In this document: piece by piece, positions 1 through 64,000 of the stretch
Position numbering within the stretch: position 1 is the first letter of the stretch
Layout of the letters: every line of letters starts with the position of its first letter
Source: Nitrospirota bacterium
GTDB lineage: Bacteria > Nitrospirota > Thermodesulfovibrionia > Thermodesulfovibrionales > UBA9159
Reading direction: 5' to 3'
Length of the DNA stretch: 64,000 nucleotides
Assembly: GCA_021790195.1 (NCBI GenBank)
Contig: JAJYIF010000001.1
Span: 1-64,000, forward strand
The notes under the pieces: model-generated
Database searches by the model: none
What the model was told of the DNA's origin: nothing
The model's input: the letters and a program-made list of their open reading frames with translations, nothing else
Program-made: the position numbers and the translations under genes

Positions 1-125
1 AGAGAAAAAGAAAGGCACAGGCTTGATTATGTTCTACAACCTATGCTAAAAAATCGAGGATAGGATGCTGCACCTGGGGGAATGACCCTGAAAACCAGGT
101 GGGGGAATGCAGCTGAAAAATGACA
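1..125. mobile_element. putative insertion-sequence end (IS21-like), continuing off the window
   Basis: Two copies of a 20-bp word (75-94 and 100-119, 17 of 20 identical) recur with a 25-bp period next to a TGACA at 121-125. On the minus strand this reads TGTCA followed by two CAG-CATTCCCCCA-like blocks. From memory this resembles the multiple terminal repeats of IS21-family elements, which start with TG. The element would run leftward out of the window. No transposase is visible, so the family call is tentative. Confidence 0.4.
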
Positions 126-1294
126 AGCTGGGCAATTATTCCGTTCAATTTCGCAATTACTGTTTTGTCCTTGTTCCAGTAAGCATTTTCCTTTTGCAGC
201 TTGGCTAACAATTTCTTATCATTCTTGTCACCGCCCGACAGCCTGAATTCGATCTCAAATGAAAGCCATTCAGCAAGCCTCAATGAAGCTAATGAGTTAC
301 CGAGCACTTTTGTCTGATACAGCTCGAACAATCCCTTTGATGCTGGCTTCGAGGACTTAAACGGATAAAAGCCGCTGTATTCGGTTTTGCGTTTGATGCA
401 CTCCAATAGCTGATGAGAGATTTGCTTGGGTTCTCTATGAAGAATGGTCTCAATCTCTCGCCGATAAGTCCTTGCGGCATCCCAAATAAAGAGTAATGCC
501 TCATTCGGTATTTCTATTACATCACAATCCGGCTCTTGTCCGGAATTGCTGAACAGCCAGACATTAAGCGAGGCATGTGGTGGCAATTCAAGAATCCGCC
601 TGTTTCTTTGCAGTTCAGTAAAGATTTTTAGAAGCATCGTAAGTGACTCCTTAGTGCCCTTTCCTTGACCAACTGCAGAAAGCTTTTCATCGCTTCCCAA
701 AAGATTCAATTTATCCTGCGTTTCTTTAAAAACCTCAGCAACTATTAGCTGCGTTAGCTCCGGATAGATTGATTGGAAGCAGGCAATCTTTCCGCCGATT
801 ATAATGGCTCCTAGAGGTAGGAACTGAACAGACAAGAGACATAGTGAACAGATTCGTGCTGTTCTGCTCGCGGCCGGGAGAGCTTGCGCATCACTGCCGA
901 TGCTGCCGGCCAATGGGAACCAATCCCTGGCAACTTCTTTCTTATATTTAGCAAGCACTTTTGTTGCGGGCCTCTCACCACATGCCTCACATCTATATTC
1001 GCCGCCTGTATCAGCAATTGCGGACTTTGCGAGGCTCTGGATCATCTCGCAATATTGCTTGAAGCCTTTATCGTTCTTTTTTAGACTTGGATTCGTCAGG
1101 GGGGAGTTAACCCCGACCACCATAGTAAATGTCTTTAACTGCCTATTGGCCTTTGCCAACCAAACGCCATCAGAGACAAGAGCATCGAGGTCAGCTTTGG
1201 TCAAATGCTCAACGTTTTCTTTGCCAGCTTTAGCCACAATTACCGCTAAACCCCCATCCACCCACGGATTCCCTGTCCAACTAAATAATGGCAT
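41..1294 (-). CDS. cst1: CRISPR-associated protein Cst1 (Cas8b1-type, CXXC-CXXC family), 3' end probably replaced
   Basis: Large subunit (Cas8-like) of a type I-B/TNEAP Cascade complex, which binds crRNA and recognises target DNA. The N-terminus PLFSWTGNPWVDGGLAV and two CXXC pairs (about C102/C105 and C149/C152) fit the Cst1 CXXC_CXXC family. The start at 1294 is chosen because AGGAGA lies 8 nt upstream and the family begins near this motif; an in-frame start at 1312 is possible. It follows cas6 by 24 nt in the same direction. The last 28 or so codons lie inside IS-like terminal repeats (41-125), so the native C-terminus appears lost and the downstream cas7/cas5/cas3 genes are not visible. 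Confidence 0.8.
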   Translation of the reverse strand: MPLFSWTGNPWVDGGLAVIVAKAGKENVEHLTKADLDALVSDGVWLAKANRQLKTFTMVVGVNSPLTNPSLKKNDKGFKQYCEMIQSLAKSAIADTGGEYRCEACGERPATKVLAKYKKEVARDWFPLAGSIGSDAQALPAASRTARICSLCLLSVQFLPLGAIIIGGKIACFQSIYPELTQLIVAEVFKETQDKLNLLGSDEKLSAVGQGKGTKESLTMLLKIFTELQRNRRILELPPHASLNVWLFSNSGQEPDCDVIEIPNEALLFIWDAARTYRREIETILHREPKQISHQLLECIKRKTEYSGFYPFKSSKPASKGLFELYQTKVLGNSLASLRLAEWLSFEIEFRLSGGDKNDKKLLAKLQKENAYWNKDKTVIAKLNGIIAQLVIFQLHSPTWFSGSFPQVQHPILDFLA

Positions 1295-1318
1295 CAATTT
1301 GTCTCCTTGCAAAAGTCA

Positions 1319-2146
1319 TTAAACAATTTCCTTTACCATCCCAAACCCCATACTTCCCTTCTCCCCGAAACCCGCTTCGTATCCCGTCTCGATCAGTTCC
1401 GGATTGCCGACGACCTCAAAAGGTGCCATGAAGCCGATGATGTTTGTGCCTTTAAAATTGATATTCTTTGTGATCTTCCCGTTCCTTCTCTTCATATAGT
1501 CCTCATCAATATTGACTCCGAGGTCTGCGTTCTCTATATCTTTTCCGTGAACGATGTTGTATTTTTTTATGAGATTATTCCCGATAGCTTCTGAAAACCC
1601 TTCTTCTCCCGGGCGGATGTAATGACAGTGAGTTTCAGACGCCTTGCTTACCGTAAGCGGTGAGAGGCAAGTGAAACGCATGCTTTGTCTGAATTCCGGT
1701 TTTGGCAGCGTTTCAACGCTCTGTATGATGAATGCTGCTTCGCCACCTTCCGGGCCTATCCTGACTGTCTGTCCTTCTGCAAAAACGCCGGTGACCAGAT
1801 GCTGAAGAAATGCATCGACAGGGGAAGCTATCTGCCAGGTGACAGGCCCTTTGTCGAAGCTGATTCGGTCCCCCGTGACTTTGACCTTTTCACTTTGCAG
1901 CATGGAATAAGTAAAAAGCTTGAAGCCCTTCTTGCTCTCCCCAAGCCTGTAACCTTCATCATGAAGAAAGCGCGAATAGTCTTGTGACGAAGTGTTAATG
2001 AATCTGTAGATCAGACTCGTTAGAAAATAGTTGTAGCTTATAGGCAGACTGACTGTCTTAGTAGTGGGCGTTAATGTAAGCTTGATCCTCGTTTCCCCTC
2101 CAGAGCAATAGGGCTCAAACCTGTATAATGATAGACTATGCCACAA
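1319..2146 (-). CDS. cas6: CRISPR RNA endoribonuclease Cas6
   Basis: Cleaves pre-crRNA within the repeats. The RAMP-fold signature is clear: SRFLHDEGY near the N-terminal ferredoxin fold and the C-terminal glycine-rich loop GFGEKGSMGFGMVK. The family usually begins MRIKLTL. Here RIKLTL is preceded by ACG (2090-2092) rather than ATG, with GGAGGGG at 2095-2101 just upstream. The only nearby conventional-type start in frame is TTG at 2146, which adds 18 residues. The true start is unresolved: ACG initiation, the TTG, or a mutated start. First gene of the minus-strand cas operon. From ACG the product would be about 257 aa, a normal Cas6 size. Confidence 0.85.
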   Translation of the reverse strand: MWHSLSLYRFEPYCSGGETRIKLTLTPTTKTVSLPISYNYFLTSLIYRFINTSSQDYSRFLHDEGYRLGESKKGFKLFTYSMLQSEKVKVTGDRISFDKGPVTWQIASPVDAFLQHLVTGVFAEGQTVRIGPEGGEAAFIIQSVETLPKPEFRQSMRFTCLSPLTVSKASETHCHYIRPGEEGFSEAIGNNLIKKYNIVHGKDIENADLGVNIDEDYMKRRNGKITKNINFKGTNIIGFMAPFEVVGNPELIETGYEAGFGEKGSMGFGMVKEIV

Positions 2147-2277
2147 GATTTGTCCATAATTGGTGGTTGAAGAAGAGACGCACTTGTGTTAAAGTCATGT
2201 TGACGGGTGTTATTTGGGCATCCGGCGACGGGATCTTTTTTGGGATAGTCCCATTAAATTAAACGGAGGGATATATA

Positions 2278-2598
2278 ATGAGGAAAACGTTCATTCTGAT
2301 TGTTGTCTGCTTTCTTTTATTTAATTCGACGGCGGCGTTTGCGGACTGGGGAGAGTCGTTTTACATCGTAGGAGATCTGGCCGTCGCAAGACCCCTCGGG
2401 ATAGCGGCCACTGTAATCGGCGGTGCCATATTCGTTGCTTGTTTACCGTTTGCCCTTCCCAGCAACAGTGTCAAGAGCACCGCTGATGCCTTGGTGCGGG
2501 AACCCTTCGGCTTTACCTTCAGGAGACCCCTTGGAGAGTTTAAGACGGATGTATCTTACGTGCCGTCCGACGAGCCCGGAAAGAAGACAAAGGAGTGA
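2278..2598 (+). CDS. small secreted or membrane protein, unknown function
   Basis: 106 aa. A clear signal peptide (MRKTFILIVVCFLLF, cleavage near AFA-DW) is followed by a second hydrophobic glycine/alanine-rich stretch (about residues 40-62) and a polar tail ending in KKTKE. GGAGGG lies about 7 nt before the ATG. Short proteins with this layout (a RPLG..ATVIGGAIFVACLPFALP segment and a later PFGFTFRRPLGEF block) occur in several anaerobe genomes, often annotated only as hypothetical. Convergent with the radical-SAM gene. I cannot assign a function. Confidence 0.75.
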   Translation: MRKTFILIVVCFLLFNSTAAFADWGESFYIVGDLAVARPLGIAATVIGGAIFVACLPFALPSNSVKSTADALVREPFGFTFRRPLGEFKTDVSYVPSDEPGKKTKE

Positions 2599-2653
2599 TT
2601 CCTCCGGGAGACGGCGTCCGGGATTGTGAAAGGACTTTTCAGCGGGCCTCTTG

Positions 2654-3985
2654 CTACTGCAGGCACCGGAAGAGTCCGGTACACCAGAGGCAGGAACCGC
2701 AGGGCACGCTCTCTACGTAACAGTCCTGTTCGAAATCTTCCGTCTGTACATAGTCGCAGAGCGCGAAGCCGCAATCAAAGCAGAAGGGGAAATTATACCG
2801 CAGGACGTTGTCTCTGAAGGAACGGAAGTCCCGGTGGTTCCAGATCTCGATTATATTGCCCTCTGAGAGATTGCCGAAGGCCCACGGCTTGACATGTTTC
2901 TCCCATCCGCCGACAAAGCAGCGGTAGCGGTGCCACAGGAAATAACAGGGGTGGATTATTCCGTCCCACGAGACAAAGGCGCTGCCCGACTCGACAAAAT
3001 CGCACCTCCTGTTGTTCTTAGGCGCGATTTCCGGAAGCTCCAGCGACAGGCCTTCGTCCCTTCCAATCTGTTTCACCTCTTCAAAGATCCGGGCGACTTC
3101 TTCGTACAACTCTTCGTCCCTCTTTAGCAGCCTCTCCACATGAAGAGCGATATTTTGCGAGGCGGCCTCTTCCTTCATCCGCTCAACCAAGCCGAAGAGC
3201 CTCTCCGAGGCGGGGTCTTTGATGTATTTCATAAACGTGCCGGTATAAGATCTCATGTAGAGGCCTTCATCCTCAGCCTTCTTTTTCCACCGGTTATAGA
3301 CCGATATAGCGCCTGAGGTATTGGTGTCGTACACCGCCTGGTCCGCGACCGCTTTCTCATAGGGCAGGAGCTGGGTGATGATGGCAAAGCCCGCCCCGTT
3401 GCGTGCGGCCCAGCGGACGGCCCCGGGAAGTTCGGAGAGATTATTGCGCATCAGGACAAATTCGATGCCTATAGATACATCCTTCCTCCCGCAGACCTCT
3501 TTGGCGTGCGCAAGGGCGGCAAAGGCGCGCCGTACATCGCTGACGTCTCCGCCTTCGCGTATCTTCCTGAAGCGGTCGGGAGACACGGAATCCATCGACA
3601 GGCAGATGCGGTCAAGGCCCGCATCGACCAGGGAGACGGCGCGCTCGTTTGTCAGGAGGACGCCGTTCGACTGGAACCCTACCCACGCTTTCTCCGGCAG
3701 GAATTCCCTGGCCCTGCGTATAAAATCATCGAGTTGAGGGTGGAGCAGGGGTTCGCCTATTCCATTCAGTACCACGGCATCGAGAAAAGGGAACGCGGGC
3801 TCCAATGCACTGAAGGTCGGAAGCGACATATGCCCATCCCCGAATCCTCTCTCTCCATTCTGTTTTACGCACATGCTGCATCGGAGATTGCACCTTGTAG
3901 TGACCTCGACAAAGAGTCTGGAAGGATGATGTCCGCTGTCAGGGATCATCTTTTCTGGAAATATCCGGGCGCCGCAATGATCCAT
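2654..3985 (-). CDS. radical SAM/SPASM maturase of tungsten-cofactor oxidoreductase
   Basis: 443 aa. The radical-SAM motif CNLRCSMC (C32, C36, C39) binds the SAM [4Fe-4S] cluster. The C-terminal part is unusually cysteine-rich (IIHPCYFLW, FPFCFDCGFALC, CGSCLWCTGLFRC), typical of a SPASM domain with auxiliary clusters. Architecture and the AOR neighbour match the family annotated as tungsten cofactor oxidoreductase radical SAM maturase. The inferred role is modification or assembly of AOR or its cofactor; the exact reaction is not known to me. GGAGG lies 11 nt before the ATG. It diverges from the MoaD-like gene (86 bp apart), so the two may share a control region. Confidence 0.8.
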   Translation of the reverse strand: MDHCGARIFPEKMIPDSGHHPSRLFVEVTTRCNLRCSMCVKQNGERGFGDGHMSLPTFSALEPAFPFLDAVVLNGIGEPLLHPQLDDFIRRAREFLPEKAWVGFQSNGVLLTNERAVSLVDAGLDRICLSMDSVSPDRFRKIREGGDVSDVRRAFAALAHAKEVCGRKDVSIGIEFVLMRNNLSELPGAVRWAARNGAGFAIITQLLPYEKAVADQAVYDTNTSGAISVYNRWKKKAEDEGLYMRSYTGTFMKYIKDPASERLFGLVERMKEEAASQNIALHVERLLKRDEELYEEVARIFEEVKQIGRDEGLSLELPEIAPKNNRRCDFVESGSAFVSWDGIIHPCYFLWHRYRCFVGGWEKHVKPWAFGNLSEGNIIEIWNHRDFRSFRDNVLRYNFPFCFDCGFALCDYVQTEDFEQDCYVESVPCGSCLWCTGLFRCLQ

Positions 3986-4070
3986 CTCGATACAAACCTC
4001 CGAATCTATTCTAACAGTTTATCCGGACAGCGGTATGAGAAGGATCATATCAGTCTGATATAATCTAATC

Positions 4071-4355
4071 ATGAAGGTAAAAGTGAAACTCTTCGCAACG
4101 CTGAGAAGACTCGGTCCCGAGGAGCAGGAGATGGAACTCCCCGAAAATGCCACTATAGAGGATGTCGTAAAGCTATTGAAACTGCCCGAAGGGATCCCGC
4201 TGCTCAGGATCGTCAACGGCGAGCACAGGAACCTCAAATACTCCCTCAAAGAAGGAGACGAAATCGCCCTCTTTCCCCCCATTGCCGGCGGTTTGAGAGA
4301 AAGCACTGACTTTACTCCGCAACTGAAAGGAATACCTGCTTATACCGCGAGATAA
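4071..4355 (+). CDS. MoaD/ThiS-like sulfur carrier with a masked diglycine (possible frameshift)
   Basis: 94 aa beta-grasp protein. MKVKVKLFATLR and the ...ALFPPIAGG block are typical of MoaD-family sulfur carriers for molybdopterin synthesis, which must end in Gly-Gly. Here the GG codons (4287-4292) are followed by 20 extra residues. The +1 frame has TGA at 4294-4296 directly after them, so removing one T from the run 4292-4294 would give a normal protein ending in GG. The tail also overlaps the convergent 207-aa gene by 44 bp. Either a sequencing error, a real frameshift, or a precursor needing C-terminal processing. Context points to a tungsten/molybdenum pterin for AOR. Confidence 0.8.
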   Translation: MKVKVKLFATLRRLGPEEQEMELPENATIEDVVKLLKLPEGIPLLRIVNGEHRNLKYSLKEGDEIALFPPIAGGLRESTDFTPQLKGIPAYTAR

Positions 4356-4935
4356 GCTCATTGACTTCTGTTGCTCCCTTTACTGCGGGTTTGCCGTTGA
4401 CGAGGACCTGTTTGCATCCTTTCCAGAAATCAGCCGGCTGACCCGACACGAACTCCGCAAGGTCCGAAGAACTCACATAAACGCCTTTTCTTAGAAGACC
4501 GGGTCCGAGCTCGGCCATGAGGAGGTTAAAAAGCTTCACATGGACAAAGCCTTCTCCCGAGACCTGCGCAGGACCGGTTTCATGATAGGTGATCGTACTT
4601 CGGAAAGAGGAATAAGCGCCTCCCCTTCTCAGGGTGGCCCCGACCAGTCCCGGCATGGCAGCCGAAAGAGCCAGTGTCGCCTTGTCCTTTAATATCGCGG
4701 AGTCGAGATCGTCAACAGGACTACCGTCAAGAAAAACAGACTGAATCTTTTCCAGGGTATCCGGACCAACCCCGACCTCTTTGCTTAGGAAAGCGTTTAC
4801 GCTGCAGCCGACATGTCCGCCGATTGTGACCCCCCGCTGCAGCAACAGGAAGAATCCGGACACAAGCGCTCCTTCAACGACGAAACAGATCCGTGGAGCG
4901 TTTTCACTTTCGGATGCTTTCAGGTCGGGGTCCAT
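4312..4935 (-). CDS. conserved protein of unknown function beside AOR
   Basis: 207 aa, no signal peptide and no cysteine cluster; a single Cys lies near residue 51 in VGCSVNAFL. There is no motif I can name. The order is a ubiquitin-like-sized N-terminal half (FVVEGALVSGFFLLLQRGVTI), a central segment rich in small residues (LALSAAMPGLVGATLRRGGAY) and a C-terminal part containing QVLVNGKPAV. It lies 82 bp downstream of AOR in the same direction, separated by a hairpin with flanking A/T runs, and ends facing the MoaD-like gene. Its position suggests a role in AOR expression, cofactor supply or activity, but this is inference only. Confidence 0.7.
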   Translation of the reverse strand: MDPDLKASESENAPRICFVVEGALVSGFFLLLQRGVTIGGHVGCSVNAFLSKEVGVGPDTLEKIQSVFLDGSPVDDLDSAILKDKATLALSAAMPGLVGATLRRGGAYSSFRSTITYHETGPAQVSGEGFVHVKLFNLLMAELGPGLLRKGVYVSSSDLAEFVSGQPADFWKGCKQVLVNGKPAVKGATEVNELISRYKQVFLSVAE

Positions 4936-4965
4936 TCAGACAATCCCTTTCTTCCGCCTGCGTAC

Positions 4966-4999
4966 AAAAAAAGGAGAGACAGAAGTCTCTCCTTTTTTT
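4966..4999 (-). terminator. intrinsic terminator downstream of AOR
   Basis: An 8-bp perfect stem (GGAGAGAC/GTCTCTCC) with an AGAA loop is flanked by A7 and T7, so it could act on either strand. On the minus strand it falls 18 bp after the AOR stop and 30 bp before the 207-aa gene, so it may terminate or attenuate readthrough. Confidence 0.8.
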
Positions 5000-5017
5000 G
5001 TAAGAATATCAGGCGCC

Positions 5018-6754
5018 TTACCAGTTAAAGACCTTGTCGAGGTCTTCGTCCTTGACCTGAAAGATGACGTTGTGGGGAGGCAGCAGCTCGGTCTTGAAGT
5101 ATCTCGGAAGGCGGTCCTGCTGAACCGTAAAGCCCGCCCTGGAGTTGAAGTCGCGCTCAAAGGAGAGCACCTTTTTCCCAAGCTCTGTCACGCTGTCGGC
5201 AGTGAGGTCCAGGCCGTAGAAGGAATTCAGAAGGTCGAGAAGCGCCTGGAAAGTGTCCGGCTGATCGAGGACGGCAAAGGCGATGAAGAGGCACATCCCC
5301 GTGGAGTCTATTGCGGCAGTGGCGATCTGCAGGTTTCTGGAAAGCTCCACCTGGCCCTCCGGTTTCAGAGCGTTCACATCACCTCCGACCTTCAGTACAT
5401 TCTGGGCCACTGCGTATCCGGCGGTATGGTCCGCCCCCATCGGGCTTGTGGCATAGGTCACTCCGACACCCTGGACCGCACGGGGGTCGTATGCCGGCAT
5501 GGCCTGTCCCTTTACAACAGGCGCCCTTTCCACCCCAAAGGCCTTTGCAGTGAAGGCAGCGCCGTTTCCCAGGATGCGTCCGAGATAACTGCCCTTCCCG
5601 ACTTCTTTTACAAGGTTTATGGCCGCTTCGCCGTCTCCAAATTTTGCAAGACCCGCTTCCATGGCGATGCCGATGGTGGCGCCCATCTCGATGGTGTCGA
5701 GGCCGTAATTGTCATCCAGAAAGTCGAGCATGGCAATTGCGTCAATATCACAAATGCCGCAATTGCCGCCATGCGCCCAAACCGTTTCATACTCCGGCTG
5801 CTTTGTCAGGTAATGTCCGTCTTTGTCGTGATAAACGCCCGAGCATTGGATCACGCACCCCCGATGACAGCCGTGGGTCGCGAGTCCGCCGCGCTTGACT
5901 TCCAGCTCGGCCTGCGTCTCTCCGCTGATCTTGCCTGCGCTTTCAAAACGGCCCTGCTTGAAGTTATAAGTGGGATATCCTCCCACTTCGTTCAGGATGT
6001 TGGTCAGGACATTTGTGCCGTAAGCGGGCAGACCCTGACCGGTGACCGGATGCTGACGCAGGCCCTCAACGAACTTCTTGTTGGCCTCTCTGAATTTCTC
6101 CGGGTCTTTGGGAGAGCGCATCTTCATCCCGGTATCGTCGAGGACAATAACCTTCACTCCCTTCGAGCCCATCACCGCTCCGACCCCTCCGCGCCCGGCA
6201 TGACGGGTAGGTCTTAGCTCCATGTCGGTACACGCAATGGAGGCCGCGCTCATCTTCATCTCTCCGGCAGGTCCTATCGAGATGCAGGCAATCTTGTCGC
6301 CGTGCTCAGCCTTCATCTTCGCTATGAGATCATAATTCGGGAGCATTTTCAGGCTGTTGTCCGGAGCTACCTTTACGCCGTCTTTGTTGATGAAAACCTT
6401 GTAAAGGGTGCCGTCCTTCGGCTTGCCTTCGAGGACTATGGCCGCGTAACCCAGCCTCGCCAGTACCTGGGCTGGCTGGCCCCCGGCGTTTGCTTCCTTG
6501 ATGCCGCCGGTGAGAGGGCTCTTGCAGCCCACTGAGATACGCCCGGACATCGCGGCGATCGTCCCGCTCAGCATACCCGGCGAGATGACCAGCTTGTTCT
6601 CCGCGCTCAATGCATGGCATAAAGGCGGGACCTCTTTAGAGACTATCGCAGAAGTCATGGCCCTGCCTCCAAACCCGGCATACTCTCCCAAAGGCGTTTC
6701 AGTTGACCTGGGACCGCCTTCGGCGCCCATATCAATTCTTAGAATCTTGTCCAT
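5018..6754 (-). CDS. aldehyde ferredoxin oxidoreductase family protein (tungsten-pterin)
   Basis: 578 aa, close to the usual family length. Oxidises aldehydes to acids with ferredoxin as acceptor, using a W-bis-pterin and one [4Fe-4S] cluster. The N-terminal pterin-binding domain includes KSPLTGGIKEANAGG and GYAAIVLEGKP; the glycine-rich GRGGVGAVMGSKGVK follows. Cluster cysteines are in HGCHRGCVIQC, with the fourth probably in GMCLF near residue 490. GGAGG precedes the ATG. Neighbours (rSAM maturase, MoaD-like carrier, nearby fdhD) support a Mo/W-pterin assembly setting. The substrate cannot be told from sequence. Confidence 0.9.
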   Translation of the reverse strand: MDKILRIDMGAEGGPRSTETPLGEYAGFGGRAMTSAIVSKEVPPLCHALSAENKLVISPGMLSGTIAAMSGRISVGCKSPLTGGIKEANAGGQPAQVLARLGYAAIVLEGKPKDGTLYKVFINKDGVKVAPDNSLKMLPNYDLIAKMKAEHGDKIACISIGPAGEMKMSAASIACTDMELRPTRHAGRGGVGAVMGSKGVKVIVLDDTGMKMRSPKDPEKFREANKKFVEGLRQHPVTGQGLPAYGTNVLTNILNEVGGYPTYNFKQGRFESAGKISGETQAELEVKRGGLATHGCHRGCVIQCSGVYHDKDGHYLTKQPEYETVWAHGGNCGICDIDAIAMLDFLDDNYGLDTIEMGATIGIAMEAGLAKFGDGEAAINLVKEVGKGSYLGRILGNGAAFTAKAFGVERAPVVKGQAMPAYDPRAVQGVGVTYATSPMGADHTAGYAVAQNVLKVGGDVNALKPEGQVELSRNLQIATAAIDSTGMCLFIAFAVLDQPDTFQALLDLLNSFYGLDLTADSVTELGKKVLSFERDFNSRAGFTVQQDRLPRYFKTELLPPHNVIFQVKDEDLDKVFNW

Positions 6755-6944
6755 CGGTTCCTCCTGTTCAAACGGATTGATTTCGGACGCTCCAGATTAT
6801 AATCAAACTATAGATTAAGGAAGTGTGTTTGTCAACGAAAACTCGTCGCGGGCGCCGACGCGGCATGACCCGGGCTTTTCAAGCAGGTCGTATTCAGAGT
6901 TTGCAGCCCTCTCCATAAAAAAAACTGATAGAGAAATTGTTTTC

Positions 6945-6973
6945 TTGACAGGGAGATTCCGCGTTGTTAGAAT
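6945..6973 (+). promoter_or_regulatory. sigma70-type promoter for the carbonic anhydrase gene
   Basis: Consensus TTGACA at 6945-6950, a 17-bp spacer, and TAGAAT at 6968-6973. The GTG start at 7005 is about 31 nt downstream, with AAGGAGG between. Confidence 0.75.
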
Positions 6974-7004
6974 GCCCGAAATTTCTGATAAGGAGGGTGT
7001 TCAA

Positions 7005-7670
7005 GTGAAACGCTTCAGAATTCTTTTTTCTCTCTTTGCAGCAATTGTTTTTATCGGGGGTTCGGTATACGCGGGGAAGGCGGACGACCAGCCCTTGGAA
7101 AAACTGATGCAGGGGAACGCGCGGTACGTGAGCGGCCATATCTCAAAGAAGGAATCCGGTGGCGCTTACCGGAAAGAGCTTGCGAAGGGGCAGCATCCCT
7201 TTGCGGTAGTAGTAGCGTGCTCCGATTCGCGGGTCTCGCCTTCCATTATTTTTGATGAGGGACTCGGAAATATTTTTGTCGTAAGGACGGCCGGGAACAT
7301 TGTGGACCCTATCGCTGTCGGGAGCATAGAATACGGGGTGGAGCATCTGCATGCCCCTCTTGTAATGGTTTTAGGGCATGAGAGCTGCGGCGCCGTGACC
7401 GCTGCGGTCGAGAGCAAGAGTATCCCGGAAGGCAACATCGGGGAGATCGTAAAGAAGATCATGCCTGCCGTAAAAAAGGCGAAGGCCTCTCTCAAGAAAG
7501 GCGACAACCTCATCTATGCGTCCACTATCGAAAACGTCAAGGACGTTGCAGGAGAGATAGTAAAGAAGAGCAAGATCATCTCAGAAGAAATGCACGAAGG
7601 CAAGGTAAAGGTAGTGGGGGCGTATTACTCGATCTCGACGGGAAAGGTCGAAGCAGTCGCCCTGAAATAA
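7005..7670 (+). CDS. beta-class carbonic anhydrase with signal peptide
   Basis: 221 aa. Interconverts CO2 and bicarbonate. Zinc and catalytic residues are present: C72-S-D74-S-R76 and H125..C128 (GHESCGA). The GTG start is chosen because AAGGAGG lies 9 nt upstream and a consensus promoter ends at 6973. An upstream in-frame extension from 6825 would place that promoter inside the gene. The start exposes a Sec signal peptide (KRFRILFSLFAAIVFIGG, cleavage near VYA-GKA), so the enzyme is predicted to be periplasmic, whereas most bacterial beta-class enzymes are cytoplasmic. Monocistronic. Confidence 0.9.
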   Translation: MKRFRILFSLFAAIVFIGGSVYAGKADDQPLEKLMQGNARYVSGHISKKESGGAYRKELAKGQHPFAVVVACSDSRVSPSIIFDEGLGNIFVVRTAGNIVDPIAVGSIEYGVEHLHAPLVMVLGHESCGAVTAAVESKSIPEGNIGEIVKKIMPAVKKAKASLKKGDNLIYASTIENVKDVAGEIVKKSKIISEEMHEGKVKVVGAYYSISTGKVEAVALK

Positions 7671-7757
7671 CGTCTGGGGCCGGCCAGGATCCTGAGAAAC
7701 ATAAAGAGGACTGTTCCGCGGGAGCAGAATTGCTGCTGGTTCCGGTGAGGCCGGAAA

Positions 7758-7787
7758 TTGACGGTCTTGCCGCTATGTATTTATAAT
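7758..7787 (+). promoter_or_regulatory. promoter for fdhD, possibly leaderless
   Basis: TTGACG (7758-7763), an 18-bp spacer, and a perfect TATAAT (7782-7787). Only 6 nt separate the -10 box from the GTG start at 7794, which would place the transcript start at or near the initiation codon. A 6-bp dyad (7740-7745/7751-7756) sits just upstream of the -35 box. Confidence 0.55.
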
Positions 7788-7793
7788 CCAATT

Positions 7794-8552
7794 GTGGACG
7801 GAACAGTCAGGAGAAGGATTCATAAGCATACGGAGGGCGCCTTTGAGCAGACTGAGGACCTGCTCGCGGTCGAGAAGAAGCTGAAGGTCTCGGTCAACGG
7901 AAAAGAGGTCCTGCGCCTTTACTGTACGCCCCATATGGTCAAGGAGCTTGTGGCCGGCCTTGTGATGACCGAGGGGATAATACGCGGCAACTGGTGCACG
8001 GACAGGATGAGCATTATATACGGCGACGAGATTTCCGTGGACATTCCGGCGGAGGGAGAGGTTGCTGCGGAGGGAGTAATAGCTACGTCGGGCTGCGTCG
8101 GCGGAGTGACCTTTGAGAGGAAGGAACCGTTTGATACAGTCAAAGACACGACCACGGTGGACAGGGAAAGCCTGAGATACATCTTCAATGATTTTCAGGC
8201 AAGATCGGATCTGTACAAGCTCACCGGCTGCGTCCACAGCGCTGCCCTATCGGACGGCAGGGTCATCCTGAGTTTCGCCGAGGACATCGGCAGGCATAAT
8301 GCGGTCGACAAGGTGATAGGCTTTGCCCTGCTGGAAAATATCCCTTTCCCGGGCAAGATCATGCTTGCGAGCGGGCGCATCTCTTCGGAGATTGCCTCCA
8401 AGTGCTGCCGCTGGGGCATCCCGATTCTTGCGACGCGGACCGCGCCCACAAGTCTGGCCGTAGAAATTGCCGAAAAATGCGGTGTGACTATTGTCGGATT
8501 CGTAAGGGGAAAAAGATTTAACGTATATACGCATCCCGAAAGGATTGCGTGA
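7794..8552 (+). CDS. fdhD: formate dehydrogenase accessory sulfurtransferase FdhD
   Basis: 252 aa from GTG 7794. FdhD moves sulfur from a cysteine desulfurase to the bis-MGD cofactor of formate dehydrogenases. Visible family blocks: ELVAGLVMTEGII, the active-site loop ATSGCVGG, FAEDIGRHNAVDKVIG and LASGRISSEIASKC. The loop has one cysteine where E. coli FdhD has a CxxC pair. GTG 7794 is preferred over TTG 7758 because that TTG is part of the -35 box. No Shine-Dalgarno precedes it. No formate dehydrogenase is in the window, so its client lies elsewhere; AOR is a speculative alternative. Confidence 0.85.
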   Translation: MDGTVRRRIHKHTEGAFEQTEDLLAVEKKLKVSVNGKEVLRLYCTPHMVKELVAGLVMTEGIIRGNWCTDRMSIIYGDEISVDIPAEGEVAAEGVIATSGCVGGVTFERKEPFDTVKDTTTVDRESLRYIFNDFQARSDLYKLTGCVHSAALSDGRVILSFAEDIGRHNAVDKVIGFALLENIPFPGKIMLASGRISSEIASKCCRWGIPILATRTAPTSLAVEIAEKCGVTIVGFVRGKRFNVYTHPERIA

Positions 8553-8566
8553 CAGAAATCTCTCGT

Positions 8567-9322
8567 CTATGTGGAATGTAACGCTTGTCCGAGATCCCCG
8601 AAGAGAAACTGGACTATCGCAGCTCCAGCAATTGCCGCGGTCTCGGCACGAAGGATACGGTTTCCGAGATGGGTGACGAAGAAGCCCTTTGATTGCGCCT
8701 CGGCCACTTCACCCTTTGCGAAGCCGCCCTCGGGCCCAATCGCGATCATCAGTTCCCGCGCTCCTTCCAGGCGCTTCTTTATCTGACCGAGATCTGAGCC
8801 TCCCTCTTCCCAAAAGATAAGGCGTTTGTATGTCTTAAGATGAGAGGTGTACGGCGAATCGACAGAAAAGACGTCCCCGAGCGGGATCGGGTCACGTATA
8901 ACAGGAACCTCAGGCCTTCCGCACTGTCTTGCGGCCTCCTCGGCTATCTTTTTCCATCTCGATACCTTCTCAGTCTCTCTCAACTGGCTTCTTTCGGTTA
9001 TGGCCGGAATAATCTCTTTCACGCCCAGTTCAGTCGTCTTTTGTATGACAAGGTCCATTTTTTCTCCTTTGAGCAGGCCCTGGAGGAGGACGATGTTCAG
9101 GGGCGATTCCGTATTCTCTTTAAACGCTTCGCTGATCTCGACGAGGACCTCTTTCTTTGAAGCGGACTTTATCACTCCCTTGTAGGACAGACCCCTTCCG
9201 CCGAACATGACGAGGTTGTCACCGGCCCGGCATCTGAGCACTGTCACAAGATAATGTGCTTTCTCCCCAGTGATGCGAACCGCCTGAGGCTGTCCTTCTA
9301 ATGGATAGAATATTCTCGGCAT
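8567..9322 (-). CDS. rsmE: 16S rRNA (uracil-1498-N3)-methyltransferase RsmE
   Basis: 251 aa SPOUT-fold methyltransferase. An N-terminal PUA-like domain (HYLVTVLRCRAGD) is followed by the knotted C-terminal domain with IAIGPEGGFAKGEV and LGNRILRAETAA, both diagnostic of RsmE. It methylates U1498 in the decoding region of 16S rRNA. Last gene of the hrcA-grpE-dnaK-dnaJ-rsmE run, 40 bp after dnaJ, a common arrangement. Ends 14 bp from the convergent fdhD. Confidence 0.93.
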   Translation of the reverse strand: MPRIFYPLEGQPQAVRITGEKAHYLVTVLRCRAGDNLVMFGGRGLSYKGVIKSASKKEVLVEISEAFKENTESPLNIVLLQGLLKGEKMDLVIQKTTELGVKEIIPAITERSQLRETEKVSRWKKIAEEAARQCGRPEVPVIRDPIPLGDVFSVDSPYTSHLKTYKRLIFWEEGGSDLGQIKKRLEGARELMIAIGPEGGFAKGEVAEAQSKGFFVTHLGNRILRAETAAIAGAAIVQFLFGDLGQALHST

Positions 9323-9362
9323 GAGTGCAAACTTGCCTTCCTTCGGGACGCTGACTAAGAAA

Positions 9363-10460
9363 TCAATTCTCTGCGCCGGAAAAAATGTCCTTCAGCTTGT
9401 CTTTAAAGGTCCTGGAAGTCTTATCGCCGCTTATCTGGGCGAATTCTTCGAGAAGCTCCCTCTGACGGGGAGTCACACTCTTCGGCACTTCGATGTTTAT
9501 GACCACGATTTCATCGCCCTTGCCGTGCCCGCCCAGTTTAGGTATTCCCTTTCCTCTTAGATGAAAGGCCTTTCCCGGCGCTGTCCCCTGGGGGATCCTG
9601 AGCATAGTTGTGCCGTCGAGGGTGGGGACTTCTATTTCGGATCCTAATACCGCCTGAGGGAACGAAATGCTCGTCTCGTAGAAGATGTCGAAATTCTTTC
9701 TCACAAAGACAGGATGGTCTTCTATGTCTATGACTATATAGAGATCGCCGGGAGGCCCGCCGTATATGCCGGGGTCGCCTTCCCCGGACATCCTCAGCCG
9801 CGAGCCGGAATCTACTCCGGCAGGCACTCTCACCGAAAGCTTGCGGGTCATCTTTAGCTTTCCGTTTCCTTTGCAGGAAGGGCAGGGGTCTGTGATAATG
9901 GTTCCCGTTCCATCGCAGGCGCCGCAGGTCCTTGAGACGCTGAAGAAGCCCTGCTGAAACCTTACGTTGCCCGTTCCTTTACAGTTCGTGCATGTAACAG
10001 GCCCCTTGCCGGGCTTTGAGCCGGAGCCGTGGCAGGAAGAGCAGTCTTCCCATCTCGGCACCTCGATATGTCTTTCTATACCGAAGGCGGACTCTTCAAG
10101 GGTGATGTCGAGGTCATAACGGAGGTCGTTACCCTTTGCAGGTCTCTTCCGGCGCTGGCCCGAAAAGCCGAAGAAATCGCCGAAGATGTCTTCGAATATA
10201 TCCCCGAACCCTGCGCCTGTGAAGGCCCCGAACCCTGCGCCCATACCCTCGGCGCTCCCGTATCTGTCGTAATTCTGCCGTTTCTCCGCATCGCTGAGGA
10301 CCGAGTAGGCCTCGTTGATCTCCTTAAACTTGTCCTCAGAGGCCTTGTCGTCCGGGTTTCTGTCAGGATGGTATTTTAGCGCGAGCCCCCTGAAAGCCTT
10401 CTTGATCTCAACCTCAGTAGCATTTCTCGGAACGCCAAGTATCTCATAGTAGTCCTTCAT
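9363..10460 (-). CDS. dnaJ: chaperone protein DnaJ
   Basis: 365 aa Hsp40 co-chaperone that stimulates DnaK ATPase and delivers substrates. Order: J domain with the HPD motif ([10 protein letters not shown]), Gly/Phe-rich linker ([18 protein letters not shown]), four zinc-finger repeats ([32 protein letters not shown]) and the C-terminal substrate domain. Its ATG overlaps the dnaK stop (ATGA), which implies translational coupling. Confidence 0.97.
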
Positions 10461-12370
10461 TTCTCCTTCTTATCGACGTCCTCGAATTCGGCCTCGACGA
10501 CTTCCTCCTCGGGAGACTTGGCCTTTTCTTCGGGATGGGGCCCGGCCTGCGCTCCTGCGCCTGCCGCTCCCTTGTAAACATGTTCGGCAATCTTGTATGA
10601 GGCCTTTGTAAGGTTTTCCATAGCGGACCTGATCTCGGCCGCGTCGGTGCTTGTGTCTTTGACTTTCCTGCACCTTTCGAGCGCCTCTTCTATCTCCTTT
10701 TTTTCGGACTCCGTGACCTTGTCGCCATAGTCCCGCAGGGATTTCTCGACCGAATAAACAAGGGTATCGGCCTCGTTTCTCGCCTCGGCAAGCTGCTTCT
10801 TCTTCTTGTCATCTTCGGCATGGGATTCCGCGTCCCGCATCATCTTCTTGATCTCTTCGTCGGAAAGGCCGCTCGAAACAGTGATCCGTATCGACTGCTC
10901 CTTGCCCGTCCCCAGGTCTTTCGCGGAGACATGCAGGATGCCGTTGGCATCAATGTCAAAGGATACTTCTATCTGGGGCACTCCCCTTGGCGCCGGGGGA
11001 ATACCGACCAACTCGAAAACTCCGAGAAGCTTGTTGTCCGCCGCCATTTCCCTCTCGCCCTGATAGATCTTTATGGTGACGGCAGGCTGGTTATCGGTGG
11101 CAGTGGAGAACACCTGACTCTTCTTGGTCGGTATGGTGGTGTTCCTCTCGATGATCTTCGTGAAGATGCCCCCGAGCGTCTCTATGCCCAGAGAGAGAGG
11201 GGTCACGTCGAGGAGCAGGACCTCCTTGACCTCGCCCTTGAGCACGGCACCCTGTATGGCTGCGCCGACAGCAACGACCTCGTCGGGATTAACACTCTTG
11301 TTCGGCTCCTTCCCAAAGAAAGACTGCACTACCTGCTGGACCTTCGGCGTACGCGTCTGTCCGCCGACGAGCAGGACCTCGTCGATATTCTGCGGCGAGA
11401 GGTTCGCGTCGCTGAGGGCGAGTTTACACGGCCCGATGGTATTGTCTATAAGCTCGCCTACGAGTTGTTCAAGCTTGGACCTCGAAAGCTTCATGAGGAG
11501 ATGCTTCGGACCCGCAGCGTCCGCCGTGATGAAGGGAAGGTTTATCTCCGTCTCTGCTGCGGTTGAGAGCTCTATCTTTGCGCGCTCGGCCGCCTCCCTG
11601 AGCCTCTGCAGGGCCATCCTGTCGTTCTTCAGGTCTATCCCCTGGTCCTTCTTGAACTCCTCCACCATCCAGTCCATGATGCGGAGGTCGAAGTCGTCGC
11701 CTCCTAAGTAGGTGTCTCCGTTAGTGGACTTGACCTCTATTACCCCTTCTCCTATCTCGAGGATGGAGATATCGAAAGTGCCGCCTCCCAGGTCGTATAC
11801 CGAAATCTTTTCCTCTTTCTTCTTGTCCATGCCGTAAGCCAAAGACGCGGCGGTCGGCTCATTTATGATCCTCAGGACATTGAGCCCCGCGATCTTCCCT
11901 GCGTCTTTTGTGGCCTGTCTCTGGCTGTCGTCGAAGTATGCCGGAACAGTTATCACCGCCTCTGTAACGGGCTCTCCAAGATAGTCCTCGGCGGCCTGTT
12001 TCAGTTTTTGAAGGATCATAGCGGAGATCTCCGGCGGCGAGTATTTTTTCCCTCTTATCTCGACATGGGCGTCTCCGTTGGGCGCCTCAACTATCTTGTA
12101 AGGCAGGCGCTTCTTCGCATAATCGACCTGCGGCGCATTATATTTTCTTCCCATCAGTCTCTTTATCGAAAAAACCGTATTCTCAGGATTCGTCACGGCC
12201 TGTCTTTTCGCTATCTGGCCCACAAGACGTTCTCCTTTGTCCGTGAATGCCACGACTGACGGAGTTGTCCTGGTCCCTTCCTGGTTGGATATAACAACGG
12301 GCTCTCCGCCCTGGACTACCGCAACGACCGAATTAGTGGTCCCCAAATCAATCCCAATCGCCTTTCCCAT
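10457..12370 (-). CDS. dnaK: molecular chaperone DnaK (Hsp70)
   Basis: 637 aa, full length. N-terminal ATPase domain: [45 protein letters not shown] and the [10 protein letters not shown] phosphate loop. The interdomain linker [14 protein letters not shown] leads to the substrate-binding beta domain and helical lid. The C-terminal tail is acidic ([17 protein letters not shown]), as in most bacterial DnaKs. AGGAGG lies 8 nt before the ATG, and grpE ends 3 bp upstream. Heat-inducible through the upstream CIRCE/HrcA control. Confidence 0.98.
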
Positions 12371-12373
12371 ATT

Positions 12374-12961
12374 TCAGTCCTCCTTTGTCTCTTTATCTAT
12401 TTCTGTCTCTATTTCAATTTCCCTATCAGTCTCAGGCGTATTTTTTCTCGAGACCGCAACCAGGGAAGGTCTCAGGACCTTCTCCCCGAACATATATCCT
12501 TTCCTGAATTCCTCTACGACGGTCTTGTCTTCCAGGTCGGGCCGCTCGACCACGGTCATGGCGTGATGGAGCGCCGGATCGAAGGGCTTGTCCACCGCTG
12601 ATATCTGAGTGAGGCCGAACTTCTCTGTGACCCTCTGGAACTCCCTGAGGGTTATCTCCACTCCCTTGACCAGGCCCTCGGACAGACCGTTGCCTGAATG
12701 CTTCAAAGCCATCTCGAGATTGTCGATGATCGGCAGGAGATGGTAGAGCACTTCTTCCTTGGAATACTTTGACAGGTCCTCTTTGTCCCTCTGGACGCGC
12801 TTCTTAAAATTCTCGAACTCCGCATAAAGTCTGACGTATTTGTCCTTCAGCTCAGCAAGCTCGGCATTGGGAGACGGTCTTGTCTCTTTTCCGCTTTCTT
12901 CCTTGTCGGAGGCCGCGAGTATCTCGCCCTCCTTCTTTTCCATGAGTTCTTCGTCTTCCAA
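12374..12961 (-). CDS. grpE: nucleotide exchange factor GrpE
   Basis: About 195 aa. Releases ADP from DnaK. The acidic low-complexity N-terminus is followed by a coiled coil (DKYVRLYAEFENFKKRVQRD) and the C-terminal beta domain (FDPALHHAMTVVE, VVEEFRKGYMFGEKVLRPS). The start is set at TTG 12961 because AGGAGG lies 4 nt upstream; GTG 12976 and ATG 12943 are alternatives. The extreme C-terminus is unusually Glu/Ile/Asp-repetitive (DREIEIETEIDKETKED). Confidence 0.95.
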   Translation of the reverse strand: MEDEELMEKKEGEILAASDKEESGKETRPSPNAELAELKDKYVRLYAEFENFKKRVQRDKEDLSKYSKEEVLYHLLPIIDNLEMALKHSGNGLSEGLVKGVEITLREFQRVTEKFGLTQISAVDKPFDPALHHAMTVVERPDLEDKTVVEEFRKGYMFGEKVLRPSLVAVSRKNTPETDREIEIETEIDKETKED

Positions 12962-13013
12962 GCTTCCTCCTAACACAATGATTGCTTTTCGGGCCGGGTC
13001 GTTCCGGCAGCGG

Positions 13014-14039
13014 CTATCTTTCCGAAAGGACCCTTGTTATGAATCTCGCTGTGGCATCCACAATCGTTATTGCCCTCAGGTAGTCCATCCTTGTCGGACC
13101 TATGATACCTATCGTACCTATCGGCCTCGCTCCTTCTTTATAGGAAGAGAGTACGAGGCTGAATTTCTTCATTTCAGCTGCGGGGTTTTCAGATCCGATC
13201 ACGACCTGGACCCCTTCTGAATGCGACAGCGCATCGAGGAGCTTCACAATGAGATGTTTGTCCTCGATCGCCCTGGATATCTCCTTTATCCTCTGAAGGT
13301 CGGAAAAATCCGGCAGTCCCAGGACCTCGGAAAGACCGGATATAAAGACATTCCCGTAATCGAACGAGAAAGCCTCCTCACATATCCTGATGGCTTTCGC
13401 TATAAGTGTATCACATAAGATTTTCTCGCGGTACATCTCCCTGACGATCCTGGCCTTTATATCATCGAACGTCTGGCCGGAAAACTCCGAGTTCAGATAG
13501 TCCGAAATCCTGTTGAGGTCGCGCTGCGTAAGGCCTGAGTCGAGACGGATGACCTTATTCTTGACAATCCCTTCGTCCGTCAGAAACACCGCCATGATGC
13601 TCCCCTCCCTGTATGCGAAAAGGTTGATCCCGCGGAAGGTGGTCTTCTCCGGCCTCGGTGAAAGTGCAACGCCCAGGTAATGGGAAAAGGTCGAGAGCAT
13701 CTTTGAGGCCTCTTCGAGCAGGCCGTTTATATCGTTGCTGATGACCCTGAGTCTTCCTATGATCTCATTTGTCAGATGGTCGTCTGCGGCAGACTCCCTC
13801 TGGGAAAGATAATCCACATAGAACCTGTAGCCCTTGTCGGTTGGAATGCGGCCGGCTGACGTGTGGGGCTGTTGCAGGAAACCCAGCTCCTCGAGGTCGG
13901 CCATGGTGTTTCGAATCGTGGCGGCAGAGAGGTTAAACTCGTACTTTTTTGTCACAAAACGGGAGCCCACTGGGTCGGGGCTCGTAATATAACTTTCGAC
14001 CACCGCCCACAATATCTTATGTATTCGGTCTTCAAACAT
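13014..14039 (-). CDS. hrcA: heat-inducible transcription repressor HrcA
   Basis: 341 aa. Binds CIRCE operators and represses the groE and dnaK operons; its folding depends on GroEL, which links repression to protein-folding stress. N-terminal winged helix (YITSPDPVGSRFVTKKYEFN, SAATIRNTMADLEELGFL, PHTSAGRIPTDKGYRFYVD), central dimerisation/GAF-like region, and C-terminal IGIIGPTRMDYLRAI. First gene of the operon, directly behind the CIRCE element, so it autoregulates. Confidence 0.97.
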   Translation of the reverse strand: MFEDRIHKILWAVVESYITSPDPVGSRFVTKKYEFNLSAATIRNTMADLEELGFLQQPHTSAGRIPTDKGYRFYVDYLSQRESAADDHLTNEIIGRLRVISNDINGLLEEASKMLSTFSHYLGVALSPRPEKTTFRGINLFAYREGSIMAVFLTDEGIVKNKVIRLDSGLTQRDLNRISDYLNSEFSGQTFDDIKARIVREMYREKILCDTLIAKAIRICEEAFSFDYGNVFISGLSEVLGLPDFSDLQRIKEISRAIEDKHLIVKLLDALSHSEGVQVVIGSENPAAEMKKFSLVLSSYKEGARPIGTIGIIGPTRMDYLRAITIVDATARFITRVLSER

Positions 14040-14057
14040 CCTTTTTAAAACCTCGCA

Positions 14058-14084
14058 TTAGCACTCTAGCCTTGAGAGTGCTAA
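14058..14084 (-). promoter_or_regulatory. CIRCE operator
   Basis: Perfect 9-9-9 arrangement: TTAGCACTC (14058-14066), 9-nt spacer, GAGTGCTAA (14076-14084). It lies between the -10 box and the hrcA start, where HrcA binding would block transcription. Confidence 0.97.
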
Positions 14085-14087
14085 AAT

Positions 14088-14117
14088 AATCTACCAATAA
14101 CAGGGACAGGCTGTCAA
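14088..14117 (-). promoter_or_regulatory. sigma70-type promoter of the hrcA-dnaK operon
   Basis: On the minus strand: TTGACA (14117-14112), an 18-bp spacer, and TAGATT (14093-14088), immediately upstream of CIRCE. This indicates vegetative-sigma transcription under HrcA repression. Confidence 0.7.
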
Positions 14118-14134
14118 GGACTCAAATCAACTGA

Positions 14135-14971
14135 CTACCATTGAAGTTTCCTCTGCATCAGTTTTTCATACATCTTCTGGGGCAGGAAAGCCTGCTTATG
14201 TACCTCGTCGCTATAGTACTTTGTGTCGATGCTGAAATCTCTCCTCATCTGGCGGGGGTCGTGTTCCTTGGAGGCTACCGAAAAGGTCCACCAGTTGCCG
14301 GCGTAGGTTATCAGAGGCGCAGCATAGAGGTCTACTACGGGGAAAATAAGTCTCATGGCCTCCTGCACCTCGATCACCATATCTTTATGGAAATGGAGAG
14401 ACTCGGAAAGTGTCACGAACATGCCTTCCGGAGTCAGGGACTCCCTGGCGGTCTTGAAGAATTCCACAGTAAAGAGGCTCTTCGCAAAGCCTATAATATC
14501 GGTCGAGTCCACTATTATCGCATCGATATCTCCGGCCCTCCCCTTAACAAACTCGGCCCCGTCCATGCACTGGACAGAAACCCGGCCGTCATCGACGCGG
14601 CTTGCGACGCCCGGGAAAAAGCGCTTTGAGACATTTATAACTTCCTCGTCGATCTCTATAAAATATACCTTTTGAACGGTGTCGTGCCTCAGCACTTCCC
14701 TTACCACTCCTCCGTCTCCGCCACCTATCACCACAACGGTCCTGGGATTGGGGTGCGCATGCATCACCACATGGGTCAGCATCTCGTGGTAAAAGAACTC
14801 ATCCCTCTCTGTTATCTGCACTACTCCGTCAAGGACGAGCATCTTTCCGAAATAGGGGTTCTCGATTACCATGATGTCCTGGAAAGCGCTCTTGCCCTTG
14901 TAAAGCACTTTTTCAACGTCATAGACGTACTGTATCGGCGAGTATGGGTCCTTTTCGAAAAATTTGATCAC
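14135..14971 (-). CDS. speE: spermidine synthase (polyamine aminopropyltransferase)
   Basis: 278 aa. Transfers aminopropyl from decarboxylated SAM to putrescine. Family blocks: MLVLDGVVQITERDEFFYHE, the SAM-binding VVIGGGDGGVVREVLRH, FIEIDEEVI and the catalytic-Asp loop DAIIVDSTDIIG; the last is DSTD, the usual spelling. GTG start with AAGGAGGTG 6 nt upstream. It follows the PLP decarboxylase, so the pair forms a putrescine-to-spermidine branch. No SAM decarboxylase gene is in the window. Confidence 0.93.
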   Translation of the reverse strand: MIKFFEKDPYSPIQYVYDVEKVLYKGKSAFQDIMVIENPYFGKMLVLDGVVQITERDEFFYHEMLTHVVMHAHPNPRTVVVIGGGDGGVVREVLRHDTVQKVYFIEIDEEVINVSKRFFPGVASRVDDGRVSVQCMDGAEFVKGRAGDIDAIIVDSTDIIGFAKSLFTVEFFKTARESLTPEGMFVTLSESLHFHKDMVIEVQEAMRLIFPVVDLYAAPLITYAGNWWTFSVASKEHDPRQMRRDFSIDTKYYSDEVHKQAFLPQKMYEKLMQRKLQW

Positions 14972-14997
14972 TATAACACCTCCTTGGAATTCAAAAT

Positions 14998-15072
14998 GCA
15001 GCAGTCAGGATCCGGGATAAAAGAAACGCAGAATCCTGACTCCTGTATTCTGGCTTCTGACTCCTGTCTTCC
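14998..15072. repeat. degenerate word-repeat tract (CAGGAGTCAGAAG type)
   Basis: The gap between the decarboxylase and speE holds short near-repeats. On the minus strand, ACAGGAGTCAGAAGCCAGAA is followed by ACAGGAGTCAGGATTC and a related ATCCTGACTGCTG. ACAGGAGTCAG occurs twice. The tract reaches the last bases of the decarboxylase gene. Related words occur near 39940, 32050 and 30980. Confidence 0.7.
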
Positions 15073-16205
15073 TATATCAAAATCGTCTTCGGGATCGAAA
15101 AGCCGTTGAATTCGGAGGCATACGAAATAGTATATGCGCCGCTCGAAAGTATCAGAATGCGGTTGCCCACCTCCGGCTCGGGGAGCTCGACGTCACGGTC
15201 TATAACGTCGAAGCTGTCACAGCTCGGGCCTGCAATGGTCCATTTTTCGGGTTCGTTCCTGCTGCCCACGACATATTCATACTTTATTCCCCCGATGCTT
15301 TCCATCAGTCCGTTGAATACACCGACGTCGATATAAAGCCACCTCTCGTCGCCCCTCCTGGCCTTGCCTATCACCGTCGAAACAAAGACCCCGGCGTCAC
15401 CCACGACCGCTCTTCCGGGCTCGATGAATATCTCCACTTCCTTCGGGAACCTCTTCGCAATCGCCTTGTCGATCTTCTTCTCTATGGTTTCGACGTCCAC
15501 GACGTTCTTGGTATAGTGGATGGGATAGCCGCCTCCGATGTCGAGCATTGTAAGCCTTATTCCGTTCTGCTCGGAGATTTCCCATAGCTCCTTGGCCTTC
15601 TCGACGGCCGTATTCCAGTTGTAGACATTATTGCACTGGGAGCCGACGTGGAACGTGATTCCCGCGGGGTTCAGGCCCTTCTCCTTTGCGTAGAGCAACA
15701 ATTCTCCGGCCTCATCCACTTCGACCCCGAACTTCTTGCTGAGCGGCCATTCGCTGCCTTCGTTTGGAACAGAGAGCCGCACATAAACGTTGCAGCCGGG
15801 CGCATATTTTGCCAGCTTGTCAACCTCTGCAATGGAATCGTACGCAAAATAGTTTATCCCGTACGCGACGGCCTGATGCAGAAACTTCAGGGTCTTTATG
15901 GGATTGCTCGTTATGATCCTCTCGGGCCCGACGCCGATAGATGCCAGTATCTGCAATTCGCCTTCGGAGGCGATCTCAAAACCTAGACCGAGACTGTTGA
16001 GAAACTGCAGGATCTGTATGTCCGGATTTGCCTTAACGGCATATAAGACCCTCGAGTTCCTGATATTCTTTCCTATGGTCGTCACTTTCTTCCTGACCAC
16101 GTCCTTGTCGACCAGCAGGTACGGCGGCGCCTCGTCGCTCGCTGCGATATAATTCAACACCTTATTCCAGGTCGTTTTGTCGATAAAATCCGGAGTCGCG
16201 TTCAT
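15072..16205 (-). CDS. PLP-dependent ornithine (ornithine/lysine) decarboxylase, fold III
   Basis: 377 aa alanine-racemase-fold decarboxylase. Features: the PLP lysine in YAVKANPD (about K58), LGLGFEIASEGEL, HVGSQC, the phosphate-binding LDIGGGYP, FIEPGRAVV, and the active-site cysteine in AGPSCDSFDVID. The CDSFD signature fits ornithine or lysine decarboxylase rather than diaminopimelate decarboxylase, and the downstream speE supports putrescine formation. Carboxynorspermidine decarboxylase is less likely because of the short GPSCDSFD form. Confidence 0.85.
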   Translation of the reverse strand: MNATPDFIDKTTWNKVLNYIAASDEAPPYLLVDKDVVRKKVTTIGKNIRNSRVLYAVKANPDIQILQFLNSLGLGFEIASEGELQILASIGVGPERIITSNPIKTLKFLHQAVAYGINYFAYDSIAEVDKLAKYAPGCNVYVRLSVPNEGSEWPLSKKFGVEVDEAGELLLYAKEKGLNPAGITFHVGSQCNNVYNWNTAVEKAKELWEISEQNGIRLTMLDIGGGYPIHYTKNVVDVETIEKKIDKAIAKRFPKEVEIFIEPGRAVVGDAGVFVSTVIGKARRGDERWLYIDVGVFNGLMESIGGIKYEYVVGSRNEPEKWTIAGPSCDSFDVIDRDVELPEPEVGNRILILSSGAYTISYASEFNGFSIPKTILI

Positions 16206-16224
16206 CTCTTTCTCTTGTATTCAG

Positions 16225-16893
16225 TCAATGGCTCTTTCTTGCCTGCTGCAGTTTTTTTGCAACGGACCTGACCGCCTCAGAAACATTCTTGTTCTTTTCG
16301 AGGACCGCTATATCCTTGGGTCTTAAGCCGGTGACAAGGGTGATCGCGATCCCGGGCGGCGTTTTCGGGTTATTGACAAGGGCAAGATTGATGTTGTAAT
16401 TCTTCATCCATTCCCTGTTTTTATGAATGGACCTTAAGGCCTCTTCAGGCACATTGCGCGAATGCGCTACCATCTCTACCTCTGTTTCGGTCATCTTGGG
16501 GTTCTTCAGCACGGTGAGGATCACTTCCCTGTTCGCGTCCTTCAAAAGGATCGACCTTATCTCCTGCCCTCCCCTGAGGGCGATGGCGATCCTTTCGCCC
16601 ACCGTAAGTCTCTCTATCTTCTGAAGCAGACCAAGCTTGCGGGTTTCTTCCGACTGATTGGGCTTTTCCGCATGCTTTGCAGGAAGATTGAGTTGTCCGG
16701 TCACCTGTTCCTTGATCTCGGGGGGCACGTTCGGACTTTCCGCAAGAAGCTTGAGTATCTCGGGCCTCTTCTTGTTTGTCTCGAATATCTCAGCGAGGAG
16801 CTCGGGACCGGGCACGTCCTCCAGCAGGACTTCAATGACCTGTTCCGAGGCCAGCGACAGATCAAGGGCTAGGAGTATAGGTTCTTCGGTCAT
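16225..16893 (-). CDS. conserved helical-repeat protein, unknown function
   Basis: 222 aa, soluble, nearly all helical. Repeated units of the form NP-x-M/T/P-PE (ESPNVPPEIKEQV, KNPKMTETEVEMVA, NNPKTPPGIAITLV, HSRNVPEEALRSI) suggest a leucine-rich-variant or HEAT-like repeat scaffold. Its ATG overlaps the tlyA stop by 4 bp (ATGA), so it is probably cotranslated. Proteins like this are common in Geobacter and Nitrospirota-type genomes without assigned function. A protein-binding scaffold is likely, but no partner can be inferred. Confidence 0.75.
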   Translation of the reverse strand: MTEEPILLALDLSLASEQVIEVLLEDVPGPELLAEIFETNKKRPEILKLLAESPNVPPEIKEQVTGQLNLPAKHAEKPNQSEETRKLGLLQKIERLTVGERIAIALRGGQEIRSILLKDANREVILTVLKNPKMTETEVEMVAHSRNVPEEALRSIHKNREWMKNYNINLALVNNPKTPPGIAITLVTGLRPKDIAVLEKNKNVSEAVRSVAKKLQQARKSH

Positions 16894-17621
16894 GGCCTTC
16901 TGATATGCAGGAAATACTCCCTGTTGCCCTTCTGGCCCGGCACCGGCGACAGGAAAACCCCCAGCGTCTCCATGCCGGCCTTTTCAGCAAAGTCTCTTAC
17001 AGAGTCCACTGCTTCCACTCTCTTGTCTTCATCACGGACAATCCCGCCCTTTCCGACCTCTCCCTTGCCTACCTCGAACTGAGGCTTCACAAGGGCAAGG
17101 ACATCTCCTCCGCTCTTGACAAATTCCTTGACCGTGGGAATCACCATCTTAAGGGAAATGAATGAGACGTCTATGGTCGCGATGTCTATCATATCATGGA
17201 TCTTTTCCTTTTCGAGATGCCTGATATTTGTTCTCTCGAGAAGGACAACCCTCGGATCGTTCCTCAGCGACCACGCCATTTGCCCATAACCCACGTCTAT
17301 GCAGTATATCTTCGCCGCGCCCCTCTTCAGCAAACAGTCTGTAAAACCCCCGGTCGAAGAGCCTACGTCCATCGCGATCAATCCGGCCGGATCGACGCCG
17401 AAATGGGTCAGGGCCGCCTCCAGCTTGAGTCCTCCCCGGCTCACGTAGGGAATCTCCCGGCCCCGCAGTTCAATACTTGCGGCGGCATCGATCATGGTGC
17501 CGGCCTTTATCACCGGCGCTCCATTTACGATAACCGAGCCCTCCATTATCAGCGCCTTCGCACGCTCCCGGCTTGAAGCAATACCCTTGTTCACAAGCAA
17601 AATATCCAAGCGCTCCTTCAT
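16890..17621 (-). CDS. tlyA: TlyA-family rRNA 2'-O-methyltransferase
   Basis: 243 aa. N-terminal S4 RNA-binding domain (RLDILLVNKGIASSRERAKAL, GSVIVNG) followed by an FtsJ-type Rossmann methyltransferase (YVSRGGLKLEAAL, AMDVGSSTGGFTDCLL, IYCIDVGYGQMAW, DVSFISL, LVKPQFEVG). This is the TlyA/hemolysin-A family, which methylates cytidines in 16S and 23S rRNA in characterised members. Followed by the helical-repeat gene with a 4-bp overlap. Confidence 0.9.
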   Translation of the reverse strand: MKERLDILLVNKGIASSRERAKALIMEGSVIVNGAPVIKAGTMIDAAASIELRGREIPYVSRGGLKLEAALTHFGVDPAGLIAMDVGSSTGGFTDCLLKRGAAKIYCIDVGYGQMAWSLRNDPRVVLLERTNIRHLEKEKIHDMIDIATIDVSFISLKMVIPTVKEFVKSGGDVLALVKPQFEVGKGEVGKGGIVRDEDKRVEAVDSVRDFAEKAGMETLGVFLSPVPGQKGNREYFLHIRRP

Positions 17622-17753
17622 AAGGGTCTGTTTGCGGAAATCAAAGACATAAGGACTTCAACCACGCCTGCCCCGAATCCACATAGTCGTTAAATTATAC
17701 CAGACATCAAGGTCCGTTTGGGCGCACTATACCGGGAACGGAAAAGGGTGTTG

Positions 17754-18160
17754 CTACTCTCTTTCTGCTTTTCCCAGTATCTCTTTGGCGATTATCAGAC
17801 GCATAATATTTTGTGCCCCTTCGGCCCCGACGATGTAGAAAGTCACGCCCCGAAGACCCCGTTCCAGCCCGGCCCCTCTCGTATATCCATAAGCCCCGTG
17901 CCATATCATCACATCCTTGATAATGTCAAAAGCAACTGTCGGCGCAATGAGTTTGGCTGCCGCGACCGCCTTATTCAGTTCTTTACGATCGATGCCTTTT
18001 CCCGTGTACATTTCGTCGAGCATCCAGGCCGCTTTGAGCACGAGGGGCCTTGCCGCCTCAATCCGCGCATAGGCATGCCGCCGATACCAACGTCCTTGCG
18101 CAGTTGAACCCCTCAAGGGCGTAATAAAAGCCCCTGTTCTTCAGTAAAAGAAAAATCCAT
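17754..18160 (-). pseudogene. acyl-CoA dehydrogenase remnant
   Basis: Two pieces of an acyl-CoA dehydrogenase C-terminal domain lie in different frames. From about 18160 to 18065 the strand reads KNRGFYYALEGFNCARTLVSAACL and then a stop. From about 18070 to 17754 another frame reads RIEAARPLVLKAAW...GYTRGAGLERGLRGV...GAEGAQNIM. In intact family members several tens of residues separate these blocks, so there is an internal deletion plus frameshift. An in-frame TAA precedes the first piece, and no N-terminal domain is present. A decayed relative of the acyl-CoA genes to the right. Confidence 0.8.
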
Positions 18161-18187
18161 TTGAATCTTTACACCCCCTGAAACTCA

Positions 18188-18212
18188 GATATAATTTTAC
18201 TAAAACTATATC
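18188..18212. promoter_or_regulatory. candidate operator dyad upstream of thiolase
   Basis: Inverted repeat of 11 bp with one mismatch (GATATAATTTT / AAAACTATATC) around a 3-bp centre, 36 bp before the thiolase ATG. Shape and size suit a TetR- or FadR-type regulator. No regulator gene is adjacent. Confidence 0.4.
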
Positions 18213-18248
18213 ACACGGAAAGACGACAACGACCGTATTGGACAAGGG

Positions 18249-19415
18249 ATGAGAGAGGAAGCGGTTATTGTGAGCGCCGTAAGAACGGCGATCGGCAAAT
18301 ACGGACGCTCTTTAGGAGAGATACCGGCCCAACGATTGGGCGCGCTCGTTATAAGGGAAGCGGTGAAGAGAGCTGGGCTGGCCGCGCAGCGGATTGATGA
18401 AGTCATCATGGGCAACGTAATCTCGGCAGGGCTCGGCCAGAACCCGGCCCGGCAGGCGGCGCTTTATGGCGGCCTGCCGCCCGAAATCGGCGCCCTCACT
18501 GTGAACAAAGTGTGCGGCTCGGGTCTGAAGGCGGTCATGCTTGCCGCGCAGGCGGTCAAAGCGGGAGACGCGGGTATCGTTGTTGCTGGGGGCATGGAAA
18601 ACATGAGCAGGGCGCCCCATCTCTTCACCGGCCTGCGCTGGGGAATTAAGTTCGGAGATGTTCCCTTGAAGGACGCGATGCTCTGCGACAGCCTCTGGGA
18701 CGCCTATAACGACTATCACATGGGAATAACAGGCGAAAGAGTTGCCGAGAAATACGGCATTACTAGAGAGCAGGCGGACCACTACGGACTCGAAAGCCAC
18801 CGGAGGGCCTCTGCTGCGATAAGGGCCGGCGAATTCAGGGAAGAGATAGTGCCCGTGGAGGCCAAGGGCGTTGTCTTCGAAAAAGACGAGTGCCCAAGAG
18901 ATGACACTTCCCTGGAGAAGATGTCAAAGCTTCCTCCGGTGTTCAAGAAGGGTGGCGTCTTGACTGCCGGAAACAGTTCGCAGCTCAGCGATGCCGCTGC
19001 CGCGCTGGTGATAACCTCAGGAGCAAGGGCAAGGGAGTTGGGGATTGAACCGCTCGCAAGAATCGCAGCTTATTCGATCTCCGGAACCAGGCCGGAGGAT
19101 GTTATGGAGGCGCCTGTCCCGGCAGTCAGGGAACTTCTGAAAAAGACAGGTCTGTCAATGAATGAAATAGATTTGGTCGAGTATAACGAGGCATATGCCG
19201 CCTCGTCGATCGTGGTATCCAAGGAGCTTAATATCGATCCCAATAAGTTTAATGTAAACGGCGGCGCGGTTGCCTTGGGCCATCCCATAGGGTGCAGCGG
19301 GGCGAGGATTTTGGTCACCTTGCTTTATGCTTTGAAAAACAGAGGGCTTGAGAGGGGCCTTGCTACCCTCTGCATGGGCGGAGGGAACGCGCTGGCGATG
19401 ATAGTGGAAAGGTAG
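18249..19415 (+). CDS. acetyl-CoA C-acetyltransferase (thiolase)
   Basis: 388 aa, normal length. Condenses two acetyl-CoA or cleaves 3-ketoacyl-CoA. Catalytic residues: C89 in NKVCGSGLKAV, the His in NVNGGAVALGHPIGCSGAR and the Cys in TLCMGGGNA. GGACAAGGG precedes the ATG. First gene of a three-gene acyl-CoA set (thiolase, 3-hydroxyacyl-CoA dehydrogenase, crotonase) that could run as a reverse route to butyryl-CoA or as beta-oxidation. The dehydrogenase and hydratase fit acetoacetyl/crotonyl intermediates. Confidence 0.95.
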   Translation: MREEAVIVSAVRTAIGKYGRSLGEIPAQRLGALVIREAVKRAGLAAQRIDEVIMGNVISAGLGQNPARQAALYGGLPPEIGALTVNKVCGSGLKAVMLAAQAVKAGDAGIVVAGGMENMSRAPHLFTGLRWGIKFGDVPLKDAMLCDSLWDAYNDYHMGITGERVAEKYGITREQADHYGLESHRRASAAIRAGEFREEIVPVEAKGVVFEKDECPRDDTSLEKMSKLPPVFKKGGVLTAGNSSQLSDAAAALVITSGARARELGIEPLARIAAYSISGTRPEDVMEAPVPAVRELLKKTGLSMNEIDLVEYNEAYAASSIVVSKELNIDPNKFNVNGGAVALGHPIGCSGARILVTLLYALKNRGLERGLATLCMGGGNALAMIVER

Positions 19416-19573
19416 GATTGTTCGGAGAGATGGTTGTCATTTGATGGACAGGTGCGGCTCAAACTTTCTTTGTAATCGATGAAGTGATAAGTTCGTCAGA
19501 GGCTGGCTTTTTGTCAATAGCTTGGTTCAATGCATGTCATTTTCAATGTGTAAAGAGATAGGTGGTTGCAAAT

Positions 19574-20422
19574 ATGGAAATTAAAACGATCGCTGTAATA
19601 GGTTCGGGAGTAATGGGGGGAGGGATTGCCCAGGTCGCCGCGCAGTCCGGCTACCGTGTCATCCTCGAAGATTTAAAAAAGGAATACGTGACGGCAGGAC
19701 TCCAAAAGATCAGGGAGAGACTCGAAAGAAGGGTGAAGGAAGGGAAACTGGAGCATGAAGAAAGGGAGGGCTTACTCTCACGAATAAAGGCCGCTTCATC
19801 TCTGGAGGAGTGCTGCGATGCGGACCTGATTATCGAGGCGGCCGTCGAGAACGAGGACATCAAGAAAGACATCTTCAGACAGCTGGATGCGGTCTGCAGC
19901 GAAAAGACCATTTTTGCGAGCAATACCTCATCCATCCCTATAGGCAGACTGGCGCTTGCCACGCGAAAGCCTGGCAGGTTCGCAGGCATGCATTTCATGA
20001 ACCCTGCCTATATAATGAAGCTCGTGGAGGTGGTTCGCTGTCCGGACACGTCCGAAAAGACCGCGGATGCGATAAGAACGGTTTGTGACAGGATGGGAAA
20101 GACCGCCGTAGTGGTCAACGATTCACCGGGATTTGTTATAAGCCGGTTGCTCGCCACCATGATCAATGATGCGATATTCTGCCTTCATGAAGGAGTTGCG
20201 GCCAAAGAAGGCATAGACACCATCATGAAACTCGGGGCAAACCATCCGATGGGCCCTCTAGAACTTGCCGATTTAATGGGCCTTGACGTTTGTCTTGAGA
20301 TCCTGAAGGTCCTTCATTCGGAGGCGGGAGAGAAATACAGCCCCTGTCCATTACTTGTGGAAAAGGTGTCTGCCGGCAAGCTCGGAAGGAAGAGCGGGGA
20401 AGGGTTCTATGAATACAGGTGA
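19574..20422 (+). CDS. 3-hydroxyacyl-CoA (3-hydroxybutyryl-CoA) dehydrogenase
   Basis: 282 aa, the usual size for the stand-alone enzyme. N-terminal NAD-binding fold (IAVIGSGVMGGGIAQVAAQSG), FASNTSSIPIG, the catalytic His segment GMHFMNPAYIMKLVEVV, and the C-terminal domain NHPMGPLELADLMGLDV. Start ATG 19574 with AGGTGG upstream; GTG 19562 adds four residues. Separated from thiolase by 158 bp with no obvious feature. Its end overlaps the crotonase start by 14 bp. Confidence 0.93.
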   Translation: MEIKTIAVIGSGVMGGGIAQVAAQSGYRVILEDLKKEYVTAGLQKIRERLERRVKEGKLEHEEREGLLSRIKAASSLEECCDADLIIEAAVENEDIKKDIFRQLDAVCSEKTIFASNTSSIPIGRLALATRKPGRFAGMHFMNPAYIMKLVEVVRCPDTSEKTADAIRTVCDRMGKTAVVVNDSPGFVISRLLATMINDAIFCLHEGVAAKEGIDTIMKLGANHPMGPLELADLMGLDVCLEILKVLHSEAGEKYSPCPLLVEKVSAGKLGRKSGEGFYEYR

Positions 20423-21182
20423 ACCATTAAGGATCGAGAAGAAAGACGGGATAGTGCTTGTCACGCTGGATAGCCGCAACGGGATGAATGTCCTCGATAC
20501 TGAGACTCTTGAGCTGCTCGGCAACACCTTCTTAGGTATTGAAAATGACGAAGAGGCGAGGGCGGTGATCATCAGAGGGGAAAAGAATTTCTGCGCTGGG
20601 GCTGATATCAAGAAAATGAAAGATATGACACCCGCTGAAGCAACTGCTTTTTCAAGACTTGGGCATCGTGTCTGCGCTCAAATCGAAAACATGGGAAAGG
20701 CCGTCATTGCGGCGATAAACGGATATGCTCTCGGCGGAGGCTGCGAGATAGCCCTGGCGTGCGATGTCAGGATTGCATCGGAAAGCGCTAAGCTCGGACA
20801 GCCCGAAATAAACCTCGGCATTGTCCCGGGGTTCGGAGGCACCCAACGCCTGCCGAGACTCGTTGGAATCGGAATGGCCAAAGAATTGATCTTTACCGGA
20901 AAGATTATTGATGCCAAAGATGCCGAATCCATCGGGCTTGTGAATCAGACCGTGAAGGATGGTGAACTGATGAAGCGGGCGGAAGAGATGGCAACTCTCA
21001 TTGCACAGAAAAGTCCCCTGGGTATTAGAGCCGCAAAGAAACTAATCAATGAAAGCCGCGGTCTGCAAAAAGGCCTCGAACACGAGGTTATGTCTTTCGC
21101 CGAATGCTTCGCCGCACAGGACCGCATCGAAGGGATGAATGCGTTTCTGGAGAAGAGGAGTCCGAAATTCGGGGGTACGTAA
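20409..21182 (+). CDS. enoyl-CoA hydratase/crotonase
   Basis: 257 aa. Hydrates trans-2-enoyl-CoA. Oxyanion-hole blocks: EKNFCAGADIKKM and NGYALGGGCEIALACD. The first catalytic Glu lies in GQPEINLGIVPGFGGTQRL. The ATG at 20409 lies inside the end of the dehydrogenase gene. An upstream in-frame start at 20355 would only translate dehydrogenase codons in another frame. Directly followed, 20 bp later, by the IS3 element. Confidence 0.93.
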   Translation: MNTGEPLRIEKKDGIVLVTLDSRNGMNVLDTETLELLGNTFLGIENDEEARAVIIRGEKNFCAGADIKKMKDMTPAEATAFSRLGHRVCAQIENMGKAVIAAINGYALGGGCEIALACDVRIASESAKLGQPEINLGIVPGFGGTQRLPRLVGIGMAKELIFTGKIIDAKDAESIGLVNQTVKDGELMKRAEEMATLIAQKSPLGIRAAKKLINESRGLQKGLEHEVMSFAECFAAQDRIEGMNAFLEKRSPKFGGT

Positions 21183-21219
21183 AGTTGAGGTCGGATGTCA
21201 ATAGTGGACACCAAACCAT

Positions 21220-22083
21220 TCATGCGGCCAACTGGTCGGCATAGAATTTCTGTTCATAAGCGACAGGGGATAGATACCCCAGTCTTGCCTGTCGGCGCTG
21301 CCTGTTGTAGAAGACCTCGATATACTCCGTGATCTCCCGTATCGCCTCCTGCCGGGTGCTATATCGCCGATGATGGACAAGCTCCTGTTTCAGCGTTCCC
21401 CAGAAGCTCTCCATCGGGGCATTGTCATAACAGTTGCCTTTGCGACTCATTGAGGCTGTAATTCCGAATTGCTCAAGCACCTTCCTGTAAGCAGGTGCGC
21501 AGTACTGACTTCCCCGGTCCGAGTGATGTATCAGTCCCTTTGCCGGACGCTTAGCCGCCACAGCACGGAACAGCGACTGCATAACCAGCGCTTTCGTCAT
21601 CCTGGCGCCCATTGCATACCCGACAAGTTCTCCGGTGAAAAGATCTTTGTGTCCGGCGAGATACAGCCAACCCTCGTCCGTCGGAATATAGGTAATATCC
21701 GTTGTCCAGACTTCGCCCGGCGCCGTTGTCTCAAACTGCTGATTCAGCAGGTTCTCCGCCACGGGATGGCTATGCTTTGAATCAGTCGTGGCTTTGAACT
21801 TCTTCTTCTGTTTACAGCATATACCGAGTTTCTTCCTGATACGCTTGATGCGACAAACCCCGGCCTTAACGCCGTGCTCAGCCATGTCCTTCTGTAAACG
21901 CTCCGGACCACAAGATTGCCGCGTCCGCTTATGCGCAGCACGAATCTCTATCTCCAGCCGGGCTTCCTCTTGTGCCCGCTTTGACAGCGGCCTCTGTAGC
22001 CACGCATAGTATCCGCTTGCCGAAACCTCCAAAACATGACTCATGTAAGGAATAGAATATTGGAATCGCATCTCTTTCATCAT
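21220..22083 (-). CDS. IS3-family transposase OrfB (DDE integrase core)
   Basis: 287 aa. HTH_21-like N-terminus (SYIP-type segment, SASGYYAWLQRP) followed by the rve/DDE core: first Asp in VWTTDITYIPT, second in LIHHSDRGSQY, Glu in NCYDNAPMESFWGTLKQE. All catalytic residues are present. The ATG overlaps the orfA stop (ATGA). An A7 run (22125-22131) in orfA is a plausible -1 slippage site, and the -1 frame is open through to orfB, so an OrfAB fusion transposase could form as in other IS3 elements. Confidence 0.95.
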   Translation of the reverse strand: MMKEMRFQYSIPYMSHVLEVSASGYYAWLQRPLSKRAQEEARLEIEIRAAHKRTRQSCGPERLQKDMAEHGVKAGVCRIKRIRKKLGICCKQKKKFKATTDSKHSHPVAENLLNQQFETTAPGEVWTTDITYIPTDEGWLYLAGHKDLFTGELVGYAMGARMTKALVMQSLFRAVAAKRPAKGLIHHSDRGSQYCAPAYRKVLEQFGITASMSRKGNCYDNAPMESFWGTLKQELVHHRRYSTRQEAIREITEYIEVFYNRQRRQARLGYLSPVAYEQKFYADQLAA

Positions 22084-22394
22084 CGCGTACCGGGCAGCGA
22101 CTCCTTCGCAAAGTACGCGGCCGCTTTTTTTAACAGGTCTCTCTCCATTCTGGTCTCTGCCAACTCCTTCTTCAATCTTGCCAGTTCCATCTCAAGCTCT
22201 GTAAGTGGCCTATAGTTCTTGCCTATGTCCTTCAGCTTGCCGGCCTTATTGGCCTTGACCCAGTTGCCCAATGTCGATGGTGGTAACGATAACCTCCGTG
22301 CCGCCTCCGGCAACGATATGCCCCCATCTACCACCATCTTTACTGCTTCCTCTCGAAACTCCTTCGTATACCGTCCCTGCGGAATACCTTTCAT
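22080..22394 (-). CDS. IS3-family transposase OrfA (HTH_Tnp_1)
   Basis: 104 aa. N-terminal helix-turn-helix (YTKEFREEAVKMVVDGGISL, LPPSTLGNWVKANKAG) and a C-terminal leucine-zipper region (LEMELARLKKELAETRMERD). Binds the terminal repeats. Contains the A7 slippery run near its end. Confidence 0.93.
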   Translation of the reverse strand: MKGIPQGRYTKEFREEAVKMVVDGGISLPEAARRLSLPPSTLGNWVKANKAGKLKDIGKNYRPLTELEMELARLKKELAETRMERDLLKKAAAYFAKESLPGTR

Positions 22395-22417
22395 TTTGAC
22401 ACCTCCGTCCTTTTACT

Positions 22418-23560
22418 TTATCCGACTTTGGTGTCCACTTTTTCTATCCTACCCCACGGAGGTATTGCCGTTTGGCTATTGGTGGCTCTAATAATTCGAT
22501 CACGACTTTCGGCTTGGGTCGGCACAACAATTCTGACAAGAAGATTGCGATTCTCGTTTTCAGTGTTACACGTTGTGAAGTAGGTATATATTTCAGTGGA
22601 CGTCTGTAACCCGTTTACCACTTCTGGATTCTCAAGAGCAATAGTCTTTCCACTTTGGGTGGCCCTGCTGGCTAAAACGGTTATACCGTTGTTAAGCCAC
22701 CAAAAGTCCTCCGCGCTGCGCTGCTGTAAGGTTGTCTGAATTTCTTCATTAACTTGGGTCTTCCCCTGGTAATCTCGAACATTAGCTTCAAATATGTGAC
22801 GAATAAGATGCCCTTGACTATCTGTTATGAAGGCGCTGAAATCCCGGAGAGATACGAGGCAGACGAATGCGACAGCGCCGGAGGATGAAATAGGATTTTC
22901 AGAAAGCTTGAGATCATAAGATGTTGTGGGCAAACGTCTGGCCAATTCAAGAAGATCGCCTGATCCGAGAAAAGAAAAATGAAACTGTGCAGCTGAAAAA
23001 TACCTTTTAACGACGGCTTCAAGCTTAGCAACCTTGCGCTGGACATTCGGATGCACCGCGTCACCCTTAGTTGCGTAATAATAGGAGAGACGAAGCCGCG
23101 GGAACCTGGATGCCAATGTCTGATAGAGACTGCGAAATTTTTCTACAGCTTCAAGAAGAGGTTTGTTATATACTCCGTCAACTTCGCTAAGCGGTTTGGA
23201 AAGATCGAACAGTTCCTCTGTAATACTAATAAACTTCTCTATAGCTGTTTCAGTGAAACCGACACCTGTCTTAGATTGAATAATGAAGACCTCGATTGTT
23301 ATATTCTTCTTCAGTTCAGAAAAATCGCTATCCTCATGGAGCAATTCACCATTAACGAAGACATAGAATGAGTCGATGCCTCCATCACCACCACCGGCTG
23401 TTATCCCTGCTTCAAGCTCGTCATATGTCAGGTCATAATCTTTAAGGATTTGCTCGGCGGTAAAGACTTCAAAATATTTCGCTGGCTCAAGGGAGGCTGC
23501 AATAGCCTGTCGCTGCTGATCAAGAACCTGATCCAGGATTATCTTGTCATTGCTTGCCAT
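22418..23560 (-). pseudogene. AIPR (abortive infection phage resistance) protein, 3'-truncated
   Basis: 380-aa open frame. It matches the AIPR family through AGGGDGGIDSFYVFVNG near the N-terminus and EDFWWLNNGITVLA, LENPEVVNGLQTS and IRATNSQTAIPP near its end. AIPR proteins normally continue well beyond the NSQTxIP block. Here the last 12 residues (WGRIEKVDTKVG) come from junction and IS sequence, so the C-terminal part is lost. Founding members relate to lactococcal phage-resistance proteins. It sits behind DUF4928 and the Vsr-methyltransferase in one direction. Probably non-functional, though a truncated product is possible. Confidence 0.8.
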
Positions 23561-23629
23561 GGATTTAATCTACTCTCTGTGTTTTCTTTAGTCAAACACC
23601 GTTTACAGCACAAGTCATTTACTTTTCTC

Positions 23630-24577
23630 TCACAAATTCCTTGGTATCTCGATCAACATCGACTTATCGGTCTCAACCGCCTCAACACGATCATTATACT
23701 TCTCGAGGAGTCGCCTGAAGCCATTTTTCAACTTGTCACGACTGAAATACGACAGCTCTTCAATATTCTGCCCGACAAAGGACTCTATTGCTTCAACCGC
23801 AATTCGGCCCGCGACCATAAGCTCAGCATTTTGTCTGGCCCCTGTCACGGCCCTTTCCGGAACAAGTAGAAATACTCTATATCCATTTTCGAGGTTATCT
23901 TTACATTTTTCATAGACAGGCCCCATCGGCGCGACAGTGACATGAAACGCCGTGTCACCGATATAGAAATCTCCGGGTCTGCCTAACTGTTCATCGGCGG
24001 TGCTGTATGATTCGTTGCTGACCGTGATTTCAGGGAATCTCAACTGAAGTTTGGCGCCTACGACATGTTGAGCCACAGGTCCTTCCTTACCGGTCTCCCT
24101 GGCCAAGCCAAGCAGGTTCTGGATATTCTGCCATGTGCTCTTCGACGGATCATAAATCATCTTTATACGTTCACGATTATGGAACTCAACGACTTTTCCG
24201 ACAAGAAATCGTTGCATCTCGTTCAAGATTTCATCTCGTCTCTCAGCTGCAAGCTTTTCGAGATTTGCCTTCTTAAGGGCCTGAAGCATCTTTTTGATAT
24301 CGCCCGGCCCGCCCCTATTTGTTCGCCCGCCTTCTTTTGCAAAGGGCCTTGTTTCTCCGAATCTTGCAAGAATCTTCTTCACAGCTTGCCCGCTTACCCC
24401 GCTTATCTGCGCGCCGCCTTGCGCTGTGTGGGCTTCTATCTTCAGTCGATAATCTTCTCTTAATCGTTCCAATACTGCGATGGCCGCCGCTATAGTCCCT
24501 TTGGCAGGACCGCCACTCGCCTTATGAACCGGCAGATGACTGTACCAAGCCTCAAACAATTCAAGCGCTTTTTCCAC
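23630..24577 (-). CDS. DUF4928-family protein, probable restriction endonuclease
   Basis: 315 aa. N-terminal DNA-binding-like helical part (GQAVKKILARFGETRPFAKEGGR), then a region with GDFYIGDTAFHVTVAPMG and GYRVFLLVPE that resembles the strand pattern of PD-(D/E)XK nucleases, although I cannot point to a full catalytic set. DUF4928 proteins are known as neighbours of DNA cytosine methyltransferases and are presumed to be the cutting partner. Its start overlaps the end of the Vsr-methyltransferase gene by 17 bp, so production is likely coupled to the methyltransferase. Confidence 0.7.
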   Translation of the reverse strand: MEKALELFEAWYSHLPVHKASGGPAKGTIAAAIAVLERLREDYRLKIEAHTAQGGAQISGVSGQAVKKILARFGETRPFAKEGGRTNRGGPGDIKKMLQALKKANLEKLAAERRDEILNEMQRFLVGKVVEFHNRERIKMIYDPSKSTWQNIQNLLGLARETGKEGPVAQHVVGAKLQLRFPEITVSNESYSTADEQLGRPGDFYIGDTAFHVTVAPMGPVYEKCKDNLENGYRVFLLVPERAVTGARQNAELMVAGRIAVEAIESFVGQNIEELSYFSRDKLKNGFRRLLEKYNDRVEAVETDKSMLIEIPRNL

Positions 24578-26210
24578 TGTGCCTCCGGGGTTCTCTACCG
24601 ACGACGTAGGGCGTCAAGGGTCTTCCCTTCATAAGCTCGTTTACCACTGGATTCAAGTAGTATTCCGCAAGCCACTCGATTACAGGGACGCAAACAGCGT
24701 CACCGAAACCGAAAAGCGCCTGATTGAGCGGTGCCTTAATAATATAATTATCGGCGCCCATCAATCGGGCGCACTCTCTGGGATTGAGAAGCCTGGCAAA
24801 ATACTTCCCTTGGCCCGCCTTGAAGAGTATCTGTCTGCCGCTCCCTCCGCGGGGTGTCCGAAGACATCCGGCAACGCCGTCCGTCCGCAACTCGGCCATT
24901 GACTTGTCATTGCGAATACGCCTAAAAACAGTCCCGTATGAGTATCGCCTTCCACGGATCATCCGCTCGGCCGTTCCCCGATGCCGGGGGCTCATTTGAT
25001 TCAAAAGATAGTCGGCCCGTTCAGCGCTCCACCACTCGGGGGATGTCTCATCCCGATCATCGAGGATATCAGTAAGACAAAGCTTCCTCGTAGGCGGCTC
25101 AGGTAATGTTCTAATATTCCAATTTATCTCAGGGTTATGGAGAATATAATCTGCCAGGGCCGGAGGCCTGACTGGACTTTCATAAAAACTCAGTTGCTCC
25201 CGCACCTCGTTTGAGGGAATGCAGGATTCAAGAATACCGACAACGAAAAGCCGTTGCCTGCTTTGAGGCACAAACATGGCGGCATCCAAAATAAACGCGT
25301 CCGTAGAATAACCGAGTTTATTCAGGGCGAGTAACGCATGCCTGAAATCATTCCCTTTATGAGAGGAAAGAAACCCCGTCACATTTTCCAAAAGCACGAT
25401 TGGAGGTCTTCGGCTCTTCATATTCTCAAGCGCGCCGATAAATCCCCAAAAGGCTGAAGACTCCTTCCCGTGAAGACCTTTTCTTGCCCCGGCAAGCGAC
25501 AGGTCGTTGCAGGGAAATGAGGCGGTCGCCAGCGTAACAGAAGGGATAAGGTCGGCCTTTAGATGATGAATATCGCCGCATACGAGATGGTTGTCGGCGT
25601 CAGGGAAATGATCTCTGTACATCTCACATTTTTGAGCGTCTATATCATTTGCAAATAAGACCGTCCATCCCTTCCGTTCCAACCCGACGCGCATCAGCCC
25701 GATGCCCGCGAAGAACTCCGCCACTGTCCTATTAGGGACTATAGAACAAACATCCGATTTTGATTTCTTCTTTGAGGCTTCAAGGGTGATCCTGACGCAA
25801 GTCTCCAAATCCTTCCCGATCTGACTCTCCCAAAAGCGGATTACTCTCCAGCCTTCATCGAGGAGCTTCTTAGTATTACCAAAATCCCTGTTCACATTAC
25901 GTCTGATTTTGGTCACCCAATAATCCCTTTTGGGCGTTTCTGCAAACTGCTCCTCCAGAGATGCAAGCTTTCGTTTCTTCCATTGGCCGCCGTGCCAGAA
26001 GTCCCCGTCGATAAAGATAGCAATGCGCTCAGCAGGCAATACAATGTCGGGTTTTCCAGGTAGACCATCTCCTACATTATTATTGAGACGCAGGCCCCTG
26101 TCGGCAAGCGCCCTGCGCAGCGCAACTTCTGGCGATGTATCGGTGGAGCGTATTTTTCTCATGATGGAGGAGATATCCCGGTCGCCGTTCTTTGGAGATG
26201 TTTTCGACAT
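24561..26210 (-). CDS. Vsr-like endonuclease fused to DNA cytosine-5 methyltransferase
   Basis: 549 aa. Residues 1-135 are a Vsr (very-short-patch repair) domain: E28, catalytic D55 (KPDIVLP), IDGDFWHGG and WRVIRFWES. From about 160 on there is a full C5-cytosine methyltransferase: motif I AEFFAGIGLMRVGLE, motif IV SFPCNDLSLAG with nucleophile C234, motif VI LLENVTGF, motif VIII QSRQRLFVVG, and motifs IX-X LNPRECARLMG...FGFGDAVCVPV. The Vsr half lacks all four canonical zinc ligands (D70, G75, W77 and S129 align with C66, H71, C73 and C117 of E. coli Vsr). Probably modifies DNA for the downstream DUF4928 nuclease and nicks T:G mismatches left by 5mC deamination. Confidence 0.9.
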   Translation of the reverse strand: MSKTSPKNGDRDISSIMRKIRSTDTSPEVALRRALADRGLRLNNNVGDGLPGKPDIVLPAERIAIFIDGDFWHGGQWKKRKLASLEEQFAETPKRDYWVTKIRRNVNRDFGNTKKLLDEGWRVIRFWESQIGKDLETCVRITLEASKKKSKSDVCSIVPNRTVAEFFAGIGLMRVGLERKGWTVLFANDIDAQKCEMYRDHFPDADNHLVCGDIHHLKADLIPSVTLATASFPCNDLSLAGARKGLHGKESSAFWGFIGALENMKSRRPPIVLLENVTGFLSSHKGNDFRHALLALNKLGYSTDAFILDAAMFVPQSRQRLFVVGILESCIPSNEVREQLSFYESPVRPPALADYILHNPEINWNIRTLPEPPTRKLCLTDILDDRDETSPEWWSAERADYLLNQMSPRHRGTAERMIRGRRYSYGTVFRRIRNDKSMAELRTDGVAGCLRTPRGGSGRQILFKAGQGKYFARLLNPRECARLMGADNYIIKAPLNQALFGFGDAVCVPVIEWLAEYYLNPVVNELMKGRPLTPYVVGREPRRHSGKSA

Positions 26211-26424
26211 GGCCAGATGTAATAGATTTTACAGGATTAAGGGTCGTTATGGAAAGGGTTATTTGCGGGGACCTAAATGCTTTCAGAAATATGTCTTTGC
26301 CATGTAAATCGCGACTCTTTTTTGCCAATGGAGGGGTATGACTTCGAAACGGACAATGATTAGAAATACAGAGAAACTCTTATTATTAATTGACAGACAT
26401 CCCTCCTTTATTCCTTAATATACC

Positions 26425-28356
26425 ATGCTGAAGAAGTTCCTTTGGTCAGCCGTCTCTCTTGCCGCCGCTTTTTCTCTCGCAGTTGTCACGGGGATAATCC
26501 ATCCTCAGGAGAAGATTAACGCCCTATGGGTAGTTGTTGCTGCGGGATGCATCTTTGCGCTCTCTTATAGATTCTACGCGTCCTTTCTTACCGCAAAGGT
26601 CCTTTCCCTCGATGTCAGAAACATAACGCCCGCGAAAAGACTGACCGACGGAGTCGACTATCATCCTACCAACAGGTGGGTCCTCTTCGGCCACCACTTT
26701 GCCGCCATTGCAGGCGCCGGTCCTCTTATAGGGCCGATGCTCGCCGCGCAATTCGGCTATCTCCCAGGACTTCTCTGGATCCTTATCGGCGCAACAATGG
26801 CGGGAGCTGTCCATGACGTGGTGATTCTTGCCGCATCCGTCAGGAGAGACGGCCACTCCCTTGCAAAGATAGCGAAGGACGAGATCGGCCCGGTCGGCGG
26901 GATCGCCGCCTCTTTTGCCGTGCTTTTCATAATCATCGTGGCCCTTGCGGGTCTCGGCCTCGCCGTTGTGAACGCCCTCTCTAAGAGCCCCTGGGGCACG
27001 TTCAGCATCGCGCTCACTGTCCCGATTGCGCTTTTCATGGGTCTCTATTTATACAGGATCAGGCCGGGCAAGGTGGCCGAGGTGAGCGTAATTGGTGTGC
27101 TCTTTCTCTTTGCTTCGGTCTTCACCGGGCATTTCATCCCCGGCTCTTCACTTGAGCCTCTCTTTAGTCTGTCGAAGAACAGTCTCGTCTTTTCACTTGC
27201 CTCCTACGGCTTCATTGCATCCGTCCTTCCGGTCTGGATGCTCCTCTGTCCAAGGGATTACTTGTCCACATACATGAAGATCGGCACGATGCTCCTCCTT
27301 GCGGTCGGCGTAATCGTTATGGCCCCATCAATACAGATGCCCGCGTTGACGAGGTTTGTCCACGGCGGCGGACCCATAATACCCGGCAAACTCTTTCCCT
27401 TCATGTTCATCACTATCGCCTGCGGAGCGATCTCAGGCTTTCATTCCCTCATATCATCAGGCACGACGCCCAAAATGATTATGAGCGAGAAAGATATCCC
27501 GATTATCGGCTACGGGGCCATGATCGTCGAAGGCTTTGTTTCTGTCATGGCCCTGATCGCGGCAACGATCCTCCTCCCCGGAGATTATTTCGCCATTAAC
27601 ACAAAGCTTACATTCGACCAGATAGGCGCGCTCGGATTCCCTGTGCAAAGGATCAGGGAATTATCTTCTATTGTCGGGACTGACGTTGTGGGCCGGCCGG
27701 GCGGAGCGGTCTCCCTCGCCGTGGGCATGGCCTCGATACTATCGAGCATACCCGGGATGAAGGGACTCATGTCCTACTGGTATAACTTCGCGCTCATGTT
27801 CGAGGCCCTTTTTATTCTGACCACGGTGGACACCGGGACAAGGGTCGCGCGTTTTCTGCTGCAGGAACTCGGCAGCCACGTCTACAAACCCCTGGCAAGA
27901 AGCAGGTGGATACCGGGAATCGTGGTTACGAGTTTCATGGTCGTTGCGTCATGGGCATATCTCATTTATTCGGGGAACATATCCTCGATTTGGCCCATGT
28001 TCGGTGTGGCGAACCAGCTCCTCGCGGCGATTGCTCTCGGGGTCGGGACCACTCTTATCATAAAGGCAAGAAAGACCAAATACGCATGGACGACCTTCGT
28101 GCCTATGGCCTTTATGTTTACCACAACGTTCACCGCCTCGTGGGAGTTGATAATGATGTTCAGGGAAAAGGCGGTACATGCTGCCTCGTTTGCGGAGTCC
28201 CTGTCTTACAAGATCGACGCCTTTCTGGTTTCTCTCATGCTACTTCTTGCGGGCATCATCCTTGCAGACATCCTTCATAAATGGTACGGATATCTGGCCG
28301 GCACGCGGATGCTCGCGACAACAGAGGTCGTGGAAAAGGCCGGGGATGATCTTTGA
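26425..28356 (+). CDS. cstA: carbon starvation protein A (CstA), peptide/pyruvate transporter family
   Basis: 643 aa, about 16 hydrophobic segments, inner membrane. Family blocks: NRWVLFGHHFAAIAGAGPLIGP near residue 82, GAVHDVV, SGTTPKMI, and TVDTGTRVARFLLQE. Characterised CstA/BtsT proteins take up peptides or pyruvate. An AT-rich upstream region contains TTGACA (26392-26397) but no well-spaced -10 box or Shine-Dalgarno that I trust. Followed 48 bp later by the kinase gene. Confidence 0.93.
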   Translation: MLKKFLWSAVSLAAAFSLAVVTGIIHPQEKINALWVVVAAGCIFALSYRFYASFLTAKVLSLDVRNITPAKRLTDGVDYHPTNRWVLFGHHFAAIAGAGPLIGPMLAAQFGYLPGLLWILIGATMAGAVHDVVILAASVRRDGHSLAKIAKDEIGPVGGIAASFAVLFIIIVALAGLGLAVVNALSKSPWGTFSIALTVPIALFMGLYLYRIRPGKVAEVSVIGVLFLFASVFTGHFIPGSSLEPLFSLSKNSLVFSLASYGFIASVLPVWMLLCPRDYLSTYMKIGTMLLLAVGVIVMAPSIQMPALTRFVHGGGPIIPGKLFPFMFITIACGAISGFHSLISSGTTPKMIMSEKDIPIIGYGAMIVEGFVSVMALIAATILLPGDYFAINTKLTFDQIGALGFPVQRIRELSSIVGTDVVGRPGGAVSLAVGMASILSSIPGMKGLMSYWYNFALMFEALFILTTVDTGTRVARFLLQELGSHVYKPLARSRWIPGIVVTSFMVVASWAYLIYSGNISSIWPMFGVANQLLAAIALGVGTTLIIKARKTKYAWTTFVPMAFMFTTTFTASWELIMMFREKAVHAASFAESLSYKIDAFLVSLMLLLAGIILADILHKWYGYLAGTRMLATTEVVEKAGDDL

Positions 28357-28404
28357 TTCCGGTGTGGGAATGAAGATCGTTTGATGTTGTGATAAACTGG
28401 GTGC

Positions 28405-28938
28405 ATGGAACCGTTTGCGTTGTGGATTACGGGAATGCCCGGCAGCGGTAAGAGCACCGTTTCAGATGAGATAAAGAAGATTCACCCGGACCTGATCGTC
28501 CTCCGGATGGATGAGATAAGAAAGATAGTGACCCCTGAGCCCACCTATTCAGAGCAGGAAAGAGACATCGTCTACCGGGCCCTCGTCTATACGGCGTGGA
28601 CGCTTGTGGACAACGGCCACAGCCTCATCATCGACGCAACCGGGAATTTCAGGAAGTGGAGAGACCTGGCGAGGCAGCTTATACCAAACTACGCGGAGGT
28701 CTATCTGAAGTGTCCTCTTGAACTCTGCATGGCGCGGGAAAGGATGCGTGTCAATACTCACTGCGCGCCGAGAGACGTTTACCAGAAAGCCGGGGCGGGC
28801 TGGCCGGTCCCAGGCGTTTCGGCCCCTTACGAAGAACCGCTTAGCCCCGAACTCCTCATTGAGGTTGACAGGACATTCATACCGGAGGCCGTTCGCGAGA
28901 TAGAGGACCTGATCAAGACCCTCCGGAATGACTTATAG
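28405..28938 (+). CDS. adenylyl-sulfate kinase-like protein
   Basis: 177 aa P-loop kinase. Walker A GMPGSGKST (residues 11-19) and the C-terminal APYEEPLSPELLIEVD block fit APS kinase (CysC). The region LIIDATGNFRKWRDLARQL replaces the usual APS-binding segment and is divergent, so the substrate is uncertain; it may phosphorylate APS or a related small molecule. No ATP sulfurylase gene is nearby. Its 3' end overlaps the convergent lptD end by 6 bp. Confidence 0.65.
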   Translation: MEPFALWITGMPGSGKSTVSDEIKKIHPDLIVLRMDEIRKIVTPEPTYSEQERDIVYRALVYTAWTLVDNGHSLIIDATGNFRKWRDLARQLIPNYAEVYLKCPLELCMARERMRVNTHCAPRDVYQKAGAGWPVPGVSAPYEEPLSPELLIEVDRTFIPEAVREIEDLIKTLRNDL

Positions 28939-31023
28939 CCTCACTGTCCCGAGCCCGAGAAGATTGACGAGCACCGTAACGCTGTAATCCTTTTCTCTCT
29001 TTGTGACCACTACATCCAGACCCCAGCACTGTTTCTTGTACTTCAGCGTCGCCATAATGTCCCGCATTCCGCCCCCCTTTGCGTCATACCATGCGTTTCC
29101 CTCGAAGGCTATTTCCTGGGTGAAGGGGTAATTGACCCCAGTGGTGAAGAATAAAATATCTCCTGCCCTGTCATACCTTTCACCCGCTGATAAACTCAAT
29201 TTATTGGGAAAAGCATAGCTTATGTCCGAGTTTACGCCCTCCACTGTGCCCGTATTCACGTCATAGGACAATTGGCCCCTCAGGCCCACAGGCCTTTGAA
29301 CCGCCGCCTCCAGCAGAAGGGGGAGAAGGGACTTACCCGACCTGTAGGAATCCAGCGGCTGGGTAATCCGCACAGTCAGGAATTCGCCGTGGCTGTCCAG
29401 AAACCTGTTGAGGAGAGAAAGCTGCACCGTGGAAGTCTTTGTATAAAGCTCGGTAGAGTCGAAAAGAGGGAGGTTAGCCTGGACCGACGGGATAAATGTG
29501 TAAGACAAAGAAGGCTCGACGATGTGCACAAAAGAGGAATAGCTCTTTATCAGACGCGTATAGGCCGTGATCCCGTAATCGAGGCTCTCTCTGTGAGGCG
29601 ACTTGTCGAAACCGTCGTTCCTCGACAGGAAATAGGCGGTCTCCCTGAGTCCGAGGGACTGTGTGATCACAAAATCGCTTCCGAAGGAATGCGTGAACTT
29701 CGGGTAGACATCGAGCCTCTGTCCCCAGGGGTCTTTCTCGCGCCAGAAATCGGAAAGGCTCGAAGCGAGAGAGAATACCAACGGCCCGACGGGTCGCGGG
29801 TTCATAAAATATCCGGCCTCGGGAAGCCTCTGAGCAATGGTCGATTCGTCCACGCCGCCCTGCAGATCCACAAGATACTGGGAATTCAAGAAAAGCCTTG
29901 AGCTGTTCGTCTTGTAGGAAACCTCTCCGGTGGATTCGAGAAACCTTCCCGTCGTCATATTCAGATAGGTGAGAGGGTCAAGAAACGCCCCCTTTGTAAG
30001 GACATAGGGATTATACTCATTATAATAATCTCTTGAGTTCATGTAATTCAGACTGAGATACCCGCTGAGCCTGGCTTCACGATCCCTGTCAATAAAACCG
30101 TTGAGGTCGATAAAGTCCTCTTTGAATACCTTGTCCCTGAGATGATAGGCCCACAAGGAGCCCTTTAGCCCGTCCGGCTCTATGAACCTGTATTCGACAC
30201 CTTCGCCCACCCCTCTCTTGGCATAGAAGTCTCCAATAAGCGTCGCGTCCATGTTGTCCGAGATCGCCCAGTAGAAAGGCTGCTCCACATGAATGCCCTT
30301 TGATTTTATATAGCCGAGTCTTGGGATCAGAAAGCCGGTCTTCCTGTCCTTGCTCAGCGACGATGAGAAATAAGGCGAATACAGGACCGGCAGCCCTTCT
30401 ATGTCGAATGTGACATTCTTTGCCTTTAATCGGTCTCCGACAATCGCATTCACGTCGGAGCCTCTGAAACACCACGCCGGAAGGGGGGCATCGCATGTGG
30501 TGAATGAAGCGCTCCTGAGCTCATATTCGGTTTCGCCGGTCTTTTCTATCTCGGCGCCGGTGATATGATAGTTGTCCTTCTTTGAGTAGACCTCCGCCTC
30601 GTACAGGACGCCTGTCTTGGTCTCAAGGTTCAACTCGGCCCTCTTCGCCCTGATCCTTACCTCGGGATCTTCGTAAACGACGTTGCCCTCGGCAGTGACA
30701 TCCGAACTTACGTCATTATATGTCATCTCGTCCGCTTCGACAGTCGTTGCGTCTTTCTTTATCTTCACCTTCCCCTTGGCCGTGTAAGTATAGGTTTCGC
30801 CGTTGTATTCAAGAGTTTCGGATTCGATGGTCGTCGGCCCTGCCGCTCCCGATGAACTCTTGGCAGCTAAACCGTGATCAGCAAGCAGTGAAAAGTAAAA
30901 AGTGAAAAGCACGAACAAGAACCAGAGAATGCGGGATTTGGAGACCTTGATCTCCGGCCCTTTGCCCTTTGCCCCCGGACCTTTGACTCTTAACTCCTGA
31001 CCTTTGATGTTTTTCAGCTTCAT
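28933..31023 (-). CDS. lptD: LPS-assembly protein LptD
   Basis: 696 aa. Outer-membrane beta-barrel that inserts lipopolysaccharide. An OstA/LptA-like N-terminal domain (residues about 65-175: IESETLEYNGETYTYTAKGK, VEADEMTYND, GNVVYEDPEV) precedes the barrel. Cysteines in SFTTCDAPLPAWCFRG and KKQCWGLDVVV could form the interdomain disulfides known in E. coli. The N-terminus is odd: about 26 polar residues (NIKGQELRVKGPGAKGKG) precede the hydrophobic signal core, and both are encoded by word-repeat DNA. Its ATG overlaps the folC stop (ATGA). Confidence 0.92.
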   Translation of the reverse strand: MKLKNIKGQELRVKGPGAKGKGPEIKVSKSRILWFLFVLFTFYFSLLADHGLAAKSSSGAAGPTTIESETLEYNGETYTYTAKGKVKIKKDATTVEADEMTYNDVSSDVTAEGNVVYEDPEVRIRAKRAELNLETKTGVLYEAEVYSKKDNYHITGAEIEKTGETEYELRSASFTTCDAPLPAWCFRGSDVNAIVGDRLKAKNVTFDIEGLPVLYSPYFSSSLSKDRKTGFLIPRLGYIKSKGIHVEQPFYWAISDNMDATLIGDFYAKRGVGEGVEYRFIEPDGLKGSLWAYHLRDKVFKEDFIDLNGFIDRDREARLSGYLSLNYMNSRDYYNEYNPYVLTKGAFLDPLTYLNMTTGRFLESTGEVSYKTNSSRLFLNSQYLVDLQGGVDESTIAQRLPEAGYFMNPRPVGPLVFSLASSLSDFWREKDPWGQRLDVYPKFTHSFGSDFVITQSLGLRETAYFLSRNDGFDKSPHRESLDYGITAYTRLIKSYSSFVHIVEPSLSYTFIPSVQANLPLFDSTELYTKTSTVQLSLLNRFLDSHGEFLTVRITQPLDSYRSGKSLLPLLLEAAVQRPVGLRGQLSYDVNTGTVEGVNSDISYAFPNKLSLSAGERYDRAGDILFFTTGVNYPFTQEIAFEGNAWYDAKGGGMRDIMATLKYKKQCWGLDVVVTKREKDYSVTVLVNLLGLGTVRL
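30881..31008. repeat. word-repeat tracts inside the lptD 5' coding region
   Basis: Two short tracts. On the plus strand, 30881-30912 reads GTGAAAAGTAAAAAGTGAAAAG (here split for position: repeats of the word GTGAAAA/GTAAAAA). On the minus strand, 31008-30957 carries AGGTCAGGAGTTAAGAGTCA followed by AAAGGGC twice. Tracts of this kind are normally intergenic; here they encode the signal peptide region of LptD. Confidence 0.6.
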
Positions 31024-32423
31024 TCCCTTAACCTTGACAGAACACCCTTATCGCCGAGGCATGTCTTGGCCTCGCCTATGGTATAGAAAGAACCGGTAAT
31101 TACTGTCAGGGTCTTATGAGCGCTTCCCATGGCCTCAGCCAATCCAAGGGCCTCTTTCAACGAATGCGTTACCTCGGAAGCAAACCCCATGGCCGCGGCA
31201 TATTCACGGAGTTTTTCCGGGGAGGCCGCGCGCTCATAGCCGGGTGATGTGAAGACGATTTCAGAGGCCAAAGGCAGAAGGGGTTTCATGATCCCGGGCA
31301 TGTCCTTGTCTGCCATGATCCCGATCACAAGTACTATCTTTTCGTAATAAGGCAGAAAGTATTCTTTCATTGCGACCGCAAGGGCCTCGGAAGCCGAAGG
31401 ATTATGCGCCCCGTCAATCAATATGTCGAAACCGTATCCAGCTCCCCTCACCAACTCCATCCTCCCCGGCCATCTGGTGCCGGCAAGCCCTTCCCTGATG
31501 TGCTGATAGAAGACGGTCGTTTTGTCCTTGATAAGTTCCATGACTTTGATTGCTACCGACGCATTTTCCATCTGGTGTATGCCGCAGAGGGGAACGTAGA
31601 TATCCTCCAGCTGAGCATTTCCCTCGTAATCAAAAGCTGTCCCCCTCATATCGCTGCTTCTCATACCGGAGCTGAAATCTTCTCCGTAGACAAAAAGAGG
31701 ACTCTTCTTCCCGGATGCTGCTTCTCTTATGACGTCGAGTGCCTCGGGTTTCTGGGAAGAAGAGACAACCGGGACCCCGCCTTTTATAATCCCAGCCTTT
31801 TCTCCGGCTATCTCCTTCAGCGTCCGGCCGAGGAACTCCTTATGGTCATATCCCACGCTGGTGATTACAGAGACATCGGGCACAAGCACATTGGTGGCGT
31901 CAAGCCTTCCTCCCATGCCGGTTTCGACTACCGCCCATTCAACGCCTCTTCTCTTGAAATGGACAAACCCCATCGCAGTTACGAATTCGAAGAAGGTAGG
32001 CAAGAAGGAATGTTGGATGCCGGATGCAAAATGTTGAGTCTCAGGCAGCTGACTACTGACTGCCGTCTGCTGACTCCGGTTGACAATCTCCTTTATCTCG
32101 TTCGTCAGATCCACGACCTCCCTCTCGCTTATCTCGACATTGTCGACCCTTATTCTCTCCGTGAAGCTCACGAGGTGAGGGGAAGTGAAGAGCCCCACTT
32201 TGTATCCCGCAGTCCTCAGAACAGAGGCGATCATCGCAGAGGTAGAACCCTTGCCGTTGGTCCCGGCTACATGGACCGACTTGAAGGAGTCCTGGGGGTT
32301 GCCGAGAAGAGACAAAAGCCTTCTCGGATTATCAAGCCCGAGCTTGATTCCGAACTTTTGCAGCCCATAGAGGTAAGCTACGGCGTCGTCAAAGGAAGCT
32401 CTCTTAGTGTCTGCCGATTTCAT
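31020..32423 (-). CDS. folC: bifunctional folylpolyglutamate/dihydrofolate synthase FolC, with an in-frame insertion
   Basis: 467 aa from ATG 32423 (TTG 32438 adds 5). Adds glutamate to folates, and in many bacteria also makes dihydrofolate. P-loop GTNGKGSTSAMIASVL, the folate-loop neighbourhood TFFEFVTAMGF, VVETGMGGRLDATNVL, and C-terminal ligase domain DGAHNPSASEALAVAM. Between helix TNEIKEIVN and TFFEF lies an extra segment (RSQQTAVSSQLPETQHFASG and following) that relatives lack as far as I recall. It is encoded by word-repeat DNA (32007-32079). The insertion is in frame, so the enzyme may remain active. Confidence 0.93.
   Translation of the reverse strand: MKSADTKRASFDDAVAYLYGLQKFGIKLGLDNPRRLLSLLGNPQDSFKSVHVAGTNGKGSTSAMIASVLRTAGYKVGLFTSPHLVSFTERIRVDNVEISEREVVDLTNEIKEIVNRSQQTAVSSQLPETQHFASGIQHSFLPTFFEFVTAMGFVHFKRRGVEWAVVETGMGGRLDATNVLVPDVSVITSVGYDHKEFLGRTLKEIAGEKAGIIKGGVPVVSSSQKPEALDVIREAASGKKSPLFVYGEDFSSGMRSSDMRGTAFDYEGNAQLEDIYVPLCGIHQMENASVAIKVMELIKDKTTVFYQHIREGLAGTRWPGRMELVRGAGYGFDILIDGAHNPSASEALAVAMKEYFLPYYEKIVLVIGIMADKDMPGIMKPLLPLASEIVFTSPGYERAASPEKLREYAAAMGFASEVTHSLKEALGLAEAMGSAHKTLTVITGSFYTIGEAKTCLGDKGVLSRLRE
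32007..32079. repeat. word-repeat tract inserted in frame in folC
   Basis: On the minus strand it reads GGAGTCAGCAGACGGCAGTC, then AGTAGTCAGC, and later GCATTTTG-like and GCATCCGGCATCCAACATTC words. These near-repeats (CAGTCAG, CATCC) resemble the intergenic tract at 14998-15072, which also carries GAGTCAG and GCATTTTG. Confidence 0.65.
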
Positions 32424-32548
32424 AGTATCCAGCGTCAAGAAAGTTTAACAGAGAGGACCGGTAAATGTCATGAGAAAATGGAGGTCAGCCGGGGTAAATA
32501 ATGGGTCGTAAATATCCTATAACAACTGGAACAGAACGAAACGGAATC

Positions 32549-34495
32549 TCACGAGCCTGTTTTCTTAAGTCTTTCCGACTCCAAAAGATCCTTTACAGCC
32601 TCTTCATACTTACCAAGACTTTTATAGATAATGCTGCGGTTCCAATAGTAGTCCGCGCTCGGTCTATGACTTAAAGTGATAGCGCGTGTATAGTCGTTTA
32701 CGGCGTCCTCAAGTCGGCCTAACTTTACGTATTGATTCGCCCGGTTATAATAGAGATCCGGCACATTCGGCCTGAGATTGATAGCCTGAGTATAATCAGT
32801 CACTGCATCTTCCGAATGCCCAAGCCTTGCAGAAAGAGAACCACGTTCAACGTACAAGCCAACGTTTTCAGGATCCAGTGCAATGGCCTTGCTGTAATCT
32901 CTTGATGCATCTTCGAATCTGCCCAGTGTAATATAAAGACGCCCACGAGCCTTGAAATAGTCCGTATCGGGCGCCTGGCTAAACTGAATGGCGCGATCAT
33001 AGTCTTCGAGGGCTTTCTCAAAATATCCAAGTTTCATGTAAACATTAGCACGGTTATAATATGAATTGTCCATATAAGGTGCTAATTTGATAGCTTGGCT
33101 AAAATCATCAATTGCTGAAACATTCTGGTTATAACCGGCGTATGCGCTTCCGCGATTATTATAAGCGATATAAGCGAACGGATTATCTCCTGGGACAACA
33201 TCGATCACCCGGCTCCATAGAGTGATCCCGTTCTTCCACACATAAATCTGTTTGATTGTCAAAAACGATAAGGCGCTGACCAGGAATAAAGAAAGCATGA
33301 GGACTATAATCCGACCTGAAAAGCGTCTTCTTGGCAAAATAGAAACTCTTGACCACAATGAAGCGCCACCTATCCCCGCCAATAGGAAAGGCCCAAGGCT
33401 CGGCAGATATGTGTACCTATCCGCCATAGCCTGATTTCCCACTTGAATAATCCCCAAAACCGGAAAGAGAGTTATAACATAAAAGAGCCATATCGCCAAG
33501 AAAAACTTCTTGTTTTTTAAAGTCAATATGCATACAACGGTTATAATAAACACCGACAATGCTGGAATAATATATTCAAAAGATAGCAGAGTAATGTCTA
33601 TCGGGTGAGGATAAAAAGGAGAAAGCTTAAAGGGGAACATCATTTTAACAAGATAGCCGACAATAGCATTTAACCCCACAAAGATCCTTAACGAGATGGG
33701 CAGACCCGATAGTGTCACAACAGAACTTCCGGCTTTCTGAGCCATGATCGTCAAAACACCGGAAACAGCGCTAAGCATAAGAAAAGGAGCCTTCTCCGCA
33801 ATGAGAAACGACAAACTGGCTCTCGTGTGTCGTTCGAGGGGATACCAATCCATTATCAGGAGGACAACTGGGAGGGTTACTGCCATTGGCTTACTAAGCA
33901 GAGAGAGTAGGAACAAGCCGAGTGCAATCAGATACCATCCATTAGTAAACTCGCCTCTCTTTCCATTGGCAGCGGATTCTTTAGCATAGTGCAGATATGC
34001 CAAAATACTAAGCAAGAAAAAAAAAGCGCACAACACATCTTTCCTCTCAGATATCCATGCAACAGATTCCACATGAAGCGGATGAACACCAAACAATATC
34101 CCTGTTATGCCGGATGCAATGATACCATAGTTTCCTTGTCGTACGCCGACGCTCTCAAACAATCGTATCATCAGAAAGATCACCAAGAAAGTGTTTAGAC
34201 CGTGAAAAACAATGCTTGTAAGGTGATGGCCAACAGGATTCAAACCCCAACCAGCATAGTCAATCGCATGGGAAAACCATGTAAGCGGATGCCAGTTGCT
34301 GGCATAAGATCTGAAACTTAGTTTTAGCAGGCTCAGATCAAAAGAACGTATATAAGGATTGTCATAAACGTAATCATTATCATCACAGGTGACGAAGCCA
34401 TTATAAAGAGCAGGAATATAGATAAAAATGGTAAAGAGACAGACAAATAACGCCACAGCCAGATGCCTGCTATAATGCCTATGCTGATCCCGCAC
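32549..34495 (-). CDS. polytopic membrane protein with C-terminal TPR repeats (PMT/TMTC-like)
   Basis: 648 aa, GTG start. Residues 1-430 hold about ten to twelve hydrophobic helices, with an early DDNDYVYDNPYI loop like the DD-motif lumenal/periplasmic loop of GT-C glycosyltransferases. Residues 440-640 contain about six TPR units (NNRGSAYAGYNQNVSAIDDF, YYNRANVYMKLGYFEKALED and others). Similar architecture to the 877-aa protein at 58291-60924. Probably an inner-membrane glycosyltransferase-like protein; donor and acceptor are unknown. Stands alone between folC and the gap before nuoN. Confidence 0.7.
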   Translation of the reverse strand: MRDQHRHYSRHLAVALFVCLFTIFIYIPALYNGFVTCDDNDYVYDNPYIRSFDLSLLKLSFRSYASNWHPLTWFSHAIDYAGWGLNPVGHHLTSIVFHGLNTFLVIFLMIRLFESVGVRQGNYGIIASGITGILFGVHPLHVESVAWISERKDVLCAFFFLLSILAYLHYAKESAANGKRGEFTNGWYLIALGLFLLSLLSKPMAVTLPVVLLIMDWYPLERHTRASLSFLIAEKAPFLMLSAVSGVLTIMAQKAGSSVVTLSGLPISLRIFVGLNAIVGYLVKMMFPFKLSPFYPHPIDITLLSFEYIIPALSVFIITVVCILTLKNKKFFLAIWLFYVITLFPVLGIIQVGNQAMADRYTYLPSLGPFLLAGIGGASLWSRVSILPRRRFSGRIIVLMLSLFLVSALSFLTIKQIYVWKNGITLWSRVIDVVPGDNPFAYIAYNNRGSAYAGYNQNVSAIDDFSQAIKLAPYMDNSYYNRANVYMKLGYFEKALEDYDRAIQFSQAPDTDYFKARGRLYITLGRFEDASRDYSKAIALDPENVGLYVERGSLSARLGHSEDAVTDYTQAINLRPNVPDLYYNRANQYVKLGRLEDAVNDYTRAITLSHRPSADYYWNRSIIYKSLGKYEEAVKDLLESERLKKTGS

Positions 34496-34673
34496 TAAAA
34501 CGCCCTACCTTCCAATCATACTTAAGCAGACCTATCCGGGCGAAATCCTCATTTCTTCTTCAGTTCACCGTATAGTGAAATCAGCTTATCCAATTTGACG
34601 AGTTAAAGTCAAGACGCGCCCCGAACATCCGAACATACCTAGTTAAGAGCATGCAAGAAACGCTTCTGGCAGT

Positions 34674-34708
34674 AGCAGGGTGGTGAGAGGCTCGCTCACC
34701 ACCCTGCT
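34674..34708. repeat. 14-bp perfect inverted repeat (hairpin)
   Basis: Left arm AGCAGGGTGGTGAG (34674-34687), 7-nt loop, right arm 34695-34708. No U-run follows on either strand, so it is not a classic terminator. It could stabilise or end the nuo transcript, or be a REP-like element. Confidence 0.7.
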
Positions 34709-34715
34709 TGTCGAA

Positions 34716-34892
34716 TTATCTGCTATGCGGAACTGTTACTAAGGCCATTGCCAGTATAGAATTCCCACCTAAGGCCTTTTGCCAAGAAATGACGTTGCTC
34801 GGACTTGAGTATTCAAAACGCTTGATTTCTTCATAAAGGCCCTCCTCCTTAACAAACTTTGATATGATATTAGCAAGCAGGAATAGATTCAC
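34716..34892 (-). CDS. possible small ORF or gene remnant, unknown
   Basis: 58 codons from GTG 34892. The translation starts with a hydrophobic run (NLFLLANIISKFVK) and continues with EEGLYEEIKRFEYSSPSN and a tail containing GGNSILAMALVTV. Open upstream to a TAA just after nuoN. An alternative frame begins ATGAAGAAATCAAG behind GGAGGAGG but stops after 22 codons. No recognised family. It may be the end of a lost gene. Confidence 0.2.
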   Translation of the reverse strand: MNLFLLANIISKFVKEEGLYEEIKRFEYSSPSNVISWQKALGGNSILAMALVTVPHSR

Positions 34893-34942
34893 AACAAGTA
34901 ATGGATATCCCCCCTTCCAAGAATTCCCTTAAGAAGGCCTAT

Positions 34943-36367
34943 CTAAAAACCTAAAACTGCGGCCCTCGCCATGTTTATGACACCGGAGGGAAGAACGCCG
35001 ATCACCAGGACGGCCGTGGCGGTGACGGCAAGCGCGATCCCTGTGGAAGACGAGGCGGAGAGCTTCACTTCGCCTTTCGGCTCTTTCATGTACATAAACA
35101 TGACGATCCTCAGGTAGAAGTAAGCCGATATTGCGCTGAAAAGCACTGCGACAACGGCGAGCCAGGTGTACCCTGCGTTCACCGCAGCAAGGAAGAGATA
35201 GAACTTGCCCACAAAGCCGGCGGTGGGGGGTATGCCTGTGAGGGAGAACATGAATACAAGCATAAGGGCGGAGGCAAGCGGATGTGACTTGGCAAGCCCT
35301 TCGTAGTCTGTGATATTCTCTCCCTTGAAACCTTCGGTCCTGAGCATGATCACTACGGCAAAGGCGCCGATATTCATAAAGGCGTATATGAAAAGATAGT
35401 TCATCATGCTCGCAACGCCTTCGCTTCCCCCCGAAACAAGCCCGATCATCGCGTATCCTGCATGGGCGATGGAGGAATAGGCGAGCATCCTTTTTATGTT
35501 GGTCTGGGAAATGGCGATAATATTGCCCACTGCCATTGTCAGGATGGCGATGGGAATGAGTATGCCGACCCAGTTTATCTGGAGATTGCCGAAGGCGATG
35601 AGAAATACCCTGCCGAAAACAGCAAACCCTGCCGCCTTCGGACCGACCGACATGAAGGCCGTGACAGAGGTGGGTGCGCCCTCATAAACGTCGGGGGCCC
35701 ACATATGGAAAGGAGCTGCGGCTATCTTGAAACCGAATGCCACCACGAAGAGCATGACCGAAAGCATGGTGGCAGGATTGTCCTCTATACCGTGGGTGGC
35801 CAGATATTGGGCGATTGCCCTCAGGTTCGTCGTGCCTGTAAGTCCGTAGATCATGGAGGTCGCATAAAGAAGAAAGGCTGAGGCAAAGGCGCCCAGGAGA
35901 AAGTATTTGAGCGAGGCCTCGTTGGATCTCGTGTCATGCCTGAAGAACCCGGCGAGGACATATACGCTCAGGGCCATTAACTCGAGACCGAGATAAAGCA
36001 CGATGATGTCGCCCGCAGAGGCCATCACCATCATGCCGAGGGTGGAGAAAAGCATCAAGCTGTAATATTCGCCGAAATTCACCTTTTCTATTTCTATATA
36101 CCTGACCGAGATGAGTGTCGTCAGGACAAGGCTTATAAGAAATATGATCTTAAAGAAGACGCTATAGCCGTCTGACACGAACATTCCGGAAAAGGCCTCT
36201 CCCCTCACGCCGCCGAAGAGAGCATAAAAGACCACAAAGGCGCTGATCATGGTGATGACGGCAATAATGCCTTTCCTCTTCACGACAAGGTCCAGAATCA
36301 GTACGAGCATCGCCAGGCAGGCCATAACGATCTCAGGCACAAGCGGTCTTATATCAGGCATAGGCAT
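34943..36367 (-). CDS. nuoN: NADH-quinone oxidoreductase subunit N
   Basis: About 474 aa antiporter-like membrane subunit of complex I with 14 predicted helices. Blocks: the TM5 Glu-containing LYLGLELMALSVYVLAGF, LKYFLLGAFASAFLLYA, and the broken-helix segment IKRMLAYSSIAHAGYAMIG. Several ATGs lie behind GGAGG; 36367 has the best spacing. Last gene of the minus-strand nuo operon. Confidence 0.95.
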   Translation of the reverse strand: MPMPDIRPLVPEIVMACLAMLVLILDLVVKRKGIIAVITMISAFVVFYALFGGVRGEAFSGMFVSDGYSVFFKIIFLISLVLTTLISVRYIEIEKVNFGEYYSLMLFSTLGMMVMASAGDIIVLYLGLELMALSVYVLAGFFRHDTRSNEASLKYFLLGAFASAFLLYATSMIYGLTGTTNLRAIAQYLATHGIEDNPATMLSVMLFVVAFGFKIAAAPFHMWAPDVYEGAPTSVTAFMSVGPKAAGFAVFGRVFLIAFGNLQINWVGILIPIAILTMAVGNIIAISQTNIKRMLAYSSIAHAGYAMIGLVSGGSEGVASMMNYLFIYAFMNIGAFAVVIMLRTEGFKGENITDYEGLAKSHPLASALMLVFMFSLTGIPPTAGFVGKFYLFLAAVNAGYTWLAVVAVLFSAISAYFYLRIVMFMYMKEPKGEVKLSASSSTGIALAVTATAVLVIGVLPSGVINMARAAVLGF

Positions 36368-36437
36368 CATAACCTCCAAACCATAGTGGCGAATTCAATA
36401 ACGGATACGAAACCCTGTTCTCCTTCTGCGGCATCTA

Positions 36438-37967
36438 TCACTTTATTAAACCCGCAATCTGACCTGCATACGTAGCGCCCTGGCCCCCGGAATAAACCCT
36501 TTCAAGGAGGTGCTGGACCGAAGGGTGCATGAAGCTCAGAAACGTGTTCGGATAAATGCCTATCCAGAAGACCAGGACTATCATAGGCACAAGGGTGATT
36601 ATCTCCCTCATATTCATATCATGTAGACCGGCGACCTTCTGGTTTGTCTGCAGAAAAAATACCCTCTGATACAGCCAAAGCATGTACGCGGCCCCTATGA
36701 TTATGCCGGTTGCCGCAAAGGCGCCGGCCCACTTGCTTGCTGTAAAACCGCCGAGGATTATCAAAAACTCTCCGACAAAACCGTTCAGTCCCGGCAAGCC
36801 GATCGACGCAAGAGTAAATACCATAAAAAAAGCAGCGTATATGGGAAGCACCGTAGCGACGCCCCCGTAGTCACTGATCTCTCTTGAGTGGGTCCTTTCG
36901 TATATCACACCTACCGAAAGGAAAAGCGCGCCGGTCACGACCCCGTGGTTCAGCATCTGGAGGATGCCGCCTTCGAGTCCCTGCACGTTCATGGCGAAGA
37001 TACCCAGCGTCACAAAGCCCATATGGCTCACAGAGCTGTAGGCGATAAGACGTTTCAGGTCTGTCTGGGCGAGGCAGACTATGGCGCCGTAAATTATTGC
37101 GATCACCGAAAGTACCATCATGGGGACCGTCATCGCCCTTGCGGCCTCGGGAAAGAGCGGAATGCTGAACCTCAGAAAACCGTAGGCCCCCATCTTTATG
37201 AGGACTGCTGCGAGGACTACGCTGCCGGCGGTCGGGGCCTCGGTGTGCGCGTCTGGCAGCCATGTGTGCATGGGGAACATAGGCACCTTAACGGCAAACG
37301 CCGCAAAGAACGCCCAGAAGAGCCAGAACTGCAGCTCATAGGGATAATTTCTGGTCGCGAGTTGGAGTATGTCGAAAGTCCGTCCGCCGTAGAAATAGAG
37401 GACGATGATACCCACGAGCATGAGCACGCTCCCGACCAGGGTATAGAGGAAGAACTTTATGGCGGCATATACGCGGTTCGGCCCGCCCCATACTCCTATC
37501 AGAAGATACATCGGTATCAGCATCGCCTCCCAGAAGATGTAGAAGAGGAAGAAATCGAGAGAGCAGAAAACTCCTATCATGGCGCCTTCCAGTATGAGCA
37601 GGGATATATAGAACTCCTTCATTTTCGTCTTGACGGCGTTCCACGAGATAAGGACGCAGAGGATGGTCACAAGTGTGCTAAGGAGTACGAAAAGTACGCT
37701 TATACCGTCCACTCCAAGGGAATACATTATGTTCCAGGAGGGTATCCACTGTCTCTTCTCCACAAACTGCATGAGATGGGTGGACTTGTCAAAATCCGTG
37801 AACAAAGGGATGGACAGAAGAAAGGCCGCTATGCTGGTCAGGAGGGCCACAGATTTTATCAGCGACTCCTGCTTCCTGCTTATGAGCAGTATTATCGCCG
37901 CACCCACGACAGGCAGAAATATGAGCGTGCTCAGCACGGGAAAACCAAGGCTGTTCTCTATTGGCAT
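36438..37967 (-). CDS. nuoM: NADH-quinone oxidoreductase subunit M
   Basis: 509 aa from ATG 37967, which has GGAGG 6 nt upstream; the longer frame from 38021 would run into the nuoL stop region. Proton-pumping antiporter-like subunit: FWEAMLIPMYLLIGVWGG with the conserved Glu, LPDAHTEAPTAGSVVLAAVL, and LKRLIAYSSVSHMGFVTLG. Located between nuoL and nuoN in the standard order. Confidence 0.96.
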   Translation of the reverse strand: MPIENSLGFPVLSTLIFLPVVGAAIILLISRKQESLIKSVALLTSIAAFLLSIPLFTDFDKSTHLMQFVEKRQWIPSWNIMYSLGVDGISVLFVLLSTLVTILCVLISWNAVKTKMKEFYISLLILEGAMIGVFCSLDFFLFYIFWEAMLIPMYLLIGVWGGPNRVYAAIKFFLYTLVGSVLMLVGIIVLYFYGGRTFDILQLATRNYPYELQFWLFWAFFAAFAVKVPMFPMHTWLPDAHTEAPTAGSVVLAAVLIKMGAYGFLRFSIPLFPEAARAMTVPMMVLSVIAIIYGAIVCLAQTDLKRLIAYSSVSHMGFVTLGIFAMNVQGLEGGILQMLNHGVVTGALFLSVGVIYERTHSREISDYGGVATVLPIYAAFFMVFTLASIGLPGLNGFVGEFLIILGGFTASKWAGAFAATGIIIGAAYMLWLYQRVFFLQTNQKVAGLHDMNMREIITLVPMIVLVFWIGIYPNTFLSFMHPSVQHLLERVYSGGQGATYAGQIAGLIK

Positions 37968-37995
37968 GACCGCCTCCGGAATGGAATTCTGAATT

Positions 37996-39924
37996 CTATT
38001 GCCATAATAAAACCGCCGCAATCACAAAAAATGCTCCGATCGCCATGACCGCCGCATACTGCTGCACCATGCCGGTCTGAATGTTTCTCAGCCGTGACGA
38101 GAACCGTCCTATAAGCCGCGGTACGCCGTTCACTACTCCCTCGATGATCTTTCCGTCCGTCACTCCGACTATAACGTTCTTTGCAGTCCAGATAGTCGGC
38201 TTAACTATGACGGCATCATAAAGCTCATCTACATAGTATTTGTTCCAAAGGACCCGGTGTACGAAGCTGAAGTTCTGTGCGATCTTCGCGGCAAGGTCCC
38301 CCTCCCTGAGGTAAACAAAAGCGGCAAGGCCGATGCCCGAGAGCCCGGCTATTATCGATATAGCCATTACCATCCACTCCTCGCTGCGGGTACCCTCTCC
38401 CTCTAGATGGCCGAGCACAGGCTTCAAAAACTCGGTGAAATGAGCGCCGCCTCCGAGTAGCTGCGGGACACCGACCCAGCCCGATGCAACAGCGCCCACG
38501 CAAAGCAGCATAAGCGGGACCGTCATCACCTTGGGCGACTCATGCAGGTGGTGCTCCTGCTCGTGAGATCCCCGGAACTTCCCGTGAAAGACACGGAAGA
38601 TCAACCTAAAAGAATAGAAAGCTGTGAGAAACGCGACAAAGGTCCCAATCGCCCAGACGAACTTACCCACCGGGCTCGGACCGGAATAGGCCAGCCACAG
38701 GATCTCGTCTTTGCTGAAGAAGCCTGCGAATCCCGGAACGCCGGCGATGCTTAAAGAAGCTATAAGCATGGTCCAGTAAGTCACCGGCATATGTTTCTTG
38801 AGACCGCCCATCTTCTGCAGGTCGAGTTCCCCCGCCATCGCGTGCATTACACTGCCGGCGCAGAGGAACAAAAGGGCTTTAAAGAATGCGTGGGTATAAA
38901 GATGAAAGACGCCTGCGGTATATGCGCCCACCCCGCAGGCCAAAAACATGTAACCCAGCTGGCTCACAGTCGAATATGCGATAATGCGCTTTATGTCATT
39001 CTGAACGAGGGCTATGGTCCCTGCAAAAAGGGCCGTCACAGCTCCCACTACGGCGACCACATTCATGGCCACGGGGGAAAGGCTGAAGATCGGATTGCAG
39101 CGCGCAACCATGAAAACGCCCGCCGTCACCATGGTCGCTGCATGGATCAATGCGCTGACTGGGGTAGGGCCTTCCATGGCATCCGGCAGCCAGACATGCA
39201 GGGGCAGCTGGGCCGATTTTCCGACGGCCCCGCAGAAGAGAAGGAGTGCAATGAAGGTGATGAGATCTATCTGCACGCCCAGCAGGTGTATCGTAACAGT
39301 CTGCCCGATGAGATTCTTTACAGAGGCAAAGACGGCATCATAATGAAGCGTTCCCAGCGTGAGGAATATCATTATGACGCCGATACCGAATCCGAAGTCT
39401 CCGAACCTGTTTACTATGAACGCCTTCTTGCCTGCGTCGGAGGCGGACTTCTTCTCATACCAGAAGCCTATGAGGAAATAGGAGCAGAGACCCACAGCCT
39501 CCCATCCGAAGTAAAGCTGGAGGAAGTTGTTCGCCATGACGAGCATGAGCATGGAGAAAGTGAAGAGACTCAGATAAGAGAAAAATCTGTAATAACCCTT
39601 GTCGCCGTGCATGTATCCGGCGGAATAGATGTGAATGAGTGAGCTGCAGGTAGTGACAACGACGAGCATGACGGCGGTAAGCGGATCGATGAGAAAACCG
39701 ACCGAGACCTTGAAGCCGCCGGAGGAGATCCAGGCATAGAGGTCCCTGTTGACTGTGTTCCCATGAAGCACACCCTCCACAGTTATCACGGAGACGACCC
39801 ATGACCCCAGGACCGCGAGGATAGAGACCCAATGCGCATTGTCTCTTATAAGCTTCCTTCCAAATAGGATATTGATCAAGAATGCGGCCAAAGGAAGAAA
39901 CGGTATTAACAAATAGCTATCCAT
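37996..39924 (-). CDS. nuoL: NADH-quinone oxidoreductase subunit L
   Basis: 642 aa, the largest antiporter-like subunit with the long C-terminal lateral helix. Blocks: YFGWEAVGLCSYFLIGFWY, GKSAQLPLHVWLPDAMEGPT, PVSALIHAATMVTAGVFMV and IKRIIAYSTVSQLGYMFLA. GGAAGGAAAAG precedes the ATG; that ribosome site is part of the 39933-39962 word-repeat patch. Confidence 0.97.
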   Translation of the reverse strand: MDSYLLIPFLPLAAFLINILFGRKLIRDNAHWVSILAVLGSWVVSVITVEGVLHGNTVNRDLYAWISSGGFKVSVGFLIDPLTAVMLVVVTTCSSLIHIYSAGYMHGDKGYYRFFSYLSLFTFSMLMLVMANNFLQLYFGWEAVGLCSYFLIGFWYEKKSASDAGKKAFIVNRFGDFGFGIGVIMIFLTLGTLHYDAVFASVKNLIGQTVTIHLLGVQIDLITFIALLLFCGAVGKSAQLPLHVWLPDAMEGPTPVSALIHAATMVTAGVFMVARCNPIFSLSPVAMNVVAVVGAVTALFAGTIALVQNDIKRIIAYSTVSQLGYMFLACGVGAYTAGVFHLYTHAFFKALLFLCAGSVMHAMAGELDLQKMGGLKKHMPVTYWTMLIASLSIAGVPGFAGFFSKDEILWLAYSGPSPVGKFVWAIGTFVAFLTAFYSFRLIFRVFHGKFRGSHEQEHHLHESPKVMTVPLMLLCVGAVASGWVGVPQLLGGGAHFTEFLKPVLGHLEGEGTRSEEWMVMAISIIAGLSGIGLAAFVYLREGDLAAKIAQNFSFVHRVLWNKYYVDELYDAVIVKPTIWTAKNVIVGVTDGKIIEGVVNGVPRLIGRFSSRLRNIQTGMVQQYAAVMAIGAFFVIAAVLLWQ

Positions 39925-39932
39925 GTCTTTTC

Positions 39933-39962
39933 CTTCCGAATCCGGACTTCTGACTTCCGCCC
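39933..39962. repeat. short word-repeat patch between nuoK and nuoL
   Basis: On the minus strand GGCGGAAGTCAGAAGTCCGG is followed by ATTCGGAAGG. It shares AGTCAGAAG with the tract at 14998-15072 and supplies the purine-rich ribosome site of nuoL. Confidence 0.5.
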
Positions 39963-39968
39963 TTCATC

Positions 39969-40271
39969 TCACCCTCTCATCTCGTTAACTTCGTCCACCC
40001 GCGCCGTCGCCCTGTTCCTGAAAAGCGCGATGATTATCCCGAGCCCGATGGCCGCCTCGGAAGCCGCCACGGCGATAACAAAAAATACAAGCACCTCTCC
40101 CCTCATGTCATTAAGAAAGCTACTGAACGACACGAGGCTGATGTTCACGGCATTGAGCATGAGCTCGATAGACATAAACATTATGATGATGTTCCTCCTC
40201 GTGAGGAAACCGGCCACGCCCACGATGAAAACGACTGCGCTTAACCACAAATACCAGTTCAAAGGGATCAT
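39969..40271 (-). CDS. nuoK: NADH-quinone oxidoreductase subunit K
   Basis: 100 aa, three helices. Typical [18 protein letters not shown] with the conserved Glu in helix 2, and [20 protein letters not shown] with the helix-3 Glu; both are part of the membrane proton path. Begins 1 bp after the nuoJ stop. Confidence 0.97.
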
Positions 40272-40272
40272 C

Positions 40273-40785
40273 TCAGCTCCTCAGCTTCTTCTTTGCAAGC
40301 ACGATCGCCCCTATGATCGCAACGAGCAGCACCATCGAAACGATCTCAAAAGGATAAATGTACTCCGTGAAGAGGATCTTCCCGAGTACCTTTGTGTGTG
40401 TCTCGGTCTTTATCAGGGCTGCGGTAATCTGTCCGCTGGGCCCGGCCACAAACGATCTCAGGGAAAGGGTTATCATAAAAAGAAGCCCCAGGGCCGCCAT
40501 CAGTCCGAGCGGCCACGGACCGATATACCTGCTCACCACCATCTCCTCTTTCAGGTTCAGCAGCAGGATAACGAAAAGGAACAAGACCAGTATGGCCCCC
40601 GCGTACACGATCACCTGGATCGCGGCCAGGAACTCGGCGTCCAAAGTGAGATAGAGGGCGGCGATATGGAAGAAAAGGAGGAGCATAAGCAGTACGCTGT
40701 GCACAGGATTTCTCCTCGTGACGACAAGTATTGACAGGACTATGATAGCAGCAGCAAGATAGGCGAATATACCTTCAGCCAGCAT
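40273..40785 (-). CDS. nuoJ: NADH-quinone oxidoreductase subunit J
   Basis: 170 aa, five helices. [20 protein letters not shown] and [20 protein letters not shown] are the family hallmarks; the second holds the pi-bulge region of helix 3. Its ATG overlaps the nuoI TAA (TAATG). Confidence 0.95.
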
Positions 40786-41330
40786 TATTGTTTCCCCCTG
40801 AATACCGCCTGATTTGCGGGCGTACCGAAGTCATCGGACGTCGGATGCCAGAACTTCCTGTAGTATTCCCGGTCCTTTTCAGGACCCATATACTTGTCGT
40901 AATTTGCGAGGAGCTTTTCTTTTGTCATATAAAAAGCGTCCCTCGAATAATCCGAATACTCATAGTGCTCGGTAAGGGCAACTGCGGAATAGGGGCACGC
41001 CTCCACGCAAAGCCCGCAGAACACGCACCTGAGGACCTCGATCTCGTACCTCTCGACTATCTTCTTGTGATCTAGACTGTCGGCAGTATAAATGTAAATA
41101 CACTTGGAAGGGCAGACGGCGGCGCAGAGTCCGCACCCCACGCACCTTGCCTCTCCGGTCTGAAAGTCCCTCGCAAGGGCATGAAGCCCCCTGAAGCCCG
41201 GCGCGGCCGGTCTCTTCTCCTTGGGATACTGTCTTGTCACAGGAGGTGAAAAGAACGTCTTCAAGGTCAGGGCCATACCCTTGACTATCTCTGTGAGAAA
41301 TACGGTCTTGACGAACCTATTAAATGTCAT
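40785..41330 (-). CDS. nuoI: NADH-quinone oxidoreductase subunit I (2x[4Fe-4S])
   Basis: 181 aa. Two ferredoxin motifs, CVGCGLCAAVCPSKCIYIY and CVFCGLCVEACPYSAVAL, carry clusters N6a and N6b that pass electrons to NuoB. The first motif has an additional cysteine just after the fourth ligand. ATGA overlap with nuoH. In an EFG-less complex, NuoI is a likely docking point for ferredoxin. Confidence 0.96.
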   Translation of the reverse strand: MTFNRFVKTVFLTEIVKGMALTLKTFFSPPVTRQYPKEKRPAAPGFRGLHALARDFQTGEARCVGCGLCAAVCPSKCIYIYTADSLDHKKIVERYEIEVLRCVFCGLCVEACPYSAVALTEHYEYSDYSRDAFYMTKEKLLANYDKYMGPEKDREYYRKFWHPTSDDFGTPANQAVFRGKQ

Positions 41331-42349
41331 AAGAGCACCTTCACAATCGCCGTTATAACGATATTAGCCAATGCAAGCGGTATCAGGACCTTCCATCCGA
41401 GGCTCATAAGATGGTCATATCTGTATCTCGGAAGCGTTGCCCTCACCCAGAAGTAGATAAAAATGAGTATATAGAGTTTTATGAAGAACCATGCAAAAGG
41501 CACGTATGGGATCTCGAGTATGCTTAAAGGCGGGTTCCAGCCGCCGAGGAAACAGACTATGCCGACGGAGGCCATGATTATCATCGCCATATATTCCGCA
41601 ACAAAAAAGAGGCCGAACCTCATCCCGCTGTATTCAACAAAATACCCCGCCACAAGCTCGCTTTCGGCCTCGGGGAGGTCGAAAGGCGCCCTGTTTGTCT
41701 CGGCTATTGCGGCAATGACGAAAACAAAGCAGCCGACGATCTGGGGAATCAGGAACATATTGAGGGGATATCTTTCCTGGGCCTTGACGATCTCCGTAAG
41801 GTTCAGAGAGCCTGCGAGCATCATGACCCCGACGAGACTCAGACCCATCGCAATCTCATAGCTTATCACCTGCGCCGAAGACCTGAGACCGCCGAGGAAG
41901 GAATACTTCGAATTCGACGACCATCCGGCCATGATGATTCCGTAAGAGCCGAGAGAAGACATGGCGAGAATGAAGAGCAGCCCTATGTTTATGTTGGCGA
42001 TCACAAATCCATTAAATAGCGGCACCACCGCAAGGGAGGAGAGGGCCGCGAAAAGAGAAATAATGGGCGCTATATAGAATACCGGCTTGTCGGACTCAGC
42101 AGGGATAATGTCCTCCTTGAAAAACAGCTTTATGCCGTCCGCGATCGGCTGCAGGAGCCCGCGAGGACCGACGACCATGGGGCCCATCCTCACCTGCATA
42201 TGTCCGATTGTCTTCCTCTCAAAATACGAGGCGTACGCCACATGCAGCATGATAACGCCGAAAATGATGACGATTCTGAGCAACATCGATCCGATGTAAA
42301 ACAGGGTATCTACAGAACCGGGAGTTACAACCATCTCAAACAGGCTCAT
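41327..42349 (-). CDS. nuoH: NADH-quinone oxidoreductase subunit H
   Basis: 340 aa, eight helices, forming the quinone-site entrance. Blocks: ERKTIGHMQVRMGPMVVGPR, GLLQPIADGIKLFFKED, FVIAAIAETNRAPFDLPEAE and SELVAGYFVEYSGMRFGLFF. Acidic residues of the E-channel are retained. Preceded by the cNMP-domain gene instead of nuoEFG. Confidence 0.97.
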   Translation of the reverse strand: MSLFEMVVTPGSVDTLFYIGSMLLRIVIIFGVIMLHVAYASYFERKTIGHMQVRMGPMVVGPRGLLQPIADGIKLFFKEDIIPAESDKPVFYIAPIISLFAALSSLAVVPLFNGFVIANINIGLLFILAMSSLGSYGIIMAGWSSNSKYSFLGGLRSSAQVISYEIAMGLSLVGVMMLAGSLNLTEIVKAQERYPLNMFLIPQIVGCFVFVIAAIAETNRAPFDLPEAESELVAGYFVEYSGMRFGLFFVAEYMAMIIMASVGIVCFLGGWNPPLSILEIPYVPFAWFFIKLYILIFIYFWVRATLPRYRYDHLMSLGWKVLIPLALANIVITAIVKVLL

Positions 42350-42368
42350 CTATCGTCCACCTTTCCTC

Positions 42369-42848
42369 TCAGCATTTACCCTTCCTGAACATCAGGTGCG
42401 TTAAATCTATATACTGGCTGTTCATGTTCCTGATAATCGCCGCAAGATGAATGGCGAGCCTCCTCAATATCTTGTTCGCAACCGCAGGACTGGACGCGGC
42501 AAGGCCCTCGAAGTCGGCCTTCTTCAGAACAATAAGCCTTGTCTTCTGCTCCGAGACTATAGTGGCGTCATGACTGCTCCCGTCGAGAAAAGACATAATG
42601 CCGAACATGTCGCCCTCCTTAAGGATGGCTATGCAGAACTGGCCGCCCTCGACCATAGTCTTGTTTATCTTCACTTTGCCTTTCATAATTATATTGAGGC
42701 TGTCGCCTTCCTCGCCCTCGTTATAAATCGTCTCATTCGGCCCGTAATCCCTCGACTCCAACAAACCCTCTACCAAAGCTATCTCGGAAACCTCAAGGTC
42801 CCTGAAAACATGGATCTTCTCCTTAAGTTCACTGTCCACCGCGTACAA
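42369..42848 (-). CDS. cyclic nucleotide-binding-domain protein inside the nuo operon
   Basis: 159 aa. A single cNMP-binding (Crp/EAL-type beta-roll) domain (GPNETIYNEGEEGDSLNIIM, KGKVKINK, AILKEGDMFGIMSFLDGSSH) and a C-terminal helix; no DNA-binding helix-turn-helix. The phosphate-binding cassette reads FGIMSFLDGSSHDATIV where cAMP binders have GE...PR-A, so the Glu and Arg contacts are missing. TTG start; GTG 42839 is possible. It sits 32 bp after nuoD and 19 bp before nuoH, exactly where nuoEFG are usually found. Possibly a regulatory or assembly subunit of complex I. Confidence 0.85.
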   Translation of the reverse strand: MYAVDSELKEKIHVFRDLEVSEIALVEGLLESRDYGPNETIYNEGEEGDSLNIIMKGKVKINKTMVEGGQFCIAILKEGDMFGIMSFLDGSSHDATIVSEQKTRLIVLKKADFEGLAASSPAVANKILRRLAIHLAAIIRNMNSQYIDLTHLMFRKGKC

Positions 42849-42880
42849 GGCATCTCCCTCTCAGAGTTAAAGGACCTTCT

Positions 42881-44077
42881 TCACCTGTCGCATTCGCCAA
42901 GGACGATATCGACAGTACCTATATTTGCGATAACGTCGGCCACAAGAGAGCCCTCGCACAGCCTCGGGATGACCGAGGCATGGACAAAAGAAGGCGCCCT
43001 GACCCTCATTCTGTAAGGCCTTCCGGACCCGTCACTCACGAAATAAAAGCCCAGCTCTCCCTTCGGGACCTCGGTGCAAGAATAAATCTCGCCGTCAGGC
43101 GCGGCCATCGGGCCTTTCGTAATAAGGACAAAATGGTGAATCATGGACTCCATCGTCTTGAGCACGTTGTCTTTCGGCGGAAGACTGATCTTCGGGGCAT
43201 CGGGAGCCATCACCGGTCCCACCGGCAGCTTTTCGATGCACTGCCTTATAATCCTGTTGGACTGCCTCATCTCTTCCATCCTGCAGCGATACCTGTCGTA
43301 CACATCGCCCCTTTTGCCGATAGGGACGTCGAATTCCACCTTATCATAAGCGTCATAGGGCGCATGCTTTCTCACGTCATAGGAAACTCCGGAACCCCTC
43401 AATGTGGGACCGGACAGCCCCCAATTCACGGCTTCGTCCGCCTCGATCACGCCTATGCCCTTTGTCCTCTTGAGCCATATCCGGTTCTGGTCTATCAGGG
43501 TCTCATACTCCTCTATCCGGCGCGGGAATTCGCCCGTGAACCTGTAAAGGCTGTCAATAAACTCCTGGGACACGTCGTTTCTCACGCCGCCGATCCTGGC
43601 ATAGCTCGTGGTGAGCCTCGCCCCGCAGAGCATCTCGAACAGGTCCAGTAACCATTCCCTTTCGCGGAACGCGTAGAGGAATACCGTCATCGCCCCGATA
43701 TCCAGGGCATGGGTTCCGAGCCAAAGGATGTGACTGCTGATCCTCGACATCTCCGCAACCATAGTCCTGATGTATTTCGCCCTCTCAGGGGCCTCGACCC
43801 CGAACAACCTCTCCACAGCAAGGCAGTAGCCCTGGTTGTTCGCCATGGCCGATATGTAGTCGAGCCTGTCGGTGAGGGGAAGGGCCGAAAGGTAAGTCCT
43901 GTTTTCCGCGAGCTTTTCGACTCCCCTGTGGAGGTATCCGATATAGGGAGTGCACTTCACCACTGTCTCCCCGTCGAGGTCCAGGACAAGCCGCAAAACG
44001 CCGTGAGTCGCAGGATGCTGCGGACCCATGTTAATGGTAAGTTCTCTCGTCTGTAACTCTGCGGCGCCCTTATCCAT
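42881..44077 (-). CDS. nuoD: NADH-quinone oxidoreductase subunit D
   Basis: 398 aa, NiFe-hydrogenase-like 49-kDa subunit with the quinone-site loop. Blocks: [50 protein letters not shown] and the C-terminal [20 protein letters not shown]. The C-terminal DIVLGECDR replaces the usual DIVFGEVDR. Overlaps nuoC by 8 bp; nuoC and nuoD are separate genes. Confidence 0.97.
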
Positions 44078-44627
44078 CCTGCCTCATCTCATATGCCCTG
44101 TTTTCTTTCGCAAGGTCATAGACCTCCTTAAGGTCTTTCCATTCCTTTTCTCCGAGGTCGCTCTTGAGCGGATAATCCTTTCTCAGCGGATGCCCTTCCC
44201 AGTCCTCGGGCATCAGGATCCTTCTGAGGTCGGGATGCCCCTTGAATCTGATTCCGAACATGTCGTAACATTCCCTCTCGAGCCAGTTCGCCCCGTCCCA
44301 CACGCCGACCACGCTGTCGATTACCGGGTCTTCCTCCGGCACCTCAGCCCTGATCCTTATCGCATGCTGATGACTGACCGAATACAGTTGATATACAATC
44401 TCGAACCTCGGCTCCTTCCTGCCGCGATAGTCGACCCCGCAGACATCCCTCAGGTAGCTGAAGCACCACTGGGGCGTGTCATGAAGGTATTCCATGATCT
44501 CCTTTATCCTGTCCTTCCTGACGATTACGGACACCTGCCCGCGGAACTCTCTTGTCCCTTTCACATCTTCAGGGAACCGCGTCTTTAAGGCCTCTGCAAT
44601 AGTCTGGGCTATAAGCTTGGGTTCCAT
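44070..44627 (-). CDS. nuoC: NADH-quinone oxidoreductase subunit C
   Basis: 185 aa, 30-kDa subunit. Blocks: [15 protein letters not shown] and the signature [22 protein letters not shown] with [17 protein letters not shown]. Hydrophilic arm subunit bridging NuoB and NuoD. One base separates it from the nuoB stop. Confidence 0.96.
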
Positions 44628-44628
44628 C

Positions 44629-45195
44629 CTACCGCCACCTGCTCCATTTGAAATACTCCTTTTTGATCTTCTCCTGGAGCTTAATGAGCCCGTCCATCAA
44701 CGCCTCGGGCCTGGGAGGACATCCTGGGATGTAAACATCGACAGGCAAGAAGGTATCGACGCCCTGGACCGTGCTGTAAGTATCATAAATCCCGCCCGAG
44801 CAGGCGCAGCTGCCCATGGCGATGACATATCTCGGTTCAGGCATCTGGTCGTAGACCCTTCGTATAACCGGCACCATCTTCTTTGTAACAGTGCCTGCTA
44901 TGATCACCACGTCGGATTGCCGCGGTGAGCCCCTGAATATTATCCCGAGCCTGTCGAGGTCATAATGCGAAGAGCCCGAGGTCATCATCTCGATTGCGCA
45001 ACAGGCCAGCCCGAAGCTCATCGGCCACAGAGAAGAAACCCTTCCCCAGTTGATGACCTTGTCGATGCTCGTGATTATAGTGTTCCCGGCGGGGATTACC
45101 TTGACCCCCTCTTCCACTTCAACCAAAGCAGTGCCGCCCTCTATTATCATCTGCCCACCTTCAGTCCCTCTGCGTTTCAGGTTTTTCGGAGCCAT
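44629..45195 (-). CDS. nuoB: NADH-quinone oxidoreductase subunit B (cluster N2)
   Basis: 188 aa. Cluster N2 ligands are seen in [20 protein letters not shown] and [13 protein letters not shown]2 is the last iron-sulfur cluster before quinone. Start uncertain: ATG 45195, or ATG 45150, which has AAGGTGGG upstream and would drop 15 residues. Confidence 0.96.
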
Positions 45196-45247
45196 CTCAG
45201 GCTTCAGGCACCGGCCTTCTCACCGGCGCTGACTACCGACATTTAAG

Positions 45248-45619
45248 TCAGTCCCACCTGAACGCTTCTTTCTTCCAAGCATAAACATATCCGACCATCA
45301 GTACCGCTATAAAGAGTATCATCTCAACTACGGCATACAGTCCGATCTTGTCAAAAACGATGGCCCAGGGATACATGAACACGGCCTCAACGTCGAAGAC
45401 CACAAAAAGCATGGCTATAATATAAAACTTTACGGAGAACCTGTATCTCGGCTCCCCCACGGGGGGATTTCCGGATTCATACGGGAAGAGTTTTTCACGG
45501 TAGGGCCTCCTCGGCCTGAAGATGATTCCGGCAAGGAGCGTGCCGACGCCAAACGCCAGAACGATCGCCATAAAGATGACTACCGGAAGATATTCCACTG
45601 GCAAATTTGAGTTTGACAT
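45248..45619 (-). CDS. nuoA: NADH-quinone oxidoreductase subunit A
   Basis: 123 aa, three helices. YESGNPPVGEPRYRFSVKFY and IAMLFVVFDVEAVFMYPWAI are diagnostic. First gene of the operon nuoABCD-cNMP-nuoHIJKLMN. No good Shine-Dalgarno; the promoter ends 12 nt upstream. Confidence 0.97.
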   Translation of the reverse strand: MSNSNLPVEYLPVVIFMAIVLAFGVGTLLAGIIFRPRRPYREKLFPYESGNPPVGEPRYRFSVKFYIIAMLFVVFDVEAVFMYPWAIVFDKIGLYAVVEMILFIAVLMVGYVYAWKKEAFRWD

Positions 45620-45631
45620 GAAACGCCCTAT

Positions 45632-45660
45632 TTTATACCTGAAATTATAATTTGAGTCAA
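45632..45660 (-). promoter_or_regulatory. promoter of the nuo operon
   Basis: Minus strand: TTGACT (45660-45655), 17-bp spacer, TATAAA (45637-45632). The nuoA ATG begins 12 nt after the -10 box, implying a 5' leader of only about 5 nt. Confidence 0.6.
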
Positions 45661-45881
45661 GTAAAAAAATAAAAAAGAATTATAAGGAAATAAAATACTG
45701 CGCGGCAGCGGCGGAGGGAGGAGAAATCGGCGCTGGAATTTCTACGCGGTCCTCTTTCTTTGTGCTATAATAATAAATCTTCTTCGTTGCGTCCTCGCAT
45801 CATGATGAATAATAACTATGCATTTAGAATAGACTTCGGAAGCTCTGACCTGAGAGCGCCCCTCGTTTGTTCCCTTCTTCC

Positions 45882-47669
45882 ATGCCGAAAGACATAAGAA
45901 ATTTCTCGATCATCGCCCATATCGATCACGGCAAGTCGACCCTTGCAGACAGGCTCCTCGAATATACCGGCGCACTAAGCCCAAGGGAGATGATGGAGCA
46001 GGTGCTCGATTCCATGGACCTCGAAAGAGAGAGGGGGATAACTATAAAGGCCCATGCGGTTAGGCTGCAATATGTCGCGGAAGACGGCAGGAACTATACA
46101 CTGAATCTCATCGATACGCCGGGCCATGTGGACTTCTCCTACGAGGTTTCGAGAAGCCTCGCCTCGTGCGAAGGCGCCTTGCTCGTCGTCGATGCGACCC
46201 AGGGGGTGGAGGCCCAGACCGTGGCCAACGCATACCTTGCAGCGGCCAATAATCTGGAGATGGTGCCGGTCATCAACAAGATAGACCTCCCGGCCGCCGA
46301 GCCCGAGAAGGTGAAAGAACAGATTGAGGAGATCATCGGCATCGACAGTTCCAACGCCGTATTGGCAAGCGCCAAGGAGGGGATAGGCACAAAAGAGATC
46401 CTCGAGGCTGTCGTCAAGAGAATCCCCCCGCCGGGCGGTGACGACCGGAAACCCTTAAAGGCGCTCATTTTCGACTCCTGGTTTGATAATTATCAGGGCG
46501 CCATAGTTCTCGTAAGGATTTTCGAAGGCAGGGTGAGCACCGGGATGAAGATAAGACTCATGAGCTCGAGAAAAGAGTTCGAAGTCTCGAACGTGGGGGT
46601 CTTTACGCCCAAGATGGTCAAGATGGACGAGCTTTCCTCCGGAGACGTGGGTTACATAATAGCCGGCATCAAGAGAGTGAGCGACACTAATATCGGGGAT
46701 ACGATCACCGGGGTCGATAACCCGGCCGAAAAGCCCTGCCCGGGATACAAGGAAGTGAAGCCCATGGTCTTTTGCGGGCTCTATCCCACGGAGACACAGC
46801 AATATGAAGGGCTGAAGGACGCCCTCGAAAAACTGCGGCTCAACGATTCCTCGTTCACCTTCGAGCCCGAGACGTCCACCGCCCTGGGCTTTGGATTCAG
46901 GTGCGGCTTCCTCGGCCTTCTTCACATGGAGATCATCAAAGAGCGGCTGGAGCGCGAATTCGGGCTCTCCCTCCTCAGCACCGCCCCGACCGTAATCTAC
47001 AGGGTCAAAACCGCGAAGGGAGAGGACCTGCTGGTAGACAACCCCACGGTCCTCCCTGAGAGATTTGAATTCATAGAGGAGCCTTTTGTGAAGGTGACCA
47101 TATTTGTCCCCCAGTCCTTCATCGGCTCCGTTCTCGACCTCTGCCAGGAAAAAGGCGGCATCCAGAAAGAGTTTACTTACATAGGGAAAGAGAGGATAAT
47201 GGTGGTCTACGAGGTCCCCCTGAACGAAATCCTCTGGGATTTTTATGATAGACTAAAGTCCTTATCAAGGGGATATGCCTCGATGGACTACGAGTTCATA
47301 GGATACCGGGAATCCGATCTGACAAGACTCGACATATTATTGAACGGGGAGCCTGTCGATGCCCTTTCCTTGATAGTTCAGAGAGATCAGGCGTATTATA
47401 AAGGAAGGCAGATTGCCGAAAAACTGAGAGAAGTAATACCGAGACAGCTTTATGAGGTCGTAATACAGGCAGCGGTAGGCAACAAGGTGATTGCGCGGGA
47501 AAGTGTGAAGGCCCTCCGCAAGGACGTCCTTGCCAAATGTTACGGCGGCGACATCACCAGGAAAAGAAAACTTCTGGAGAAGCAGAAGGAAGGGAAAAAG
47601 AGGATGAAACAGGTAGGGCGCATAGAGATCCCTCAGGAGGCGTTTCTCTCGGTGCTTAAGGTGAAATAA
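45882..47669 (+). CDS. lepA: elongation factor 4 (LepA)
   Basis: 595 aa translational GTPase that back-translocates or remodels stalled ribosomes. G1 [16 protein letters not shown]2 [15 protein letters not shown]3 [17 protein letters not shown]4 [10 protein letters not shown], and the LepA-specific C-terminal domain ([52 protein letters not shown]). ATG 45882 matches the family start [10 protein letters not shown]; there is no clear Shine-Dalgarno. Together with lepB it keeps the classical lepA-lepB order. Confidence 0.97.
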
Positions 47670-47714
47670 GCGTATAGCGTATAAGGCAGTTTTATGCCTT
47701 ATACGCTATACGCT
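47669..47714. repeat. 20-bp perfect palindrome between lepA and lepB
   Basis: Left arm 47669-47688, loop GTTTTA (47689-47694), right arm 47695-47714. Each arm contains a tandem GCGTATA-GCGTATA. It begins at the last base of the lepA stop. No U-run follows, so termination is unlikely. It could be an RNA-processing or translation-control hairpin for lepB. Confidence 0.85.
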
Positions 47715-47743
47715 CAGTAATTACAATGGAGGAAAATCATCCG

Positions 47744-48358
47744 GTGAAGAAGACAAATAAAGAAATACTGTGGGAATATACCAAAGCCATTGTTACCGCT
47801 CTTGTGCTGGCGCTGTTCATACGCGCCTATTTTGTCCAGGCGTTCAAGATACCCTCGGGCTCGATGATCCCGACTCTGCTCGTAGGAGACCACATATTGG
47901 TGAACAAGTTCATCTACGGGACGACCATACCTTTCACCGACAAGAGAATACTCGTTTTCAGGAAGCCGGAAAAAGGGGACGTAATAGTGTTCAAGTATCC
48001 TGAAGACCCGAGCAGGGATTTCATCAAGCGGGTGATGGCGGTTGGGGGCGATGTGATAGAATCGAAGAACAAGGTGATCTATGTAAACGGCAAGCCCGTA
48101 AATGAGCCTTATGTCCAGCACACGGACAACTATATCAGACCGAGGGAACTGGATGCGAGGGACAATTTCGGCCCTTACACGGTCCCGAAGGGCAAATACT
48201 TCATGATGGGGGACAACCGCGACCAGAGTTACGACAGCAGATACTGGGGCTTTGTGGACACAAAGGAGATTAAGGGAAAAGCCCTTATCATATACTGGTC
48301 GTGGAACAGCAAGAAGCATTGGCCGAGATTCGACAGAATAGGGAAGCTCATAAATTGA
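47744..48358 (+). CDS. lepB: signal peptidase I
   Basis: 204 aa from GTG 47744, which has GGAGG 11 nt upstream; ATG 47726 lies right behind the palindrome without a ribosome site. One N-terminal transmembrane helix (KAIVTALVLALFIRAYF). Catalytic Ser40 in FKIPSGSMIPTL and the general-base Lys in SRDFIKRVMAVGGD. MMGDNRDQSYDSRYWG is box E. Cleaves Sec and Tat signal peptides at the periplasmic face. Confidence 0.95.
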   Translation: MKKTNKEILWEYTKAIVTALVLALFIRAYFVQAFKIPSGSMIPTLLVGDHILVNKFIYGTTIPFTDKRILVFRKPEKGDVIVFKYPEDPSRDFIKRVMAVGGDVIESKNKVIYVNGKPVNEPYVQHTDNYIRPRELDARDNFGPYTVPKGKYFMMGDNRDQSYDSRYWGFVDTKEIKGKALIIYWSWNSKKHWPRFDRIGKLIN

Positions 48359-48708
48359 AATACCTTCATAACGAAAGAGGCTGGATAAAGCCGCTGCTGT
48401 CGATCTGCATACTTGTGGTGGCGGTTTACACCGGCCTTAAGTTCGGCATGCCCTATTATAGGTATTCGGCCTTCAAGAGCGAGGCTACGGACATAGCCCT
48501 CACCGCCGGCGCGACAGGGGATCTGAATAGAGTGAGAAAGGATATTTATGCTTCCGCTCAAAGCTACAATATTCCCATCAAGCAGGATGATATCACAGTG
48601 GAAAGAGACGGAAATAATATCCATGTGCAAACATCGTGGTCTGTACAGGTCGATATCTTCGGGGTCTATCAAAGAACTCTGGATTTCAATGTCGATATAG
48701 AGGCGTAG
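48355..48708 (+). CDS. small single-pass membrane protein (DUF4845-like)
   Basis: 117 aa from TTG 48355, which overlaps the lepB TGA (TTGA); an in-frame ATG at 48301 lies well inside lepB and is less likely. One N-terminal membrane helix (PLLSICILVVAVYTGLKFG), then an alpha/beta extracytoplasmic domain with DDITVERDGNNIHVQTSW. Size, topology and the lepB neighbour match the DUF4845 type seen next to lepB in proteobacteria. Function unknown. Confidence 0.75.
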   Translation: MKYLHNERGWIKPLLSICILVVAVYTGLKFGMPYYRYSAFKSEATDIALTAGATGDLNRVRKDIYASAQSYNIPIKQDDITVERDGNNIHVQTSWSVQVDIFGVYQRTLDFNVDIEA

Positions 48709-48709
48709 A

Positions 48710-49372
48710 TTGTTTACCGGCATTATTGTTGAGTTGGGAACAGTTGTCTCCATGGATCGCAAGGTGGCCGATGCACGCCTCGCGATCTCTGCCGGAAGTC
48801 TGTCAAAGGACGCGGAGATCGGAGACAGCGTATCTATCAACGGCGTCTGCCTTACGATTGTAGACATTAAGAAGGATGTGCTTGCCTTCGACGTGTCTGC
48901 TGAGACGTTGGGGTCAACCAATCTCGGCGGTCTCAGGCCGGGAGACAGGGCGAACCTGGAGCCCTCGCTTCGCGCGGACGGAAAGCTCGGCGGACATTTC
49001 GTGACGGGTCATGTAGACGCCGTGGGCAGGATAAAAGAAAAGAGTCCTGTAGGAGACGCCTTTAGGATCGTCATTGATTCGCCCGGACAACTCACCGGTT
49101 TGCTTGTGGACAAAGGCTCCGTCGCGGTTGATGGAATAAGTTTGACCGTCGTTGAGGTGTCAGGGGATTCCTTCAGCGTAATGATTATTCCCCACACGGC
49201 GAAGGTCACTACCATCGGTCTTAAAAGGGTAGGCGACAGCGTAAACCTTGAGGCGGACATCATAGGGAAATATGTGGCCAGGTTAGTGAAAGGGTCTTCG
49301 GCGTCATCGTCCGGCGGCGACGGGAGGTTGTTGAAATCCCTGCAACAGGCGGGATTTATGCGGGAGGGATGA
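48710..49372 (+). CDS. ribE: riboflavin synthase, alpha subunit
   Basis: 220 aa. Dismutates two lumazines to riboflavin. Tandem lumazine-binding barrels: [12 protein letters not shown]...[11 protein letters not shown] with [14 protein letters not shown], and the second with [11 protein letters not shown] and [16 protein letters not shown] start with GAGGCG upstream. Four bases before ribBA, forming a riboflavin operon. No FMN riboswitch is visible. Confidence 0.95.
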
Positions 49373-49376
49373 GAGG

Positions 49377-50588
49377 ATGCAAAAGTATAAGTTCAACAGC
49401 ATAGATGAAGCCGTAGAGGATATTGCCAGTGGCAAGATCGTGATCCTCGTGGATGATGAAGACAGGGAAAACGAGGGGGACCTTTGCATGGCCGCCGAGA
49501 AGGTTACGCCTGCGGCCATAAACTTTATGGCAAAGCACGGTAGGGGCCTCATATGCCTTTCCCTTACTCCCCAAAGGGTTGATGAGCTGCAGTTGCAGAT
49601 GATGACGGACGACAACACCTCACAGTTCGGCACGGCCTTCACTGTATCCATAGAGGCCAAGAAAGGCGTCACGACCGGGATATCGGCTGCCGACAGGGCG
49701 ACTACCATACTCACCGCCATAGCCCCGAAGACCAGTTCGGAAGACCTCGCAAGGCCGGGCCATATCTTTCCTCTGCGCGCGAAGCCTGGCGGGGTTTTGC
49801 AGAGGGCCGGCCAGACTGAAGGCTCGGTCGATCTTGCGCGTCTTGCAGGCCTTTATCCCGCCGGCGTGATATGCGAGATAATGAGCGACGACGGGACCAT
49901 GGCGAGGGTGCCGGAGCTGATGGAGTTCGCCGGGAAACATTCCCTTAAGATAGTGACAGTCAAAGATCTCATCCATTACAGGACAAGGACGGAGCGGTTT
50001 GTAAAGAGGATCTCGGACGTCAAGCTACCTACGGAGTTCGGCGATTTCAGGGCCATCGCATATGCAAACGATATGGACAGCAACATCCATATTGCCCTCG
50101 TAAAGGGAGAATTGAAACCGGAAGAAGCTGTCCTCGTGCGCGTGCATTCGGAATGTCTGACTGGCGACGTATTCGGATCAAAGAGGTGCGACTGCGGAGA
50201 ACAGCTGCACAAGGCCATGGGCATGGTGGACAAAGAGGGCAAAGGCGTTGTCCTGTATATGAGGCAGGAAGGAAGAGGTATAGGGCTTGCGAACAAGCTC
50301 AGGGCTTATGAGCTCCAGGACAAGGGACTGGACACTGTGGAGGCTAACATAAAACTCGGCTTCAAGCCCGACCTGAGAGACTACGGTATCGGCGCGCAGA
50401 TCCTCGTCGATCTCGGGGTCCGCAGGATGAGACTTATGACCAACAATCCCAAAAAGATCGTCGGCCTCGAAGGATACGGCCTCAAGGTAGTCGAGAGGGT
50501 GCCTATCGAAAGCAGACCCCATGAGAAAAACATTATTTATCTCCAGACAAAGAAGAAAAAGCTGGGGCACATGCTGGACAACGTCTGA
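49377..50588 (+). CDS. ribBA: bifunctional DHBP synthase/GTP cyclohydrolase II
   Basis: 403 aa. N-terminal RibB (residues 1-200): [53 protein letters not shown]-terminal Rib[21 protein letters not shown] with the zinc cysteines, [35 protein letters not shown]. Supplies both branches leading to lumazine. The lumazine synthase gene (ribH) is not in the window. Confidence 0.97.
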
Positions 50589-50763
50589 GAATATCAAAAG
50601 AGAATATCCCGACAATGTGTCCGTGAGACTATAGAATCATTATCAAAAGCCCTTTCAGGATGACCGGCGACAAAGACCCATAAAATGAGCCTGGCGCCGA
50701 AGACCAGCAGAAAGATGAAACCCAATTTCCGACAAGCCCGCACATCATCTCAGATTCTGATCA

Positions 50764-51840
50764 TCAAGTGTCCGCCCGTGATCTCAACGGCCCGATGGAG
50801 CGCAACGGCCGTTTCCTGATAGCCATCGAGAGGCGCGACAGGAAGATATTTCCTCCGAGCAACTTTAATGCTCTTCCCGATAATGACAGACCTGCTCTTA
50901 GCAGAGATATGATGCGGACTTTGTCGGGACGCTGCAAAGAGGCGCGCTCAAGATATCTGCTCATTTGTATTCGCCACAAGTCGGATTTGTCTGTTACACC
51001 CAGTCTGAAGGGTTTGAGCGGCTCCGGTTTGCATCCATCATCGGGGACTCTTAAGTTCCCGAGTATTTCTCCGACAGTTGCACCTCTTATGCCCTTTCTT
51101 AACAGATCTTCCCATGTATAATTTTTCAGATTTCTTCCAGAAAACCTGCGGGCACAAAGATAAGCTATCCTGTCCGGCAAATAATTGATCAACGGCAAAC
51201 CTGTTGTATGAAGCTCGATCGGGAAGTATCTGTATGGTGTCTCCGTAACAAATAAAATGCCATCGGGCTTCAGCCGCTTCCACATTTGAGGCAGCAATGT
51301 CTTGCGCTCTCGAGGCAGAAAATGCTCATATACTGCATTCAGCAGTATATAGTCAAATTCGCCAATGTCCCCGGAGACTTGATCTGCGCTTCCGGAAAGC
51401 AACAGCGTCACATTGGTGAACCCGTAATGCTCCGCCCTATGCCTTGCTACGGACAATAACCTGTCATTCAACTCTATCCCCACTATGTTGGTAAACGGCA
51501 TCATCCTGGATAATACCATTGTCGACGCTCCGCAACCGCATCCAAAATCCAACAACCGCTTGCCCCTGAATTCATCTTCGCTGATATGGCTCAGGAGGTC
51601 ATATCTCAGGTTTTCTTGCAGATAGTCGGGAGATTCATCCCGCATGATCTCATCACAAAGCCAGGCTGGTCCCTTCGCATCCAGAATGTGCTCTATCAAA
51701 TCGACGGGATAAGTCGTTTCACATGTTCCGTAAGGCATGAACAATTCTCTGCGCAGCAACCTGACCGTAATCCTGCTCCTGCCCGGGGCCATTCTCTCGA
51801 TTTCGATGTCCGCGTCTTTATGTGTTATAATTGTTTTCAT
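50764..51840 (-). CDS. SAM-dependent methyltransferase, class I
   Basis: 358 aa from ATG 51840 with TGGGGA upstream; the frame is open to 51894. Rossmann methyltransferase with motif I LLDFGCGCGASTMVLSRM, NIVGIELNDRLL, and EFDYILLNAVYEHF, KPDGILFVTETPYRYFP. The C-terminal 100 residues have no assignment. At the left edge of the glycan cluster, so a sugar or lipid-linked glycan substrate is plausible. Confidence 0.8.
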   Translation of the reverse strand: MKTIITHKDADIEIERMAPGRSRITVRLLRRELFMPYGTCETTYPVDLIEHILDAKGPAWLCDEIMRDESPDYLQENLRYDLLSHISEDEFRGKRLLDFGCGCGASTMVLSRMMPFTNIVGIELNDRLLSVARHRAEHYGFTNVTLLLSGSADQVSGDIGEFDYILLNAVYEHFLPRERKTLLPQMWKRLKPDGILFVTETPYRYFPIELHTTGLPLINYLPDRIAYLCARRFSGRNLKNYTWEDLLRKGIRGATVGEILGNLRVPDDGCKPEPLKPFRLGVTDKSDLWRIQMSRYLERASLQRPDKVRIISLLRAGLSLSGRALKLLGGNIFLSRLSMAIRKRPLRSIGPLRSRADT

Positions 51841-51879
51841 TCCCCAAGAAGGCTGTGCCACGCAACATTGAACGGAACA

Positions 51880-52218
51880 TGATCGGATTTCCACGGGTCG
51901 TCCTTATCCCGCTGCTTCTTGCGCCAGCCATCTCCATATTTCTTGCTGTCTCACGCACAATATCTTTATCGTATTCCCGCAGAATTTTCTGACGTCGTCG
52001 GCCAATCCGCCATCAACTATGATTATCTCAGTCCGCTCGGCGCCACGAGTCCGGGCAAAAAGACTTTCCGGGATTGAACGCAGAAATTCGGCACGGCTAT
52101 ACATGGGGATAATCACCGTGACAAGAGGTCGTTCATTGTGGTTCATATCGTTCCAGATCAGTCGACTACGGATTGTTCTTATTGCATACTTCAAATCGGT
52201 CAATAGTACACGGCACAT
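51880..52218 (-). pseudogene. family 2 glycosyltransferase, 5' fragment with frameshift
   Basis: The open frame (104 aa) begins a GT-A fold: LVTVIIPMYSRAEFLRSIPE and TEIIIVDGGLADDVRKFCG, with GG for the usual DGS/DDG. It then reads into nonsense (EIWRWLAQEAAG). Adding one A in the run at 51939-51941 restores QQENMEMAGARSSGIR, the expected continuation. Beyond about 51880 homology stops where the methyltransferase gene begins. A broken, truncated GT2. Confidence 0.75.
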
Positions 52219-53330
52219 TATCTTCTCCCTGCCGAAATCTCTTTAAGAAACTGTTCATACTCTTCAGCGATCCTGTCCCACAAGAAATCCTTCGCCCATC
52301 CCCTTCCCCTTTGCCCCATCTCTTTACGTTCTTTACTCGCCGCCATGTCCCTCATGGACTGTGCAAGCGATACGACATTGCCCGGTTTGAAAGATATCCC
52401 CGCTCCGTTTTCCGTCACAAAGGCGAATTCAGGTATCCCGCTCACGACAACCGCCTTCCCGCACGCCATAGCCTCAAGGGCGGCTATCGGCTGAGACTCG
52501 TGCCTTGATGGAAAGATAAGAAATAACGCCCTTCTTATAAGTTCTTCTTTATAACTTCCAGAAACCCAACCCGACAGTTTTATATTACTACTCACATGCT
52601 CGGGTAGTTTTGAAAGCATTCTTTCGAATCTTTCCCTGTCCCTCCCGTCACCCGCAATGATCAATCCGACATTAGGAAATGAGTCCAGAAAAGCCCCATA
52701 ACCTTCAATAAGCAGATCAAGACCCTTTTTGCAGATGTCTATCCTGCCGATATAGAGAATGTAATCGCCCTCTTCGGGGGATATTTTCAGCAATTCCCCT
52801 GATATAGCGTTCGGAATAATTCCTATTCGTTTCCTGCTTCCAAGAGCGACTCTCTTCGCGGTAGTGGCACTGACAAAAATAAGATTAGCGTAAGACTTCG
52901 GTCTCAGTCGTTCAAAGAGAAAGAGAGTCAAGGCATAGAGGGGGTTATATTTTTCGAAATAGTGCCTTCCCGTATATTCCTGCACCTGCAAAACAACGGG
53001 CTTCCCAGAAAAGGCGTGCAGGAAAGTTGGGATGGCGGGAGAGAATTCCTCAATTATGATATCGAACTCTGCATTATGCCTTTTCACGAAGAGCGCGGCA
53101 TGATAGGCGTAAGACAAAAGGGTCTTCGCAAGGCTTCTGCTTTCCGTTCCGACAAACACATGTTTTAGATTATCTATTTCCCGGTCTCTCGCGCCGGGGT
53201 ATTTCTTGCAGAGAAGGGTAACTTCATGACGGTCTTTCAGGCGCTTATAGATCTCATATGCCCTTACACCTACACCGCCGATTCCAAAAAAATCGCCCTG
53301 ACTTTCATAAAGGAGATGGAGTATTCTCAT
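52218..53330 (-). CDS. family 4-type glycosyltransferase
   Basis: 370 aa GT-B fold enzyme. N-terminal acceptor domain (GIGGVGVRAYEIYKRLKDRH), linker, and C-terminal donor domain with ILYIGRIDICKKGLDLLIEG, LIIAGDGRDRERFE and the E-x7-E motif PIAALEAMACGKAVVVSGIP. Transfers a sugar from a nucleotide donor during surface polysaccharide synthesis. Translationally adjacent to the GT2 fragment and 24 bp after the ABC ATPase gene. Confidence 0.9.
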   Translation of the reverse strand: MRILHLLYESQGDFFGIGGVGVRAYEIYKRLKDRHEVTLLCKKYPGARDREIDNLKHVFVGTESRSLAKTLLSYAYHAALFVKRHNAEFDIIIEEFSPAIPTFLHAFSGKPVVLQVQEYTGRHYFEKYNPLYALTLFLFERLRPKSYANLIFVSATTAKRVALGSRKRIGIIPNAISGELLKISPEEGDYILYIGRIDICKKGLDLLIEGYGAFLDSFPNVGLIIAGDGRDRERFERMLSKLPEHVSSNIKLSGWVSGSYKEELIRRALFLIFPSRHESQPIAALEAMACGKAVVVSGIPEFAFVTENGAGISFKPGNVVSLAQSMRDMAASKERKEMGQRGRGWAKDFLWDRIAEEYEQFLKEISAGRR

Positions 53331-53354
53331 CGTCCCTCAGCGGACTTCTCCTGG

Positions 53355-54110
53355 CTATCTAAAGGCCCTGACGGCCCCGTCACCCGTCACCTCTTTCTCA
53401 TATTCCGCTATCACTTCTTCCGGCCCTCCCTGCATCCTTGTCCTTCCGTGATCAAGCCAGAGGACCTTGTTACAAAGACTCCTAACCTGCTCCATATCGT
53501 GAGACACAAAGAGAATGATGACCCCTCTATCCTTGAACTCCCGTATCCTTTCCTTGCTCTTTTGCCTAAAATGAGCGTCCCCGACTGCGAGGACCTCATC
53601 GATGATGAGGATGTCGGGGTCGACTTCTGTCGCCACAGAAAACGCCAGCCGTGCGGTCATTCCGGAGGAGTAATTCTTAAGCGGGGTGTCGATGAAATCC
53701 CGCAATTCCGAAAAATCCACGATCCTGTCAAAGCGTTGTTCAATGTCCCGCCTCGAAAAACCGAGAATCGAGGCGTTCAGAAAAATGTTCTCTCTTCCGG
53801 TAAGTTCGTCGTCGAAACCGGCAGCAAGCTCAATCAGCGGAGCCGCCTTGCCTCCGACGTTGACCCGACCTTCCGCGGGTTTTATGACACCGGAAACAAC
53901 TTTCAGCAGCGTGCTCTTGCCGGCGCCGTTTGGACCGATTATGCCCAGGGAGTCTCCCAGGCCTATCTCCAAAGATATATCTCTAAGTGCCCACAGGGTC
54001 TGTCTTTTCACCCTCCTGCCCTTGATATAGTTGATGACATGCGCCTGGAACGATCTCCTCCGCTCTTCGACAAGTCTGTATCCGACCGATACGCCCTGAA
54101 GGGCTATCAT
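53355..54110 (-). CDS. ABC transporter ATP-binding protein, polysaccharide export (Wzt/TagH-like)
   Basis: 251 aa. Walker A GIIGPNGAGKSTLLKVVSG, signature YSSGMTARLAFSVATE, Walker B DILIIDEVLAVGDAHF and the H-loop ILFVSHDMEQV. It pairs with the permease 15 bp upstream. No C-terminal carbohydrate-binding domain, so export would not need a Wzt-CTD cap signal, unlike the second exporter at 56044-57231. Confidence 0.92.
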   Translation of the reverse strand: MIALQGVSVGYRLVEERRRSFQAHVINYIKGRRVKRQTLWALRDISLEIGLGDSLGIIGPNGAGKSTLLKVVSGVIKPAEGRVNVGGKAAPLIELAAGFDDELTGRENIFLNASILGFSRRDIEQRFDRIVDFSELRDFIDTPLKNYSSGMTARLAFSVATEVDPDILIIDEVLAVGDAHFRQKSKERIREFKDRGVIILFVSHDMEQVRSLCNKVLWLDHGRTRMQGGPEEVIAEYEKEVTGDGAVRAFR

Positions 54111-54125
54111 AGGGCCTCATCCCTC

Positions 54126-54911
54126 CTATAGGTAGAATATTAGCCTATCTCTGTTCCTGCAGTAGATAATCCAACCGGCCAGGAGAGAGAGCACAGCAAA
54201 AGCCACACCCGAAAAAATATGCCCCGCAGTCAGAAGCGAGGGGTCATAAAGACTCGCCCTGAAAAGACTTATGAAATGGTACAGGGGATTAAACGACATA
54301 AGGACCTGTAGCTTCCAGGGCAGTATGGAGACAGGATAAAATATTGCCGAGAGGTACATCCATCCCAGCAGAAGGACGTCATAGATATAGATCACGTCGT
54401 GAAAGAAGACCGCAAGTGTCGAGACGGTCAGGGCCACGCCGTAAGAAAACACGAAAACGATCCCTACGACAAAGGGCAGCAGGACAAGGTTAAGGCCCAA
54501 CTTTGCTCCAGAAAACAGCATAATGATAAAGAGGGGAATGAGGGAGAAAATAAAATGGACCGATGAAGAGGCAACGACCGAGAGGGGGAAGATGGCCTTC
54601 GGCAGATATATCTTGTTTATGAGGTTCCGGTTTTGTAGAAAAGCCAGTGAGGCGACTTTCGTACCCTGCGAAAAAAACTGCCACATGATGAGCCCCGACA
54701 TTACATAGGCGGGGTATTGTCCCACAGACCTTCCGAAAAGTCCGGCAAATATGGCATAAAAGATGAGAAGCATGAGCAGAGGGTCGAGCATAACCCATAA
54801 GAAACCGAGGGCAGAACGCTTGTATCTTATCTTGACATCTCTCAAGACAAGGTTTCTGAGAAGCTCGCGGTATCTAAGGATCTCTCCAGTTTCCTCGAAG
54901 GTATTTACCAT
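54126..54911 (-). CDS. ABC-2 polysaccharide exporter permease (Wzm-like)
   Basis: 261 aa from ATG 54911; the open frame extends to 55211 but that part overlaps the divergent glycosyltransferase. Six membrane helices. LLRNLVLRDVKIRYKRSALG is the typical cytoplasmic N-terminus, followed by FLWVMLDPLLMLLIFYAIFA. Operates with the adjacent ATPase to export lipid-linked O-antigen or capsule. Confidence 0.9.
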   Translation of the reverse strand: MVNTFEETGEILRYRELLRNLVLRDVKIRYKRSALGFLWVMLDPLLMLLIFYAIFAGLFGRSVGQYPAYVMSGLIMWQFFSQGTKVASLAFLQNRNLINKIYLPKAIFPLSVVASSSVHFIFSLIPLFIIMLFSGAKLGLNLVLLPFVVGIVFVFSYGVALTVSTLAVFFHDVIYIYDVLLLGWMYLSAIFYPVSILPWKLQVLMSFNPLYHFISLFRASLYDPSLLTAGHIFSGVAFAVLSLLAGWIIYCRNRDRLIFYL

Positions 54912-54977
54912 AGGACTCCACCCTGCTATAATAACATATCGTAATGACTCATAATCATAGAAGAAGGCCGGTGGAAA

Positions 54978-55679
54978 ATGAAGCCTTATCTGATCGTCAT
55001 CCCTGCCTACAACGAAGAAGAGCATATCGCAAATGTCATCGACTCCACGAAAAAGGATAACCCCCAGGCCGATATCCTCGTCGTAAACGACGGCTCTACG
55101 GATAATACCTCGGCGCTGGCGAAACAAAGAGGCGCCGAGGTATTGGACCTTCCCTTTAATATCGGTTACGGGGGTGCCGTGCAGACCGGCTTTCGCTTCG
55201 CAGTGGAGCACGCCTATGATTTTACTGTCACTTTAGACGGGGACGGACAGCATGACCCCGCTTCCGTGAAAGCTCTGATAGATACGATGGAACGGGAAAA
55301 GGCGGACGTGGTTATTGGCTCACGTTTCATCGAAGGTTCCTACCGGATGGGTTTTCTAAGAAAGATCGGTGTCCGGCTGTTCTCATGGATTGCGCGGCTT
55401 TATGGAGGAATGAGAATTTCCGATCCAACATCCGGTTTTCAGTTGCTTGACCGCAAGGCCTTCTCGTACCTGGCCAGGGACGACAATTATCCCCTGGATT
55501 ATCCGGACGTCAACATCGTCATGGCCCTTCACAAAATGGATTTCAAGATTGTCGAAGCGCCCGTGAGAATGAAGGAAAAACTCAAAGGCAAATCCATGCA
55601 CAGCGGGTTCAGGCCCGCCGTTTATGTGCTCAGAATGTGCCTGGCCATTTTAATGATCTTCTTGAGAAAGGAGGACTAA
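54978..55679 (+). CDS. family 2 glycosyltransferase (DPM1/undecaprenyl-phosphate sugar type)
   Basis: 233 aa GT-A. VIPAYNEEEHIANVIDS, ILVVNDGSTDNTSALA, VTLDGDGQHDPASV (metal-binding D-D-Q-H), and ISDPTSGFQLLDRKA are typical of dolichyl/undecaprenyl-phosphate glycosyltransferases. AAGG-type ribosome site. Followed 6 bp later by the DUF2304 gene on the same strand, a frequent pairing; together they probably load a sugar on undecaprenyl phosphate. Confidence 0.92.
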   Translation: MKPYLIVIPAYNEEEHIANVIDSTKKDNPQADILVVNDGSTDNTSALAKQRGAEVLDLPFNIGYGGAVQTGFRFAVEHAYDFTVTLDGDGQHDPASVKALIDTMEREKADVVIGSRFIEGSYRMGFLRKIGVRLFSWIARLYGGMRISDPTSGFQLLDRKAFSYLARDDNYPLDYPDVNIVMALHKMDFKIVEAPVRMKEKLKGKSMHSGFRPAVYVLRMCLAILMIFLRKED

Positions 55680-55685
55680 GAAGCC

Positions 55686-56036
55686 ATGTCCGTCAGCGTG
55701 AGAATATCCGTTTTTCTTTCAGGCCTGTTGCTGTTCCTGGTGATACTTGGACTCGTCAGGAACAGGAAGTTAAGGGAAGAACTTTCCATCGTCTGGCTCC
55801 TTGCCGGCGTCGCATTGCTCTGCAGTTCCTTTGCAGATCTGATTATCGACCCACTTGCCTTTAAGCTGCACATCAACTATCCGCCGACGCTTGTCTTTAT
55901 GCTCATCTTCTTCCTCTTCGCTATCGTTATGCTCTATTTCTCGATCGTTGTCTCGGAACTAAAGAGCAGAAACAAAGAACTGTCTCAGAAAATCGCCCTA
56001 ATGGAATATGAGATAGCAAGACTTAAAGGAGAATAA
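55686..56036 (+). CDS. DUF2304 membrane protein
   Basis: 116 aa. Three hydrophobic helices (LSGLLLFLVILGLVRN, IVWLLAGVALLCSSFADLII, TLVFMLIFFLFAIVMLYFSI) and a C-terminal coiled coil (ELKSRNKELSQKIALMEYEI). DUF2304 proteins regularly follow GT2 enzymes of the DPM1 type and are thought to be membrane anchors or partners. GGAGG lies 12 nt before the ATG. Ends 7 bp from the convergent exporter gene. Confidence 0.88.
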   Translation: MSVSVRISVFLSGLLLFLVILGLVRNRKLREELSIVWLLAGVALLCSSFADLIIDPLAFKLHINYPPTLVFMLIFFLFAIVMLYFSIVVSELKSRNKELSQKIALMEYEIARLKGE

Positions 56037-56043
56037 TAAGCAA

Positions 56044-57231
56044 TTATATCTTCCATTCATGATCCATATAACACAGCCCCCATTCTTTCTTGGCCGTGTT
56101 CACTTTCACAACTGCCGATTCCTTTCTGTCAAAGAGACACACGCTTGTATCGTCCAGGAGGAAGATCACGAACTTGTATGCGCCGCTCAGGAGAGGAAAG
56201 TTCTTGAAAAGGATCCTCACACTGCCTCGGCCAGGTCCCTGGAAAGGGACAAACCCCTGTCTATGCATGCTGTCCCCATAACAGCAAAGGCCGTCGTTTC
56301 TGTCTACCGCAAAACCCACGTGGACCCTGGCGACCGTAAAGATCTGGAAATCCACAAGCACTTCAAGGTCTGACGCATGGTCTATGAAGTTCCCGACCTC
56401 TTTCCCGCCTGACATAACGGTCACGTTCCTTACCTCGGCAATCTTCTGTTCCGCAGCGGGACGCCTGGCAGGCGCTTCAGGGGGTTCCTGCGTCTCTTTT
56501 TCTCTCAGATAGTCTTCGTATCTTGAGATAACCTCCTTCGGCTCGCCTATCCCCTGCACTTCCCCTTCCTTAATCCACACAACCCTATCACAGAAATTCG
56601 CCACCGTATAGAGGGAGTGGGAACAATAAAGAAGAGTGGTCCCGTTCCTCTTAAGGTCCCACATCCTGTCAATGCACTTTTTCATGAACGCTCCGTCGCC
56701 TACGGCAAGTACTTCGTCAATGATAATCATGTCTGCATCAACATGAACCGCGAGAGAAAAGGCCAGCCTCATATACATTCCTGAAGAATATGTCTTCACC
56801 GGCATATCAAAAAACTCCCCGATATCGGCAAAGTTCTCTATCCTCCCCAGTCTCTCGTTTACCTCCCTCGCTGAAAGCCCGAGGAGTGCTGCATTGAGAA
56901 ACACATTTTCCCTTCCTGTAAACTCGGGATTAAACCCCGTGCCGAGTTCCAATATCGACGACACCTTGCCGCATACTTCGATCGTACCGGATGATGGTTC
57001 TATGACGCCTGCGGCGAGTTTCAGAAATGTGCTCTTGCCGGCCCCATTCTCTCCCACGATGCCCAGTGTTTCGCCTTTTCGCACCTCGATATCCAGCGGC
57101 CCCAGTGCCCTGAAAACTCTGTGTTTCTTCTTCCGAAAGAAGAGTTCCTTCAGCCTCTCCGAGGGGCGGTCGTAGATATGGTACTCTTTAGTGAGGTTTA
57201 GCGTCTTTACAGAAAAACCGAAACCATCCAT
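56044..57231 (-). CDS. ABC exporter ATP-binding protein with Wzt-type C-terminal domain
   Basis: 395 aa. ATPase (residues 1-245): Walker A GIVGENGAGKSTFLKLAAG, signature YSSGMYMRLAFSLAVH, Walker B DMIIIDEVLAVGDGAF. A linker (EAPARRPAAEQK) leads to a C-terminal beta-sandwich (residues 265-395) like the Wzt carbohydrate-binding domain, which recognises a modified non-reducing end of O-antigen. Its ATG overlaps the permease stop. The two nearby methyltransferases could supply a terminal methyl cap; this is inference. Confidence 0.92.
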   Translation of the reverse strand: MDGFGFSVKTLNLTKEYHIYDRPSERLKELFFRKKKHRVFRALGPLDIEVRKGETLGIVGENGAGKSTFLKLAAGVIEPSSGTIEVCGKVSSILELGTGFNPEFTGRENVFLNAALLGLSAREVNERLGRIENFADIGEFFDMPVKTYSSGMYMRLAFSLAVHVDADMIIIDEVLAVGDGAFMKKCIDRMWDLKRNGTTLLYCSHSLYTVANFCDRVVWIKEGEVQGIGEPKEVISRYEDYLREKETQEPPEAPARRPAAEQKIAEVRNVTVMSGGKEVGNFIDHASDLEVLVDFQIFTVARVHVGFAVDRNDGLCCYGDSMHRQGFVPFQGPGRGSVRILFKNFPLLSGAYKFVIFLLDDTSVCLFDRKESAVVKVNTAKKEWGLCYMDHEWKI

Positions 57232-58025
57232 TAAAGGATATCCTTGAATGCCTCTTTCGTCTTCCTGAAAACATAATAACCGGCGAAGAATACAGCCAGT
57301 GCGAATACGGAAGGATAAAGGACCGAAACCATGTCAGGCATTCTTCCCCTGATAAGTGCGCTTCTCGATATCTCCACCACAAAATAGAAAGGATTGATAT
57401 TGAATAGTCCCCGCAACCGCTCTGGGATAGAAGTTGTCGGATAAACGATCGGCGTCAGAAAGAAAACGAGGTTCAAAACCATCCCGGTCGCCTGAGTTAT
57501 ATCGCGGAAAAATACCGCCAGACTCCCCAGACCAAAGGAAAGGCCCAATGTCAGCAGCACCTGGATCGTAATCGGCAATATGAAGAGCGAAACTGTTTTG
57601 AGATTCAGAACCCCCATAAAGATGAGCATGGCGAGATAAAAGACCATATAAATAAGAAAGGTGACCGCCGAAGAAAGGACCACCGTAAAAACACAAACTT
57701 CCATGGGGAATTTCACCTTCTTTATCAGATGTGCATTGTCTATAAATGCGGAAATCCCCCTCATAGTAGCTTCCGAAAAAAAAAGCCACGGAATCATTCC
57801 GGCGAGAAGATAAACGACAAAAGACGAGGTTCCCGCACCTTCATCGAAACGGACTTTCAAAATTGTCGAAAAAAGCAATGTATAGAGGAGTATCTGATAA
57901 AGAGGGGTTATTAACAACCAGAGAGGACCGAAAAGCGAGCCGGCATATCTTGACTTTATGTCTTTAACAACCATCGTCCTGAGTATATGCCTGCCGTGAT
58001 AGAGATTCGCGAGAAGGGACTTCAT
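57231..58025 (-). CDS. ABC-2 polysaccharide exporter permease (second Wzm)
   Basis: 264 aa, six helices. RTMVVKDIKSRYAGSLFGPL at the N-terminus, IPWLFFSEATMRGISAFIDN, and FFLTPIVYPTTSIPERLRG. Partner of the downstream ATPase. It gives this cluster two complete exporters, flanking the plus-strand GT2-DUF2304 pair. Confidence 0.92.
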   Translation of the reverse strand: MKSLLANLYHGRHILRTMVVKDIKSRYAGSLFGPLWLLITPLYQILLYTLLFSTILKVRFDEGAGTSSFVVYLLAGMIPWLFFSEATMRGISAFIDNAHLIKKVKFPMEVCVFTVVLSSAVTFLIYMVFYLAMLIFMGVLNLKTVSLFILPITIQVLLTLGLSFGLGSLAVFFRDITQATGMVLNLVFFLTPIVYPTTSIPERLRGLFNINPFYFVVEISRSALIRGRMPDMVSVLYPSVFALAVFFAGYYVFRKTKEAFKDIL

Positions 58026-58207
58026 CTCTGGCGGCAGCTGCTCCGCGAAGGAGACTCAAGAGTCAGAACGAAAGAAGGCGTCACTGACAGCGCCCGCCCT
58101 GCAATCAGGAGAAGTAAGGAGGCAGAAAAGATAACCAAAAAAGAGCCTTCGCTCACTAAAATGCTCTCTTGGGGACAAACTTGATCATAATTGCTATGAT
58201 ACCACAT
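58022..58207 (-). CDS. possible small membrane ORF ahead of the exporter, doubtful
   Basis: 61 codons from ATG 58207, or fewer from an internal GTG, with a hydrophobic core (SFLVIFSASLLLLIAG). Its TGA overlaps the permease ATG (ATGA), the pattern of a coupled gene, but there is no ribosome site or family, and TATAAT lies just upstream, so this may only be the 5' leader of the exporter operon. The region 58208-58290 holds nothing else. Confidence 0.25.
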   Translation of the reverse strand: MWYHSNYDQVCPQESILVSEGSFLVIFSASLLLLIAGRALSVTPSFVLTLESPSRSSCRQR

Positions 58208-58290
58208 TATACTATCGAAATTACTATTGCCGACGACCGACCAGTCAGAAAACCCGGATCTTCGAAACAGATGCCCGCCTAAAAGTAATT

Positions 58291-60924
58291 TTACTTAATA
58301 CTCGATATCGAGCGGTTTTGCCGCAGACTTTTCCCTTTTGCCTTTTCCAGGGTGATTCTATATTCATTGAAAGCCTTAAGTGCGCTCTGGAACCTCTGGT
58401 CATCCGGATACATCCTCACTGCGGTCTCCAACTGGATCGCCGCCTTCTCTATCAACCCTTTTCTCGTATAAGCAACTCCAAGATTGAAATGGACGAGGGC
58501 ATTGTTCGGCTGCGCCTTTATGACCGCCTCGTATTGTTCAATAGCCTTGTCCATCAACCCCTTCTGATAAAAGGCATCGCCCAGAAGCTGACGGTCTTCA
58601 GCTGACCCCGGATTCAGCCGCACGGCGATCTGATACTGTTCGATCGCCTTGTCCGCGGACCCTTTCTTCATGTATGCAACACCGAGCCTATGGCGGGTAT
58701 TTGCATCATCCGGTTCTGATTTCAATGTAATCTCGTATTCCTCAATCGCCCTGTCTGTCTGACCTCTCTTGAAGAAGACATCCCCCAGTTCCCTATGAAC
58801 CTCGGCAGATTCAGGATCTAATTTCAACGCGATCTGATACTGCTCGATCGCTTCATCAGTCCTTTCCTTTAAAAAGAAAGCATTGCCCAAATTGGCATGT
58901 GCCTGCGCATAACCGGGCTTCATTCTTATGGCGACCTGAAAATGCTCTATCGCTTTGTCCGTCGACCCCAGAATCATGTAGGCGGACCCCAGATTATTTT
59001 GGACGTCGACATACCCGGGATCTAACTTCAGAGCGGCCCGGAACTGCTCAACAGCCGCTTTTGTCGATCCTTTCTTGAGCAGGGCGGTTCCCAGGTTATA
59101 CCTTGCCTTTGCAAAGTCAGGGTCCAACTCCACCGCCTTCTGAAAATGCTCAAGCGCTTTATCCATCAAACCCATCCGCCCATAAGCAATCCCCATGTTC
59201 ACATGGGCCTCGGCAAAGTCGGGGTTTAATCTTAACGCAATCTGATATTGTTCGATCGCTTTATCAGTCAAGCCCTTCTTCTGAAAGGCGGTCCCGAGAT
59301 TATAATAGATATCAGCATTGGTCCTGTCCAGCAGAGCGTCCCCTTCATGTGAGGATGCCAGCCTCGTCACGGAGTCCAATGCGCTCTGATATTCCCGAAT
59401 CGCCTGATCCGTCCGGCCCTTGTCGAACAGGGCGATGCCCAGGTTGAGGTGCGCTCCGGGCTCATCGGGTTTTCTCTTCAAAACAATTTGATATTGTTCA
59501 ATGGCCCTGTCAGTCAGGCCGCTCCTCTCATAGGCGACTCCGAGGTTGATGCGGGCCCTGATATTGCCAGGAACTTTGTCAACGACATCCTTCCAGAGCG
59601 CACTTCCGTCTCTCCATACCCCATTCCTTATTAGAGACAGGCCGAATAAAAGGAGCGCAACAAACAGAATGATCTTCTCCCTCTTTATCCGAATCTCGGA
59701 TCTGTTTCCATATATGAGAAGAGAAGAAAGAGCGAGAAATAGTCCATAACTGGGCAGATAATTCCTATGCTCAAAATACGGGTCCAGTCCGAGCGCTATG
59801 AAACTCTCAAGGGAAATCGTCACCAGATACCACAATATCCCAAAGGAGATAAATGGAAACCTCTTAATATTCTTCAGAGAAAAAACGACAAGCGACAAAA
59901 GAAAGAGCAGAGAAACAAATGTAGTGAGAGGATGGAACAGGTCCCTTGATACGGGATAGGCATTGGAATAGTCAAATACCATGAATGAAGGAACCGGGAC
60001 AAGAATGAGGAAAATATATCTTGAGACCACTCTCAGTTCCGTCAATAGATACTCGACGGGTGTCCAATTGATGTCCATCCCCATCCAGGCGTATCTTTCC
60101 ATAGGTTGATTCCGATTTGAAAGTATAGTGGCAATCTTCTCCATTAATCCGACCATATTCATCTTAAATGCTACGATTGACACCATAGATATCAGTATTA
60201 CAGAGAGTGTTATAAATCTCTTTCTGAACTCGGACCACCGAAACGCGGAAAGGAAGAAAAGGTCAAAGACCGGAAGCATAACAAGAACCATCACAGCGTT
60301 TTCCTTTGAGAATACAGCGAGAACAAAAGAGAGGGCTGAAAGACAATAAAGTAACGCCGACCTCTTCCCGCCGCCGGCAAACCCTTTCACATAAAGGATG
60401 AGTCCTATAAAGGAAAACATTCCCGCCATTATGGCCATTCTCTGCGTAATGTAGTTCACCGTCGAAGTCTGAATAGGGTGAAGCAAGAAAAAAGTCGCAA
60501 CGAACAGGGCGATATATAAAGGCTTCTTCCCCTCTCCAAGCTTCCTGCTTATGTCTCGCACAGACGGAAGGGTCAATGTGATATAGGTCAGATAAGAAGC
60601 TGAGAGGGCCGAAAAGATATGAAGGATTATGTTCGTAATTCTGAATGCGACAAGGTTCATACCAAAGAAGTGATAGTCCAAAGCAAAAGAAAACACTGCG
60701 ATTGAACGGAAACCTAAAGACAGATTATGCATGATACCTTTCAATCTAAGCGGTCTTATATATATGAGATCGTCAAAGAACAGGGGGGCGTGGAGGGACC
60801 TGAAATATGCAAGAAAAGTCAAAAGCACCAGTAAAAAGATAAATGCCGGTCCAAAATAATTAAGCGCTTTCTTGCGAGGCGGCTGGTTGAATGGTTTCAT
60901 GTTGTCCGAAACTCTCTTATCCAC
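58291..60924 (-). CDS. large polytopic membrane protein with 11 TPR repeats
   Basis: 877 aa. N-terminal half: about a dozen membrane helices with LFFDDLIYIRPL, the DD-type periplasmic loop of GT-C glycosyltransferases, and EHRNYLPSYGLFLALSSLL. From about residue 455: eleven 34-residue TPRs (LGVAYERSGLTDRAIEQYQI, LGTAFQKKGLTDKAIEQYQI and so on), reflected as a ~102-bp periodic pattern between about 58400 and 59560. Homologous in design to the protein at 32549-34495. Sits directly after the exosortase pair. GTG start; ATG 60900 is possible. Confidence 0.75.
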   Translation of the reverse strand: MDKRVSDNMKPFNQPPRKKALNYFGPAFIFLLVLLTFLAYFRSLHAPLFFDDLIYIRPLRLKGIMHNLSLGFRSIAVFSFALDYHFFGMNLVAFRITNIILHIFSALSASYLTYITLTLPSVRDISRKLGEGKKPLYIALFVATFFLLHPIQTSTVNYITQRMAIMAGMFSFIGLILYVKGFAGGGKRSALLYCLSALSFVLAVFSKENAVMVLVMLPVFDLFFLSAFRWSEFRKRFITLSVILISMVSIVAFKMNMVGLMEKIATILSNRNQPMERYAWMGMDINWTPVEYLLTELRVVSRYIFLILVPVPSFMVFDYSNAYPVSRDLFHPLTTFVSLLFLLSLVVFSLKNIKRFPFISFGILWYLVTISLESFIALGLDPYFEHRNYLPSYGLFLALSSLLIYGNRSEIRIKREKIILFVALLLFGLSLIRNGVWRDGSALWKDVVDKVPGNIRARINLGVAYERSGLTDRAIEQYQIVLKRKPDEPGAHLNLGIALFDKGRTDQAIREYQSALDSVTRLASSHEGDALLDRTNADIYYNLGTAFQKKGLTDKAIEQYQIALRLNPDFAEAHVNMGIAYGRMGLMDKALEHFQKAVELDPDFAKARYNLGTALLKKGSTKAAVEQFRAALKLDPGYVDVQNNLGSAYMILGSTDKAIEHFQVAIRMKPGYAQAHANLGNAFFLKERTDEAIEQYQIALKLDPESAEVHRELGDVFFKRGQTDRAIEEYEITLKSEPDDANTRHRLGVAYMKKGSADKAIEQYQIAVRLNPGSAEDRQLLGDAFYQKGLMDKAIEQYEAVIKAQPNNALVHFNLGVAYTRKGLIEKAAIQLETAVRMYPDDQRFQSALKAFNEYRITLEKAKGKSLRQNRSISSIK

Positions 60925-60939
60925 TCCAGGGGCATACCT

Positions 60940-61512
60940 CTATTTCCTGAACCTTACAAATATATAAGTCACAATCAAGAAAGGAACGAAGCTCATCGAC
61001 GCGTGTTCGACCACCCCCCAAAAGAAATAATAGGCGGACAACCGGACCTTATTCGCAGCCTCGATACCCTGACCCGTAAATTCGCTTGTCAATCTCCACG
61101 TCTCAAGCAAGGAGACATGGAGTAGGTGGAAGAGGACGAGTATCAAGAGCGCCTCCGCATACGCCCTTTTCCTGTTCCTTAAAAAAGGGAAGAGCGCGCC
61201 CAGCATGGAAAGGACCAGGGGCACGTTGGTGGAGAAAGCAGAGGCCTTAGTCAGAATGTCCACGCAGACATATTCCGTTTCCTTTAATGAACAAAAGGTC
61301 GCCGTAACAATGTCCTTTTCCCTCACGATCCCGTCTAAGCGGACTCCCTTCGCTGCCGCTACAAATTCAGATGCGATAAATTCGATCCCATATCCGTAAA
61401 TTCCCGCAACTTGCATCCAGATGATTGTCAGGACGATATACGCCGCGAAAAAGGTGAGGAGCGCTTTCAGAACCTGAGGCTTAGTTATGATCTGCTTCAG
61501 CGCCTTTCGCAT
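60940..61512 (-). CDS. exosortase H-associated membrane protein
   Basis: 190 aa, four or five hydrophobic helices (ALLTFFAAYIVLTIIWMQVA near the N-terminus, FVPFLIVTYIFVRF at the end) and a non-membrane stretch containing CSLKETEYVCVDIL. Overlaps the exosortase gene by 32 bp. Membrane proteins of this size directly behind XrtH are annotated as exosortase H-associated. I assign it by context and topology, not by a catalytic motif. Confidence 0.7.
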   Translation of the reverse strand: MRKALKQIITKPQVLKALLTFFAAYIVLTIIWMQVAGIYGYGIEFIASEFVAAAKGVRLDGIVREKDIVTATFCSLKETEYVCVDILTKASAFSTNVPLVLSMLGALFPFLRNRKRAYAEALLILVLFHLLHVSLLETWRLTSEFTGQGIEAANKVRLSAYYFFWGVVEHASMSFVPFLIVTYIFVRFRK

Positions 61513-62038
61513 AGTGAAGGTAAATGAAGAAGATCGTTAGAGACAAAGCAATCATCACCCCCTGAGCTATATAAATATGGACAAACTCAAAGAGCCCCTT
61601 CAGATAGCTCCCGACATAGGAGAGCACCACTATCCTCAAAATATTCGCCGTTTGAAGGATAAAGAAGCCGGCTGTTATCCAGATTATCTTCTTCTTCCAC
61701 TGCGACGGATAGGCCATTACCGCAACGGAATATATCATCACCGCCTCGATCCCGTTACAGGCCACACCGATGTCGAAGGACATTGCCGGCAGCCTTATAA
61801 CAGTGCCGTTAGTAATGCACGGGTGGTACAGCAGCCCGAGTATCCTGGAAGTAACAACCACAAGAAGATGCGTATACAAGGCGTTGACATCTATTATCTT
61901 CTGTATCGGCTTGAGCCACGAAAAAATGAAGAATGCGATTATCAGCGCCAGGTAAGTAATTACAAAGCGCCTGAGACTGATGTCCTTGGGCTTATTCTTC
62001 TTATCGGCGGGACCTTTCTTCTTTCTTCCGGATGCCAT
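61481..62038 (-). CDS. xrtH: exosortase H (XrtH)
   Basis: 185 aa from ATG 62038; the longer frame to 62149 lacks support. Integral-membrane transpeptidase of the exosortase/archaeosortase superfamily. The catalytic triad is visible: C94 in IGVACNGIEAVM, R135 in ANILRIVVLS, H154 in FEFVHIYIAQG. The lysine-rich N-terminus (GRKKKGPADKKNKPKD) precedes the first helix. Members recognise short C-terminal sorting tails on secreted proteins, for XrtH the IPTLxxWG type. No protein with such a tail is encoded here, so substrates lie elsewhere. Confidence 0.85.
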   Translation of the reverse strand: MASGRKKKGPADKKNKPKDISLRRFVITYLALIIAFFIFSWLKPIQKIIDVNALYTHLLVVVTSRILGLLYHPCITNGTVIRLPAMSFDIGVACNGIEAVMIYSVAVMAYPSQWKKKIIWITAGFFILQTANILRIVVLSYVGSYLKGLFEFVHIYIAQGVMIALSLTIFFIYLHYAKGAEADHN

Positions 62039-62253
62039 CTCAAGAATTATAACAGACCTGACGATCTCACTACAATCAGACGAATTACGCCACCCAAAAC
62101 GCAACCATATGAATAATAGCGACATTTCCAGTGGGGCGGATCCGGACACCAGGCAGACCCAAACGCCGTCAGATCCGCTTTGCTCTCTTCACCGCACGAC
62201 ACATCTTTGACATCTGCTGTGATATAATAATTCAGAATATATCTTACAGGCAG

Positions 62254-62391
62254 GTGATTTCATCGAGCAGGATAGGCGCACTTCTTGTCTCGATCATTTT
62301 TGTTTTCTCTCTTGCAGGAATGGCTCATTCTGTAGAGATGGAAGATCTTTTTCCTGAAGAGATCTCAAACAAACCCGAGAAACCCCTTTGA
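62254..62391 (+). CDS. small secreted peptide, unknown
   Basis: 45 codons from GTG 62254. A signal-peptide-like N-terminus (SSRIGALLVSIIFVFSLAGM, cleavage near AHS) and a short acidic tail (VEMEDLFPEEISNKPEKPL). Its stop overlaps the next gene's TTG by 4 bp. No sorting motif. Weak ribosome site. Could be a real leader or adapter peptide, or chance. Confidence 0.35.
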   Translation: MISSSRIGALLVSIIFVFSLAGMAHSVEMEDLFPEEISNKPEKPL

Positions 62392-63566
62392 CAAATATTG
62401 GTATTATGAAGCGCCTACACGAAGAAGTCACTTTTATCTATATGGAAAGACCGCTCGATGAGCCTTCCACAGAGGAACTGCTTCTTCGGAAAGTATCGAA
62501 AGAGACGTTCCATGCCGGAAATTCTCTTAAGACCGTCGTGTCGGAAGACCCCTGCACGGTTTCGGTCAAAATGATTCGGGAAGAGGTCGCAACCCCTCTT
62601 GCGGCCATTTCGCTTGACGACACAGTTTACTACTCGGACAATTGGCTTGAGCCTCTGAAAGAGGCCCTGAGAACCGGTATTGAACTTGCCTCTCCAGTTT
62701 GCGGTGATATCTTCAAGGTGGACGTGCCGTATTTTTCCCGCCTTACCTTCAACGATGCCGCGGCATTGATGACGAAAAACCATGCGGGAACCTACGTTCG
62801 AGATTCCAAAATCCCTCCCCTGACATACCTTCTGCGCACCGAGGCTCTCCTGAAGCTGCCGCCTGAAACAAAGCTCGGCGAAGTCCCCGTCTTTTTGAAA
62901 AACGCACTTGTGCCGTCGTCCCTTATTCATAGATTCGGCGACTATTTCGCATTCCGCAGAGAGGATATACTTCCTTTTGTCCCCCACGGACTGAGAAAGG
63001 TCCTCGACGTCGGCTGTGCAAAGGGCCTTATGGGTGAAATGATCAAAAGGGAGAGGGGATGCAGGGTTTTCGGTGCAGAAGTCAACAGGAAGGCCGCGCG
63101 TATCGCCATGGACAGACTTGACGAAGTCTTCTGTATTGATATTGAGAAGTCTGACCTTCCGTTTGACGGAGAGCTGGACGCCGTCATTTTTGCCGACATC
63201 ATAGAGCACCTGTTTGATCCGTGGAGCGTTCTTGAAAAAGCCCGAAAATGGCTGAAACCAGGAGGTATCGTTATTGCCTCTATTCCGAATACGGGACATT
63301 ACTCCGTCATTCTGGACCTGCTGAGAGGACGGTGGGATTACTTGCCTTTCGGACACCTCTGTATCTCGCACATCAGGTTCTTTACCAAAATATCCATAGA
63401 GGACATGTTCAGAAGGAGCGGTTATTCAATAGTAGAGATGAAGCCCCAGGATTTCCCCTTGCGCTTTAGAAAGCAGATTACGGCAATGTTGAGTAAGTTC
63501 GTCAAGATAGAGAACGTCGGCGACGATATCTTCAATCCGGGCTATTACGTTGTCGCAAAGAGATAG
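62388..63566 (+). CDS. SAM-dependent methyltransferase with uncharacterised N-terminal domain
   Basis: 392 aa. The C-terminal half is a class I methyltransferase (RKVLDVGCAKGLMGEMIKRE, VFGAEVNRKAARIAM, DAVIFADIIEHLFDPWSVLE, KPGGIVIASIPNTGHYSV). This form (DIIEHLFDPW plus IPNTGHY) is common in glycan and O-antigen clusters. The first 200 residues are separate; LAAISLDDTVYYSDNWLEPL loosely resembles a glycosyltransferase-2 remnant. TTG start; ATG 62406 is possible. Could modify a glycan produced by the neighbouring transferases. Confidence 0.8.
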   Translation: MTNIGIMKRLHEEVTFIYMERPLDEPSTEELLLRKVSKETFHAGNSLKTVVSEDPCTVSVKMIREEVATPLAAISLDDTVYYSDNWLEPLKEALRTGIELASPVCGDIFKVDVPYFSRLTFNDAAALMTKNHAGTYVRDSKIPPLTYLLRTEALLKLPPETKLGEVPVFLKNALVPSSLIHRFGDYFAFRREDILPFVPHGLRKVLDVGCAKGLMGEMIKRERGCRVFGAEVNRKAARIAMDRLDEVFCIDIEKSDLPFDGELDAVIFADIIEHLFDPWSVLEKARKWLKPGGIVIASIPNTGHYSVILDLLRGRWDYLPFGHLCISHIRFFTKISIEDMFRRSGYSIVEMKPQDFPLRFRKQITAMLSKFVKIENVGDDIFNPGYYVVAKR

Positions 63567-63572
63567 ACCGTT

Positions 63573-64000
63573 ATGGCATCCCGTCCCCTGAGGATAACTT
63601 ATCTTCTTGAAAGCACGGAACTCTGGGGCGGGAACAAGGTTGTGCTTGAACAGGCCGAGCTTCTCTCGGATGCGGGACATGAAGTTACGGTCCTCTCAAA
63701 GGACGCCGGACCGACCTGGTATCCCTTCAGGTTGAGAGTCGTTAAAGCGGCCCGTTTCGATGCTTCCACCATTCCTGATTCAGATATAGTCATAGGCACA
63801 TACTGGCCCACGGTAAGAGACGCGTATGAAGCGAAAAGAGGGATGGCAGCTCACCTGTGTCAGGGCTATGAAGGCGGCTTTAAAGAACTGTCCTCCTTTA
63901 AGACGGCTATCGATGAGGTCTACTCTTACAGGATCCCGAAACTAACGGTTTCTCCGCATATGAACAAGTTCCTTGAAGAGAGGTTCAATGCAAAGACCTA
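63573..64000 (+). CDS. glycosyltransferase (GT4-like), cut by the window end
   Basis: N-terminal 142 residues. MASRPLRITYLLESTELWGG followed by NKVVLEQAELLSDAGHEVTVL is the typical start of a GT-B family 4 enzyme, and later SPHMNKFLEERF precedes the donor domain, which lies beyond the window. Begins 6 bp after the methyltransferase stop on the same strand. Confidence 0.8.
   Translation, partial: MASRPLRITYLLESTELWGGNKVVLEQAELLSDAGHEVTVLSKDAGPTWYPFRLRVVKAARFDASTIPDSDIVIGTYWPTVRDAYEAKRGMAAHLCQGYEGGFKELSSFKTAIDEVYSYRIPKLTVSPHMNKFLEERFNAKT

What the first reader, a model, noticed from the sequence alone, without database searches (positions are those of the whole stretch)
41..125. cst1 C-terminus is encoded by insertion-sequence-like terminal repeats
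The last 28 or so codons fall on two 20-bp words repeated every 25 bp and starting at a TG end, the layout of IS21-type termini. This implies that a mobile element has entered the cas operon and cut the Cas8 subunit, leaving later cas genes separated or lost.
Basis: partly seen in the sequence, partly recalled or inferred. Interest (0 to 1): 0.55.

Follow-up and report, generated by a model that had tools for sequence, protein, structure and literature searches.

The report
Mobile element splits CRISPR cas8b gene
A common kind of jumping DNA (an IS21-type insertion sequence) has landed inside a gene of a bacterial CRISPR immune system and cut off its end; this is a clear example of a known way in which bacteria lose such systems, not a new mechanism.

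Summary
Window position 1 is the end of an assembly contig. Bases 1-125 are the istB-side end of a multicopy IS21-family element. The same end sits at nine contig ends of this genome, and the opposite end at seven. Seven of the nine pair with an opposite end through 4-7 bp target-site duplications. A complete relative in another genome of the class is 2,562 bp, encodes IstA and IstB, and has a 6-bp duplication. The element joins cas8b at 125|126. The reading frame keeps 395 native codons and runs 28 more into the element. A full-length homologue (559 aa) follows the gene up to the junction and continues about 154 residues beyond it, followed by cas7-cas5-cas3-cas4-cas1-CRISPR. The rest of the I-B operon was not found in the assembly, nor was this copy's other end. 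A matching I-B-like array on contig C17 is cut by a second multicopy element, while a type I-E system keeps all its searched genes. IS insertion into cas genes is already documented (PMC10359306). Well supported but ordinary.

The parts
1..125 (+). istB-proximal end of a multicopy IS21-family element; the element continues to the left beyond the contig end
   Evidence: Identical or nearly identical at 8 other contig ends of the genome; aligns with the end downstream of istB in a complete element of genome G174
3..26 (+). probable last codons and stop of istB (read by eye as R-K-R-K-A-Q-A-stop)
   Evidence: Alignment with the istB 3' end in L086; inference, the rest of the gene is not assembled
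75..94 (+). inner copy of the 20-bp terminal direct repeat
100..119 (+). outer copy of the 20-bp terminal direct repeat, 25 bp from the first
121..125 (+). element tip TGACA, ending in CA; junction 125|126
   Evidence: All nine copies of this end share the sequence to here and diverge after it
126..132 (+). place where this copy's target-site duplication should start (AGCTGGG...); its length is unknown because the partner end is not in the assembly
   Evidence: The other copies have 4-7 bp duplications; no partner for this flank among 7 opposite ends
128..1312 (-). native part of cas8b, 395 codons; 5' end intact, 3' end removed
   Evidence: PADLOC Cas8b 2.4e-37 over residues 11-386; TIGR01908 over cut-off; homologue L045:7163-8842
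41..127 (-). 28-codon fusion tail and stop read from element DNA (codon 396 is shared)
1319..2146 (-). cas6, intact, upstream of cas8b
   Evidence: TIGR01877 128.4 bits, over cut-off; PADLOC Cas6b 6.4e-66

Best explanation
An IS21-family element, present in about nine copies in this genome, transposed into the 3' half of cas8b of a type I-B CRISPR-Cas operon (order in a relative: cas6-cas8b-cas7-cas5-cas3-cas4-cas1-array). It lies with its istB end toward the start of cas8b, so its genes read toward the junction and converge on the cas operon. The insertion replaces the last ~154 residues of Cas8b by 28 meaningless residues read from the terminal repeats, and puts the element between the cas operon's start and cas7-cas5-cas3 and later genes. 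Shown: the junction, the multicopy element end, target duplications for other copies, the truncation, the complete relative of the element. Inferred: simple transposition at this site, loss of the C-terminal helical domain (and of a Cas11b small subunit if made from an internal start), polarity on later genes, and loss of I-B interference. The contig stops here because the assembler could not pass a multicopy repeat.
For: Nine copies of the 125-bp end and seven of the opposite end, all at contig ends. 7 of 9 pair through perfect 4-7 bp duplications; random flanks gave a mean of 0.35 pairs, maximum 4, none with 7 in 20,000. Complete relative L086:2863-5424 with IstA (221 bits, cut-off 160) and IstB (245 bits, cut-off 200) and duplication CAAGAG. 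Cas8b homologue in G035, 61% over 422 columns, alignable to the junction and 154 residues longer, in a full I-B operon with an array. IS21 ends made of direct repeats and ending in CA are described in PMC10122671 (passages read).
Against: This copy's opposite end, its target duplication and its istA/istB genes are not in the assembly, so a simple insertion is not proved; an insertion followed by deletion, or a chimeric contig end, would look the same. Identity of the contig ends over ~125 bp is partly by construction, since assemblers cut contigs where k-mers are shared. Loss of I-B function is not tested.
Confidence: 0.92

Rival explanations
1. The element inserted and later rearranged: recombination between copies or a deletion at its edge removed the rest of cas8b and the cas7-to-cas1 block, so the remaining I-B genes are gone rather than separated.
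For: PF01905 Cas7 not found, only the I-E Cas1, only one Cas3 over cut-off (the I-E one), and no DNA match to the relative's cas7-to-array stretch except the array repeats. The flank AGCTGGGC has no partner among the seven opposite ends.
Against: The assembly is 96.3% complete with 54 contigs and the missing stretch would lie between two multicopy elements, so a small unbinned contig explains the absence equally well. Contig C30's copy also lacks a partner, so partners do get lost.
Confidence: 0.35
2. Only part of the sampled population carries the insertion; the intact operon exists in sister cells and the contig represents one variant.
For: Nothing direct; inference from the fact that assemblies often mix strains.
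Against: No intact cas8b 3' end was found in the assembly. No reads are available.
Confidence: 0.12
3. The 125 bp are an assembly artefact (false join of a repeat to the cas8b contig).
For: The contig ends exactly in the repeat.
Against: Nine copies switch to unique sequence at the same base, seven with matching target duplications; the same tip-to-flank layout with duplication exists in another genome.
Confidence: 0.03

Closest known systems
Insertion sequences in cas genes (Nat Commun 2023, PMC10359306; start of abstract in the listing, passages and section 6 read)
   Same: An insertion sequence disrupts a cas gene; that paper reports 163 natural insertions into cas genes by 20 IS families in 57 genera.
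   Different: Here the carrier is an incomplete assembly, so the copy is seen from one side only. 'IS21' and 'cas8' do not occur in the main text of that paper; its supplements were not read.
IS21 family (IstA/IstB; IS5376 in PMC10122671, passages read)
   Same: Ends made of multiple direct repeats, terminal CA, IstA plus AAA+ helper IstB in the complete relative, short target duplications.
   Different: The opposite (istA-side) end carries four repeat words rather than two (by eye); duplications vary from 4 to 7 bp among copies.
Type I-B CRISPR-Cas with Cas8b and Cas11b (Nat Commun 2024, PMC11096372, passages read)
   Same: cas6 and cas8b adjacent; the relative has the gene set; the C-terminal portion of Cas8b is said there to be identical to the separately translated Cas11b.
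   Different: Here that C-terminal portion is cut off; in relative G035 an ATG at residue 443 (117 residues from the end) lies within the lost part, without a clear ribosome-binding site by eye.

Membership tests
IS21 family | Element ends with TG...CA | tested here: met
   Both ends finish ...TGACA or ...TCACA
IS21 family | Multiple direct repeats in each terminal region | tested here: met
   Two at this end; four similar words at the opposite end (by eye)
IS21 family | Short target-site duplication (4-8 bp is recalled; 5 bp is mentioned in PMC10122671) | tested here: met
   4, 4, 6, 6, 6, 7, 7 bp in 7 of 9 copies; 6 bp in the complete relative. Not testable for the window copy itself
IS21 family | istA transposase and istB ATPase inside the element | tested here: inconclusive
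   Met in the complete relative L086, whose ends match; the body of the window's own element is not assembled. The only full-length IstB hit in the genome, at C22, is not flanked by this end
Type I-B CRISPR-Cas | Cas8b large subunit with upstream Cas6 | tested here: met
   Cas8b truncated
Type I-B CRISPR-Cas | Cas7, Cas5, Cas3 in the same operon | tested here: inconclusive
   Contig ends before them. PF01905 Cas7 and an I-B Cas3 not found elsewhere in the assembly, nor a DNA match to them; present in relative G035

The most novel reading that the evidence does not exclude
Two different multicopy elements struck the same I-B system independently, one in cas8b and one in a spacer of its array on C17, in a genome that keeps a type I-E system; this would mean active or tolerated dismantling of the I-B system, with the remaining cas genes trapped between two mobile elements.
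Probability: 0.45. Interest if true: 0.3.

Novelty: new member of a known kind. Interest (0 to 1): 0.17.

Why it matters
It is a clean natural case of probable CRISPR loss by an insertion sequence, found from one contig end, and it shows that contig ends in draft genomes can carry the evidence. It adds a case in which a bacterium with two type I systems has one damaged. It does not change how IS21 or type I-B systems are understood.

Tried and rejected
Looked for close relatives of Cas8b in genome contigs: 31 stretches matched a peptide pattern, none was confirmed. In the family search 1 of 7 genomes matched, the own one. In the class, 4 of 230 genomes matched (own included); G035 was used, G055 (30% identity) was fetched but not analysed and G192 (a 24-residue match) was not followed.

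Asked whether the IS21 element at C22 is the same element: it has IstA and IstB, but the window end did not match there, so it is another element.

Searched plasmids and phages and viral contigs for the end: no match. In genome contigs a degenerate pattern of the end gave 11 stretches: 5 Rokubacteria, 4 Geobacteraceae/Geobacter, 1 Zixiibacteriota, 1 Deltaproteobacteria. I inspected the ORFs beside 5 of these 11; of the three put to hmmscan (L048, L052, L055), all 3 gave partial IS21 transposase matches, below the family cut-off as expected for fragments; L047 and L057 showed no IS21 gene by eye and were not scanned. The other 6 of 11 were looked at only for their terminal repeats. Of the 8 stretches fetched, L087, L088, L090 proved to end at the element's edge, and L089 showed no transposase ORF by eye.

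The idea that the terminal repeats are a chance repeat was dropped. Joining the flanks of the paired copies to show intact target genes was not done.

Full report
Observation. The ORF at 41-1312 on the minus strand is 423 codons. Bases 75-94 and 100-119 are two 20-bp words, 17 of 20 identical, 25 bp apart; 0 of 500 dinucleotide shuffles of bases 1-125 did as well. The minus strand starts TGTCA at position 125. Codon 396 covers 127-125, so 28 codons use this DNA.

What the 125 bp are. The window is G000:C33 from base 1, so its left edge is a contig end of a 54-contig, 96.3% complete assembly. The 125 bp recur at eight other contig ends (C30, C28, C48, C41, C34, C31, C6, C7), and a related sequence, the opposite end, lies at seven contig ends (C50, C45, C43, C42, the right end of C30, C4, C3): 16 of 16 places are contig ends (with the contig lengths; sequences; exact search for the opposite end: 7 of 7). 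The nine copies share sequence up to ...TGACA and diverge after it. Comparing the flanks of the nine ends with the reverse complements of the seven opposite flanks gives seven one-to-one pairs: AATAGG, GGAC, CTATATT, CCTGAT, ATTGGA, ATTT, CCGCAAC. Random flanks gave 0.35 pairs on average, at most 4, in 20,000 trials. The two 4-bp pairs are individually weak. The window copy (flank AGCTGGGC) and the left end of C30 have no partner. Identity among these ends is partly imposed by assembly, since contigs are cut at shared k-mers, so it must not be read as proof of recent spread.

Family. In the class, 10 of 230 genomes (own included) hold a match to the 125 bp (mostly only the three best candidates per genome were scored there, so this is a lower bound). 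One of them, G174, has the whole element: L086:2863-5424, 2,562 bp, with the opposite-type end upstream of istA, the window-type end just after istB, and the duplication CAAGAG on both sides. Its products score 221 bits for NF033546 (cut-off 160) and 245 bits for NF038214 (cut-off 200). Ends built of several direct repeats and closing in CA are described for IS21 (PMC10122671, passages). The window-type end is therefore the istB side. The element's genes point toward cas8b and converge with it.

What was hit. The ORF is Cas8b: PADLOC 2.4e-37, TIGR01908 25.1 bits over a cut-off of 19.4, PF09706. Cas6 lies upstream. G035, in the same order, has a 559-aa homologue, 61% identical over 422 columns, within cas6-cas8b-cas7-cas5-cas3-cas4-cas1 and a 24-repeat array (cas2 was not looked for). 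By the alignment and the positions, window residue 396 corresponds to G035 residue 405, so about 154 residues are missing. In a solved I-B complex the C-terminal portion of Cas8b is identical to the small subunit Cas11b (PMC11096372, passages). In G035 an ATG at residue 443 would give 117 residues, inside the lost part. Loss of this helical domain, and of later genes' connection to the operon start, should abolish I-B interference; this is inference.

The missing half. In the own genome the Cas8b profile finds only this ORF. PF01905 Cas7 is not found, the only Cas1 is at C33:151 kb, and the only Cas3 over cut-off is at C33:144 kb. Those belong to a type I-E system whose Cas3, Cas8e, Cas11e, Cas7e, Cas5e, Cas6e and Cas1 were recognised, with an array of 61-bp spacing. 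A DNA search with the relative's cas8b-3'-to-array stretch gave one match only: C17:36462-36555, which is array. C17 ends in 17 repeats of 30 nt, 25 of 30 identical to the G035 I-B repeat. The degenerate repeat lies at the inner end, so the leader should face the contig end. About 20 nt after the last repeat the sequence changes into another repeat, found at 99-100% identity in six further contigs and, over its first 35 bases, at one interior place (boundaries, where two of the six further copies were missed by the exact string used). Its family is not known. The layout is consistent with C17 - rest of the I-B genes - element - C33, but the adjacency is inferred only.

Place in knowledge. Insertion sequences in cas genes are documented: 163 cases, 20 families, 57 genera (PMC10359306, section 6; its main text has no occurrence of 'IS21' or 'cas8'; supplements not read). 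I make no claim that an IS21 insertion in cas8b is unreported: two literature searches on the topic are not enough. Verdict: real, well explained, a new member of a known kind, low interest.

Noticed in passing
L085:9120-10342 (G000:C17, contig end): A CRISPR array of 17 repeats with an I-B-like 30-nt repeat is cut within a spacer by the end (AGAGGTGGACCCCAATGG...) of a second multicopy element found at other contig ends.
   Followed up: partly
L085:9259-9392: Two neighbouring repeat-spacer units of this array are 100% identical over 67 bp, a duplicated spacer.
   Followed up: no
L044:4924-14691 (G000:C33:142923-152690): Type I-E cas operon with an array; an extra ORF between cas6e and cas1 matches the PADLOC candidate family PDC-S13 at 3.1e-127.
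   Followed up: no
L065:1905-4238 (G000:C22): A different IS21-family element with full-length IstA and IstB in the same genome.
   Followed up: partly
L100 near 1500 (G000:C34:74637-74671): The first 35 bases of the second multicopy element's end occur inside a contig without a transposase ORF nearby, perhaps a remnant or a small non-autonomous copy.
   Followed up: no
window 58532-59525: Degenerate 34-nt repeats at multiples of about 102 bp, probably a protein with 34-residue repeats.
   Followed up: no

Follow-up and report, generated by a model that had tools for sequence, protein, structure and literature searches.

At this locus, a single gene encodes a Vsr domain followed by a C5-cytosine methyltransferase domain in one polypeptide (Table 1). 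The window, that is, the whole stretch of 64,000 nucleotides that was analysed, also holds a DUF4928 gene, whose reading frame overlaps that of the fusion by 17 bp, and downstream of it an AIPR/AbiU-type gene, interrupted at about amino acid 368 (about position 22456) by an IS3-family element. The 3′ part of the AIPR gene was not found on the far side of the element and has thus been lost. On an Azospirillum plasmid (L004), an intact AIPR gene adjoins a triad of methyltransferase, DUF4928 and Vsr genes; there, an unannotated open reading frame for a zinc-type Vsr (L004, 6022–6624) lies between DUF4928 and AIPR.

Table 1. Features of the fusion locus and the evidence for each.
Feature	Position	Strand	Evidence
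Fused Vsr/C5-cytosine methyltransferase gene, 549 aa	24561..26210	(-)	Single open frame; Pfam Vsr and DNA_methylase; TIGR00632 and TIGR00675 above cut-off; 15 full-length homologues
Vsr domain, aa ~13–131	25818..26174	(-)	Aligned to E. coli Vsr; family alignment of 17 sequences
C5-methyltransferase domain, aa ~161–525	24636..25730	(-)	PF00145; PADLOC MTase_II; invariant columns in fusion alignment; Foldseek best matches are M.HhaI structures
DUF4928 protein, 315 aa, predicted type II restriction endonuclease	23630..24577	(-)	PF16280 7e-101; PADLOC REase_II 6.3e-52; synteny
5′ part of AIPR/AbiU-type gene	22456..23560	(-)	Pfam AIPR positions 1–117 of 308; PADLOC AbiU 1–351 of 537
IS3-family element, two transposase ORFs	21186..22456	(-)	Pfam HTH_Tnp_1, rve; 30-nt terminal inverted repeats 21186–21215 / 22427–22456

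Family profiles recognise both halves of the fusion. The Vsr half matches Pfam PF03852 over residues 14–79 (2.9e-20; 72.3 bits, cut-off 27) and NCBIfam TIGR00632 (vsr; 1.1e-30; 106.3 bits, cut-off 97.85), and E. coli Vsr (1cw0) aligns to residues 14–131 when the PDB is searched with phmmer (5.3e-13, in a range of E-values from about 1e-11 to 1e-13). The methyltransferase half exceeds the cut-off of NCBIfam TIGR00675 (dcm) and matches Pfam DNA_methylase (PF00145; residues 163–516, 166.9 bits, 1e-48) and PADLOC MTase_II (PDLC03243, 3.5e-120). Among solved structures, the methyltransferase is nearest in sequence to M.HhaI and the N-terminal domain to 1cw0. The catalytic set of the methyltransferase is complete, with motifs I (FAGIG), IV (FPCN), VI (LLENV), VIII (QSRQR) and X (GFGDAV) all found, and F167, G169-I170-G171, P233-C234, E275-N276-V277, R318xR320 and G503-D504 are invariant across 16 fusions. 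With both profiles matched in one minus-strand frame, the initial annotation was right to read the gene as a Vsr fold joined to a complete cytosine methyltransferase. Nor is the frame an assembly or sequencing artefact, since the same continuous fusion is present in 15 independent genomes.

In an AlphaFold model of the fusion (mean pLDDT 74.6), helices and strands of the Vsr part succeed one another as expected, while residues 72–91, the loop expected to carry the zinc site, are unreliable (pLDDT < 50). Among the Foldseek matches listed for the whole fusion there are methyltransferases only and no Vsr structure; assignment of the Vsr fold therefore relies on sequence homology and predicted secondary-structure order rather than on a superposition.

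Using the K-12 Vsr protein of E. coli (L058) as residue reference, the active-site residues E25, D51, W68 and H69 correspond to E28, D55, W72 and H73 of the window protein, and C66, H71, C73 and C117, the zinc ligands in the E. coli Vsr structure, correspond to D70, G75, W77 and S129. This ligand set agrees with the C/H/C/C found at the four columns in 45 other Vsr proteins. Both sets of positions had been called correctly from the sequence; the account of the active site had, however, overlooked a further change, namely that E. coli H64 is replaced by D68 in the window protein and in every other fusion (16/16). Aspartate at this position also occurs in some zinc-bearing Vsr proteins. Substitute Cys or His zinc ligands, which would have spoken against a zinc-free domain, are absent from the window Vsr domain: residues 1–150 contain one histidine (the catalytic H73) and one cysteine (C138), leaving no room for an alternative Cys/His site. 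Across the family, too, candidates for alternative ligands were rejected, with only H73 and C138 (15/17) conserved and C45 and C110 missing from the window protein. The lack of a zinc site argues against a canonical zinc Vsr, not against a Vsr as predicted here, the family profile requiring no zinc. Moreover, M17, F71, W72, W98, K101 and N105 occupy the positions of E. coli M14, F67, W68, W86, K89 and N93, the residues that contact the T:G mismatch in the 1CW0 structure. The first five are invariant in 17 Vsr domains, and N93 has its equivalent in 16 of the 17.

How widespread is this arrangement? When one genome from each bacterial and archaeal species was scanned for homologues, 17 loci were obtained; 15 of them hold full-length fusions (54–87% identical), giving 16 together with the window. 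They are spread over about eight phyla (Nitrospirota, Poribacteria, Acidobacteriota, Thermodesulfobacteriota, Armatimonadota, Chloroflexota, Bacillota and metagenome-assembled genomes (MAGs) labelled Deltaproteobacteria). All 16 retain E28, D55, D68, W72 and H73, share the motif DGDFWHGGQW...S and carry D/G/W/S at the old zinc positions, as does a standalone relative (L057). When the window gene is compared with its two nearest relatives, dN/dS is 0.068–0.088 for the Vsr half (dS about 1), 0.052–0.060 for the methyltransferase half and 0.19–0.53 for the C-terminal tail. The fusions form a single clade in both the Vsr tree (100/99) and the methyltransferase tree (100/97), and remain one clade relative to the zinc-free unfused rows (83/96) in a Vsr tree built without the zinc and H64 columns. 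These patterns support the earlier proposal that the zinc site was lost as a coordinated and, as the substitution rates suggest, selected state. The gene is not a damaged one, and the enzyme type that it encodes is real and probably undescribed.

One correction applies: loss of zinc is not peculiar to the fusion. A family-profile scan of viral contigs uncovered standalone Vsr proteins with a DGDFWH core and without CHCC (L091–L107); the same contigs yielded no close relative when scanned with P0001 alone, and the relatives emerged with the family alignment as query. Often, the genes for these zinc-free standalone proteins in phage contigs abut C5-methyltransferase genes (e.g. L091, L092 and L103). 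Conversely, two loci from the same phylum as the window encode a C5-methyltransferase followed by a Vsr domain in one chain of 537 aa with CHCC intact (L060, 4840–6450; L061, 1013–2623). They are independent fusions, and their Vsr domains fall into a clade other than that of the N-terminal fusions. Since zinc-free Vsr proteins exist unfused and fusions of opposite order keep their zinc ligands, fusion and zinc loss are separate events. The zinc-free proteins cluster together in the full Vsr tree, and after removal of the trait columns their grouping costs one or two changes, so that a single origin seems likely. The nearest unfused relative is the above-mentioned L057, from the Nitrospirae MAG HyVt-426. 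In seven other Vsr proteins (L067, L068, L072, L074, L075, L077 and L078), a third ligand set, C-C-x-H, occupies the Cys66, Cys71 and His117 positions, which suggests that the zinc site is exchanged as a whole; all seven have Asp at the H64 position. As a side observation, on the Rhizobium plasmid pRL11 (L007, 4971–6671) a family methyltransferase is preceded, in the same frame, by a zinc-type Vsr, with a stop codon between them; this is possibly a further N-terminal fusion, either broken or nascent.

The DUF4928 gene lies directly downstream of the fusion in 10 of the 16 loci, the window included, and is missing from the locus in the other six. Its assignment as a restriction endonuclease rests on PADLOC and synteny, given that its AlphaFold model (pTM 0.45) and a fold search, which returned no PDB match below E 0.1, were uninformative. 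Two of the ten copies are broken, one by deletion of its middle (L041) and one by an in-frame TAG (L043), and the fusion is intact in both. Among the six genomes lacking DUF4928 at the fusion locus, only one (G409, locus L054) has it elsewhere, where it adjoins a second family methyltransferase, cut by the contig end. The Vsr half hence tracks the methyltransferase and not the restriction endonuclease, as seen from these six loci and the two with a broken DUF4928 gene. Four solitary fusions (L051, L053, L054 and L055) have a common gene order, with a PrmA-like methyltransferase gene adjoining (confirmed by Pfam for L051 and L054) and an apparent isocitrate dehydrogenase gene also alongside, a neighbourhood that suggests a fixed housekeeping locus. 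As to the target site, we compared palindrome depletion in 429 kb of the window's own genome, 243 kb of a second genome with the fused system (G362) and stretches of two relatives that yielded no fusion; no palindrome showed a depletion restricted to the genomes with the system.

What, then, is the function of this protein? Methylation of cytosine at C5 promotes mutation, a problem that bacteria are known to counter with Vsr. We consider it probable, judging from the retained residues and the gene order, that the fusion is a single-chain, zinc-independent enzyme that methylates its own site and initiates very-short-patch repair where its own methylcytosine has deaminated. Its C-terminal half would serve a DUF4928-type restriction-modification system as modification methyltransferase. 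Where this enzyme has marked its site, deamination of 5-methylcytosine would produce a T:G mismatch; the N-terminal, zinc-independent Vsr half would recognise the mismatch and nick the T strand, and very-short-patch repair would then restore C:G. Mutagenic methylation and the repair that limits mutation would thereby reside in one molecule at a 1:1 dose. Repair is the favoured reading because the nuclease and mismatch-contact positions are kept and the Vsr half is under purifying selection near the level of the methyltransferase. Against it speak the replacement of H64 by Asp in all fusions, the low confidence of the modelled loop at residues 72–91 and the failure of the depletion analysis to single out a target. 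Mismatch nicking, metal content, a common target site and active restriction are features that we infer. A direct coupling of methylation to repair is plausible, favoured as it is by synteny and residue conservation. More tentatively, and with the odds somewhat against it, the tethered Vsr might borrow the target recognition of the methyltransferase for T:G repair, such that repair specificity would follow methylation, and the fusion might be retained by itself in a housekeeping role once the restriction endonuclease is lost.

Alternatively, the Vsr half could be a restriction or nicking nuclease that acts at the recognition site of the fused methyltransferase on DNA that is unmodified (or foreign), much as in single-chain restriction-modification enzymes, with DUF4928 as an accessory. 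Vsr and many restriction endonucleases have a PD-(D/E)XK-like fold in common (PMC4081073), the active site with D68 differs from that of E. coli, and the layout itself resembles such enzymes. We nevertheless regard this as unlikely: the mismatch-contact residues of Vsr are kept, a predicted restriction endonuclease already adjoins in 10 of the 16 loci, and in unfused relatives an ordinary zinc Vsr accompanies the same methyltransferase and DUF4928 families, which implies that the Vsr in this position serves repair. Slightly less likely still is a catalytically dead Vsr half that serves the methyltransferase as a DNA-binding or structural module. Replacement of four zinc ligands and one active-site histidine would fit such a module, but a purely structural role needs no invariant nuclease centre, and here E28, D55 and H73 do not vary even between deeply diverged members, the Vsr half is under purifying selection that almost matches that on the methyltransferase, and zinc-free standalone Vsr proteins carry the identical centre. 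Finally, accidental read-through or decay, in which neighbouring vsr and dcm frames fused and the zinc site drifted, might be suspected from the truncation of the adjacent AIPR gene by an IS element, a sign that parts of the locus are decaying, yet it is refuted by the monophyly of the fusion in both trees, its conservation in about eight phyla, a D/G/W/S quartet without exceptions and a dN/dS well under 1.

If the repair reading is correct, the occurrence of the fusion across about eight phyla, in some cases without a linked restriction endonuclease, would mean that selection can bind a mutagen and its repair in one molecule. The fusion also points towards a putative class of zinc-independent Vsr nucleases common to phages and fusions. 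That vsr genes lie beside methyltransferase genes, and that restriction-modification systems may include V genes, is on record (PMC3091744, PMC10855626, PMC6116569, PMC12907096). We found neither a natural Vsr–methyltransferase fusion nor a zinc-free Vsr in the open literature, an absence that is no proof of novelty.

The classical counterpart is Dcm and Vsr of E. coli, likewise a C5-cytosine methyltransferase with a dedicated Vsr, in which the E25/D51/W68/H69 set and the mismatch contacts are common to the fusion. There, however, as had been stated initially, the two proteins are encoded by separate, overlapping genes, dcm followed by vsr at the K-12 locus, which is the reverse of the order in the N-terminal fusion; E. 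coli Vsr binds zinc (CHCC) and has H64, and the system comes without a linked restriction endonuclease. Closer in gene content are the methyltransferase–DUF4928–Vsr triads of plasmids and phages (Serratia, Pseudomonas and, with AIPR, Azospirillum), whose methyltransferases belong to the same family (38–40% identical) and which include the DUF4928 family and a Vsr. In these, the Vsr has a downstream gene of its own and belongs to the zinc CHCC class: on plasmids and in a Burkholderia phage, the gene after the family methyltransferase encodes DUF4928 or a similarly sized protein, and the next one a zinc-class Vsr, and a separate zinc-type Vsr follows the methyltransferase at six loci (L004, L005, L006, L008, L010 and L081). 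Two classes of Vsr therefore fill the same slot. The standalone DGDFWH proteins of phage contigs and L057 resemble the fusion in having lost the zinc site and in bearing Asp at the H64 position, and L057 even has its DGWS; they differ in being unfused and, for the most part, in showing DWFH, DYFH or DRHS at the old zinc positions. The C-terminal fusions L060 and L061 also join Vsr and C5-methyltransferase in one chain, but in reverse domain order, with intact CHCC and from another Vsr clade. In Caulobacter, the C5-methyltransferase ScmA is functionally paired with the Vsr-like nuclease VsrA, although the genes are unlinked and VsrA is an unfused, DUF559-type protein (PMC12907096). Loss of the methyltransferase while VsrA is kept leads to VsrA-dependent DNA damage in that organism (PMC12907096), a hazard that fusion of the two activities in one chain would remove.
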